40,583 nt of DNA from an uncultured Oscillospiraceae bacterium. GTDB taxonomy: Bacteria; Bacillota; Clostridia; Oscillospirales; Oscillospiraceae. The notes beneath the pieces were generated by a model that had not been told where the DNA came from, ran no database searches, and was given only the letters and a program-made list of their open reading frames with translations. The translations under genes and the position numbers were made by a program. Location: the NCBI GenBank assembly GCA_944385405.1, contig CALWXB010000015.1, positions 1 to 40,583 of the forward strand, read 5' to 3'. Each line of letters opens with the position of its first letter. Positions within the stretch are counted from its first letter, which is position 1. This document shows, one piece after another, positions 1-40,583 of this stretch.

Positions 1-256
1 GCCAGGGGCACTCCGCCAGCTCCGCCGCCGCGGCGTCCATCATGATACGGGTCCGGGCGGCGTCGCTGTCTGCCTCCGGCACCGTCTCCCAGAAGGTCTG
101 CCCCTGGGCCGCACTGGTCCACAGCGCCAGCACCAGTCCCTCCACACCGCCCCGGCACAGCCGGTCCCGGTGAAGGCGCTCCAGCACATGGGTCTCCCCC
201 ATGAGCCGCCGGCGGGTGACATCATATAAAAGGTCCGAATGTCCGTCAAATACCAT
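1..256 (-). CDS. Membrane dipeptidase (peptidase family M19), N-terminal part
   Basis: Only the first 85 codons are present; the gene runs off the left edge. The protein opens MVFDGHSDLLYDVTRRR, which matches the start of the renal/membrane dipeptidase family M19, where the D-G-H-x-D segment supplies the first zinc ligands (His6 and Asp8 here). Family members are zinc enzymes that hydrolyse dipeptides, including D-amino-acid dipeptides. The ATG at 256 is preceded by a GGGAGCGG ribosome binding site. It lies 11 bases after the stop of the DUF819 gene, so the two are almost certainly cotranscribed and may form an uptake-and-hydrolysis pair; that link is inference. The remaining zinc ligands cannot be checked here. 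Confidence 0.8.
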   Translation of the reverse strand, partial: MVFDGHSDLLYDVTRRRLMGETHVLERLHRDRLCRGGVEGLVLALWTSAAQGQTFWETVPEADSDAARTRIMMDAAAAELAECPW

Positions 257-267
257 GTTCCGCTCCC

Positions 268-1509
268 TTACGCCCCCAGGATCCCTCCCACCAGGATGCC
301 CAGGTATGTACCGATCACATAGCCGAAGGTGCCCACCAGCATCACCGGCCCCACCAGGGCGCTCCAGCCCTGGGAGATGGCCATGCCCGCGGCGGTGGTG
401 GGACCGCCGATGTTGGCGTTGGAGGCCAGGATGATGTCCTCCAGATCGAAGTGCAGCAGCTTGCCGCCCACGAAGCAAAAGAGCATGTTCACCGCCACCA
501 TGATGGCCGTGAAGGCCAGCAGCAGCGGCGTCTCCGTCAGGATCTTGGCAACGGAGGCCGGCACACCGATGACGAACAGAAATAGGTAGATGAAGTAGGT
601 GCCCACCTCCTGCGCGCCGGAGAGCCGGGCCACCTGACGCTCGCCCCAAGTGGCGCAGGCCATAGCCACGGTGGTGATCCATACATATTCGCTGCCGAAG
701 AAGGTATGCAGCATGTGCAGCGCCACGCCGGTGTCCGGGATGGCCGCGCTGATGGCGGCGGCGATCCCCTTGCCCACGAACACCACCGCTGTGGAATACG
801 CCACGTCCATGGCGATGTCCTTCAGGGAGATGTCCTTGCGGCTCCAGTAGGCCGCCGCCTGGGTCCGGGCTCCCTGCAGGTCCCCGCTCTCCGCAACGGC
901 GTCGATGTGGGGGTGGGTGTAGTGGCGGCGGAAGAATTTCATCCCCGCAAACAGCAGCAGGGCGAAGAAATAAAGGGCCATCAGCAGATTGTCCGCCACG
1001 GTGGCGGCGCCGGCGATATCGCCCGCGTCAAACTCCGTGGTCAGCGCCGCGAAGTTCACGCCGCCGCCGATGTAGGACCCCGTCATCATAGCAGCCACCG
1101 CCTCCAGCTGCGGAATGTACGGATGCAGCAGGGCGTACGCCGCAAACGCCCCCGCCACCGTGCCCGCCGCGCCGATCAGGAAGATCACCATCATCCGTCC
1201 TGTCTCTCGCCAGATGCGCTTCATGTTGCACTGGAGCAGCAGCAGCGGGATGCCCAGCGGCACCGCGTAGCCCCAGATCACCTTGTCGTACAGCGTGCAG
1301 CTGGTGGGGATGATGCTGAGGTTGGACGCCGCCAGAGCAATGAGCAGCGCGATGATGGCGCCGGAAATCTTGGACGCCCAGACATACTTCTGTTCCAGCC
1401 AGATGGCGAAGGCCACCGACACCACCAGCAGCGTCAAAAGCGCCCAGGTATCGTCGGCGGCGATGAGGCTCTCCCGCCCCAAAATCTCCTGAAACCAGGA
1501 TGCAAACAT
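268..1509 (-). CDS. DUF819 family integral membrane protein
   Basis: 413 residues, almost entirely hydrophobic helices, with the conserved DUF819 (YjcL-like) pattern of paired glycine-rich segments: GSYIGGGVNFAAL near the middle and NANIGGPTTAAGMA near the C terminus. Two such related halves suggest an inverted-repeat secondary transporter fold, but no substrate is established for the family. The frame is open further upstream, but the ATG at 1509 (MFASWFQE) is chosen because it follows a GGAGGGAAC ribosome binding site. A SigA-type promoter lies about 50-80 bases upstream. The M19 dipeptidase starts 11 bases after its stop, so a role in handling peptides or amino acids is possible (inference). 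Confidence 0.85.
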   Translation of the reverse strand: MFASWFQEILGRESLIAADDTWALLTLLVVSVAFAIWLEQKYVWASKISGAIIALLIALAASNLSIIPTSCTLYDKVIWGYAVPLGIPLLLLQCNMKRIWRETGRMMVIFLIGAAGTVAGAFAAYALLHPYIPQLEAVAAMMTGSYIGGGVNFAALTTEFDAGDIAGAATVADNLLMALYFFALLLFAGMKFFRRHYTHPHIDAVAESGDLQGARTQAAAYWSRKDISLKDIAMDVAYSTAVVFVGKGIAAAISAAIPDTGVALHMLHTFFGSEYVWITTVAMACATWGERQVARLSGAQEVGTYFIYLFLFVIGVPASVAKILTETPLLLAFTAIMVAVNMLFCFVGGKLLHFDLEDIILASNANIGGPTTAAGMAISQGWSALVGPVMLVGTFGYVIGTYLGILVGGILGA

Positions 1510-1558
1510 ATACGTTCCCTCCCATTGCGCCCGCCGGAACGGCGGACGGATTGATTTC

Positions 1559-1587
1559 AGTATAGCCGCTTTCGCCCCTTCGCGCAA
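1559..1587 (-). promoter_or_regulatory. Promoter of the DUF819-dipeptidase operon
   Basis: On the minus strand a -35 element TTGCGC (1582-1587) and a -10 element TATACT (1559-1564) are separated by exactly 17 bases. The predicted transcript starts near 1552 and leads to the DUF819 start at 1509. It is divergent from the ylxM promoter. Confidence 0.6.
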
Positions 1588-1645
1588 GTCCGCCCGTATT
1601 TCCCGAATTTTTTTGCAGAAGCGGTGGTTTCTTTCATTTTTTCCC

Positions 1646-1674
1646 TTGACTTTTCTCACAAATTCCTGTAAACT
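1646..1674 (+). promoter_or_regulatory. Promoter of the ylxM-ffh operon
   Basis: TTGACT (1646-1651), a 17-base spacer and TAAACT (1669-1674) give a good SigA promoter with a start near 1681. The short leader holds a perfect 7-bp hairpin (1684-1690 with 1699-1705, loop of 8) ending just before the ylxM ribosome binding site AAAGGAG. It could tune translation of the first gene (inference). Confidence 0.7.
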
Positions 1675-1720
1675 ATTTCTCGTTGTAAAGGCTCACAGCT
1701 TTACAGAAAGGAGTGATCCC

Positions 1721-2086
1721 TTGAAAAATCAGACGTATCGCATGACCATGCTCTTCGATTTTTACGGAGAACTCCTGACAGACCGGCAGAAGGAATTCTT
1801 CGACCTCTACTACAACGAGGACCTGTCCCTGGCGGAGATCGCGGAAAACGCGGGCATCTCCCGGCAGGGCGTCCGGGACGTCATCGTCCGGGCGGAAGCC
1901 ACCATGCAGGAGGTGGAGGACAAGACCGGCATCATCCGGCGCTTTGAGGCCCAGCGTCCCCATCTGGACGCCATTGAGGCCGCCGCTGCCGAGATGAAGA
2001 CCATCAACTTCCGCCGCTACGAGGATCCCCGGCTGACGGAGCTGGCAGATCTCATCGGCGGCGAGATCGCCGCATTGAAGGAATAA
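1721..2086 (+). CDS. ylxM: YlxM/p13-like DNA-binding protein (UPF0122), SRP-associated
   Basis: 121 residues. The central region DLSLAEIAENAGISRQGV is a sigma-70 region 4-like helix-turn-helix, the hallmark of the YlxM/UPF0122 family. Members are encoded next to ffh, and the streptococcal homologue is reported to modulate signal recognition particle activity. The start is TTG at 1721, placed 5 bases after AAAGGAGTG; an ATG eight codons later (MTMLFDFYG) has no comparable ribosome binding site. The gene ends three bases before ffh, so the two are translationally coupled. A DNA target is not evident from the sequence. Confidence 0.88.
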   Translation: MKNQTYRMTMLFDFYGELLTDRQKEFFDLYYNEDLSLAEIAENAGISRQGVRDVIVRAEATMQEVEDKTGIIRRFEAQRPHLDAIEAAAAEMKTINFRRYEDPRLTELADLIGGEIAALKE

Positions 2087-2089
2087 GAC

Positions 2090-3445
2090 ATGGCATTTGA
2101 AGGACTCACCGAAAAACTCACCGCCACATTCAAGCGCCTGCGGGGCAAAGGCCGCCTGACGGAAAACGACGTCCGGGAGGCCATGCGGGAGGTCCGCCTG
2201 GCTTTGCTGGAAGCGGACGTGGGCTACAAGGTCGTCAAGGACTTTATCGCCACCGTCACAGAGCGGGCCATCGGTACCGACGTGCTGGACAGCCTCACCC
2301 CCGCCCAGCAGGTCATCAAGATCGTCAACGAGGAGCTGACGAACCTCATGGGCGGTGCCGGGGCCAAGCTCTCCATGGCCAACAGCGGTCCCACCATCGT
2401 GATGATGGTAGGTCTCCAGGGCGCCGGTAAGACCACCACCACCGCCAAGCTGGCGGGACTTATGCGCAGACAGTATCAGAAGCGGCCGCTGCTGGCCGCC
2501 TGTGACGTCTACCGCCCCGCTGCCATCGAGCAGCTGAAGGTGGTGGGCGCCCAGCTGGACCTGCCGGTTTTTGAGGAGGGCCAGGGCGATCCCGTGAAGA
2601 TCGCAGAGGACGCCATCCGCCACGCCAAGGACCACGGCAGCAGCATGGTCTTTCTGGATACCGCCGGCCGGCTCCATGTGGACGAGACGCTGATGGACGA
2701 GCTCAAGCGGATGAAGGCCGCCGTCCACCCCCACGAGATCTTGCTGGTGGTGGACGCCATGACCGGCCAAGATGCAGTGAACGCCGCCTCCGCTTTCGAT
2801 GAGGCGCTGGGCATCGACGGCGTGGTCCTTACCAAGCTGGACGGCGACGCCCGAGGCGGCGCAGCCCTCTCCATCCGGGCGGCCACCGGCAAGCCCATCA
2901 AGTTCGTGGGCACCGGCGAGAAGCTGGACATGATTGAGCCCTTCCACCCCGACCGTATGGCCTCCCGCATCCTGGGCATGGGCGACATGCTCTCCTTCAT
3001 TGAAAAGGCCCAGGCGGCCTACGATGAAAAGCAGGCGGCCAAGCTGGAGGAGAAGCTGAAGAAAAACAGCTTCACCCTGCAGGACTACTTCGACCAGCTC
3101 CAGCAGATCCGAAACATGGGGGATCTCAGTCAGCTGGCGGGCATGATGCCCGGCGGCCTGGGCAAGCAGCTCCAGGGCGCCACCATCGACGACAAGGCCC
3201 TGGCCCACACCGAGGCCATTATTCTCTCCATGACGCCCCAGGAACGGGAGAACCCCCAGATCCTGGCCGCCAGCCGCAAGCGGCGCATCGCCGCCGGCTG
3301 CGGACTCACTGTGGCGGATGTGAACCGGCTTTTGAAGCAGTTCGAGATGATGCAGCAGCTGACCAAACAGTTCAGCAAGGGGCGTCTCCCCCGCATGGGA
3401 CGGGGCCCCATGGGTGGTTTCGGCCGGAAGAAGCGGCTCAAATAA
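2090..3445 (+). CDS. ffh: Signal recognition particle GTPase Ffh (SRP54)
   Basis: 451 residues, the normal length. Ffh binds the SRP RNA and signal sequences of nascent membrane proteins and, with FtsY, delivers ribosomes to the translocon. The N domain is residues 1-90. The GTPase domain carries the P-loop GLQGAGKTTTT (108-118), DTAGR (190-194) and TKLDGD (248-253). From about 320 on lies the methionine-rich M domain (MMPGGLGK, MTPQERENPQI, FEMMQQL) with the RNA-binding stretch around SRKRRIAAG, ending in a basic tail. It directly follows ylxM and precedes rpsP by 66 bases, the usual Firmicute order. Confidence 0.98.
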   Translation: MAFEGLTEKLTATFKRLRGKGRLTENDVREAMREVRLALLEADVGYKVVKDFIATVTERAIGTDVLDSLTPAQQVIKIVNEELTNLMGGAGAKLSMANSGPTIVMMVGLQGAGKTTTTAKLAGLMRRQYQKRPLLAACDVYRPAAIEQLKVVGAQLDLPVFEEGQGDPVKIAEDAIRHAKDHGSSMVFLDTAGRLHVDETLMDELKRMKAAVHPHEILLVVDAMTGQDAVNAASAFDEALGIDGVVLTKLDGDARGGAALSIRAATGKPIKFVGTGEKLDMIEPFHPDRMASRILGMGDMLSFIEKAQAAYDEKQAAKLEEKLKKNSFTLQDYFDQLQQIRNMGDLSQLAGMMPGGLGKQLQGATIDDKALAHTEAIILSMTPQERENPQILAASRKRRIAAGCGLTVADVNRLLKQFEMMQQLTKQFSKGRLPRMGRGPMGGFGRKKRLK

Positions 3446-3511
3446 CGGTATATAAGTGCACAGCATTTATAGATAAATTTTATTTCAACACAAATCTGGA
3501 GGTACAACATC

Positions 3512-3751
3512 ATGGTCAAGATCAGACTGCGCCGCATGGGCGCCAAGAAGGCTCCTTTCTATCGCGTTGTGGTTGCCGATTCCCGCTTCCCCCGGGACGG
3601 CCGCTTCATCGAGGAGATCGGCACCTACAATCCCTGCGTCTCCCCCGCTGACATCAAGATCGACACGGAGCGCGCTCAGGCCTGGATCAAGTCCGGTGCC
3701 CAGCCCACCGACACCGTGCGGGCTCTGCTGAAAAAAGTGGAAGTCCTCTGA
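3512..3751 (+). CDS. rpsP: 30S ribosomal protein S16
   Basis: 79 residues, typical S16 size. It begins [20 protein letters not shown], a near-universal S16 signature, followed by [21 protein letters not shown]16 is an assembly protein of the 5' domain of 16S rRNA. The ribosome binding site is CTGGAGG. The 66-base AT-rich gap after ffh shows no clear terminator, so it is likely read through from the ylxM promoter. It is 14 bases ahead of khpA. Confidence 0.98.
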
Positions 3752-3765
3752 TCCGGAGGCGGATC

Positions 3766-3996
3766 ATGAAAGACTTGCTGCTCTATATCGCCAGAAACCT
3801 CGTGGACGACCCGGATGCCGTCACCGTGACGGAGATCCAGGGCGACCAGGAACTGACGTTGGAGCTGCGCGTCGCCCCCGACGACATGGGCAAGGTCATC
3901 GGCCGTCAGGGCCGCATCGCAAAGGAGATCCGGACGGTGATCCGCTCCTACGCCCAGCGCACCGGCGTCAAGGTTTCCGTGGACATTGTTGACTGA
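3766..3996 (+). CDS. khpA: KH-domain RNA-binding protein KhpA (YlqC)
   Basis: 76 residues consisting of one type II KH domain. The GKVIGRQGRIAKEIRT segment is the KH GxxG loop and flanking helices, the nucleic acid contact. KhpA forms homodimers or heterodimers with KhpB/EloR/Jag and binds many RNAs; in streptococci it influences cell elongation. The rpsP-khpA-rimM-trmD neighbourhood is classical. A strong terminator follows five bases after its stop, so khpA closes the first half of the operon. Confidence 0.95.
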   Translation: MKDLLLYIARNLVDDPDAVTVTEIQGDQELTLELRVAPDDMGKVIGRQGRIAKEIRTVIRSYAQRTGVKVSVDIVD

Positions 3997-4000
3997 AAAA

Positions 4001-4029
4001 GGGAGCGGTGCTGCGCACCGCTCCCTTTT
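4001..4029 (+). terminator. Intrinsic terminator between khpA and rimM
   Basis: A perfect 11-bp GC-rich stem (4001-4011 with 4015-4025, three-base loop) is followed by TTTT. It splits what is normally one operon; rimM-trmD need partial read-through or a promoter in 4030-4100, where I see no convincing -35/-10 pair. Confidence 0.85.
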
Positions 4030-4105
4030 CCCCCGCTTCCCCGCCCCCTGCCCCCGCAGGCAAATGGGGCTATCCTGTCTCTATCAACGAAAAGGAGCCT
4101 TTCCC

Positions 4106-4612
4106 ATGAAACTGGAAACCATCCAAGTGGGCCGCATCGTCAACGCCCACGGCATCCGGGGCGAGGTCCGGGTCCTGCCCCGGGACGGCGACCCGGCCTT
4201 CCTCACACAGTTCAAGACGTTCCTGCTGGACGGTCGGGCTGTGACCCCCACCGCTTGCCATGTCCACAAGAGCATGGTGCTGATGAAGCTTCCCGGTGTG
4301 GACGACATGAACGCCGCCCTGGCCCTGAAGGACCGCCCCCTCTTCATCCGCCGGGCCGATGCCCATCTGCCGGAGGGCACATACTTTGACGACGAGCTGC
4401 TGGGTCTGGAGGTCTTTGACGCGGACACCGGCGCGCTGCTGGGCGAACTGGTGCAGGTGGAACCCTACCCTGCCCACAAGGTCTACACGGTCCGGGGGCA
4501 GAAAGAGTATCTGATCCCCGCCGTGCCGGGAGCATTTATCCAATCCATCGACCAGGATGCCAACCGCATGGAGGTCCACGTCTGGGAGGGAATGGCCAGC
4601 GATGAACATTGA
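4106..4612 (+). CDS. rimM: 16S rRNA processing / ribosome maturation factor RimM
   Basis: 168 residues. RimM binds S19 and helps mature the head of the 30S subunit. The N-terminal RimM domain starts with the family signature QVGRIVNAHGIRGEVRV, and the C-terminal PRC-barrel includes YPAHKVYTVRGQKEYLIPAV. The start at 4106 (MKLETIQ) follows AAAAGGAGCC; the frame is open upstream only through the terminator region, which is not expected to be translated. The last 11 bases overlap trmD, implying translational coupling. Confidence 0.97.
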   Translation: MKLETIQVGRIVNAHGIRGEVRVLPRDGDPAFLTQFKTFLLDGRAVTPTACHVHKSMVLMKLPGVDDMNAALALKDRPLFIRRADAHLPEGTYFDDELLGLEVFDADTGALLGELVQVEPYPAHKVYTVRGQKEYLIPAVPGAFIQSIDQDANRMEVHVWEGMASDEH

Positions 4613-5384
4613 CATCCTCACCCTCTTCCCCGATGCGGTGACCGCCTACACCGGCATCAGCATCCTGGGCCGGGCCCAGGAGCGGGGCCACATCGCCATC
4701 CGCGCCCACCAGATCCGGGAATACACCACCAACAAGCAGATGCAGGTGGACGACTACCCCTACGGCGGCGGCCGGGGGGCCGTCATGCAGGCGGACCCTC
4801 TGTACCGATGCTGGGCGCATGTGGTGGAGACCCACGGCCCGGGCCGCACCATTTTCATGTCTCCCTGCGGCCGGACCTTCGATCAGTCCGTGGCACGGGA
4901 GCTGAAGGAGCGCTACGATCACCTGATTTTGGTCTGCGGCCACTACGAGGGCGTGGACCAGCGGTTCCTGGACGAGTGCGTGGACGAGGAGATCTCCATG
5001 GGGGATTTCGTCCTCACCGGCGGCGAGCTGCCGGCCATGGCGGTGGCAGATGCCGTGTGCCGCATGGTGCCCGGCGTGCTGCCGGACGCAGAGTGCTTTG
5101 AGGAGGAATCCCACTGGAACGGCCTTCTGGAGTATCCCCAGTACTCTCGCCCCGCCGTCTGGCATGACCGGGCCGTGCCGGAGATCCTGCTCTCCGGCGA
5201 CCACGGCAAGGTGGACGCCTGGCGGAAGAAGGAGAGCTATAAGCGCACCATGCGCCGCCGCCCGGACCTCTTCGCCCGGTTCGACGAGAGCCAGCTGACC
5301 ACCAAGGCCCAGCGGAAGATCCTCCAGCAGGCCAAGGAGGAACTGGCGCAGGAGATCGCCGAAACCGACGGATCTCAGATATAA
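4602..5384 (+). CDS. trmD: tRNA (guanine-N1-)-methyltransferase TrmD
   Basis: 260 residues. TrmD methylates G37 of tRNAs with SAM and prevents frameshifting. It is a SPOUT enzyme with a knotted SAM site, visible here as CGHYEGVDQRFLDECVDEEI followed by GDFVLTGGELP; the N terminus MNIDILTLFPDAV is typical. The start at 4602 overlaps the rimM stop. No rplS follows, although many Firmicutes place it next; the strand switches after the terminator. Confidence 0.98.
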   Translation: MNIDILTLFPDAVTAYTGISILGRAQERGHIAIRAHQIREYTTNKQMQVDDYPYGGGRGAVMQADPLYRCWAHVVETHGPGRTIFMSPCGRTFDQSVARELKERYDHLILVCGHYEGVDQRFLDECVDEEISMGDFVLTGGELPAMAVADAVCRMVPGVLPDAECFEEESHWNGLLEYPQYSRPAVWHDRAVPEILLSGDHGKVDAWRKKESYKRTMRRRPDLFARFDESQLTTKAQRKILQQAKEELAQEIAETDGSQI

Positions 5385-5388
5385 AAAA

Positions 5389-5417
5389 ACGGACAGCAAA
5401 TGCTGTCCGTTTTTTTA
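5389..5417. terminator. Bidirectional terminator between trmD and the EPS operon
   Basis: Inverted repeat with arms 5389-5398 and 5401-5410 (core cggacagc/gctgtccg with an AAAT loop), flanked by A7 on the left and T7 on the right. It serves trmD on plus. On minus it serves the end of the flippase gene, whose stop codon lies in the T tract. Confidence 0.9.
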
Positions 5418-6962
5418 TCCTCTCCGCAGCAGACGGGCTGCCAGATGTCTGAAATTGACCCACACATAGTGGAATGCCCGGGTACGGAAATAGCAGAGCA
5501 GGAAAAAGAGATTGCACACCACGCTGCACACGATCACCCGGATCGCAAAACCCGGGATCCCGTCCACACTCACCAGGGCAAGCGCCGCTTCCGTGACCTT
5601 CAGATTCACCAGCATCACTGCCGCATACAGGGCGGTCCGGAAATAGATCCGTACCGGAGACTGCTGGAAGCCCTTCCGGAATACGATATAGATGTCCGCC
5701 CAGGTGGTGGTCAGCAGTCTTGCCACCATGGTGGCAAGAAAAATACCGGCGATCCCGATCCACTTGGCAAAAATCACCGACAGCACCAGGTTCGCCGCAG
5801 CCCCTGCCAGCGGCATGAACCGCTTCTCCCACAGCAGATTCATCGTGGTACGGTAGGTGTAGGGCACAAACTGGATCCCGGCCACATAGTTGCGGATGGC
5901 CATGGAAAACACCACCACGGAACCAATGGCATACATGTCCCCCAGCCAGAGCTCCACCAGAGGGGTGGTCAGCAGGATCAGACCGATGGTCAGGAACCCG
6001 TACAGCCATGCGGTGATCAGCATCATGGCATCGAATATCTCCATCTGCTTTTTCCGGTCCGATACCGCGTTGAGATTCCCGATGCTGGCGGTAAAGCCGC
6101 TGATCATCTGCTTGATGAGTTGGTTGGCCGAATTTTCGATGAGCAGATAGTTGGAACAAAGCGCTACGCTGCGCACGTTGATCAGGGCTGAGATCAGGAT
6201 ATTGTCGATGGAATTCATCACGATATCGCTGATCCGATAGATCACCAGGGAGCGCACGTTGTTTACGATGACGGCGATCTCCTCCCGGCCCAGCTTCTTT
6301 TTGGGCTTTTCCCGAATGAATGGATACATCCGGTCCGCCTTCCGGGAGACGAACACATTGTTCAGGAAGGAGCAGAGGACCTGCATGAGCAGATAGAGGA
6401 TGAACTGATGGGTCAGGACCAGGAACAGGATCTGCAGCAGGATCTGCGCGAAATAAAAGATCTTGTAGTAGATGGTGACGATATAGTCCTTCTGATCTGC
6501 CGTGATGATGGACTTTTTATAGCAATAGCAGTACGTCAGCACGGCGTGGAGCAGGTACAGCAGATAGATGACCGTGAGATCCTCTCGGATGTGAGGCGGA
6601 TCCTTGATGATGATCCCCAGGAACGGGATCAGCGCCAGTCCCAGCACCGCGATCACCACCGCGATGACACGGTAAGCCTTCTTATAGAAGTCCATCAGCG
6701 CCGCCAGGGTATCAGTATCGTTGCAGGCCAGGGGCTTGTACATGCTGAATACGATGGCGCTGCCGATGCCCAGGTCCGTAAAGGACAGGAACATCAGGAT
6801 ATTGCTGAACAGATCGCTGATACCCAGATAGTCGATGCCCATGAGCTTGACAAAGATCGTCCGGGCGGCAAACTGGCACAGGATCGTCAGCAGATGCAGC
6901 GCCATGGCCCACCCCGCGTTCCGGGCGGCGTTAAAGGTCCTGGATTTTTCCTGTGCACTCAT
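5415..6962 (-). CDS. Wzx-type polysaccharide flippase (MOP superfamily)
   Basis: 515 residues with about 12-14 predicted membrane helices spread over the whole length. The N terminus (AARNAGWAMALHLLTILCQF and TIFVKLMGIDYLGISDLFSN) is the usual opening of polysaccharide export proteins of the MOP/MVF family. Such proteins flip undecaprenyl-diphosphate-linked repeat units across the membrane before Wzy polymerises them. It is the last gene of the EPS operon. Its start overlaps the acetyltransferase stop by four bases (ATGA), showing tight coupling. The substrate cannot be read from the sequence. Confidence 0.88.
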   Translation of the reverse strand: MSAQEKSRTFNAARNAGWAMALHLLTILCQFAARTIFVKLMGIDYLGISDLFSNILMFLSFTDLGIGSAIVFSMYKPLACNDTDTLAALMDFYKKAYRVIAVVIAVLGLALIPFLGIIIKDPPHIREDLTVIYLLYLLHAVLTYCYCYKKSIITADQKDYIVTIYYKIFYFAQILLQILFLVLTHQFILYLLMQVLCSFLNNVFVSRKADRMYPFIREKPKKKLGREEIAVIVNNVRSLVIYRISDIVMNSIDNILISALINVRSVALCSNYLLIENSANQLIKQMISGFTASIGNLNAVSDRKKQMEIFDAMMLITAWLYGFLTIGLILLTTPLVELWLGDMYAIGSVVVFSMAIRNYVAGIQFVPYTYRTTMNLLWEKRFMPLAGAAANLVLSVIFAKWIGIAGIFLATMVARLLTTTWADIYIVFRKGFQQSPVRIYFRTALYAAVMLVNLKVTEAALALVSVDGIPGFAIRVIVCSVVCNLFFLLCYFRTRAFHYVWVNFRHLAARLLRRG

Positions 6963-7690
6963 AGGGCCTTCTCTTCCCCGTTCAGGCCGCAGTCCTCCAG
7001 AAACGCCTCATAGCTGGGGTACACCGGCTCTGTTTCCAAAAAGCGCTCCAGTGACTTTTCAAAGCTCCCTTCCTTCTCCATCGTCTCTCGGTCTTTCTTT
7101 GACAAGCTTTCCTGCGTGTGCGGTTCAAAAAGCCAGAAAAACTCATAAAAGACCTCTTTGGGCGGCAATTGGCCCGTCCGTGCATAGTAAGCTCTGGCCA
7201 GCCCCTTTGCCTCCCGCACCTGAGCCTTCTGCCGCTTTTCATAATATTTCTCAATCGGCATGATGACCTCGCAGGGACTGCCTCCCGCCACACAGTTATC
7301 CGGGATGTCGTGCGTCACCAGGCTGTTGACGCTGATGATCACATTATTGCCAATGGTCACATTCTTCAAAATTGTGGTATTCACTCCCACGAAGACATTG
7401 TCCCCGATGGTCACCGGCCCGCAGGAGCCCAGTATATCACCGTATTTTTCTTTCAGTACACACCAGTCATATCCATGGGTCCAGATAGAAACGCCGCGGG
7501 CCAGCTTTACATTTTTCCCAATGGTGACCAGCCATGGCCGCGTGGTGTCCACAAAGGTTCTGGAAGGATCTATGATCCAAGTGTAGTCTCCGATCTGGAC
7601 ACCCAACTTGCGCATGTGACGGATATAGGCCTCTGAAGAGCTTTTTTCCTGCAGGATCAGCCGCTTCAGCCAGTTTTTGATCGTATGCAT
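6959..7690 (-). CDS. Hexapeptide-repeat acetyltransferase (LbetaH fold)
   Basis: 243 residues. Repeats of the left-handed beta-helix type run from about residue 55 to 150, for example VTIGKNVKLARGVSIWTHGYD and VTIGDNVFVGVNTTILKNVTI in sequence, closed by the typical VAGGSPCEVI. This resembles the maltose/virginiamycin-type acyltransferases that O-acetylate sugars with acetyl-CoA. The helical charged C-terminal third (about 155-243) is longer than in most family members and looks like a partner-binding tail. The ribosome binding site is AAAAGGAGG. It is likely to modify the EPS repeat unit (inference from position). Confidence 0.8.
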   Translation of the reverse strand: MHTIKNWLKRLILQEKSSSEAYIRHMRKLGVQIGDYTWIIDPSRTFVDTTRPWLVTIGKNVKLARGVSIWTHGYDWCVLKEKYGDILGSCGPVTIGDNVFVGVNTTILKNVTIGNNVIISVNSLVTHDIPDNCVAGGSPCEVIMPIEKYYEKRQKAQVREAKGLARAYYARTGQLPPKEVFYEFFWLFEPHTQESLSKKDRETMEKEGSFEKSLERFLETEPVYPSYEAFLEDCGLNGEEKAL

Positions 7691-7710
7691 GGGGAACCTC
7701 CTTTTGTGTA

Positions 7711-7742
7711 CCCTCCGGAAGGCCGGCAGGCACTCCGGAGGG
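7711..7742 (-). other. Intercistronic hairpin between wzy-like gene and acetyltransferase
   Basis: A perfect 9-bp inverted repeat (7711-7719 with 7734-7742, core ccctccgga/tccggaggg, loop 14) fills the 78-base gap. No T tract follows on the minus strand, so it is more likely an mRNA-stability or processing element than a terminator. Confidence 0.5.
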
Positions 7743-7768
7743 ATCGTTTCATCAGCACAGACAGAGAA

Positions 7769-9127
7769 CTATACCGCCAGATCCACCCGCTCTCTGCCCT
7801 TGCAAGGCTCCGGGATCCCCCGCCCTGCATCCTTCCACACAATAAACGGCACGGCCAGCCAGAACATGTAGATATAGGTGATTTCGACCCGAAGTGCCTG
7901 TGAATAGAACATATAAAAAAATGCCAGGACGCTGCTCATGGCTCCTATGACATACCACACGGCACGCTCAGGATCTCTGCGCTTGAAGGCCAAGGACTTT
8001 GCAAGGATGATGACATAGAAGCTCAGGTATGTCACCACTCCCAACACGCCATTTTCCGCCAAAAAATGGGCAAAGCCGAAATACTGATAACGGGTCGCGG
8101 AATAGGTTTGGTAGATCTCACTGGCATAGAAAGACGCTGCATCTGCATTTCCAAGCCCATATCCAAACAGCCACTGGACCGGTGAGGTCAGCATATTTTC
8201 AAACACATACGGCACTGCCGTAGTCCGGTTCAGCGTACCCTCGCCTGCATATCCCATATCTCCGATGTAATTTTGAATGGACGACAGGGACAAAAAACCT
8301 TCCCACTCCGGATAGAAAATGAAAAAGAGCATTCCGGCCAGATAGATGGCAGTCGCGCCCACCACCAGCATGCGACCGCACTTCGGCCTCCATCCCGCGC
8401 ACAGCAGCAGCACACAGAACACCAGGGGAAGTTCCACAAATACCACCTTCAGCTCACTGATGGCGGCGATATAGAGCCCCATCCCTACGATAGCCAGCAG
8501 AAACTTCCAGGAGCACCTGGAAAACGCATACATTGCCATCCCACAGATGAACATCTGCACCAAAAACACATTCATTTCCGAGTTCGCACCGATTTCGGTT
8601 CCGAACAGGCCGCTTACAAAGTCAAAGGTATATCCCTGGATCAGATACTGGAAACTCACTGCCAGCACGTTTCCAACGGTCAGGAAAAAGAAGATCCGCA
8701 CCATTCTGTGTACATCCTCTTCCTGCAGGAAAAACACGCAGGAGACCCAGAACACAAAAAAGCGCATCACCACCCGGGTTCCCCAGATCAGCGCGGCAAT
8801 GGGCTGTGCATTGACGACGAACGCCACCATGGCCAGCGTGAAAAACAGGCCCACCGTAAATAGCGGCGCTTTGACAAGGGTGACCACCCTAGCGCGCTGA
8901 AAGTAAATGACACACTGCACCAGCAGCACCATCGTCACCAGATCCGGCAGGAAACGCAGGACCGACGGAAAATGCATTTCCGTCATCAAAAACCGCATCG
9001 TACAGCAGTATAGGATCTGAAAATAAATCAGAAACACCGGCTTATTGTGGACGATTGCCAATACCAGTGCCCCGACACATCCCACGATGATCAGGACAGC
9101 GATTGCCAAAAGCAGAAACAGGCTCAT
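7769..9127 (-). CDS. Wzy-like O-antigen/EPS polymerase
   Basis: 452 residues with about 10-12 membrane helices and a larger polar loop in the second half (around GYGLGNADAASFYASEIYQT and AHFLAENGVLGVVTYLSFYV), the layout of the O-antigen ligase/polymerase superfamily. HFLAENGVLG resembles the H-x(5)-G-x-x-G segment common in Wzy/WaaL proteins. Wzy joins flipped repeat units at the outer face of the membrane. The start at 9127 follows AAGGAG. Flanking Wzx and Wzz-type genes support a polymerase rather than a ligase. Confidence 0.82.
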   Translation of the reverse strand: MSLFLLLAIAVLIIVGCVGALVLAIVHNKPVFLIYFQILYCCTMRFLMTEMHFPSVLRFLPDLVTMVLLVQCVIYFQRARVVTLVKAPLFTVGLFFTLAMVAFVVNAQPIAALIWGTRVVMRFFVFWVSCVFFLQEEDVHRMVRIFFFLTVGNVLAVSFQYLIQGYTFDFVSGLFGTEIGANSEMNVFLVQMFICGMAMYAFSRCSWKFLLAIVGMGLYIAAISELKVVFVELPLVFCVLLLCAGWRPKCGRMLVVGATAIYLAGMLFFIFYPEWEGFLSLSSIQNYIGDMGYAGEGTLNRTTAVPYVFENMLTSPVQWLFGYGLGNADAASFYASEIYQTYSATRYQYFGFAHFLAENGVLGVVTYLSFYVIILAKSLAFKRRDPERAVWYVIGAMSSVLAFFYMFYSQALRVEITYIYMFWLAVPFIVWKDAGRGIPEPCKGRERVDLAV

Positions 9128-9147
9128 GGGCGATTCATCTCCTTATA

Positions 9148-9840
9148 CTACTCCTTGCCCTCCTTTTTCTTGATCTCCGGGATCACGCCCAGGAGATTGA
9201 TCTCACCGTTCAGCGTGCATCTGTCAATGGAAAGGATGGCGGAGGAAAACAGCATCCGCAGCATGAAAAACACACTGCTGGCTACTCCAAATACCAAAGC
9301 CGCTACCAGGGCGATCGTCAGCCGAACGCTCGTCGCCTTATACACGACCGTAGCATCCTGAGCATACTCCAAGACCTGAACATTTTCAATGCCGGCAATG
9401 GCCTTCATCTCGGTCACCAAGGCCTCTGTAAAGGCGTTGACCATTCTGACCGATCTTTCCGGATGGTTGCTCATGCCGACCAGCCACACGACGTTGGAAT
9501 TGCTGTCGATCTCCACCTGGATGGCCTGCTGCATCATTTCAACAGTACAGCTCGGATCTCCCAGTATTCTTACAGCCTCTTCCGAGATCTTGTAGCTCTT
9601 GGCCAACGTCTGCGTGTCCTTCATAAAGTTGGAGATCGCCACAGAATCATAGTAGGACCCATACTGGCCGTTATACAGGCAGGCCTTTGCACTGTAAGCA
9701 TTGTTCCGGACCATGAGGGAAAGCAATATGCCCAAAATCAAGCCAATCACAGTTATGAGTAAAATTATGCCGCGCCGGCGCCGGACCTCCTGCACACACA
9801 GCAGGATATCCTCAGAAATAGACCGCATCTCCGTCCCCAT
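9148..9840 (-). CDS. Wzz/CpsC-type polysaccharide co-polymerase (chain-length regulator)
   Basis: About 230 residues: a short cytoplasmic N terminus, a first membrane helix at about 19-43 (IILLITVIGLILGILLSLM), an extracellular domain, and a second helix near 155-180 (LTIALVAALVFGVASSVFFML) followed by a cytoplasmic tail. This is the two-helix CpsC/YveK architecture. In Firmicutes this protein activates a separate CpsD-type tyrosine kinase and sets polymer length. I prefer the ATG at 9840 (MGTEMRSIS), which has AGAAGGTG five bases upstream; an ATG at 9858 is possible but has no ribosome binding site. Unusually, a CARDB-like gene separates it from its kinase. Confidence 0.8.
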   Translation of the reverse strand: MGTEMRSISEDILLCVQEVRRRRGIILLITVIGLILGILLSLMVRNNAYSAKACLYNGQYGSYYDSVAISNFMKDTQTLAKSYKISEEAVRILGDPSCTVEMMQQAIQVEIDSNSNVVWLVGMSNHPERSVRMVNAFTEALVTEMKAIAGIENVQVLEYAQDATVVYKATSVRLTIALVAALVFGVASSVFFMLRMLFSSAILSIDRCTLNGEINLLGVIPEIKKKEGKE

Positions 9841-9861
9841 CTGTTCACCTTCTCTCATCTG

Positions 9862-10776
9862 TTACTCAACAAATCGGTCGTTTTTTTTCAGCATCCGGTA
9901 GGCTGCAAATACCAGCACGACGCACACCAGCACCGCTCCTGCCAGGGGCAGGATCCCACCGGAGAAGGCTTGTCCTTCCTGCACCGGCTGGGCCGCTGCC
10001 TCCTCCGACACAGTGACTGCGTACTCTACCGCCTCTGATTGAAATTCGATCCCGTTTGCGTTCTGATACTCCACCCACAGGGAAAGCGTCTGATTGCCCG
10101 ACTCCATAAATGTCAGGCTCAAATCAATGCCGATGGACTCGCCTGCCATCAGATCTCCCAGTTCCAACACCTTTTGTGTCTCCTGAATGTTCCCGTCGCA
10201 GTGCAGGACCACCGCTTGGATGGTCTCATTGCCGGTGTTCTCCACATTCAGATGCCCTGTGGACTGTGCCTGGAAACGGGCCTGCTCCGGCAGCATAACG
10301 TTTGTGATCTCCACATCCGTCTCACTCTCCAGCGGGAGGGCAATCAAAAAACTGTTGCTGCCGTCATATACCACGCTGTCCCGGTAAATCAGGGAAAAAT
10401 TCATGATGGCGGTGGTAGAGGCCTGATAATCCAGTATCTGACAGTCTATATCCTTTGTGACAGACGCCCCCGGTGCAAGCGTATGGATGTAGATCTGATT
10501 GGAACTGCCATACACCGGCATGATATTGCTGTTTGCGGCGCTGTATGTAATCAGCACCCCGGTGGCAGTGGTGTCCGGGCTGACGTTCTGGAAATGCAAG
10601 CGGAGGGTGATATATTCCCCGGGAAGCATTTGCCCCTCGAGAACCTCATAGGAATCCAGCACCACTCTGGCGCCGGCATCCACCGCCCCGGCGTTGACGG
10701 GAAACAGCAGCTGTACCATCAGGACCATGCTCAAAACAGCCAGCAGGCTCCTGGCCTTTGTCCAAGCTCTTTTCAT
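9862..10776 (-). CDS. Exported, membrane-anchored CARDB-like beta-sandwich protein
   Basis: 304 residues. A signal peptide (basic MKRAWTKAR, hydrophobic 10-27, likely cut near VNAGA) is followed by two beta-rich regions. The first (about 40-150) contains PGEYITLRLHFQNVSPDTTA. The second (about 155-250) contains GHLNVENTGNETIQAVVLHC and SGNQTLSLWVEYQN. Both read like CARDB/NPCBM-associated NEW3 domains, which are found on extracellular proteins. One membrane helix near the end (GGILPLAGAVLVCVVLVFAAY) leaves a short basic tail inside. It overlaps the kinase stop by four bases and almost touches the Wzz-type gene. Its role is unknown; a periplasm-facing partner of the co-polymerase/kinase pair is my inference. 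Confidence 0.65.
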   Translation of the reverse strand: MKRAWTKARSLLAVLSMVLMVQLLFPVNAGAVDAGARVVLDSYEVLEGQMLPGEYITLRLHFQNVSPDTTATGVLITYSAANSNIMPVYGSSNQIYIHTLAPGASVTKDIDCQILDYQASTTAIMNFSLIYRDSVVYDGSNSFLIALPLESETDVEITNVMLPEQARFQAQSTGHLNVENTGNETIQAVVLHCDGNIQETQKVLELGDLMAGESIGIDLSLTFMESGNQTLSLWVEYQNANGIEFQSEAVEYAVTVSEEAAAQPVQEGQAFSGGILPLAGAVLVCVVLVFAAYRMLKKNDRFVE

Positions 10777-11510
10777 TTCTGCTCCTTCCCCCCCTGTTTG
10801 GAAACTGCAGGCTGCTTGGCATTTTTCAAATACCGCATTTTATTGAAATAATCATAATCCTTCTTATAGGAACGGTACAGCTCCTTGTCGGATTTGTTCA
10901 TAATCACGCCCAGCAGCGGGATCTGATACCGCTTCAACGTGTCCACATTGCTCCGGAGCACCTTGACATTGGAGCTGCCATAGGCCGTGATCAGCACCAC
11001 ACCGTCCGTCTTGGCTGCCAGGATACAGGTATCCGTGGAAAGACTCAGCGCCGGAGAATCAAAGATGATGTAATCATACCGCTGATTCAGCACCGTAATG
11101 AGCTGATTCATCCGCTCCGAGCAAAACAGTGCCAACGGACGTCCCTTTGCCACACCGGAAGGCATAAAGGCAAGCATAGGTTCGTTGGTCTCCAGCACCA
11201 GCTGCTCCACAGGGACCTCCCGCTCCAGGAAATCCGCCAAACCCAGGCTGCTTTTGCTGCTCAGCGCTTTATAGCTGATCTTCTTATGAAGATCTGCGTC
11301 CACCAGCAAGGTCTTCCAGCCGGATTTCGCCATAAAGATCGCCACATCAATGGCAATGGAGGTGGTCCCTACCCCCGGCTCGCTTCCGCAAAAGGCCAGC
11401 GTCTTCAGACCGTCCCGCTCCTTGCGCATGTATAGCTCCATGACCACCCGTTCCAGAGCGTCTGTGAAGATCTCGTTCTTATTTTCATATAGGTTGATCT
11501 GCTCTGCCAT
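10773..11510 (-). CDS. CpsD/CapB-type bacterial tyrosine kinase homologue with altered Walker A motif
   Basis: 245 residues. The fold is that of the P-loop BY-kinases: Walker A region CGSEPGVGTTS (41-51), Walker A' LLVDADLHK (68-76), Walker B IIFDSP (148-153), and a tyrosine-rich C-terminal tail with Tyr212, 215, 219, 221 and 227. The position normally occupied by the catalytic lysine of PGxGK[ST] is threonine (Thr49, codon ACC), so ATP hydrolysis or kinase activity may be reduced or lost. In the family, CpsC-activated autophosphorylation of the tyrosine tail regulates polymerisation and export. The ATG at 11510 is used; a GTG at 11516, five bases after AGGAGG, is equally possible. Confidence 0.82.
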   Translation of the reverse strand: MAEQINLYENKNEIFTDALERVVMELYMRKERDGLKTLAFCGSEPGVGTTSIAIDVAIFMAKSGWKTLLVDADLHKKISYKALSSKSSLGLADFLEREVPVEQLVLETNEPMLAFMPSGVAKGRPLALFCSERMNQLITVLNQRYDYIIFDSPALSLSTDTCILAAKTDGVVLITAYGSSNVKVLRSNVDTLKRYQIPLLGVIMNKSDKELYRSYKKDYDYFNKMRYLKNAKQPAVSKQGGKEQK

Positions 11511-11528
11511 CTGCACGCTCGCCTCCTG

Positions 11529-12539
11529 TCAAAATAGTTTATTGATCCACGGGTTGTTCCACCGGTATACCACGGCCGCGGCCACCAGCTCAAGAACCAG
11601 CATCAACGCATACTGGGCAATCGGTGCCAGATCAAACAGGAAGATCAGCCCAGAAAGCAAGATGGCGTGGGTAAAATACATGAATGTCGACGAAAAGCGG
11701 AAAAAGCCGGTCTCCTTGGGGAGCCACTTCCACGGCCGTACCGCCAGCCGGAACAGCACGGGGGACAAGATCAGCATATGCAGCGTGCTGCAGTAGGTGC
11801 CCGTAAGGCTCAGAGGAATATGGCTGAGGATCAGCAGCTCTACACAGAAGACTGCATAACCGAACACAACGATCCCCAGATCATACCGCAGGCTGCGTTC
11901 TTTTCCTGGGCAGGCTCCATACCCGTATCCCACAGCTGTGAAGAAATATCCCACGAAGACGCCGTTGTTCACGGACAAAAACACCTGATTGTACCAGTTT
12001 ACCACGGTTTCCATGGGTGTGCCAAGAAAAATTCCGGAGTAGCTGTCCAGGAACATCCCCACTACAAAAGCGGCGCCGCCCAGCCAGATGGAGATCCGCA
12101 GTTTTTTCTCCGTATCCATGAAATACAGCACTGCGGCAGCAAAGATCAGGGCACCCATATACCACATCACGCCGTTGTGCAGCAGGATGGTGGTGTGCAG
12201 CACCTTCCCCAAGGCCTGCAGAATACTCATCCCGTCATTGATGCCATAGGCCAAATCCAATGCAATGGCCGGCGAGCCCCACACCGCATAAAGAAAGGCC
12301 AGTCGCTTCAGGTAAGCTCCGAAATACGCCCGGCGCTTCTCCGGATTCTTTCGGACTTTCTTCCCCAGGAAAAAGCCGGAGGCCACAAAGAAAAATGGCA
12401 CGGCCAAACGGAATATGGAGTGCTCCAGAAGGAACCATCTCCACTCCAGTCCAAAAGCTGAGGCCAGGGCATGGTAGGTCACCACACACAGTGCGCCCAG
12501 GAACTTTACTATATCCACACCGTTATATACTTGTTTCAT
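11529..12539 (-). CDS. Acyltransferase family 3 membrane protein (EPS O-acyltransferase)
   Basis: 336 residues with about 10 membrane helices. The N terminus has the family-3 signature: GVDIVKFLGALCVVTYHAL, with the conserved His of the first helix, then AVPFFFVASGFFLGKKV. Such proteins (OafA, WcaH/ExoZ-like) move acetyl or other acyl groups from cytoplasmic CoA to extracytoplasmic sugars. The ATG at 12539 follows AGGAG at a spacing of eight; the upstream GTG at 12548 overlaps the ribosome binding site. It is the second candidate acyltransferase of the operon. It lies between the GH5 gene and the kinase. Confidence 0.82.
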   Translation of the reverse strand: MKQVYNGVDIVKFLGALCVVTYHALASAFGLEWRWFLLEHSIFRLAVPFFFVASGFFLGKKVRKNPEKRRAYFGAYLKRLAFLYAVWGSPAIALDLAYGINDGMSILQALGKVLHTTILLHNGVMWYMGALIFAAAVLYFMDTEKKLRISIWLGGAAFVVGMFLDSYSGIFLGTPMETVVNWYNQVFLSVNNGVFVGYFFTAVGYGYGACPGKERSLRYDLGIVVFGYAVFCVELLILSHIPLSLTGTYCSTLHMLILSPVLFRLAVRPWKWLPKETGFFRFSSTFMYFTHAILLSGLIFLFDLAPIAQYALMLVLELVAAAVVYRWNNPWINKLF

Positions 12540-12553
12540 TCTCAACACTCCTG

Positions 12554-14290
12554 TTATCCCACATACCGCTGGAAAATCTCATAAAAGACCTCGTTGGGTC
12601 CCTCCGGCAGTTCATAGGAAGAATTTGGATAGAGCGCAAAATCACCGCCATGGTATAGGTGGAAACTGTAGCTGATCTCCCAATCCTCCATGACAGAGAA
12701 CACGTCCTCCAACCATTCTTTTCCCCCGTAGGCAAATGCATCCGGCAAAATGCCGAACTCTCCGATGAACAACGGACCTCCCTGCCGCCGCGCCGCATCC
12801 GCATAGCTTTCAAAAAGGCGCTCCATATAGTCTCTGGTAAACGCACCGGACGACGCACTTTGATAGAAAACCATCTGGGGGAATACCTGCACCGCTTCGG
12901 CGTTTCCTTCTACCTTCACCCAGGCAGATACCTTGTATTGGCAATCCTCCTGTACGGCGATATAGTCCGGCTGTCCCTCCTGAAGCACATTGTAATAGGA
13001 GCGTCCCGTGATCATCAGACATCCGCTGCCGTTGTGCCCGTCCTGCCGCACATAGGCATACTGGCTCTGACCGCCGGAATTATTGAAGGAGGTCCATCCA
13101 CTGTCTCTTGAAAAATCTTCACTGTATATGACCGTGCTCCGCCCTGTCTCTTCATCATAGGCTGTTACCTGCAGGTCATCCAGACAAGCGCTGTCTCCTT
13201 CGCTGAGATTCAAACAGCCCATGGTCAGATTCATAAGATTGCTGCCAAACTGAGACGGCCCCACCCAAATCGTTTCCACGTACTTCCATCCGGAGCCATC
13301 TTCCATGGTCTGGCTCTTATCAATATAGCTGGGATAGGTACTTCCCACCCAGGCAAGGCTGTTCCCAGCCAATACTGCACGCCCGGCATCCGGATAATTC
13401 CAGTCCTCCGTATTCTCACCCTGCATATGCGTAAATGCAGTCGGCTGATAAAAATGGATCTCATACGCCACATTATCCGCAGGATCCCGCACGGAAATGA
13501 GATTGTAATTGTCATTGAGCAAATACACGGACTGACGGGAATAGGGCTCGATCGCACCCAGGACAGCTTCCAAAAACAAAATGTGGTTGCGGTCCACTGC
13601 CCGAATGGCGTCTGTGATGGACTGCGCAAGATCTTCCCACTGCGCCAGCGTCTTCTGTGCGCTGCCCTGCCAGAGCAGGTACGGTTCGTTTACCAGACCA
13701 TACCCCAAAACCGCCGGATTATCGGCATAGCGCTCCGCAATAGCGCCCCACAAGGCTGCCAGACGCCCCTGCTCATCGTTCCGGTTCCGCCACAGATCCA
13801 GACCTCCGCCGGCAGACTGATACCCGCCCTGCGGATAATGCATATTGAACAGGATCCGGATACCATGATTGGATGCCCATTCCACATTCTGGTCCAGCCA
13901 CGCAAACGCCGCTTCATTGTACACATAGGGCGTCTCGTCCCGCTCAAACATCCCATAATTCAAATAAAACCGCACGGTATTGAATCCCAGCTCCGCAAGC
14001 TCCTGGTAGCTGCTCTCATCGCAGTAGCCGTATACCGGTCCGTTATGGTTGCTCCAGCAGGCATTGCCGAATCCGATGCTGCGGATCTGCCATGCTGAAC
14101 CCATATCATCATAGAAGGCGTCGCCGCTGGCATAAATGAATTCCTCTCCGTATCCCCCCTGGGGGACCTCCTCTTCCGGAATATCTTCCGTACCAAGATG
14201 CGGAATCAGCCCTGCAGCGGCCAAAGCAATCATCATCAGAAAAACCGCCGCAACTTTCCACACAGTTCCGCCGTTTTTTCCATTTACCAT
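12554..14290 (-). CDS. Glycoside hydrolase family 5-like enzyme, membrane-anchored, with inserted carbohydrate-binding-like domain
   Basis: 578 residues. An N-terminal hydrophobic segment (about 11-30) acts as signal anchor. The GH5 barrel shows FNTVRFYLNYG (103-113), the acid/base GYGLVNEP (Glu202), YEIHFYQP (276-283) and the nucleophile segment PLFIGEFG (Glu511). Between about 310 and 480 lies an insertion of beta-strand-rich sequence (WKYVETIWVGPSQFGS, CLDDLQVTAYDEETG, YKVSAWVKVEGNAEAVQVF) resembling a carbohydrate-binding module. The start at 14290 is chosen because AGGAAGGAG lies six bases upstream and the ATG overlaps the previous stop as TGATG. GH5 enzymes cut beta-glucans or beta-mannans; here it probably trims or releases the EPS (inference). 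Confidence 0.8.
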   Translation of the reverse strand: MVNGKNGGTVWKVAAVFLMMIALAAAGLIPHLGTEDIPEEEVPQGGYGEEFIYASGDAFYDDMGSAWQIRSIGFGNACWSNHNGPVYGYCDESSYQELAELGFNTVRFYLNYGMFERDETPYVYNEAAFAWLDQNVEWASNHGIRILFNMHYPQGGYQSAGGGLDLWRNRNDEQGRLAALWGAIAERYADNPAVLGYGLVNEPYLLWQGSAQKTLAQWEDLAQSITDAIRAVDRNHILFLEAVLGAIEPYSRQSVYLLNDNYNLISVRDPADNVAYEIHFYQPTAFTHMQGENTEDWNYPDAGRAVLAGNSLAWVGSTYPSYIDKSQTMEDGSGWKYVETIWVGPSQFGSNLMNLTMGCLNLSEGDSACLDDLQVTAYDEETGRSTVIYSEDFSRDSGWTSFNNSGGQSQYAYVRQDGHNGSGCLMITGRSYYNVLQEGQPDYIAVQEDCQYKVSAWVKVEGNAEAVQVFPQMVFYQSASSGAFTRDYMERLFESYADAARRQGGPLFIGEFGILPDAFAYGGKEWLEDVFSVMEDWEISYSFHLYHGGDFALYPNSSYELPEGPNEVFYEIFQRYVG

Positions 14291-15246
14291 CAGCATCTCC
14301 TTCCTCTCATCCACAACACAAGCCCTACAGGAGAAAACAAAAGCACAAGCAGCTTTCTCCCCGCGCCATGGACATCCTGCAGGATGGTACCCATGGTACG
14401 CCCGGACAGCTTTCCGTCCCGTACCAGGCCCACAAACGCTTTTAAAAATCGTTTGGGATCGTAGCGGAAGTACGCGAAAAGATCATTGATATAGTGGGCC
14501 CAAAGATAGTAATTCTCCTTATAGCGGCTCCCTTTCTTGACCGTGGCCGCATTGGCCTGATCCCGATAATATCCGCGCAGGCATTGGTTGATATAACGGG
14601 AACGATATTTCGCTGCGATGCGGTCATAGATGATGATCTCCGGGAAAAACTTCAGCCCGCTTTTCTGTCCGCCCGGAATATTGGGAAACGGAAACTCCCG
14701 CAGGACCTCCGTCCGGGTCATGCCCCACATCTCAAAACGGAACCGCCGCAGAAACACCGCCTCGATCTCTGTGCAGTCTACCCAGGGCTCCGGGATCGCT
14801 CCCTCACCAATAGGCCGCCCCGTTTCCGGATCATAGCAGCGGCAGGTAATACCGCGGTAAGCATCCCGCTGATCCTCCGGGATCTCCTCCCAGCAACGTA
14901 CCAACGTGGCAAATGCCTCCGGCACAAAGGTATCGTCAGAATCCGCCACCACGAACAGTTCGCCTCTGGCCTCGGAGACCGCACGGTTGAAGGCCATGTG
15001 CTTGCCGTTGTTCTCCTGATAAAAATACCGAATGGGAAAATCCGCCTGCTTGATATACGCCTCCACCACTTGGCGGGTATCATCCACGGAACCGTCGTCC
15101 ACAATGACCCATTCGAAATTCCGGTACGTCTGGCTCCGCAGGCTCTCCCATACCCGGCCCAATGTATGGGCCCGATTATACGCGGGGGTAAATGCTGTGA
15201 TGGACAGGGGGCCCCCCTTCCATGCCTCTTCCTGAATTTGGCTCAC
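14290..15246 (-). CDS. Family 2 glycosyltransferase
   Basis: 318 residues. A GT-A fold is evident: ITAFTPAYNRAHTLGRVWES at the N terminus, VIVDDGSVDDT, then VADSDD with the metal/nucleotide-sugar DxD. The C terminus (KLLVLLFSPVGLVLWM) is hydrophobic and may attach the enzyme to the membrane. It likely adds one sugar to the lipid-linked repeat unit on the cytoplasmic side. The start is GTG at 15246, overlapping the preceding stop by four bases (GTGA). Sugar specificity is not readable. Confidence 0.88.
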   Translation of the reverse strand: MSQIQEEAWKGGPLSITAFTPAYNRAHTLGRVWESLRSQTYRNFEWVIVDDGSVDDTRQVVEAYIKQADFPIRYFYQENNGKHMAFNRAVSEARGELFVVADSDDTFVPEAFATLVRCWEEIPEDQRDAYRGITCRCYDPETGRPIGEGAIPEPWVDCTEIEAVFLRRFRFEMWGMTRTEVLREFPFPNIPGGQKSGLKFFPEIIIYDRIAAKYRSRYINQCLRGYYRDQANAATVKKGSRYKENYYLWAHYINDLFAYFRYDPKRFLKAFVGLVRDGKLSGRTMGTILQDVHGAGRKLLVLLFSPVGLVLWMRGRRC

Positions 15247-16286
15247 GCTCTCTTCGACCTCTCTTTCAGCCAGAGCAATCCATACAGCGGCAAGACCGCA
15301 TTTCGCTTCATCAATTGGAAGATCACACGGTACTTGCGGGGAAGCCGTTCCGCCGGATAACGCGTGTACAGCTCCTGCATCGTGGCATCCTGACAGATCT
15401 TCCGCATATGCGCGCGCGCCTCCGCTGCTCCGTATTGGGGAGCCGCAGCCCGGACCTCTTCTCCCAGCGCCACACGGGCCCGGCCAAACAGCATCCGGTC
15501 CGCCCGGGGCTGATATGCTTCAGCAGGAAAATTCTGCGCAAGTCTGCGGCAGACCTCATAATACAATATCTTATCTCTGTCAAAACGCTCTTTGCGGTAA
15601 CTTTTTGAAAGAGACGCAGAATTATAGCAGTAGTGATAAAGACAGTCCGGCAGTACCGCCACACGCTGGGCAAGCGTCAGAAAATCCATGTTGAACAGAA
15701 GGTCTTCTGAAATGAATTCCCGTTCTGAGGCAAAACGCAGCCCGTGCCTTTCGATCACGTCCCGCTTGTACAGCACCTTCCACACGGAGGGGCCGCAGCG
15801 AAAATCCTGGTACATCTCCGGCTCCGTTCCAACCATATCCAGCAAGAAGGCATCCATATGCTGCCGATCCGAAAAAACAGCTTCCTCCCGGCAGATCGTG
15901 ACCGGACGTGTCTGCCCATACGGAGTCTCCTTATAATACCCTCCGTAAACAGCGTCCGCCCGATGCTTCTGTGCCGCCGACCACAGCGTCTCGTACATGG
16001 TCCGCTCCACATAGTCGTCTGAATCCACAAAGGTGACAAACTCCCCCTGCGCCACATCCAGGCCGCTGTTCCGTGCAAGGCCCAGCCCTCCATTCTTCTT
16101 ATGGACCACAGAGACTCCGGGACGGGAGGCATAGGCGTCACACATGCCAGGACTCCTGTCCTGTGAACCGTCATCCACCAAAATGATCTCGATATCTGTC
16201 AAGGTCTGGTTCAGCAGTGACTCCATACACCGGTCCAGATACGCCTCCATGTTGTATACCGGAACGATCACACTCACCTTTATCAT
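15243..16286 (-). CDS. Family 2 glycosyltransferase
   Basis: 347 residues. It opens MIKVSVIVPVYNMEAYLDRC, followed by IEIILVDDGSQDRS, GGLGLARNSGLD and the DxD segment FVDSDDYVE, the standard GT2 set used by EPS and capsule transferases (EpsH/EpsJ-like). The ATG at 16286 is chosen because an AGGGGGG ribosome binding site precedes it and it overlaps the pyruvyl transferase stop by four bases. The frame is open for 25 further codons upstream, inside the neighbouring gene. The C-terminal half is helical and basic, as in membrane-associated members. Confidence 0.9.
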   Translation of the reverse strand: MIKVSVIVPVYNMEAYLDRCMESLLNQTLTDIEIILVDDGSQDRSPGMCDAYASRPGVSVVHKKNGGLGLARNSGLDVAQGEFVTFVDSDDYVERTMYETLWSAAQKHRADAVYGGYYKETPYGQTRPVTICREEAVFSDRQHMDAFLLDMVGTEPEMYQDFRCGPSVWKVLYKRDVIERHGLRFASEREFISEDLLFNMDFLTLAQRVAVLPDCLYHYCYNSASLSKSYRKERFDRDKILYYEVCRRLAQNFPAEAYQPRADRMLFGRARVALGEEVRAAAPQYGAAEARAHMRKICQDATMQELYTRYPAERLPRKYRVIFQLMKRNAVLPLYGLLWLKERSKRA

Positions 16287-17359
16287 GTCCGTACCCCCCT
16301 TCCGCACAGTTGGCGCAAATAGTCCAGAGACTGCTGCTTCAGCTCTTCCACCCGTTCCCACTGCTTCCCCGGGCCCATATCGGATTCCAGGGTGGGAAGC
16401 AATCCGGACGGATCAGAAATGATCCGTTCTGTCAGGCCGATGTCTGCCAACAGGGATGAGATCTTGTTGATGCGGTTTTGCTCTGTGGGATACGCCACAA
16501 AATTTTTCCGGAATTTCACGGAGAACACCGCGCCGTGGAAAGTGCCGGTGATCACCGCCTGGGCGTACCGGAACATGCTCACCCACTCCCACGGCGTGAG
16601 ATTTGTGGTGGAGCCGTCATACCAGGGCGCCTGCTCTCCGGCTCCCAGGATCAGCCAGCCCCGCTCTCCGGCATAGGCCCGCACCTCCCGGATCTGTGCC
16701 TCCGTCAGCTTGCAGTCGTAGACCAGCAGATAGGGCCGGTTCCGATAGGGATTTTCGGCCTGCCGCACCTCCGCCTCGTAATCGTACAAAAGCGCCGGAT
16801 CCAGCACCCGAAGCGGCGTCCTGCCGGTCATGGCCCGGACGAAGGCGTCTGTTCCCGCATCCCGGGAGGAGAGGTGCTCCATCCTCTTCAGCGACGCCTG
16901 GATCTGCGGCGGAAGGGTCTCCCAATGGGTACTTCTCCCCACGCTGGGCGCATAGACGGCAAGGGGCGTCCGCTCCACGCCGCAGCCGAACTTGACGGGC
17001 GCGTAGCCGTAGTCCTCAAAATCCCACACCTCGTCGCTGCCGATGATCAGCCGGTCCAGCCCCAGCCCGTCGATCTGCGCGCCGGAGCGGACGCGCTGCG
17101 TCCGGGGAAGGGTCTTTTCGAATCGTGCCAGCGTGGCACACTGCCGGAGCCGCTGGCAGTAATTGCTCCAGTCGTCCTTTCCACGCCGGAACCGGACCAC
17201 ATGGATGATGTTCCGCAGCAGATGGTAGGAGTTGATATAGTTTACCAGACACACCGGCTCTCCGCTCAGCTCCCCCACCACCCGCGTCAGGGCATACGCC
17301 TGGAGAAAGGCCCCGTAATTTTTCACATAGTGGTGCGTTAAAATGCCGATCCTGCCCAT
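16283..17359 (-). CDS. Polysaccharide pyruvyl transferase family protein
   Basis: 358 residues. The family pattern is clear: IGILTHHYVKNYGAFLQAYA at the N terminus, LIIGSDEVWDF in the middle and AVITGTFHGAVFSVKFRKNF near the C terminus (the G-x-F-H-G segment). These enzymes use PEP to add a ketal-linked pyruvate to a sugar, giving the polymer negative charge; relatives include CsaB and EpsO-type proteins. It overlaps the GT4 gene upstream by 22 bases and the GT2 gene downstream by four. Some members of this family act as glycosyl- or other transferases, so pyruvylation is likely but not proven. Confidence 0.85.
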   Translation of the reverse strand: MGRIGILTHHYVKNYGAFLQAYALTRVVGELSGEPVCLVNYINSYHLLRNIIHVVRFRRGKDDWSNYCQRLRQCATLARFEKTLPRTQRVRSGAQIDGLGLDRLIIGSDEVWDFEDYGYAPVKFGCGVERTPLAVYAPSVGRSTHWETLPPQIQASLKRMEHLSSRDAGTDAFVRAMTGRTPLRVLDPALLYDYEAEVRQAENPYRNRPYLLVYDCKLTEAQIREVRAYAGERGWLILGAGEQAPWYDGSTTNLTPWEWVSMFRYAQAVITGTFHGAVFSVKFRKNFVAYPTEQNRINKISSLLADIGLTERIISDPSGLLPTLESDMGPGKQWERVEELKQQSLDYLRQLCGRGVRT

Positions 17360-18570
17360 TCCGTCTTTCCTTCCATGACGTTTTCATAGATCTCCAGCAG
17401 CTGCTGGCAGTACTTTTCCAGGGTGATCATGTTTTTCCGCTCCTCCACGCAGCCCTGGTACATCGTCCGGAGCCGGTCCTCATCCCCATAGAGCGTCTGT
17501 ACCTCCCGGCGCAGCGCCTCTGCGGTGGCCTCCTTCAGCAGCACGCCTGTCCGGCCGTCCAGGATCAGCTCCTGCGTCCCGCCCAGCCGCGTGCCGATGA
17601 CCGGCGTCCCCAGAGACTGGGCCTCCAGCACGGACAGGGGGCAGTTTTCATACCACACCGACGGATACACGCAGAATTTCGCCCGGCGGATATAGTCGTT
17701 CAGCGCCTCACCTGTCTGAAAGCCCACGAACCGGACATTGGGCACCTCCAGGCACAGCGCCTCCATGGGGCCTGAGCCTGCGATGACAAAGGGGATCTCC
17801 GGCAGGCTCCGGCACACCTCCAGCAGCATGTGGATGCCCTTTTCCTCGGAAAGACGGCCGAAGTACAGCACGTAATCTCCCCGGTCCCGGGCAGGCTGGG
17901 CCGAGAGGTCCAGATCGATGAAATTGTGGATGGCCACGGTCTTGCCGCGGAACACCGACCGGCGGTGCAGCATCTCCTGCAAAAAGCGGCTGGGGCAGAT
18001 ATAGCAGCGCACCTGCTCATAGTTCTGCCGGTGCCGGTAGAGGCTTCCCTCCAGGCTGCCGATGACGCTCTTTGCCCGGGAACCATGGATACAGCTGTGG
18101 CGGGCACAGTTCCAGGGGCTTCCCTCCACGCACTCTGTGCAGATCCGGTTCTCCTGTACCCGGTACAGGAGGTGATTGGGGCAGACCATCTGATAATCGT
18201 GCACCGTCTGCACCACCGGCACGCCGCACTCCGCCGCCGCATCGATCACCGAGGGCGTCAGCTGGAAGTTGATATTGTTGAGATGCACGATGTCCGGCTG
18301 AAATGCCCGGATCAGACGCACCAGCTTCCGCCTGGCCTCCCCGGAATAGACGATACGCGCGGGGTACAGGACCCGATCCAGGCTTTTCCCGTGGAAATCC
18401 ATATTGGTGGTGGTCAGATCCAGCCGATTGCCTACCGTGTTCCGGCGGTCGTACATACCGAAATACTCCACCGTATGGCCGTTTTCGCTGAGCCACCGGC
18501 CGATTTTCAGGAAATAGGTCTCCGCGCCTCCCCGTGGATACAGGAATTTATTCACCATCAGGATCTTCAT
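17338..18570 (-). CDS. Family 4 glycosyltransferase
   Basis: 410 residues, GT-B fold. The N terminus KILMVNKFLYPRGGAETYFL carries the acceptor-domain glycine motif. The donor domain has YFGRLSEEKGIHMLLEVC and YENCPLSVLEAQSLGTPVIG with the E-x7-E pair. Residues about 130-175 hold a cluster of five cysteines (CPNHLL, ICTECVEG, NCARHSC), seen in a GT4 subgroup and possibly metal-binding. The ribosome binding site is GAGGGGGAG. It acts on the cytoplasmic face in repeat-unit assembly; donor and acceptor are unknown. Confidence 0.88.
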   Translation of the reverse strand: MKILMVNKFLYPRGGAETYFLKIGRWLSENGHTVEYFGMYDRRNTVGNRLDLTTTNMDFHGKSLDRVLYPARIVYSGEARRKLVRLIRAFQPDIVHLNNINFQLTPSVIDAAAECGVPVVQTVHDYQMVCPNHLLYRVQENRICTECVEGSPWNCARHSCIHGSRAKSVIGSLEGSLYRHRQNYEQVRCYICPSRFLQEMLHRRSVFRGKTVAIHNFIDLDLSAQPARDRGDYVLYFGRLSEEKGIHMLLEVCRSLPEIPFVIAGSGPMEALCLEVPNVRFVGFQTGEALNDYIRRAKFCVYPSVWYENCPLSVLEAQSLGTPVIGTRLGGTQELILDGRTGVLLKEATAEALRREVQTLYGDEDRLRTMYQGCVEERKNMITLEKYCQQLLEIYENVMEGKTEWAGSAF

Positions 18571-18588
18571 CCGGGCTCCCCCTCAGTT

Positions 18589-19704
18589 TCAGGTTTTTTG
18601 ATACAGCTGCAGCGTCTGCTGGGTAATGGCATCCCAGTTATAGGCAGAGAGCACGTGCTCTGCCGCCCGGGAGCGAAGATCCTCCCGGCGGGCCTCGTCT
18701 GCCAGCAGGGATCCCAGCTCTTTGCGCAGGTCCTCCACGTCTCCGTGGCAGAAGCAGACACCGCAGTCTCCCACTACGCTCCGGTTCTCCGGGATATCGC
18801 TGACCAGACAGCAGTTGCCGTAGCTCATGGCCTCCAGCAGCGCCATGGGCATCCCCTCCAGGTCACTGGGCAGGATGAAGATCTGGGCGTACTGGAAAAG
18901 GGCGCGCAGCCGTTCTCCCTCCACGAATCCCGTCATATGGATGCGGGGATCCTCCTGCGCCATGGCGCGGATCTTCTCCAGATAATCCTCCGTGTGAGAG
19001 GCTCCGCCGGCGATCACCAGCGGAACATCCGTCTGGATCTTCCGGTAAGCCTCGATCAGGTAATGCAGTCCCTTTTCCGGTACGATCCGTCCCAAATACA
19101 GCAGATACCGCCCGGGGACCAGGCCCATGGCCTCCACCGTCTCCCGCGCGGCAGGGACCGGCTCCGAGATCCCGTTGGGGATCAGCCGGCAATCCCGCCC
19201 ATAGGTCGTCCGGATATAGTCCCGGTTTCCCTCCGAAAGAACGATCAGCTCGTCGGCGCATTTGGCCGCCATTTTCTCTCCGAAACGAAGGTATGCCGAC
19301 GCCATGCCGCCCCATTTGCTCCGCATACTGTCGATACCGTGCAGCGTGGCCACTGTCCGGATGCCGAAGAGCTTCGCCAGCGGCAGTGCCGCACAGGGAC
19401 CGGAGGCATGGAAATGGATCACATCATAGTGTCCGAACAGGGCTCGGGCCGTGGCCAGCCAGGAGTAGATCAGCGCGTTGAAGCCCTTCACCTCCAGGGT
19501 GGGGACGGAGATCAGCCGGATCCCCTGATAGCTCCTGCCATGATATGTAGGAAGATCCTTTCCGGACACATGCCCTCCGCGCCGGTTATAGACATCCACC
19601 TGGTGGCCGGCCTGCACCATGCGCACCGCCAGCTCCTCCACCACGACTTCGATCCCGCCTTCCCGCGAGGGAACACGCTTGGCTCCGATCATGGCAATCT
19701 TCAT
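18589..19704 (-). CDS. Family 4 glycosyltransferase, rhamnosyltransferase-like (DUF1972-type N terminus)
   Basis: 371 residues. The N terminus KIAMIGAKRVPSREGGIEVV is typical of the GT4 subgroup with a DUF1972 domain, which in streptococcal capsule loci includes rhamnosyltransferases acting second after the priming enzyme. The donor domain shows YLGRIVPEKGLHYLIEAYR and ILPSDLEGMPMALLEAMSYG with the E-x7-E pair. The ATG at 19704 follows GAGAGGAG; the frame extends 11 codons upstream without a better site. A 304-base untranslated stretch precedes it. Its position directly after the priming transferase fits addition of the second sugar (inference). Confidence 0.86.
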   Translation of the reverse strand: MKIAMIGAKRVPSREGGIEVVVEELAVRMVQAGHQVDVYNRRGGHVSGKDLPTYHGRSYQGIRLISVPTLEVKGFNALIYSWLATARALFGHYDVIHFHASGPCAALPLAKLFGIRTVATLHGIDSMRSKWGGMASAYLRFGEKMAAKCADELIVLSEGNRDYIRTTYGRDCRLIPNGISEPVPAARETVEAMGLVPGRYLLYLGRIVPEKGLHYLIEAYRKIQTDVPLVIAGGASHTEDYLEKIRAMAQEDPRIHMTGFVEGERLRALFQYAQIFILPSDLEGMPMALLEAMSYGNCCLVSDIPENRSVVGDCGVCFCHGDVEDLRKELGSLLADEARREDLRSRAAEHVLSAYNWDAITQQTLQLYQKT

Positions 19705-20008
19705 CTTGCAACCGCTCCTCTCCGGCAATCTCCACATACTGCAGGAGACTGCACCTCTTCATGCACAGCTTTTTCTCCGCCCAACCACGGCGGAAGAAGG
19801 CGCACAGCCATCTCAGGCGGCACCCGCACAGCTCCGGCAAGAACCTTCTAAAAAACGCAAAGAGACGTGGCCCGCAGCCCTGATGGGAAACAGCGTAAAA
19901 CGCCATTCCCATCAAGGCTGCAAACCATGTCTGCAAATCACTTTCTTCCGAAAGTCTATTCACATGATGGGTCTTTCGCCGTCCGCGCCGCCGGGGCGGA
20001 ACAACGAC
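19705..20008 (-). other. 304-base noncoding stretch within the EPS operon containing a large hairpin
   Basis: I find no convincing gene here. The dominant feature is an inverted repeat of 16-base arms (19874-19889 and 19906-19921, core gatgggaa/ttcccatc). The only non-Watson-Crick position would be a G-U pair in the minus-strand RNA but a C-A mismatch in the plus-strand RNA. A smaller GCGT/ACGC stem lies in its loop. A T6 tract follows only 19 bases beyond the stem, so it is not a standard terminator. It separates the first EPS gene from the other thirteen and could attenuate, process or stabilise the transcript. Confidence 0.6.
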
Positions 20009-21391
20009 TCAACAGGCGCCCCGCTTCCTCAGTACGCAATATACCGTCTGGAAAATGATCTTCACATCCCGGAATAGGTTCCAGCCGTCGATATAGCTGA
20101 CATCCAGCTGGACCACATCATCAAAATTCGTGATCTCACTTCTTCCGCTGACCTGCCACATACCGGTAATCCCCGGCTTGATGCTGATCCGCCGCCAATG
20201 GCTGGTATCATACTGCGCCACTTCATCCGGCGTAGGCGGACGAGTCCCCACCAGACTCATGTCATTGATCAAGACATTGAACAGCTGCGGCAGCTCGTCG
20301 ATACTGGTTTTGCGGAGGAAACGCCCCACCCGGGTGATCCGGGGATCATCCTTCACCTTGAACATCCGGGCATCGCTCATCTCATTCTGCTTCATCAGCG
20401 CCTGCTTGCGCGCCTCAGCATCGGTGTACATGGTCCGGAATTTATAGATTTTAAAGTGACGGCCGTTCATGCCCACCCGCGTCTGAGTAAAGAGCACCGG
20501 GCCCGGAGAATCCAGCTTCACCGCAATGGCTGCCGCCAACATGATGGGAGAGAATACAATGGTCCCCACAATGGAACCCACGATGTCCAGTGCCCGCTTG
20601 ACGATCTGCTCGCCCTCGTTGAGGGAAATGGTATGATACACCACCACAGGATATGTACCCACTGCGGAGACATAACAGTTGCTCTTCTCCGCCCATGCGT
20701 GGTCGATGACCAGCTCCACCGTGATACCCATGCCGATGCACAGATTGATGGCGTCCGCAAATTTCTCCCGCTCTTCCTCCATGAAGCATACCTCGTCAAC
20801 GGCATGTGCCCGAAGGTATTGCTCAAACCGCTCCGTACGCTCCGCGTCAGTCCCGGCCAGCATCTCCTCTTCCGTCAAGAAGCCTACCACTTTGATCTGC
20901 ATATTGGTCTTGTTGATGTAATAGAGATACTTTTCGTAGGTCTTTTCAGTCCCGATCATCAGGAGCCGGGTGGTGTATTTGCCGGTGAGCCTCTGCCCGA
21001 CTTTGTGAAAAACCTGGGTCCCCAGGATCAGGGCGACATAGCTGCTGAGCAGGAAGGTCAGCACGAACCTGTTGGAGATGGCCGCCTCCCCGGCCATGTT
21101 CTGCAGAAACAGCAGCACGAAGCCAGCCAAGAGAAATGCCCATGTGTTGTACTTGAAGATCCGGTCCGGATAATAAAAGGTGGTCTTGTTGTAGACCTGC
21201 ATCGCCATATTAGCCAGGATATACAAGACCTCAAACAGGAAGAGCGCAAAGAGATTCATTTTCGCCCAGTGGACGATGCTTCTGAGATCCGTGGTCAGCA
21301 GCAAAGACACCAGAAACATGCACGCGCACAAACTGGCGTCAAAAAAGATCTGAATCGCATTCGTATCAGCGCCTTTATTCGACCTGTGCAT
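20009..21391 (-). CDS. Undecaprenyl-phosphate sugar-1-phosphate transferase (priming enzyme, CpsE/WbaP family)
   Basis: 460 residues. The N-terminal part has about four to five membrane helices (20-125), a soluble Rossmann-like middle (TTRLLMIGTEKTYEKYLYYI), and a fifth helix at about 265-285. The C-terminal catalytic domain is canonical: VKLDSPGPVLFTQTRVG, KIYKFRTMY, SIDELPQLFNVL, DMSLVGTRPP and PGITGMWQVSGRS. These enzymes load the first hexose-phosphate or derivative onto undecaprenyl phosphate. The ATG at 21391 (MHRSNKG) follows GGAGGGG; the frame is open to 21541 but that stretch is probably leader. It is the first gene of the EPS operon. Confidence 0.92.
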   Translation of the reverse strand: MHRSNKGADTNAIQIFFDASLCACMFLVSLLLTTDLRSIVHWAKMNLFALFLFEVLYILANMAMQVYNKTTFYYPDRIFKYNTWAFLLAGFVLLFLQNMAGEAAISNRFVLTFLLSSYVALILGTQVFHKVGQRLTGKYTTRLLMIGTEKTYEKYLYYINKTNMQIKVVGFLTEEEMLAGTDAERTERFEQYLRAHAVDEVCFMEEEREKFADAINLCIGMGITVELVIDHAWAEKSNCYVSAVGTYPVVVYHTISLNEGEQIVKRALDIVGSIVGTIVFSPIMLAAAIAVKLDSPGPVLFTQTRVGMNGRHFKIYKFRTMYTDAEARKQALMKQNEMSDARMFKVKDDPRITRVGRFLRKTSIDELPQLFNVLINDMSLVGTRPPTPDEVAQYDTSHWRRISIKPGITGMWQVSGRSEITNFDDVVQLDVSYIDGWNLFRDVKIIFQTVYCVLRKRGAC

Positions 21392-21609
21392 CTCGACCCC
21401 TCCATGCATCAAACTTCCCCGGGCACCCGCTCCCTCCGCCTGTGCCCGAAACTGCCGAACGTCCTCACGCCGTTCCTTCTCCAGCGGGCCTTTCTCCATG
21501 CAGATCCGCATGCTGCGTTTCTGGAAAAAGCCCCGCGTCAATTCCCTATTTTTTCAAAAAACTTTTTTCTTTCAAAAATGTAAAAAACTTGTAACCGCCT
21601 AAGGTTCCA
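21392..21609 (-). other. Long 5' leader of the EPS operon
   Basis: About 218 bases between the predicted transcription start and the ATG at 21391. The first 60 bases are very A/U-rich, with repeated GUUUUUU and GAAAAAA runs. The rest is GC-rich, with a possible GGGCAC/GUGCCC stem near the coding start. I see no terminator or known riboswitch. Alternatively the frame open from 21541 is translated and the leader is shorter. Confidence 0.4.
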
Positions 21610-21615
21610 TTAAGG

Positions 21616-21645
21616 ATTATGCCATACAATACTGTGGCTTGTCAA
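21616..21645 (-). promoter_or_regulatory. Main promoter of the EPS operon
   Basis: On the minus strand TTGACA (21640-21645), an 18-base spacer and CATAAT (21616-21621) form a near-consensus SigA promoter. It is the only strong minus-strand promoter I found upstream of the 14 EPS genes, and the surrounding 150 bases are AT-rich noncoding sequence. The promoter of the divergent phosphoesterase gene was not recognisable. Confidence 0.8.
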
Positions 21646-21846
21646 TGTAGAGCTTGCCAAAAAAGCCACTGAAATTTCCTATTTGTTGGGAAGAATTCTA
21701 TTTTTAGTAATATTTTGTCATACTCACATACCATTGTTATTTTGGCCGGAAAATTTCGCCTCGACATTTGATGGGATTTGTGCTAAAGTAGGCACATTAA
21801 CCGGTGTATCTGGCGGAATATGAGGTTTATTTCAGCGAGGTTTTGC

Positions 21847-22680
21847 ATGCATCACATCCACTTGAAAAAATGGCTGCTCCGCGCGCTTCTCCTGTTTTTA
21901 CTACTTTTGATCTGCTTTGGCTTCTACAATCCCCTGACGCTCGTCCGGTATGAGGTTTCCAGTTCCGATCTTCCAGCCGGGCTGGATGGCTACCGGATCA
22001 TCCAGATCTCCGACCTGCACAGCACGCAGTTCGGCCAGCAGCAGAATACCTTGATTCAAATGATCCGGGAGGCACAGCCGGACCTGATCCTGCTCACCGG
22101 TGACATCATGGACAAGCACGACACTGACCTGGAACAAGTGCAGATGCTCCTGGAGGGGATCACCCAGCTCGCCCCTGTCTACGCTGTGGCCGGAAACCAC
22201 GAATATACAAACTATTCCCTCTATGTAGAGCTGAAAGCGCTCTATGAGCGGTATCATGTGGCGGAACTGGAGGACACGGGACAGCTTCTCCTCCACAACG
22301 GGGAACGGATTTATCTCTATGGTATCGGCGCCCTGCATGCAGAAGATCTGGAAGAGGGCCTTCCGCTCTCCATTCCGGATCCTCCGGAAGATTGCTACGG
22401 GATCCTGCTCTATCACTTTTCCATGGACTTTGAGGCCATCGCAGCAGCACAATCCGGCTATTCCCTGCTGTTCACCGGACACAGCCATGGCGGGATCATC
22501 CGTCTGCCCCTTCTGGGCCCCCTGATCTCCAACGACGGGACACTTTTCCCGAAATATGCCGGCGGCCTCTATGAACAAAATGGATTGACCATGGTGGCCA
22601 GCCGCGGCATGGGAAAATCCTTCATCCCCCGTTTCAACAACCCCATGGAGTTGGTCTGCGTCACACTGACTGCCGGATGA
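21847..22680 (+). CDS. Membrane-anchored metallophosphoesterase (YkuE/YaeI-like)
   Basis: 277 residues. An N-terminal anchor (LLRALLLFLLLLICFGFY) precedes a calcineurin-type domain with all metal-binding motifs: IIQISDLHS, LLTGDIMD, VAGNHEY and LFTGHSHGG. Relatives hydrolyse UDP-diacylglucosamine, teichoic or lipid-linked phosphodiesters at the membrane; the substrate here is unknown. The start at 21847 has GCGAGG six bases upstream; an ATG at 21820 gives nine more residues with a weaker site. It is monocistronic, diverges from the EPS operon and ends at a strong terminator, so a role in envelope polymer or lipid-carrier metabolism is possible. Confidence 0.85.
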   Translation: MHHIHLKKWLLRALLLFLLLLICFGFYNPLTLVRYEVSSSDLPAGLDGYRIIQISDLHSTQFGQQQNTLIQMIREAQPDLILLTGDIMDKHDTDLEQVQMLLEGITQLAPVYAVAGNHEYTNYSLYVELKALYERYHVAELEDTGQLLLHNGERIYLYGIGALHAEDLEEGLPLSIPDPPEDCYGILLYHFSMDFEAIAAAQSGYSLLFTGHSHGGIIRLPLLGPLISNDGTLFPKYAGGLYEQNGLTMVASRGMGKSFIPRFNNPMELVCVTLTAG

Positions 22681-22684
22681 ATTC

Positions 22685-22722
22685 AAAAAATGCCGTACAG
22701 CCTGCGCTGTACGGCATTTTTT
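22685..22722. terminator. Bidirectional terminator between phosphoesterase and spoIIR
   Basis: A perfect 17-bp inverted repeat (22685-22701 with 22706-22722, loop CTGC), starting with A6 and ending with T6. It lies between convergent genes and overlaps the first two bases of the spoIIR stop codon. Confidence 0.93.
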
Positions 22723-23362
22723 ACGGTTCAAACCGTTCCCGCAGAGCCTCCCACAGCTCCACAGCCTTGAATTTCAGCACGTAGCCCCGGTCCTCCTCCG
22801 TAATGAGGGAGACCTCCTCTTCCGAAAGTCCTCCGGCCATGGCCGCAGCGGGCACGTCCGCCGCAGCGGCAGTGCACAAGGGCGGGAACACCACGCACCA
22901 CCAATTCTGTCCCCCGCCTTCTCCGATGATCACCCGCAGTGCCAGATACGTTCCGGCCGGCAGAGTGAACCCCTCATACTCCCGGGTGGGAAAAACAGTC
23001 TCCTTCAGCTCCACCCGGACGGGATAGTCATATCCGGCAGCAGCGATCTCCTCCGCCGCCACCCGTTCCAGCTCCAGCAGATCCCCCCGGAGCAGCGCTT
23101 CCGCTTCCGCCCGGTCGGCAGACCGGGCCAGCAGGCCTTCCGCCCGCTCCAACACCTTGTCCCGTACCCGGAGCTTCAAGGCCTGGTCCTCCTCTGAATC
23201 GGAATTGGCCAGCACGTGGAGCCGCACCACCTTATCCGCCAGCTGGTCCCGCGCCCGCAGCGCCATGCCGCCGGTGAGCAGCAGCGCCGCCAGACCCAGG
23301 AGTATCGTCACACGCAAAAGCACCCGTTTTCGGGGAGCCGTTTCTGCCGTTTTCATGCGCAT
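22721..23362 (-). CDS. spoIIR: Stage II sporulation protein R
   Basis: 213 residues. SpoIIR is made in the forespore, exported, and triggers SpoIIGA to process pro-SigE in the mother cell. The N-terminal anchor (VLLRVTILLGLAALLLTGG) is followed by the family core VVRLHVLANSDSEEDQALKL and VRDKVLE. Further on come LPAGTYLALRVIIGEGGGQN and WWCVVFPPLC, both characteristic. The start at 23362 follows AAAGGA. Its presence shows that the organism encodes endospore development. Confidence 0.95.
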   Translation of the reverse strand: MRMKTAETAPRKRVLLRVTILLGLAALLLTGGMALRARDQLADKVVRLHVLANSDSEEDQALKLRVRDKVLERAEGLLARSADRAEAEALLRGDLLELERVAAEEIAAAGYDYPVRVELKETVFPTREYEGFTLPAGTYLALRVIIGEGGGQNWWCVVFPPLCTAAAADVPAAAMAGGLSEEEVSLITEEDRGYVLKFKAVELWEALRERFEP

Positions 23363-23377
23363 CGCGTTCCTTTCTCT

Positions 23378-23420
23378 GGATGTCTACGGACATCCTGGAC
23401 CAAAACGCGATGTTTTATAC
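23378..23420 (-). promoter_or_regulatory. Possible forespore (SigF/G-like) promoter and leader hairpin of spoIIR
   Basis: On the minus strand GTATAAA lies at about 23416-23420 leftward and a GG-rich element about 15 bases downstream, a loose match to the SigF consensus (GTATA and GGnnAnAnT). The -10 part is poor. A perfect 7-bp hairpin (23378-23384 with 23389-23395) sits just before the ribosome binding site. Confidence 0.25.
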
Positions 23421-23437
23421 ATGGGATGGAAATTTTT

Positions 23438-24301
23438 TCAATTTCTCCACACATCTGTCCGGGTGAGCGGCCGGGCAAGATAGGTCTGGGCATACTGCCG
23501 TCCCAGCGCCTCCGCCGCCACGCCAGCGGTCTCTTCTTCCCGGAAAAGGCCGAATACGGTGGGTCCCGAGCCGCTCATGGCGGCATTCAGTGCTCCCAGC
23601 TCCCGAAGGCGCTTCCGGATGGCGAACACCTCTCCGTATTCCGGCGGCAGCACCTGCTCGAATACGTTCCCCAACCGGGCAGCCACGCCATCCAGGTCCC
23701 CCTCCGTCAAGGCCTTCTGCATCCCGTCGATGTCCGGACGGCAGCGCAGCTCCCCGCCGTCCACCCGGGCAAAGAGGCTCCCGGTGGGGATGCCGAAGTC
23801 CGGCTTGCACAGCACCAGGAAGCAGTCAGGCAAGGGCGGCAGATCTGTCAGCACCTCGCCCCGTCCCTCGGCCAAAGCCGTACCGCCCCGGACACAGAAG
23901 GGCATATCGCTGCCCACGGAGAAGCCGATGCGCTCCAGGATCTTTTCCGGCAAGTCCGGAGCGTACCGCTCCCGCAGGATCCGCAGCAGCGCCGCCACGT
24001 CCGCGCTGCCGCCGCCCAGGCCCGCATAAGCCGGGGTGCGCTTGTCCAGCCTGACCCGCAGTCCCGGCATAGGCCTCCCGATCTCCGCGAAAAACGCCTC
24101 CGCCGCCTGCTGCTCCAGCGTGACCTTCCCTGCCGGAACAAAATCCGACTCCAGCAGGAATCCGCTCTCCGCCTCCTCCAACGACACCATATCGCACAGG
24201 GACACCGTCTGCATCACCATCCGCATGTCGTGATAGCCGTCTTCCCGGCGGCCCAGGATATCCAACGCCAGATTCACCTTGCACGGAGCTGCCCTTTTCA
24301 T
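23438..24301 (-). CDS. ispE: 4-diphosphocytidyl-2-C-methyl-D-erythritol kinase IspE
   Basis: 287 residues, normal size. IspE phosphorylates CDP-ME with ATP in the non-mevalonate isoprenoid pathway. It begins KRAAPCKVNLALDILGRRED, with the catalytic Lys8 and the substrate-binding GYHDMRMVMQT. The GHMP-kinase ATP loop is PAYAGLGGGSADVAALL (90-106), and the C-terminal motif is MSGSGPTVFGLF. The start at 24301 has GGGGAAGGACC upstream. spoIIR follows 75 bases downstream on the same strand, an arrangement common in Clostridia. Confidence 0.96.
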   Translation of the reverse strand: MKRAAPCKVNLALDILGRREDGYHDMRMVMQTVSLCDMVSLEEAESGFLLESDFVPAGKVTLEQQAAEAFFAEIGRPMPGLRVRLDKRTPAYAGLGGGSADVAALLRILRERYAPDLPEKILERIGFSVGSDMPFCVRGGTALAEGRGEVLTDLPPLPDCFLVLCKPDFGIPTGSLFARVDGGELRCRPDIDGMQKALTEGDLDGVAARLGNVFEQVLPPEYGEVFAIRKRLRELGALNAAMSGSGPTVFGLFREEETAGVAAEALGRQYAQTYLARPLTRTDVWRN

Positions 24302-24355
24302 GGTCCTTCCCCACTTTCCCGTTGATCTCAGAAAGATTTTATCACACCCGCAGGC

Positions 24356-24387
24356 AAAAAAAAAGCGGGGAGCCGTTCCGGCTTCCC
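24356..24387 (-). terminator. Terminator of the 50-residue membrane protein gene
   Basis: On minus, GGGAAGCC (24380-24387) pairs with GGCTCCCC (24367-24374) with one mismatch, then a T9 tract (24356-24364). It lies two bases after the stop of the small gene. Confidence 0.75.
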
Positions 24388-24388
24388 G

Positions 24389-24541
24389 TCAGAAATGTCC
24401 CTTGCTTCCCCGGCGCCACGGTCCCTCCAAAAAGAGATACAGGAGGCTCACCGCCAGCAACAGCGCCAGCGGCAAGAGCAGCATCCACACCGCGATCACA
24501 CTTCCGCCTATCAGCAGTGCGCTTTGCAGCAGTCCGGTCAT
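24389..24541 (-). CDS. Small hydrophobic membrane protein, 50 residues
   Basis: The frame encodes MTGLLQSALLIGGSVIAVWM, then a second hydrophobic stretch (LLLPLALLLAVSLLYLFLE), then a short basic tail PWRRGSKGHF. It is supported by a near-perfect ribosome binding site AAAGGAGGTG eight bases before the ATG and by its own terminator immediately after the stop. The sequence forms one long or two closely spaced membrane helices with positive residues at the C terminus. I do not recognise a family. It lies upstream of ispE-spoIIR, so a sporulation or housekeeping role is equally open. Confidence 0.6.
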   Translation of the reverse strand: MTGLLQSALLIGGSVIAVWMLLLPLALLLAVSLLYLFLEGPWRRGSKGHF

Positions 24542-24613
24542 CCCCCACACCTCCTTTCCAGGGGTCGGGTCCCGCCTCCTCTTCCTTCATTTATATAATA
24601 GCACATGCGCCCC

Positions 24614-24653
24614 AAAAAAGGAAGCCCCGGCAGGGACATTTCCCGCCGGGGCT
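24614..24653 (-). terminator. Terminator after the DUF1015 gene
   Basis: On minus, a 9-bp arm AGCCCCGGC (pairing 24645-24653 with 24623-24631), extended by an inner GGGA/TCCC stem, is followed by a T6 tract (24614-24619) after two C bases. It ends the thrH-DUF1015 transcript. Confidence 0.85.
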
Positions 24654-24659
24654 TTCGGA

Positions 24660-25922
24660 TCATCGGATCTTCCGCGCCTCCACATAATAGCGCTTGTCCT
24701 GGGCGTGGCCCATGGAAAACGTCTTGCGGGGCAGCACACCGTCAGCCATGACCGTTTTGAACAGCTGTTCCTTCCCCATGGCGGGCAGCAAAAAGCCCAT
24801 GCAGCCGGGCTGGCTGCCCAGCTGCCGGGTGACCTCCTCACCGTGGATATAGTCCACCCGGCCGGGATGCTCCCGGAGGTAATCGTCGATGACGCCCTGC
24901 AGCGTCCCCACCGGCAGCTGTACCTTGGGATCCGGCACCGTAAAAACGCCGCGGAAGCCCTCCCAGAGGATCTCCACGGTATGGCCCGGTCCCCGGCCTT
25001 CCCGCAGATGGGGATATGCAGTCCGGAAGAACGCCATGAAGGAGGCCGGATCCACATCAAAGAGCACCCGGTGGATGGGTTCGAAGGTGAGTGCCTCGTC
25101 GTGGTTGTTCACCACCTCCACCAGGGCATACCGGGCGGGCAGCCCGGGCCACTGCTCCGGCGGGGTGGTCTTTTTCAGATCCTCATAGCACTGCTTGGCG
25201 GTGGCCAGGGAGTGGTTGCCGTCCCCCACGGCGAACACCAGCGGCGCCGCGTCCGGCATGCCGTACTTGCGTCCCATCTCCTCCGGAGACGCCAAACGGG
25301 CAAGGCCCGCCTCCACGGCGTCCATCTGCAGCGAAGAGAGCTGCCAGCCGGTCAGGTGTCCCCCGCCCTGCTGGAGATCGAAGTCATAAAGCGGCTTCAT
25401 CTCGCCGGTGTCCAAAGGCTCGATGACGGTGCAGTCCGGATCGTCGATGAGGAGCATCACGTGGGGCAGCTCCAGAGCGGCGTCCCGCCGCACCTTCACC
25501 CGGGGCGGGATCCTGGAGAGCACCGTGCCCTCCGTGGCCCGGATGGGCGCGCCACTGCCGGGGGTGAAGTCGTACTGCTCCAGATCCACCATGCCCACGA
25601 TGCCCCGGCGCACCTGCCCGTCGGACTGGGTCCGCCGCACGTAGACCATGCTGTGCGGCAGCATATGGAACACTCCATGGGCCAGATAATCCTCCATGCA
25701 ATCATCGATGCGGCGGATGGCCGCGTCCTCCTGGGGGCCGCCCAGCTCCGCCTCCGGCAAAATCAGGCGCAGCGCGGAGGGGGCATCCCCCACGGTGTCT
25801 GACACCGCCTGCCAGTACTCCGGCTGGGAGGTGAACTGGTCGCAGGCCACCACTGCCCATTTCGTCATATCCGCCCCGGCGGGCAGCAGGATATCCGCCG
25901 GGAGAAACGTCTTGTCAGCCAT
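24660..25922 (-). CDS. DUF1015 family protein
   Basis: 420 residues. The family signature is visible: FLPADILLPAGADMTKWAVV at the N terminus and FAVGDGNHSLATAKQCYEDL near residue 210, followed by YALVEVVNNHDEALTFEPIH. The highly conserved G-D-G-N-H-S-L-A segment suggests a catalytic or ligand site, but the reaction is not established. The ATG at 25922 follows GAGAGGAGACG; the frame extends eight codons upstream into the thrH stop region. It lies 20 bases after thrH in one operon. In other genomes DUF1015 genes often neighbour serine biosynthesis genes, so a link to phosphoserine metabolism is plausible. Confidence 0.85.
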   Translation of the reverse strand: MADKTFLPADILLPAGADMTKWAVVACDQFTSQPEYWQAVSDTVGDAPSALRLILPEAELGGPQEDAAIRRIDDCMEDYLAHGVFHMLPHSMVYVRRTQSDGQVRRGIVGMVDLEQYDFTPGSGAPIRATEGTVLSRIPPRVKVRRDAALELPHVMLLIDDPDCTVIEPLDTGEMKPLYDFDLQQGGGHLTGWQLSSLQMDAVEAGLARLASPEEMGRKYGMPDAAPLVFAVGDGNHSLATAKQCYEDLKKTTPPEQWPGLPARYALVEVVNNHDEALTFEPIHRVLFDVDPASFMAFFRTAYPHLREGRGPGHTVEILWEGFRGVFTVPDPKVQLPVGTLQGVIDDYLREHPGRVDYIHGEEVTRQLGSQPGCMGFLLPAMGKEQLFKTVMADGVLPRKTFSMGHAQDKRYYVEARKIR

Positions 25923-25942
25923 CTGCCGTCTCCTCTCCAGCC

Positions 25943-26542
25943 TCACAGCGCCGCCCGGATGGCCTGCAGCAGATCGCCGAACTCCTCATAGGCGGGCAGC
26001 TCCGGGTGGTCGGCCTTGATCTTCTCCGTGCTCTTGAACAAAAAGCCCGCCTTGCCCGCCTGGATCATGCCAAGATCGTTGTAGCTGTCGCCTGCGGCGA
26101 TGGTGTCGTATCCGATAGACTGCAGCGCCTTCACCGTGGTGAGCTTGGACTGCCGGCAGCGCATTTTGTAACCGGTGATCTCACCGCTGTCCGCTACCTC
26201 CAGGGAATTGCAGAAGATGGTGGGCCAGCCCAGCTTCTCCATCAGAGGCTTTGCAAATTCTTCAAAGGTATCGCTGAGAATGATGACCTGGGTCAGCGTG
26301 CGCAGCTCATCCAGGAATTCCTTGGCGCCGGGCAGAGGATCAATACGGGCGATGGTCCGCTGGATCTCGGGAAGCCCCAGGCCATGCTCTTTCAAGATGC
26401 CCAGCCGCCAGCGCATCAGCTTGTCGTAGTCCGGCTCGTCCCGGGTGGTGCGCCGCAGCTCCGGGATGCCGCTGGCCTCGGAAAATGCGATCCAGATCTC
26501 GGGCACCAGCACGCCCTCCATGTCCAGGCATACAATATTCAT
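25943..26542 (-). CDS. thrH: ThrH-like phosphoserine phosphatase / homoserine phosphotransferase (HAD family)
   Basis: 199 residues, the ThrH length. HAD motif I is CLDMEGVLVPE (nucleophile Asp7, with the D-x-E of ThrH instead of D-x-D). Motif II is VIILSDTFEEF, and the lysine of motif III lies within KMRCRQSKLTTVKAL. Motif IV is IAAGDSYNDLGMI. ThrH of Pseudomonas dephosphorylates phosphoserine and can transfer the phosphate to homoserine. A SigA promoter lies 36-65 bases upstream, and DUF1015 follows in the same operon. Confidence 0.88.
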   Translation of the reverse strand: MNIVCLDMEGVLVPEIWIAFSEASGIPELRRTTRDEPDYDKLMRWRLGILKEHGLGLPEIQRTIARIDPLPGAKEFLDELRTLTQVIILSDTFEEFAKPLMEKLGWPTIFCNSLEVADSGEITGYKMRCRQSKLTTVKALQSIGYDTIAAGDSYNDLGMIQAGKAGFLFKSTEKIKADHPELPAYEEFGDLLQAIRAAL

Positions 26543-26577
26543 AAGCCACGCTCCTTGTCAAATTTTGATGTGCTTTC

Positions 26578-26607
26578 ATTATACAATAGGCCGCCGCTCC
26601 ATTGCAA
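26578..26607 (-). promoter_or_regulatory. Promoter of the thrH-DUF1015 operon
   Basis: On minus, TTGCAA (26602-26607), an 18-base spacer and a perfect TATAAT (26578-26583). The predicted leader is about 30 bases, ending in AAGGAGCG before the ATG at 26542. Confidence 0.7.
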
Positions 26608-26694
26608 TCGCATTTCACGTCCCGCACCGCCGCATAAAATCCGGCGCCGGCGGAAAAGCTATCTCCAAATCCCTGGATCGGAGGTTTTTCCATC

Positions 26695-26913
26695 ATGATC
26701 GACAAGATCGCGCTGCTGCTGGTCATCATCGGCGCCCTGAACTGGGGCGGCGTGGGCCTGTTCGGCTTTGACACGGTGGCATTCCTGTTCGGCGGTCAGC
26801 TGTCCGTTTTCTCCCGGGTGGTCTACACTCTGGTGGGACTGGCGGGACTGTGGTGCGTGACTCTGCTCTTCCGTACCGGAGACGAGACCGGCCACTCTCC
26901 TCATACCGCCTGA
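26695..26913 (+). CDS. DUF378 family small membrane protein
   Basis: 72 residues, the usual size of the YuzA/DUF378 family. The first helix carries LLLVIIGALNWGGVGLFGFD, the invariant I-G-x-L-N-W-G-x-x-G motif, and a second helix (VVYTLVGLAGLWCVTLLF) follows. No function is established. The ribosome binding site is CGGAGG. It is a single gene between the divergent thrH promoter and a bidirectional terminator. Confidence 0.9.
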   Translation: MIDKIALLLVIIGALNWGGVGLFGFDTVAFLFGGQLSVFSRVVYTLVGLAGLWCVTLLFRTGDETGHSPHTA

Positions 26914-26915
26914 TG

Positions 26916-26949
26916 AAAAACGCCGCGGCACATGCGCCGCGGCGTTTTT
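26916..26949. terminator. Bidirectional terminator between DUF378 gene and antiporter
   Basis: A perfect 14-bp repeat including flanking A5 and T5 (26916-26929 with 26936-26949, loop acatgc); the GC core cgccgcggc pairs with gccgcggcg. It lies between convergent genes. Confidence 0.92.
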
Positions 26950-26950
26950 T

Positions 26951-28240
26951 TCAATCGCTGTCCTTGCGGTCCATCAGTTCCCGGTCCTTTACCAGCAACT
27001 GATCCGAGACCCGGTCCAGCTGATCCACCTTTTCGTAGCGATCTGCCAGGGTACTGGCTTCCATGGGACTTTCGTGTCCCTGGAACGCCACCTTCAGCAA
27101 AACAGGGGTGAGGATCGTACCGCAGACCACCGTGATGATCACCGGCGTCATCAGCTCAGGGCTGATGATCCCCATAGCCAGACCGCGGTTGGCCACGATC
27201 AGCGCCACCTCACCGCGGCAGACCATACCGCAGCCTACCCGCACGCTCTCCCGGCCGGAAAAGCCGCACAGCCGGGCGCCCAGCCCGCAGCCCAGCAGCT
27301 TGGAAATCACGGAGATCACCACCAGCAGAGCGGAGAAGAGCAAAATCCCACCGCTCATGCCGGTGATCTGGACATTGATGCCGATGCTGGCAAAGAACAC
27401 CGGCGTCAGCAGCAAGAAGCCCAGCGGCTCATATTTGGACTGGATGTAGGTGGCCTTGGGCGTACAGGAAACTACCAGTCCCGCTGCATAGGCGCCGGTG
27501 ATGTCCGCCACACCGAAAAACTCCTCGGCGCAGTAGGCCATCACCAGGCACAGCACGAACGCCAGCACCGGATAGCGCCGGACGTTGCGCCCATGCTGCC
27601 AGTCGATCATCCGGCACAGCAACCACTTGGCGCCAAAGCCAACCACAACGGCAAACAGGAAAAACAGCACGATCTTTACCAGCACCAGCAGGATGCTCTC
27701 GCCGCCGCCGGCCACGCTGCTCACCAGGGTCAGGGCGATAAGGCCCAACACATCGTCAATGAGGGCTGCCGCCAGGATTGTGTTGCCCACCTGGGTGTCC
27801 AGCTTCCCCATCTCCTTGAGGGTCTCCACCGTAATGCTGACGGAGGTAGCCGTCAGCACGGTACCCACAAACACATCTTCCAAAAAGCTGCCGCCACTGA
27901 TCATTCCAAGCCGCCCGGCGCCCCAGGCCAGGGCGGTGCCCATGACCAATGGCATCAGCACACCCAGCAGAGCCACCCAGAACCCGGCCTTGCCGCTGTG
28001 CTTGAGCTCCTGAATGTCCGTTCCCATACCGGCGGAAAACATCAGCACGATCACTCCCAACTCACTGAGCTGAGAGAGGAAGTCCGTCTCCGTCAGCACA
28101 TCCAATCCGGCAGGGCCCAGAATCAGACCCGCCAGCAGCGCGCCCACCACCTGGGGCATTTGAAACCGCTGCGTCACAAGACCCAGCAGCTTGGTGCTCA
28201 GAATGATCAGCGCCAGGTCCAGCAAATAGTGATAACTCAT
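26951..28240 (-). CDS. Kef/NapA-type cation:proton antiporter (CPA2 family)
   Basis: 429 residues with about 12-13 membrane helices. The family landmarks are LVTQRFQMPQVVGALLAGLI and LGPAGLDVL in the first helices, LSELGVIVLMFSAGMGTDI, and a mid-protein LAAALIDDVLGLIALTL. The paired aspartates of that last segment are the ion-binding site of CPA2 antiporters. CGMVCRGEVALIVANRGLAM in the last third is also typical. A short acidic and basic cytoplasmic tail replaces the TrkA-N/TrkA-C regulatory domains of full Kef proteins. The ATG at 28240 follows AAAGGAG. It exchanges Na+ or K+ for H+ at the cytoplasmic membrane; the ion is not readable. Confidence 0.9.
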   Translation of the reverse strand: MSYHYLLDLALIILSTKLLGLVTQRFQMPQVVGALLAGLILGPAGLDVLTETDFLSQLSELGVIVLMFSAGMGTDIQELKHSGKAGFWVALLGVLMPLVMGTALAWGAGRLGMISGGSFLEDVFVGTVLTATSVSITVETLKEMGKLDTQVGNTILAAALIDDVLGLIALTLVSSVAGGGESILLVLVKIVLFFLFAVVVGFGAKWLLCRMIDWQHGRNVRRYPVLAFVLCLVMAYCAEEFFGVADITGAYAAGLVVSCTPKATYIQSKYEPLGFLLLTPVFFASIGINVQITGMSGGILLFSALLVVISVISKLLGCGLGARLCGFSGRESVRVGCGMVCRGEVALIVANRGLAMGIISPELMTPVIITVVCGTILTPVLLKVAFQGHESPMEASTLADRYEKVDQLDRVSDQLLVKDRELMDRKDSD

Positions 28241-28287
28241 GACTGCTCCTTTCCCGACGGCCTCCCGGCCCCCGTTCATGAGCCTCC

Positions 28288-28315
28288 ATTTTAAACCTTC
28301 CGCGCCTATTTTCAA
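28288..28315 (-). promoter_or_regulatory. Probable promoter of the antiporter gene
   Basis: On minus, TTGAAA (28310-28315), a 16-base spacer and TAAAAT (28288-28293), with a start near 28281 and a leader of about 40 bases. A weaker TTGTGC...TATTAA pair lies further upstream. Confidence 0.45.
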
Positions 28316-28385
28316 TGGTGAATTTGCACAAAATTAATATGTCGTTTTATGTAATGCGCACAAGTTTTTCCAGAATTTCCCCGCG

Positions 28386-28416
28386 AAAACCGCCGCCCAA
28401 AAGGGCGGCGGCTTTT
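28386..28416 (-). terminator. Terminator after rqcH
   Basis: A perfect 9-bp stem ccgccgccc/gggcggcgg (28390-28398 with 28403-28411, loop AAAA) with TTTT following on the minus strand, six bases beyond the rqcH stop. Confidence 0.85.
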
Positions 28417-28421
28417 CTGAA

Positions 28422-30167
28422 TCAGGCCTGCTCCAAGCTATGGACCAGCCCTTCTTCCGGCGTGACATGAACGGTGCGGCAGGTGTTGTAAATCACCATA
28501 CCAGGCCGGGCCCCCGCCGGTTTCTTCACATATTTCACAGGCGTATAATCCACCGGTACGTTGGCGCTGTCCCTGGCCTGAGAGTACCAGGCAGCCAGCA
28601 TGGCGGCCTGAAGGATATCCGTCTCCCCCGGCTCCGCGCCATTGGTGCACAGGATCACGTGGGCACCGTGGATCTTCTGGGTGTGGAACCACAGGTCACG
28701 GTGGTCTGCGTCCCGGGTAGTGAGCCTGTCGTTCTGCCGGTTGTTCCGGCCTACCAGCACCCGGAAGCCCCCTTCCGTGCGGAAGGTCCTGGGCTTGGCA
28801 GGGCGCTGGAGCTCCTTCTTCCCCTGCTTGCGCAGGAAGCCCGCATCCTTCAGCTCGCCCCGGATGTCCGTGAAATCCTGCTCCGACTCCGCCCGGCCGA
28901 TCTCCTCCAGGACGCTTTCCAGATACTCCAGATCCCGGCGGGCGATGTCCATCTGCTCCCGAAGGTACTTCTCCGCCGTCTTGGCCTTGGTGTATCGCTT
29001 GTAGTACTTGGCGGCGTTCTGCTGGGGCGTCAGCAGCGGATCCAGATCGATGGTGACCTGGGCGCAGTCCGGATCATAGTAGTTCTCACACTGCAGCGTC
29101 CGCATCCCCCGATCCATGCGGTAGAGATTGGCGGTGATGAGGTCGCCGCAGATCCGCAGCCGGTCCCGGTCCTGGGTCTGGGCATAGTCCTTCTCCTGCA
29201 GCGCCAGCTTCCGCCGCAGCCGGTCCCGGGCGGTGGTGGCCGTGCGGATCAGGTCCGCGCCCCGCTGGCGCACCCGCTCCTGCCGCTCCCGGGCATCGTA
29301 GAAGTCGTCCATCAGATCGGAGATATCCGAATAGGGCACGGAATCCAGGACCCCTGCGTATTGGCGGATCTCCAAGCAGGAAAACTCCTCAGGCCGTCCG
29401 CCTTTCATCAGGCAGACCGGTGTAAAGTGATCTTCCAGTACATCCCTTTGGAATGCAAAAAACATCTGGGAGAAGCGATCCCGCTCCTCGGGAGAAAGCT
29501 GACAGAGCCGGGCGGCAGTATCCCCGGCGGTGCGAAAGGCCAGCTCCCGGGCCATCAGAGGCGAGAGGCCGAAGTATTCGTCCAGCAGAAAGCCGTCCAG
29601 CGGCCGCTCCGGCGGAGCGTCCGCCAGCTTCCGGGCAAAGCCCTCCTCCGTCTCCTCCGTCACCGGGAGGCGGCCGGTGGAAGCGGGAGGCTGGTAGAAA
29701 AGCCCCGGCAGCACCTGGCGGGCGGCGGACATATCCGCGTCCACCCGGCGCAGGCTCTCGATGATCCGCCCCTCGCCGTCCAGCAGGATCAGATTGGAGC
29801 GGCGGCCCATGGCCTCCAGCACCAGGGTCCGCCGGCCCGGACGACCGAAATCGTCCGTCACGTCCAACTCCAGCCGTGCCAGCCGCTCCAGGGGAGGCTG
29901 GGTGATCTCCGCCACCCGGGCACCCACCAGATGTTTGCGCAGCAGCATACAGAACATCGGCGGCTCAGCAGGATTCTCCCGTGGCCGGGAAGTCAGCTGG
30001 ATGCGGGGAGCATTGGCTCCGGCATTGAGCAGCAGCCGCCGGTTCCCCCGCAGCAGCAGCACGATCTGATCCCGAGCGGGCTGCTGGACTTTGTCGATCC
30101 GCACCCCCAAAATCTCCCGGCGCAGCTGCCCCAGCACCGCCTGCAGACAAATCGCATCAAAGGGCAT
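28422..30167 (-). CDS. rqcH: Rqc2-type ribosome quality control protein RqcH (NFACT family)
   Basis: 581 residues. RqcH binds stalled 50S subunits and recruits tRNA-Ala to add C-terminal alanine tails that mark nascent chains for degradation. The NFACT-N domain shows GVRIDKVQQPARDQIVLLLR, the conserved NPAEPPMFCMLLRKHLVGA and VLEAMGRRSNLILLDGEGR. A coiled-coil region (about 280-420) follows, then the NFACT-R domain with GFRVLVGRNNRQNDRLTTRD, DLWFHTQKIHGAHVIL and VDYTPVKYVKKP. The position aligned with Asp97 of the Asp97-Arg98 pair of Bacillus RqcH reads Glu94-Arg95 here (PPLERLARL). It lies three bases after mrnC. Confidence 0.93.
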   Translation of the reverse strand: MPFDAICLQAVLGQLRREILGVRIDKVQQPARDQIVLLLRGNRRLLLNAGANAPRIQLTSRPRENPAEPPMFCMLLRKHLVGARVAEITQPPLERLARLELDVTDDFGRPGRRTLVLEAMGRRSNLILLDGEGRIIESLRRVDADMSAARQVLPGLFYQPPASTGRLPVTEETEEGFARKLADAPPERPLDGFLLDEYFGLSPLMARELAFRTAGDTAARLCQLSPEERDRFSQMFFAFQRDVLEDHFTPVCLMKGGRPEEFSCLEIRQYAGVLDSVPYSDISDLMDDFYDARERQERVRQRGADLIRTATTARDRLRRKLALQEKDYAQTQDRDRLRICGDLITANLYRMDRGMRTLQCENYYDPDCAQVTIDLDPLLTPQQNAAKYYKRYTKAKTAEKYLREQMDIARRDLEYLESVLEEIGRAESEQDFTDIRGELKDAGFLRKQGKKELQRPAKPRTFRTEGGFRVLVGRNNRQNDRLTTRDADHRDLWFHTQKIHGAHVILCTNGAEPGETDILQAAMLAAWYSQARDSANVPVDYTPVKYVKKPAGARPGMVIYNTCRTVHVTPEEGLVHSLEQA

Positions 30168-30170
30168 GGC

Positions 30171-30572
30171 TCACTCCTCCATCATCCGACAAAACAATTG
30201 GTTGATCCGGTCTCTCCGTCCCTTGAGATACAGCCAACCCAGCAGCGCCTCCAGCGCCGTGGCCTCGGCATATTGGGCACGGCTGGCATGTCCCGGAACG
30301 GAATGGACCTGGGCGTTGCGCCCCCGCCGGAACACCGCCTGCTCCTCCTCCGTCAGCTCCGGCAGGATCCGCTCTGCCCGCTGGGCCTGGCTCTCGGCGC
30401 ACACCAGGCGAATGGTCGCCTGGTGGAGCCCCTTCCCCGTGGCCTTGCCGTGGGCACACAGCCAGCCCCGCACCAGGACTTCGAAAACGGCATCCCCCAT
30501 ATGGGCCAGACCAATAGAGCTGATGCCCCGCAGCTGGTCGTCGGTGAGGATGATATCAAAATACTGCTCCAT
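30171..30572 (-). CDS. mrnC: Mini-ribonuclease III (MrnC)
   Basis: 133 residues, an RNase III catalytic domain without the double-stranded RNA-binding domain. The catalytic segment is LAHMGDAVFEVLVRGWL (Asp27 and Glu31), with RRGRNAQVHSVPGHASRAQY and ATALEALLGWLYLKGRRDRI, both diagnostic. Mini-III matures the ends of 23S rRNA. The start at 30572 follows AAGGAGACG. It is the first gene of a two-gene operon with rqcH. Confidence 0.95.
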   Translation of the reverse strand: MEQYFDIILTDDQLRGISSIGLAHMGDAVFEVLVRGWLCAHGKATGKGLHQATIRLVCAESQAQRAERILPELTEEEQAVFRRGRNAQVHSVPGHASRAQYAEATALEALLGWLYLKGRRDRINQLFCRMMEE

Positions 30573-30606
30573 GGGCGTCTCCTTGTTTGCTCAAAATATC
30601 TTTGGC

Positions 30607-30635
30607 ATTATACCACATGCCGCGGGATTTGTCAT
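30607..30635 (-). promoter_or_regulatory. Promoter of the mrnC-rqcH operon
   Basis: On minus, ATGACA (30630-30635), exactly 17 bases, and a perfect TATAAT (30607-30612). The leader is about 28 bases. Confidence 0.8.
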
Positions 30636-30710
30636 CACTGGTGCATTCCCCACTTCCGCTGCTGACAGATGTGTGGTAGGCTGAAGAAAACGACGCAGGA
30701 GGACTTGATC

Positions 30711-31274
30711 ATGCGATCCTACGCCTTATCAGACCGCATCCAGCGATATTTTCTCTATTTTCTCCTCTATTCCTGCATTGGCTGGGCCTATGAAGTCTTT
30801 CTGGAGGTGGTGGTCTACCGATGGGGCTACTCCGACCGGGGCGTCCTCTTCGGTCCCTATTGTCCGGTATACGGCGTGGGCGCGCTGCTGTTTCTTTTGT
30901 GCTTCCGCCGTCTGATGGACCGCCCCCTTCCGCCGCTGGGCAGGCTGGGACGGCTGGCGGGGATCTTCCTGGGGTGCATGCTCTCCGCCACTGCGCTGGA
31001 ACTGGCCACCAGCTATTTGCTGGAGGCCCTTACCGGCAGCTGGCCCTGGCAGACCTACCGGGATTATGCCTGGAACTTCCAGGGCCGCATCGCTCTCTCC
31101 CCTTCTGTCCGTTTCGGACTGGGCGGACTGCTGTTCCTCTACATTCTCCAGCCCCTTTTCGAACGCATGGTAGGCGCACTGCCGCCTCCGCGGCGCCGGG
31201 TCTGCTTTTGGTCGCTGGCAGTCCTGTTTGCCGCCGACTGCGCCGCCACCTGGATCCTGCCGCTGCTGCGCTGA
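30711..31274 (+). CDS. Putative ABC-transporter type IV / CmpB-like membrane protein
   Basis: 187 residues with about five membrane helices. The N terminus FLLYSCIGWAYEVFLEVVVY and RGVLFGPYCPVYGVGALLFL match the CmpB family (Pfam ABC_trans_CmpB), widespread in Clostridia. No transport function is proven for it and no ATPase lies nearby. The ATG at 30711 follows GCAGGAGGAC; the frame opens 14 codons upstream without a ribosome binding site. It is monocistronic, divergent from mrnC, and ends at a bidirectional terminator. Confidence 0.82.
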   Translation: MRSYALSDRIQRYFLYFLLYSCIGWAYEVFLEVVVYRWGYSDRGVLFGPYCPVYGVGALLFLLCFRRLMDRPLPPLGRLGRLAGIFLGCMLSATALELATSYLLEALTGSWPWQTYRDYAWNFQGRIALSPSVRFGLGGLLFLYILQPLFERMVGALPPPRRRVCFWSLAVLFAADCAATWILPLLR

Positions 31275-31286
31275 GCAAAGGAAAAA

Positions 31287-31318
31287 GCGTCCCGGGCTTT
31301 CGCCCGGGACGCCTTTTC
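31287..31318. terminator. Bidirectional terminator between CmpB-like gene and Cys-rich gene
   Basis: A perfect 11-bp GC stem (31287-31297 with 31302-31312, loop TTTC), flanked by A5 on the left and TTTT on the right, between two convergent genes. Confidence 0.9.
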
Positions 31319-31319
31319 T

Positions 31320-31487
31320 TCAGCAGCAGGGGGTGTTGTTGCAGCCGCCATTGCAGCCGCAGCCGTTGTTGCAGCCGCAGTTGCAGTTGCAGCCGTTGCC
31401 GTTGCTGTTGCCGCAGCAGCACCAGACAATGATCAGCAGGATGATGATCCAGCAGCAGTTGCCGCCACCAAAACCATTATTGCACAT
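31320..31487 (-). CDS. 55-residue Cys/Asn/Gly-rich small protein with one membrane segment
   Basis: The frame reads MCNNGFGGGNCC, then the hydrophobic WIIILLIIVW, then a tail composed almost only of Cys, Asn and Gly, such as CCCGNSNGNGCNCNCG and CNNGCGCNGGC, ending TPCC. Fifteen of 55 residues are cysteine. It has an ideal AGGAGG ribosome binding site, a sporulation-type promoter candidate and a terminator, so it is a real gene despite its size and repetitive DNA. The organisation (glycine-rich start, short helix, Cys cluster) recalls the YjcZ-type small hydrophobic proteins of spore-formers. A role in spore coat cross-linking or metal binding is inference. Confidence 0.7.
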   Translation of the reverse strand: MCNNGFGGGNCCWIIILLIIVWCCCGNSNGNGCNCNCGCNNGCGCNGGCNNTPCC

Positions 31488-31533
31488 ATCGGGACCTCCT
31501 ATGAAATGTAGCCCGCCGAAGCGGCCTCACTTC

Positions 31534-31559
31534 ATCGTATGCGCCTGGGTCCCGGATGT
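31534..31559 (-). promoter_or_regulatory. Candidate mother-cell sporulation promoter (SigK/SigE-like) of the Cys-rich gene
   Basis: On minus, CATACGAT (31534-31541) matches the SigE/SigK -10 pattern CATAnnnT, and AC sits 16 bases upstream (31558-31559), as in SigK promoters (AC, 16-17 bases, CATAnnnTA). The start codon is 46 bases downstream. No SigA promoter is visible in the 82-base gap. Confidence 0.4.
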
Positions 31560-31569
31560 GCAGGAGGAT

Positions 31570-32649
31570 TCACACAAGACGCCAGCTGGTCACCTTTCCC
31601 CGTGCCTCACTGAGCTCTGCGCCTGTAAAAACGCCCTTTTCCATCAGCATGTCCGCCAGCGTCACGCCCTGAGGCGTCACGGCCTCCAGCGCGTAATAGG
31701 AAATGTACACCAGCTCCGCCCGCAGGAAGGGATCCCGCTGGAGCATGGCCGCCTCCGCGGCAGTGAGCAGACCGCAGGCCTGAGCCCGGTCCAGGGTGTC
31801 CGAGAGGTCCGTGTTGGCAGCGGAGCTATACCCCATGGCACGGAGGACAAACTCCGTGTACTGATAGGCATTCACCGCCCCGGCGGGCTTGAACTCCGTG
31901 GCACTGTAACCGTTGGTGTAGCCACGGCTGTACGCATAGCCCACGTACTTTTCCGCCTGGGAGCCGGATTGGATATCGGTAAAAGGCGTGGTCCCAGTCC
32001 AGGCAAGGGCCGCGTCCTCCTCTCCCAGCACCCGGATAAACATGATCAGGGCCTGGAGTCTGGTAGGCGCTACCTCCAGATCAAAGCCCTGACCATAACC
32101 GGTAAAGCTCCCCTGGAAAAGATGCAGCGTCTTGAGGGCGGATGCCATGGCATTGTAGTCCACCTCTCCGGAGTACTGGAAGGCATACGGCCCCTGATAC
32201 TGTACCACAGCGGTCTTGGAACTGACGGTAAAGGACACGGAGGTGTCCTCCGCCGCGAGATACCGGTGCCCCGCAGCCAGTGCGCCGCCGCTGGAGAGCA
32301 CCGTGCCGGTGGTGACGTCCACCACCGCGCCGCCGCTGTACACCGCCTGCGCGCCGCCGGCCAGCACCATCACGCTGGTGCCGGTCTGTCCCAGCAGCGT
32401 ATCTCCGGACTTGAGCCGGGTCTGCACCCAGGATGCCGCTGCGGCAGAGGCCGTACCGGTATCCGTCTGCTCCAGAATGGCCGCGTCCGACGCGTCCAGC
32501 CGCTGCTCGATCCTGCGGTCCAGCGTGTCGGAGAAGGTGCCGGCCAGATAGGAAAGCGTCGCAAGGGGGTCTCCCGCATCTCCAGCGGCGAAAACAGCCG
32601 CTGTCAGTATCAGGCAGACAGCCAGGGCCAGGGCAATTTTTTTCTTCAT
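31570..32649 (-). CDS. Secreted protein with C-terminal SLH-type repeats
   Basis: 359 residues. A clear signal peptide (KKKIALALAVCLILTAAVFA, likely cut near residue 22) is followed by an Ala/Thr/Gly-rich region (about 55-175) with beta-strand character. From about 190 on come S-layer homology-like repeats: TRLQALIMFIRVLGEEDAAL, TTPFTDIQSGSQAEKYVGYA and YSRGYTNGYSATEFKPAG. The Y-x-x-G-x-x-x-G-x-x-x-x-x-F-x-P pattern is typical. The protein is probably attached to the cell wall polymer; SLH domains often bind pyruvylated polysaccharides. It is monogenic, with the ribosome binding site AAAGGAAC. Confidence 0.78.
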   Translation of the reverse strand: MKKKIALALAVCLILTAAVFAAGDAGDPLATLSYLAGTFSDTLDRRIEQRLDASDAAILEQTDTGTASAAAASWVQTRLKSGDTLLGQTGTSVMVLAGGAQAVYSGGAVVDVTTGTVLSSGGALAAGHRYLAAEDTSVSFTVSSKTAVVQYQGPYAFQYSGEVDYNAMASALKTLHLFQGSFTGYGQGFDLEVAPTRLQALIMFIRVLGEEDAALAWTGTTPFTDIQSGSQAEKYVGYAYSRGYTNGYSATEFKPAGAVNAYQYTEFVLRAMGYSSAANTDLSDTLDRAQACGLLTAAEAAMLQRDPFLRAELVYISYYALEAVTPQGVTLADMLMEKGVFTGAELSEARGKVTSWRLV

Positions 32650-32690
32650 AGATCACGGGTTCCTTTCGTCACTTCCCTTTCGGGCCGGCA

Positions 32691-33320
32691 TCAGCGGTTG
32701 GCGATGCGGTAGCTGAGGGTCAGGAGGCTGTCTGCAAAGTGGATGTTTTCAAACTTCACATCCGGCTCGCTGCTGGTCAGTTCTACATTGGTAAAATTCC
32801 AGAAGCCCCGAACGCCCAGGCGGATGATCCGGTCCGCCGTCTCCTGGGCCACGGACTGGGGGATCGTCAGCACCACTACATCCACACTGTGCTCCCGCAG
32901 GTAGCTATCCAGATCGTTCATGGAGTATATGGGCACGCCGTTGACCGTAGTGCCCACCACATTGGGAGCGATGTCAAAGGCAGCATCCACGGAAAAACCG
33001 CTCTGGGAAAAGCGGAAATTCTGCAGCAGCGCATGTCCCAGATTGCCTACGCCGATCATCACCAGGTGGTGGTTGTTGTCCACTCCCAGAATGTGGCCGA
33101 TCTCAGCGCGCAGCTCCTCCACATTATATCCGTAGCCCTGCTGGCCGAACTCGCCGAAGCAGCTGAAATCCTGACGGATCTGAGAGGCGGTGATGTTCAT
33201 CTCCTGCCCCAGGGAGTGGGAGGAGATCCGCACCACCCCTCGGGCGCAAAGCTCCGTCAGCTGGCGGTAATATCGAGGCAGACGCCGGACGACAGCGTCG
33301 GAAATGTTCTCTTTTTTCAA
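32691..33320 (-). CDS. rex: Redox-sensing transcriptional repressor Rex
   Basis: 209 residues. Rex represses fermentation and NADH-oxidation genes and is released from DNA by NADH. The N-terminal winged helix (1-78) contains VVRRLPRYYRQLTEL and MNITASQIRQDFSCFGEFGQ. The Rossmann domain starts LVMIGVGNLGHALLQ (87-101), and the C-terminal helix ADSLLTLSYRI is the domain-swap helix. The start is TTG at 33320, nine bases after AGGAG. A strong promoter overlaps a palindrome that may be its own operator. No fermentation genes lie adjacent. Confidence 0.96.
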   Translation of the reverse strand: MKKENISDAVVRRLPRYYRQLTELCARGVVRISSHSLGQEMNITASQIRQDFSCFGEFGQQGYGYNVEELRAEIGHILGVDNNHHLVMIGVGNLGHALLQNFRFSQSGFSVDAAFDIAPNVVGTTVNGVPIYSMNDLDSYLREHSVDVVVLTIPQSVAQETADRIIRLGVRGFWNFTNVELTSSEPDVKFENIHFADSLLTLSYRIANR

Positions 33321-33365
33321 GATGTGTCACTCCTGTTATCAAGTTCCATCGCAGCGTATACTGGT

Positions 33366-33394
33366 AGTGTAGACCAAAAACCCCTACTTGTCAA
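33366..33394 (-). promoter_or_regulatory. Promoter of rex
   Basis: On minus, consensus TTGACA (33389-33394), exactly 17 bases, and TACACT (33366-33371). The leader is about 40 bases. Confidence 0.85.
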
Positions 33395-33406
33395 TTTTTT
33401 TAACAA
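33388..33406. promoter_or_regulatory. Possible Rex operator overlapping the rex -35 element
   Basis: An imperfect palindrome of half-sites TTGTCAA and TTAACAA separated by five T bases (read on plus). Clostridial Rex sites are close to TTGTTAA-n4-TTAACAA. The half-sites fit, but the spacer is one base longer than usual. Because it covers the -35 box, binding would block transcription of rex, as in other autoregulated Rex systems. Confidence 0.45.
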
Positions 33407-33442
33407 TCTTCTCTGGATTTTTCCCTGACCCTTATTCTGAAG

Positions 33443-33474
33443 AAAAGCGCCGCGAAGCATCTGCTTCGCGGCGC
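33443..33474 (-). terminator. Terminator after the DUF4358 lipoprotein gene
   Basis: A perfect 13-bp GC-rich stem (33447-33459 with 33462-33474, effective loop about six bases), followed on the minus strand by TTTTCTT. Confidence 0.85.
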
Positions 33475-33486
33475 CTGAAAGATCTG

Positions 33487-34398
33487 TCAAACCAGAGCCT
33501 GGAACGCCTCCACGATGGCGTCACAGCTCTCGTGCACCACCATCATCACGTAATTTCCATCGGATACCACCCGGCTGCTGTTGGTCCACAGCTCTGTGGG
33601 GCCGGGATACCAGGCGCCGGTCTCGGCCATGTAGTCCACCCGGCTCTGGAAGATCTCCTTCACGGTGTCCACATCCTTGCTGTCCGTGACCTCCACCAGG
33701 CAGAACTCGCCGTTGTTCATGCTCATCATGGTCCCCATCACCAGGCACTGTTTCGTGGACACGTCGTTGAGCCCGGCATAATAGGCATCCACCAGGTCGG
33801 CGGAAAACTGCTGCAGGGACTGGAACTCATACTGAGAGATCATGTCCTGGTAGAAGGCATTGAGATCCACAGAGGCGGCGGAACCGCTATCCTCTGCGGG
33901 CTTCTCCTCCGGCTTCTCCGTTTTCCAGTTGCACCGGACCGCGCAGGTCCGCTTCTCGCTGCCGCTGGTCACAACGATGATGGCCGTACCCGGAGCCACC
34001 GCCGTGATGGTACCGTCAGCCGCCACCGTGGCCACCTTAGGATCGCTGCTGGCGAAGGTGCACGCTCCCGGTGCACCGGTGACCTGAAGCTGGTAGGTGC
34101 TGCCGGCGGAAAAGAGAGTGAAGTCCGTGCTGCTGAGGGTCATCCCAGCAGCGGCGTCCCCGTCATCCGGCTCCGCCGCGGGAACTTCCTCCGCAGGGGT
34201 CTCGGGCTCCTCCCCGGCAGGCTCCTCCGGCATCTCCTCAGGTGCCTCCTCCTGCTGGCCGTCCTCCGGCTGCACCGTCTCTTCCTGAGTATCCTGAGAC
34301 TCCTGGGCATCTTCCCCGGAAGTCTCCCCGGCACCGCAGGACGCCAGCGCCAGCATCAGCGCCATGGCCATCAAAAGGGCCAAGAGCTTGTTTTTCAT
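33487..34398 (-). CDS. Lipoprotein with bacterial Ig-like (Big_2) domain and C-terminal DUF4358 domain
   Basis: 303 residues. The lipobox is LALASCG, with the lipidated Cys21. A very acidic Glu/Pro/Asp-rich linker (about 22-80) reaches to a Big_2-type domain (about 86-155; TSSTDFTLFSAGSTYQLQVT-like strands, then TFASSDPKVATVAADGTITA and VAPGTAIIVVTSG). The last 110 residues match the DUF4358 pattern: FCLVEVTDSKDVDTVKEIF, then YPGPTELWTNSSRVVSDGNY and VMMVV. Anchored on the outer face of the membrane, it probably spans part of the wall; function unknown. The ribosome binding site is GAGGAGG. It is monocistronic. Confidence 0.78.
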   Translation of the reverse strand: MKNKLLALLMAMALMLALASCGAGETSGEDAQESQDTQEETVQPEDGQQEEAPEEMPEEPAGEEPETPAEEVPAAEPDDGDAAAGMTLSSTDFTLFSAGSTYQLQVTGAPGACTFASSDPKVATVAADGTITAVAPGTAIIVVTSGSEKRTCAVRCNWKTEKPEEKPAEDSGSAASVDLNAFYQDMISQYEFQSLQQFSADLVDAYYAGLNDVSTKQCLVMGTMMSMNNGEFCLVEVTDSKDVDTVKEIFQSRVDYMAETGAWYPGPTELWTNSSRVVSDGNYVMMVVHESCDAIVEAFQALV

Positions 34399-34511
34399 GT
34401 CGTTCCTCCTCGATAAGCCGTTCTTTCCGGCTGTTTGCTGGGATTAGACGGAGGCGTCTGGGAAAAAGTTCCCCACAGCAGCAAAAAAAGAGGAAGATGG
34501 TGAAAAAGGTA

Positions 34512-34540
34512 TTGACAGTCCATTTTTGAACCGATATACT
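34512..34540 (+). promoter_or_regulatory. Strong promoter of the structured RNA / polyamine leader
   Basis: Consensus TTGACA (34512-34517), exactly 17 bases, and TATACT (34535-34540); transcription should start near 34547. No start codon with a ribosome binding site follows for more than 400 bases. Confidence 0.85.
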
Positions 34541-34546
34541 ACCCTT

Positions 34547-34800
34547 GTCATGTGATATGAGTTTTGTACAGAGTATCCATGCAAATATTTCTTCTGACCA
34601 CCCCCTTGGGGGTCAAGGCCATACGGACAGCCGGGTCAACTGCCGAAGGCAACTGGGATGTTGCCATTATTGATTGAGTTAAAAGCTCAATTTTATAAGT
34701 TGGTTACCAAACCATCGCATGGAAGCATGCATCAACTTGTAAAACGGTCAATAAGAGTAGTAAAAGTAAGTATTTGCTATATAGACTCTGTATGAAGCTG
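34547..34800 (+). ncRNA. Highly structured noncoding RNA upstream of speD
   Basis: Two long-range helices close the region: 34567-34574 with 34785-34792 (8 bp) and 34581-34587 with 34771-34777 (7 bp), both perfect. Inside are several local hairpins. 34596-34599 pairs with 34611-34614, with an inner CCC/GGG. 34641-34644 pairs with 34648-34651, mutually exclusive with 34648-34653 pairing with 34660-34665. 34673-34678 pairs with 34686-34691. 34697-34702 pairs with 34733-34738, with small hairpins such as 34717-34721/34726-34730 inside. No open frame with a ribosome binding site is present. The size and multi-helix shape would fit an abundant clostridial RNA such as raiA RNA (or, less well, 6S RNA), or a large leader; I cannot assign the family by eye. 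Confidence 0.7.
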
Positions 34801-34912
34801 CATGGAGCAACTCCCCTCAATGAGGCGGAGGGGGCCTCTCTGCGGGGAGGCGCCGCGCGCACCGGGAAGTATTTTCCACTGCGCTGCGGTCCATCGTGCG
34901 AAAGACGGTTTT
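34801..34912 (+). other. GC-rich spacer between the structured RNA and the terminator
   Basis: No gene is evident. It contains possible stems (CCCCTC with GAGGGG near 34815-34838, and GCCTC with GAGGC near 34838-34856). The frame joining speD is open through this stretch but has no ribosome binding site and would cross the terminator. Confidence 0.4.
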
Positions 34913-34950
34913 GCAGGCAATGTGCATGGATGCGCATTGCCTGCTTTTTT
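34913..34950 (+). terminator. Strong intrinsic terminator ahead of speD
   Basis: A 14-bp stem (34913-34926 with 34931-34944, loop TGGA, one G-U pair), followed immediately by T6. It ends either the noncoding RNA or a regulated leader of the polyamine operon; speD starts 57 bases later. Confidence 0.9.
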
Positions 34951-34972
34951 CCGCGCCTGCAGGCAGAAAATC

Positions 34973-34990
34973 GGCCCGGGACACCGGGCC
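34973..34990 (+). other. Hairpin touching the speD ribosome binding site
   Basis: A perfect 7-bp stem GGCCCGG/CCGGGCC (34973-34979 with 34984-34990, loop GACA) that ends directly against the ACAGGAGG ribosome binding site (34991-34998). It may protect the mRNA end or modulate translation initiation. Confidence 0.5.
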
Positions 34991-35007
34991 ACAGGAGGAC
35001 GACGGAT

Positions 35008-35766
35008 ATGGCAGACAAGCTGAGACTTTACGGATTCAACAACCTGACCAAGGCGCTGAGCTTCAACATCTACGACGTATGCTACGCCAAGTCCGCCCGG
35101 GAGCAGAGGGACTACATCGCCTACATCGACGAACAGTACAACTCCGAGCGGCTGACCAACATCCTCACCACCCTGACGGACATGATCGGCGCCAAGGTCC
35201 TCAACATCGCCAAGCAGGACTACGAGCCGCAGGGTGCCTCTGTCACCATCCTCATCGCCGAGGGGTCCATGATCCCCGCCGGGGAGACCCAGCTGGCCCA
35301 CCTGGATAAAAGCCATGTGACGGTGCACACTTATCCGGAGTACCATCCGGAGACCAGCCTGGCCACCTTCCGGGTGGACATCGACGTGGCCACCTGCGGC
35401 GAGATCACGCCCCTTTCCACCCTGGACTATCTCATCGGGTCCTTCGACTCCGACATCATCACCATGGACTATCGGGTCCGGGGCTTCACCCGGGACATGT
35501 CCGGCCGGAAGCTGTTCATGGATCACCATGTAGCCTCCATCCAGGACTACATCAACCCCGAAACACTGCGCCGCTACGATGCGGTGGATGTGAATGTCTA
35601 TGGATCCAACCTGTTCCACACCAAGATGATGGTCAAGGAGATCGATCTGCAGAACTACCTCTTCAAGACCGACGTCTACGAGCTGCCGCCCCAGACCCGG
35701 CTGGCTATCATGAACAATCTGCGCCGGGAGATGATCGAGATCTTCAGCGGGCGCAACATCTACTAA
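35008..35766 (+). CDS. speD: S-adenosylmethionine decarboxylase proenzyme (E. coli SpeD type)
   Basis: 252 residues, close to the 264 of E. coli SpeD and twice the length of the Bacillus/archaeal type. It makes decarboxylated SAM, the aminopropyl donor. Self-cleavage is expected at Ser102 in [17 protein letters not shown], which becomes the pyruvoyl cofactor. [20 protein letters not shown] and [20 protein letters not shown] are family signatures. The ATG at 35008 follows ACAGGAGG. It is the first gene of the polyamine operon, 12 bases before the decarboxylase gene, and sits behind a terminator, so attenuation is possible. Confidence 0.96.
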
Positions 35767-35778
35767 AAGGAGATCGCC

Positions 35779-37218
35779 ATGGATCAGACCAGAGCGCCCA
35801 TTTATGAGGCGCTGGAGCACTTCCGGAAAATGCGGGTGGTGCCCTTTGACGTCCCCGGCCACAAGCGGGGCCGGGGCAACCCGGAGCTGGTGCGGCTGCT
35901 GGGCGAGCAGTGCGTGGGGATGGACGTGAACTCCATGAAACCCCTGGACAACCTCTGCCACCCCATCTCCGTCATCCGGGAGGCGGAGGAACTGGCGGCG
36001 GACGCCTTCGGCGCCGCCCACGCCTTTTTGATGGTGGGGGGCACCACCTCCGCCGTGCAGAGCATGGTGCTCTCCGTGGTCAAACACGGGGAGAAGATCA
36101 TCCTCCCCCGCAACGTCCACCGCAGCGTCATGGGCGCGCTGGTGCTGTGCGGCGCGGTGCCGGTGTACGTGAACCCCGAGTGTGACGAGCGGCTGGGCAT
36201 CCCCCTGGGGATGCGGCTTTCCGAGGTGGAGCGGGCCATCCGGCAGAACCCGGACGCCAAAGCCGTGCTTGTGAACAATCCCACCTACTACGGCATCTGC
36301 TCTGACCTGCGCGGCATCGTCGACCTGGTCCATCGCAGCGGGATGCTGTGCCTGGTGGACGAGGCTCACGGCACCCACTTCTACTTCCACGACGGCCTGC
36401 CTGTTTCCGCCATGGCGGCGGGAGCGGATCTGGCCGCCGTCTCCATGCACAAGTCCGGCGGCAGCCTCACCCAGAGCAGCCTCCTGCTCACCGGCCCGGG
36501 CGTGTCCCCGGGCTACGTCCGGCAGATCATCAACCTCACCCAGACCACCAGCGGTTCTTACCTGCTGCTCTCCAGCCTGGACATCGCCCGGCGGAACCTG
36601 GCCCTGCGGGGCCGGACGGAATTCGGCCGGGTGATGGAGATGGCGGAGTACGCCCGCAGCGAGATCAACGCCGTGGGCGGCTACTACGCCTTCGGCCGGG
36701 AGCTCATCAATGGCGGCAGCATCTACGACTTCGACGTCACCAAGCTCTCGGTGAACACCCTGGATGTGGGCCTTGCCGGCATCGAGGTCTACGACCTGCT
36801 GCGGGACGAGTACGACATCCAGATCGAGTTCGGCGACCTGGGCAACATCCTGGCCTACCTCTCCATCGGGGACCGCCCCCGGGAGGTGGAGCGGCTGGTG
36901 GGCGCCCTCAGCGAGGTGCGCCGCCGGTTCGGCAAGCCCGGCGCGGAACTGATGAAGCAGGAGTACATCGACCCGGAGGTGGCCGTCTCCCCCCAGGAGG
37001 CCTTCTATGCCCCCAAGCGGCGGCTGCCCCTGGAGGAGACCGTGGGATACGTGTGCAGCGAGTTCGTCATGTGCTATCCCCCCGGCATCCCCATTCTGGC
37101 CCCGGGAGAGCGCATCACCCGGGAGATCATCGCATACATCCGGTACGCCAAGGAAAAGGGCTGCTCCATGACCGGCCCCGAGGACGCGGACATCGCCTTC
37201 CTCAACGTACTGGCTTGA
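35779..37218 (+). CDS. Fold-type I Orn/Lys/Arg decarboxylase, probably biosynthetic arginine decarboxylase
   Basis: 479 residues, the short YaaO/SpeA-type of Firmicutes without the extra domains of E. coli LdcC/AdiA. PLP-binding features are LVDEAHGTHF (192-201) and the Schiff-base Lys225 in VSMHKSGGSLTQSS. The N terminus carries VPFDVPGHKRGRG and GMDVNSMKPLDNL. The substrate is not decided by motifs, but the adjacent agmatinase-type gene points to arginine to agmatine. The ribosome binding site is AAAAGGAG. It is second in the operon, 15 bases before speE. Confidence 0.9.
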   Translation: MDQTRAPIYEALEHFRKMRVVPFDVPGHKRGRGNPELVRLLGEQCVGMDVNSMKPLDNLCHPISVIREAEELAADAFGAAHAFLMVGGTTSAVQSMVLSVVKHGEKIILPRNVHRSVMGALVLCGAVPVYVNPECDERLGIPLGMRLSEVERAIRQNPDAKAVLVNNPTYYGICSDLRGIVDLVHRSGMLCLVDEAHGTHFYFHDGLPVSAMAAGADLAAVSMHKSGGSLTQSSLLLTGPGVSPGYVRQIINLTQTTSGSYLLLSSLDIARRNLALRGRTEFGRVMEMAEYARSEINAVGGYYAFGRELINGGSIYDFDVTKLSVNTLDVGLAGIEVYDLLRDEYDIQIEFGDLGNILAYLSIGDRPREVERLVGALSEVRRRFGKPGAELMKQEYIDPEVAVSPQEAFYAPKRRLPLEETVGYVCSEFVMCYPPGIPILAPGERITREIIAYIRYAKEKGCSMTGPEDADIAFLNVLA

Positions 37219-37233
37219 AGGAAGGAGTCAGGA

Positions 37234-38094
37234 ATGGAATTTTGGTTCAGCGAGCGCCAGACCCCCAATGTGAAGCTCTCCATCCGGGTGGACCGGCAGC
37301 TCTACAGCGGCAAAAGCGAATTCCAGCGCATCGACGTGTTCGAGTCCCCGGAGTTCGGCCGCTTCCTCACCCTGGACGGGTACATGATGCTTACGGAAAA
37401 GGACGAGTTCATCTACCATGAGATGATCGTCCACCCAGCCATGGCGGTACACCCCCATGTGCGGGACGTGCTGGTCATCGGCGCCGGCGACGGCGGTGTC
37501 ATCCGGGAGCTGGTTCGCTATCCGGAGATCCAACACATCGACATGGTGGAGATCGACCCCCTGGTGGTGGAAGTGTGCAAACAGTACCTCCCCGGCACCG
37601 CCCGCTGCCTGGACGACCCCCGGCTCACCATCCACTACCAGGACGGGCTGAAGTTTGTCCGCTCCCCTCAGGACCGGTACGATCTCATCATCGTGGACTC
37701 CACGGACCCCTTCGGCCCCGGCGAGGGCCTCTTCACCCGGGAGTTCTACGGCAACTGCTACAAGGCTCTGCGCGCCGACGGCATCATGGTCAACCAGCAC
37801 GAGAGCCCCTTCTACGAAGAGGACGCCCTGGCCTGCCAGCGGGCCCACAAGCGGATCGTGGAGTCCTTCCCCATCAGCAAGGTCTATCAGGCCCACATCC
37901 CCACCTATCCCTCCGGCCACTGGCTCTTCGGCTTTGCCAGCAAGAAATACCACCCTCTCCGGGATCTGGACGAGGAGCGCTGGAACGCCCGGGACCTCGC
38001 CTGCCACTATTACACCACCACCCTGCACAAGGGGGCGTTCTACATCCCCGCCTACGTAGAGGAGCTTTTGAAACATGTTGAGTCCGCAGATTGA
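37234..38094 (+). CDS. speE: Spermidine synthase-type aminopropyltransferase
   Basis: 286 residues. SpeE transfers the aminopropyl group of decarboxylated SAM to putrescine (or, in some organisms, agmatine). The N-terminal beta domain includes SEFQRIDVFESPEFGRFLTL and DGYMMLTEKDEFIYHEM. The Rossmann part has VIGAGDGGVIREL (81-93) and MVEIDPLVVEV. The catalytic/gatekeeper segment is VDSTDPFGPGEGLF (Asp155 and Asp158). The last 20 bases overlap the ureohydrolase gene. Which amine it accepts cannot be read here and matters for the pathway. Confidence 0.93.
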   Translation: MEFWFSERQTPNVKLSIRVDRQLYSGKSEFQRIDVFESPEFGRFLTLDGYMMLTEKDEFIYHEMIVHPAMAVHPHVRDVLVIGAGDGGVIRELVRYPEIQHIDMVEIDPLVVEVCKQYLPGTARCLDDPRLTIHYQDGLKFVRSPQDRYDLIIVDSTDPFGPGEGLFTREFYGNCYKALRADGIMVNQHESPFYEEDALACQRAHKRIVESFPISKVYQAHIPTYPSGHWLFGFASKKYHPLRDLDEERWNARDLACHYYTTTLHKGAFYIPAYVEELLKHVESAD

Positions 38095-38935
38095 CGTTTT
38101 CATGGGGTGCGACGCCGCCTTCGACCAAGCCGAGACCGTGCTCTTCGGCGCCCCCTTCGACTCCACCACCTCCAACCGTCCCGGCACACGCTTCGGCCCC
38201 TCCGCCCTGCGGCGGGAATCCTACGGCCTGGAGCTGTACAGCCCCTACCAGGATCGGGACCTCAGCGACCGTTCGGTCCTGGACAGCGGCGACATCGAGC
38301 TGCCCATGGGCAGCTCCGCCCTGGCCCTGGAGGCCATCCAGGCCCGGACCGCGGAGATCCTGGCCGCCGGGAAGCGGCCCTTCCTGCTGGGCGGGGAGCA
38401 TCTGGTGACCCTGGGGGCCTTCCGGGCCGTTTATGAGAAGTTCCCGGAGGTGTGCATCCTCCACTTCGACGCCCACACGGACCTCCGGCAGGAGTACCTG
38501 GGCGTGGAGCTGTCCCACGCCTGCGTCATCCGCCGCTGTTGGGACCTCACCGGAGACGGCCGCATCTTCCAGTTCGGCATCCGTTCCGGGGACCGGTCCG
38601 AGTGGCTGTGGGGCAACGATCATGTCTCCACCCATCCCTTTGACCTGGAAGGCCTGGAGGATGCTGTCGCCATGCTGGGTGACAGGCCTGTTTACTTCAC
38701 AGTGGATCTGGACGTGCTGGACCCCTCGGTCTTTCCCGGCACCGGCACCCCGGAGCCCGGCGGCGTGTCCTTCGAGGCGCTGCGGAAGGCCGTGACGCTG
38801 GTGTGCGGCCGGTGCAACGTGGTGGGCTGCGACGTCAACGAGCTGTCCCCGCCCTATGATCCCAGCGGCGTTTCCAACGCCGTGGCGGCCAAGATCGTCC
38901 GGGAGATGCTGCTGGCGTTTCCCGATCACAACTAA
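38075..38935 (+). CDS. speB: Agmatinase-type ureohydrolase (SpeB family)
   Basis: 286 residues. The binuclear manganese site is complete: GGEHLVT (His109), FDAHTDLR (Asp132, His134, Asp136) and VDLDVLDPS (Asp211, Asp213). Two activities fit: agmatine to putrescine plus urea, or aminopropylagmatine to spermidine plus urea. The ATG at 38075 lies within the end of speE, indicating coupled translation. It is located between the SpeE and dehydrogenase genes, consistent with either order of reactions. Confidence 0.92.
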   Translation: MLSPQIDVFMGCDAAFDQAETVLFGAPFDSTTSNRPGTRFGPSALRRESYGLELYSPYQDRDLSDRSVLDSGDIELPMGSSALALEAIQARTAEILAAGKRPFLLGGEHLVTLGAFRAVYEKFPEVCILHFDAHTDLRQEYLGVELSHACVIRRCWDLTGDGRIFQFGIRSGDRSEWLWGNDHVSTHPFDLEGLEDAVAMLGDRPVYFTVDLDVLDPSVFPGTGTPEPGGVSFEALRKAVTLVCGRCNVVGCDVNELSPPYDPSGVSNAVAAKIVREMLLAFPDHN

Positions 38936-38957
38936 AACCATTCAGGAGGAATCAGAT

Positions 38958-40217
38958 ATGGCAAAGGCTCTCATCATCGGTTGCGGCGGCGTGGCCGGCG
39001 TGGCCATCCACAAGTGCTGCCAGAACAGCGACGTCTTTGAGGAGATCTGCATCGCCAGCCGCACCCTCAGCCGGTGCGAGGCAGTCAAAAAGGAGCTGGA
39101 GGGCAAGACCCGTACCAGGATCACCATCGAGCAGGTGGATGCCGACGACGTTCAGCAGGTCATCGCCCTGATCCGGAAGGTCCAGCCGGACCTCGTCATG
39201 AACATCGCCCTTCCCTACCAGGACCTCACCATCATGGACGCGTGCCTGGCCTGCGGCGTCAACTACATGGACACCGCCAACTACGAACCGGAGGACATCG
39301 AGGCCCCCGCTTGGCGGGCCGTGTATGAAAAGCGCTGCAAGGAGGAGGGCTTCTCCGCCTACTTCGACTACTCCTGGCAGTGGGCCTACAAGGAGAAGTT
39401 CGAAAAGGCGGGCCTCACCGCCCTCCTGGGTTCCGGCTTCGATCCCGGCGTCACCCAGGCCTACTGCGCCTACGCCCAGAAGCACCTCTTCGACGAGATC
39501 CACACCATCGACATCCTGGACTGCAACGGCGGCGACCACGGCTATCCCTTCGCCACCAACTTCAACCCCGAGATCAACCTCCGGGAGGTGTCCGCCCCCG
39601 GCTCCTACTGGGAGGACGGACACTGGGTGGAGATCCCCCCCATGTCCATCAAGCGGGAGTATGACTTCGACCAGGTGGGCAGAAAGGACATGTACCTCCT
39701 CCACCACGAAGAGATCGAGTCCCTGGCCAAGAACATCCCCGGCGTCAAGCGCATCCGCTTCTTCATGACCTTCGGCCAGAGCTACCTCACCCACATGAAG
39801 TGTCTGGAGAACGTGGGCATGCTCTCCACCACCCCCGTGGAGTTTGAGGGCCACCAGATCGTGCCCATCCAGTTCCTCAAGGCCCTGCTGCCCGATCCCG
39901 CCTCCCTGGGCCCCCGCACCGTGGGCAAGACCAACATCGGCTGCATCTTCACCGGCGTCAAGGATGGCAAGGAAAAGACCGCCTATATCTACAATGTCTG
40001 CGACCATCAGGCGTGCTACAAGGAAGTGGGCTCCCAGGCCATCAGCTACACCACCGGCGTCCCCGCTATGATCGGCGCCATGATGCTGCTGACCGGCAAG
40101 TGGTCCAAGCCCGGCGTCTACACCGTGGAGGAGTTCGATCCCGATCCCTACATGGACGCCCTGAACCAGTGGGGCCTGCCCTGGCAGATCCAGGAGAACC
40201 CCGCCCTGGTGGACTGA
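38958..40217 (+). CDS. Carboxynorspermidine/carboxyspermidine synthase-like dehydrogenase (saccharopine dehydrogenase family)
   Basis: 419 residues. The N-terminal Rossmann motif is ALIIGCGGVAGVAIHKCC. The family landmarks are DLVMNIALPYQDLTIMDACL, GVNYMDTANYEP, the central ALLGSGFDPGVTQAY and the substrate-region DCNGGDHGYPFATNFNPEIN. CASDH condenses an amine (putrescine, diaminopropane, or agmatine in the carboxyaminopropylagmatine route) with aspartate semialdehyde using NADPH. The ATG at 38958 follows CAGGAGGAA. The nspC-type gene begins on its stop codon. Confidence 0.93.
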   Translation: MAKALIIGCGGVAGVAIHKCCQNSDVFEEICIASRTLSRCEAVKKELEGKTRTRITIEQVDADDVQQVIALIRKVQPDLVMNIALPYQDLTIMDACLACGVNYMDTANYEPEDIEAPAWRAVYEKRCKEEGFSAYFDYSWQWAYKEKFEKAGLTALLGSGFDPGVTQAYCAYAQKHLFDEIHTIDILDCNGGDHGYPFATNFNPEINLREVSAPGSYWEDGHWVEIPPMSIKREYDFDQVGRKDMYLLHHEEIESLAKNIPGVKRIRFFMTFGQSYLTHMKCLENVGMLSTTPVEFEGHQIVPIQFLKALLPDPASLGPRTVGKTNIGCIFTGVKDGKEKTAYIYNVCDHQACYKEVGSQAISYTTGVPAMIGAMMLLTGKWSKPGVYTVEEFDPDPYMDALNQWGLPWQIQENPALVD

Positions 40218-40583
40218 TGGACCGGTTCGAGACTCTGCGCACCCCCGCCTTCGTGGTGGATGAAGCCCGGGTGGTGCGCAATCTGGAGGTCCTGCGGGAC
40301 ATGGCGGACCGGTCCGGGGCAAAGATCCTGCTGGCCCAGAAGGCCTTTTCCATGTTTCATGCCTATCCCCTGCTCTCCCGGTATCTCGCCGGCACCACCG
40401 CCAGCGGCCTCTATGAGGCGCGTCTTGCCAGGGAACACTTTCCCGGCGAGGTCCACGTGTTCTCCCCCGCCTACCGGGAGGAGGACTTTCAGGAGCTGCT
40501 GACGTATGCCGATCACTTCGTGTTCAACTCCCCCGCCCAGGTGGAGCGGTACGCCCCCCGGGCCAGGGCGGCGGGAAAGCAGG
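40217..40583 (+). CDS. nspC: Carboxynorspermidine/carboxyspermidine decarboxylase, N-terminal part
   Basis: The first 122 codons are present before the window ends. It starts ETLRTPAFVVDEARVVRNLE, with the PLP lysine in KILLAQKAFSMF, then TTASGLYEARLAREHF. This is the alanine-racemase-fold (type III) decarboxylase pattern of NspC. It removes the carboxyl group from the product of the preceding dehydrogenase. The ATG shares one base with the stop of that gene (TGATG). The C-terminal catalytic cysteine region is outside the window. Confidence 0.92.
   Translation, partial: MDRFETLRTPAFVVDEARVVRNLEVLRDMADRSGAKILLAQKAFSMFHAYPLLSRYLAGTTASGLYEARLAREHFPGEVHVFSPAYREEDFQELLTYADHFVFNSPAQVERYAPRARAAGKQ

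Follow-up and report, generated by a model that had tools for sequence, protein, structure and literature searches.

A conserved leader RNA containing the Rfam SpF59 domain as a candidate polyamine riboswitch ahead of polyamine genes in Bacillota

Ahead of a polyamine operon in an uncultured Oscillospiraceae bacterium (contig CALWXB010000015.1; the whole stretch analyzed, 40,583 nt, is called the window), a sequence-only reading had placed a large folded RNA behind its own promoter, and had named as possible identities raiA RNA or an undescribed class, and as possible roles a stable structured RNA or a switching leader. The locus raises the question of which RNA this is and whether it governs the genes that follow it. 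As judged from sequence comparison and predicted folding, it is probably a riboswitch that acts in cis on the polyamine operon by transcription attenuation and responds to a polyamine, most likely spermidine (features in Table 1).

Table 1. Promoter, leader RNA, putative switch elements and polyamine genes, by position in the window.
Feature	Position	Strand	Evidence or remark
SigA/sigma-70 promoter, TTGACA-17-TATACT	34512..34540	+	read from sequence; −35 TTGACA 34512-34517, spacer 17 nt, −10 TATACT 34535-34540
Conserved leader RNA (putative aptamer), closed by P1	34567..34792	+	z −6.07, covariation, R1 match
P1	34567-34574/34785-34792	+	8 bp, perfect
P2	34581-34587/34771-34777	+	7 bp, perfect; compensatory changes
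P3 domain = RF02440 SpF59_sRNA (ldcC RNA)	34595..34646	+	cmscan 72.3 bits, E 2.8e-11
P3a	34596-34599/34634-34637	+	
P3b	34600-34605/34608-34613	+	canonical cells 0.862 vs swapped 0.660
P4 hairpin	34648-34653/34660-34665	+	canonical cells 0.950 vs swapped 0.701, best-fit offset
P5	34667-34673/34748-34754	+	98.9% paired, nearly invariant
P6 hairpin	34674-34678/34686-34690	+	two pairs changed on both sides
P7, enclosing P8 and P9	34695-34701/34734-34740	+	95% paired, no covariation
P8	34702-34705/34710-34713	+	within P7
P9	34717-34721/34726-34730	+	within P7; both-side changes (helices 10-11)
Switch strand GCATGCATCAACTTGTA (P9/P7 3' strands)	34725..34741	+	antiterminator partner across homologues
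Most conserved 3' core	34733..34791	+	R2 built on it alone
Putative pseudoknot across P2, AGAGU/ACUCU	34754-34758/34785-34789	+	ACUCU also in P1
Proposed antiterminator strand = terminator 5' arm	34913-34929	+	
Intrinsic terminator (hairpin 34913-34944, T-run 34945-34950)	34913..34950	+	−24.4 kcal/mol
speD, S-adenosylmethionine decarboxylase, first gene of operon	35008..35766	+	TIGR03331 396 bits
Ornithine/lysine/arginine decarboxylase (ldcC/speA-like)	35779..37218	+	PF01276 222 bits
speE, spermidine synthase	37234..38094	+	TIGR00417 304 bits
speB, agmatinase	38075..38935	+	TIGR01230 273 bits
Carboxy(nor)spermidine synthase-like dehydrogenase (CASDH)	38958..40217	+	NF043000 420.6 bits (below cut-off of 800); PF16653 168 bits

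The folded leader is confirmed, with the promoter, both long-range helices (P1 and P2, each perfect as had been read) and a strong fold upstream of speD. The consensus promoter can be read directly in the sequence, and among 109 non-redundant homologues 65 have a promoter-like site upstream, compared with 13 of 109 mononucleotide-shuffled sequences. Folding of 34547-34800 yields a minimum free energy of −86.8 kcal/mol, compared with an average of −59.9 for shuffled versions, none of 200 reaching so low a value, and the hairpins expected between the long-range helices are all found, as P3b, P4, P6, P8, and P9. Two other parts of the window drew attention: a divergent gene on the minus strand (33487-34398), whose lipoprotein-like product carries Big_2 (Ig-like) and DUF4358 domains as well as an acidic stretch of low complexity, and low-complexity repeats (~31100-31430) at and beyond the end of ORF 30669-31274, which read Gln/Leu-rich and Ala/Thr-rich in several frames.

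A cmscan of the full window against all Rfam families, the check that the earlier reading had proposed, gave a single match at gathering, RF02440, described in Rfam as "Streptococcus sRNA SpF59 (ldcC RNA)" and typed as an sRNA, not a riboswitch. The 54-nt model is matched over its complete length (1-54) with a score above its gathering score of 37.2; it represents P3 and a linker only, whereas the full conserved RNA is about 215–225 nt long, roughly four times the length of the Rfam model. Besides RF02440, a cmscan of 34400-35050 at E ≤ 10 returned only isrQ (E 0.57) and DUF805 (E 9.2). raiA RNA, like the leader, is a large structured RNA of Bacillota, but it gave no match at E ≤ 10 in that region, and the raiA identity is rejected along with other known families, RF02440 being the sole match at gathering across the window. 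SAM riboswitches matched neither at gathering in the window nor at E ≤ 10 in 34400-35050.

The RNA is found well beyond its source genome. An exact search with a 25-nt core sequence retrieved at least 117 stretches from named genomes; Bacillus, Neobacillus, Paenibacillus, Cohnella, and many Clostridia are among the core matches listed, and in most listed loci similarity extends beyond the core to a GCTATATAGACTCT motif 155–165 nt downstream of the core start. Two covariance models were used, one of the RNA (R1, 214 positions) and one of the 3' core (R2, 59 positions). R1 scores window positions 34578-34789 at 219 bits, the window itself having been in the training set. Matches to R1 occur in 14 of the 60 relatives searched, the source genome among them, in 6 of 36 other genus members, and in 18 genomes of a phylum-wide sample of 299. 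R2 picks out the same 18, an agreement that is not independent because some of those loci (L166–L169 among them) went into building R2. RF02440 itself matches 18 genomes in a larger sample of the phylum (398 genomes) and 8 of the 40 relatives scanned. Among mobile elements, no match was found in 50,697 phage records and no exact 3'-core match (0) in viral contigs; plasmid records gave one match, in a 2.7-Mb Paenibacillus record.

Five divergent relatives (L166, L168–L171) lack an Rfam match at gathering and match R1 and R2, L170 and L171 weakly (37.6 and 29.5 bits); L166 retains P4 through the 3' end. Since such relatives keep the 3' half, the domain known as RF02440 seems dispensable. The 3' half is probably the core of the RNA, and the 3' core is its most constant part. 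By eye, L168 and L169 (~1600-1720), which lie upstream of speD, are reduced to some 100 nt that hold little beyond P2 and the 3' core. Larger forms were also seen: L150 has a long GC-rich extra hairpin in or near the P8 loop (~1640-1730), a position that consequently appears to tolerate insertions, and Bacillus and Paenibacillus loci of the L010 and L013 class show, by eye, an extra outer helix beyond P1 (GGAAAGC..AATATTC with GAATATT..GCTTTC) and, some 70 nt past the 3' motif of the RNA, a second hairpin.

The structure drawn on the window (P2–P9 and the pseudoknot) was applied to 31 sequences, in which it pairs 82.7% of cells compared with 28–47% for the slid structure, a comparison favored by its derivation from the window; 22 pairs are changed on both sides, in 115 such cells, and 0 of 500 shuffles reach either figure. 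P4 and P8 are poorly aligned in this set (40% and 52.5% paired). An anchored analysis took in those of the 109 non-redundant sequences in which the 3' motif is recognizable (101; n 90–100 per helix); canonical cells exceeded those of swapped arms in P3b and P4 (Table 1), P2 (0.927 vs. 0.816), P6 (0.982 vs. 0.941), and P8 (0.971 vs. 0.948), the offsets of P2, P4, and P6 being picked by best fit, which favors observed pairs. P5 (0.989 canonical, 0.987 swapped), P7 (0.951, 0.951), and the pseudoknot (0.982, 0.978) are all near-invariant, and P5 lacks covariation because it hardly varies. Among 25 distinct sequences the pseudoknot has three both-side changes; it remains putative because ACUCU could pair with the 5' strand of P1 in many sequences. 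On the full set, RNAalifold recovered P3 as the only helix with default scoring and a fuller fold with RIBOSUM scoring, and a phylogeny-aware column-pair scan with a home-made null gave no significant pair (best E 0.75). Conserved structure backed by covariation, as is asked of a riboswitch, is thus present, although the stricter tree-aware scan is not significant.

The genes behind the RNA belong to one pathway. Downstream ORFs were searched with six polyamine queries only (SpeD, decarboxylase, SpeE, SpeB, CASDH, and PotA), and a polyamine ORF starts within 700 nt of the terminator in 131 of the 131 loci with enough DNA, drawn from 140 loci that include near-duplicates (e.g., L007/L023 and L018/L132); in the remaining 9 the sequence stops short of 460 nt past the core. 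L008, a true homologue at the same place as L149 (R1, 177 bits), was left out of the 140-locus counts. The first polyamine match is CASDH in 65 loci, SpeD in 53, the decarboxylase in 8, and PotA in 5, "first" meaning first among the six queries, with an intervening unrelated ORF possible. CASDH is followed by nspC in L033 (Bacillus), and PotA by PotB and PotC (potABC) in L032; CASDH represents an alternative spermidine route, according to part of PMC10413350. R1 led to 12 further genomes (G443, with a contig of the same length as that of L052, is uncounted), 11 of which have SpeD or the decarboxylase downstream. TIGR03331-type SpeD occurs in 7 of 60 relatives, and 6 of these 7 carry the RNA, one of them (G032) elsewhere, before the decarboxylase. 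Two spermidine synthesis routes and an importer share the leader RNA, and consistent placement upstream of the genes of one pathway is a property by which riboswitches are recognized.

Some loci deserve separate mention. L154, one of the 12 further genomes, holds the sole homologue found not before a polyamine gene: its RNA (1501-1729, minus strand), which has a terminator and a matching antiterminator, follows trpB/trpA-like genes and precedes an ORF (2..1366, minus strand) that reads as a secreted, M28-like peptidase of lipoprotein type. G025 (locus L174) carries TIGR03331-type speD yet gives no match with the RNA model; a TTGACA/TATATT promoter-like site lies near its speD, and the locus offers a natural contrast case. 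In L032, a bile salt hydrolase gene (2678-3664, plus strand; NF038245, 434 bits) lies directly upstream of the RNA-potABC unit.

Spermidine is common to the speD/speE route, the CASDH/nspC route, and import by PotABC, and for this reason is the preferred ligand; dcSAM and MTA are unlikely ligands because the CASDH route uses neither. Gene context settles the pathway only, and with a decarboxylase as first polyamine gene in eight loci, the same terminator/antiterminator riboswitch could answer instead to putrescine, agmatine, cadaverine, arginine, lysine, or carboxyspermidine. This is judged unlikely, in that the CASDH-nspC and speD/speE operons have putrescine and spermidine in common and potABC imports both.

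How the leader might act on these genes is suggested by what follows it. Among 127 of the 140 loci with a recognizable 3' motif, 124 had enough sequence for a terminator scan, and a hairpin with a T-run follows the RNA in 118 of 124, compared with 14 of 124 dinucleotide-shuffled sequences, the strongest hairpin before a T-run being picked, which may not be the real terminator in some loci; a scan limited to even hairpin lengths gave 59 of 123, compared with 9 of 123 after shuffling. When the whole RNA is searched for the strand that pairs best with the terminator 5' arm, 68 of 92 loci give the CTTGT strand (P7 3' side) and 24 another site, while shuffled arms choose that strand in a mean of 7.4 and at most 14 loci (100 shuffles). 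Over 25 clusters of dissimilar sequence, pairing with the cognate arm averages −14.5 kcal/mol vs. −11.7 when arms are permuted (none of 20000 permutations reaches so low a value), and coupled changes occur in L093 (CGUCA/UGACG), L139 (CAUCA/UGAUG), and L133 (CAUCACAC/GUGUGGUG). Thirteen loci that had played no part in forming the idea were added later; in 5 of the 10 scorable ones the arm hits the P7 strand, compared with 49/500 with shuffled arms, and one of the ten, L143, whose arm misses it, is nearly identical to the window and so not truly held out. For the window's own arm, the best partner is the 5' side of P2 (−16.9 kcal/mol), with −13.6 for the P7 strand in a restricted test, which leaves the switch with firmer support in the class than in the window copy. 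An expression platform with mutually exclusive folds, such as a riboswitch needs, thus appears to exist in the class, with a weaker case in the window. The suggestion of a switching leader holds up, through the polyamine-gene context, the terminator, and the covarying antiterminator.

The switch proposed earlier was a different one, between two hairpins (34641-34651 and 34648-34665) that share a GGCA segment. Both exist in the window, and among 107 homologues the first could form with 4 bp in 90 and with 3 bp in 100. Homologues with a changed P4 arm (e.g., L027, L080, L112, and L118) lose the 4-bp alternative and retain P4, which makes this pair weak as a switch; it was rejected in favor of competition between the P7 3' strand and the terminator 5' arm as more likely.

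The promoter and terminator together would yield a discrete transcript of about 400 nt, and a stable structured RNA, the other role suggested earlier, could exist as the terminated leader. Such a transcript, together with the sRNA type given to RF02440 and the name SpF59 sRNA, would also suit a trans-acting small RNA; however, fixed position and orientation before polyamine genes and an antiterminator covarying with an aptamer strand are cis features, and a trans role is very improbable. Less remote, though still improbable, is a leader governed by an RNA-binding protein or by leader-peptide translation in place of a metabolite: any terminator/antiterminator leader fits such control, and the near-invariance of P5, P7, and the 3' core could suit a protein site, but the complexity of the RNA and its putative pseudoknot look aptamer-like. 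The alternatives to a polyamine riboswitch with spermidine as ligand may thus be ordered as another compound of the pathway, then a protein or leader peptide, then a trans role.

The polyamine riboswitch reading is supported by the structure, the gene association, the terminator, and the antiterminator complementarity and covariation across homologues. From these we infer that the RNA binds a ligand, that the ligand is a polyamine, and that binding turns the genes OFF. The promoter would make the leader, of which 34567-34792 would be the sensor. With ligand, the sensor fold would be held and the 3' strand of P7 would stay paired inside it, the hairpin 34913-34944 would form, and transcription would end at the T-run before speD; without ligand, 34725-34741 would be captured by the terminator 5' arm, a pairing that would prevent the terminator and let the operon be read. 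Cells with plentiful polyamines would in this way shut polyamine genes down. The sign is taken as OFF with ligand for economy: polyamines are what the genes make or import, and P7, whose 3' strand is the antiterminator partner, is part of the sensor, so that a held sensor frees the terminator. The predicted optimum in the window is already the terminated state without any ligand, and switching would therefore have to be kinetic.

Two described RNAs invite comparison. A rare SAM-I variant that precedes ldcC, speE, speB, and speD genes and was tested as a spermidine OFF switch is presented, in the parts of Salvail et al. (2023; PMC10853860) consulted, as the first well-supported spermidine riboswitch, with further polyamine classes expected; it stands before the same kinds of genes and would be a functional analogue, but it has the SAM-I fold, to which the window RNA is unrelated, and membership is rejected for want of any SAM family match. 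The potE motif, as described in passages of Brewer et al. (2021; PMC8632094), is likewise a candidate RNA, about 200 nt from a polyamine transport gene; compared by that description, it differs in being confined to Veillonella and environmental samples, with covariation and an expression platform that are not well supported.

Of the earlier suggestion of an undescribed class, one part fails, as 34595-34646 is an already known Rfam family, and the other stands: no description of the full RNA, its 3' core, the terminator switch, or the polyamine link was found in the literature searched, which lay mostly outside subscription papers. The terms ldcC, polyamine, spermidine, and SpF59 do not occur in PMC11109978, and RF02440 does not appear as a polyamine-gene switch in passages of PMC8632094 and PMC6429828. 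The name "ldcC RNA" suggests that the association with polyamine genes was perhaps noted before, and for this reason, and because most subscription papers lay outside the search, priority is uncertain. The whole RNA is a candidate new riboswitch class. Chances are about even that it forms a second natural class of polyamine riboswitches, independent of SAM-I and found in many Bacillota, about 215–225 nt long with a 3'-core pseudoknot, with minimal forms of about 100 nt (L168, L169) that lack the Rfam domain, and in control of two spermidine routes and import.

The polyamine-riboswitch hypothesis is directly testable with purified RNA, and the short form of L168 and L169 would be a minimal version useful for structural study. 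If the hypothesis is true, this larger, independent, and more widespread class would show how an RNA selects one flexible polycation amid non-specific binding, and would explain how gut Clostridia and relatives of Bacillus and Paenibacillus balance polyamine synthesis and uptake.
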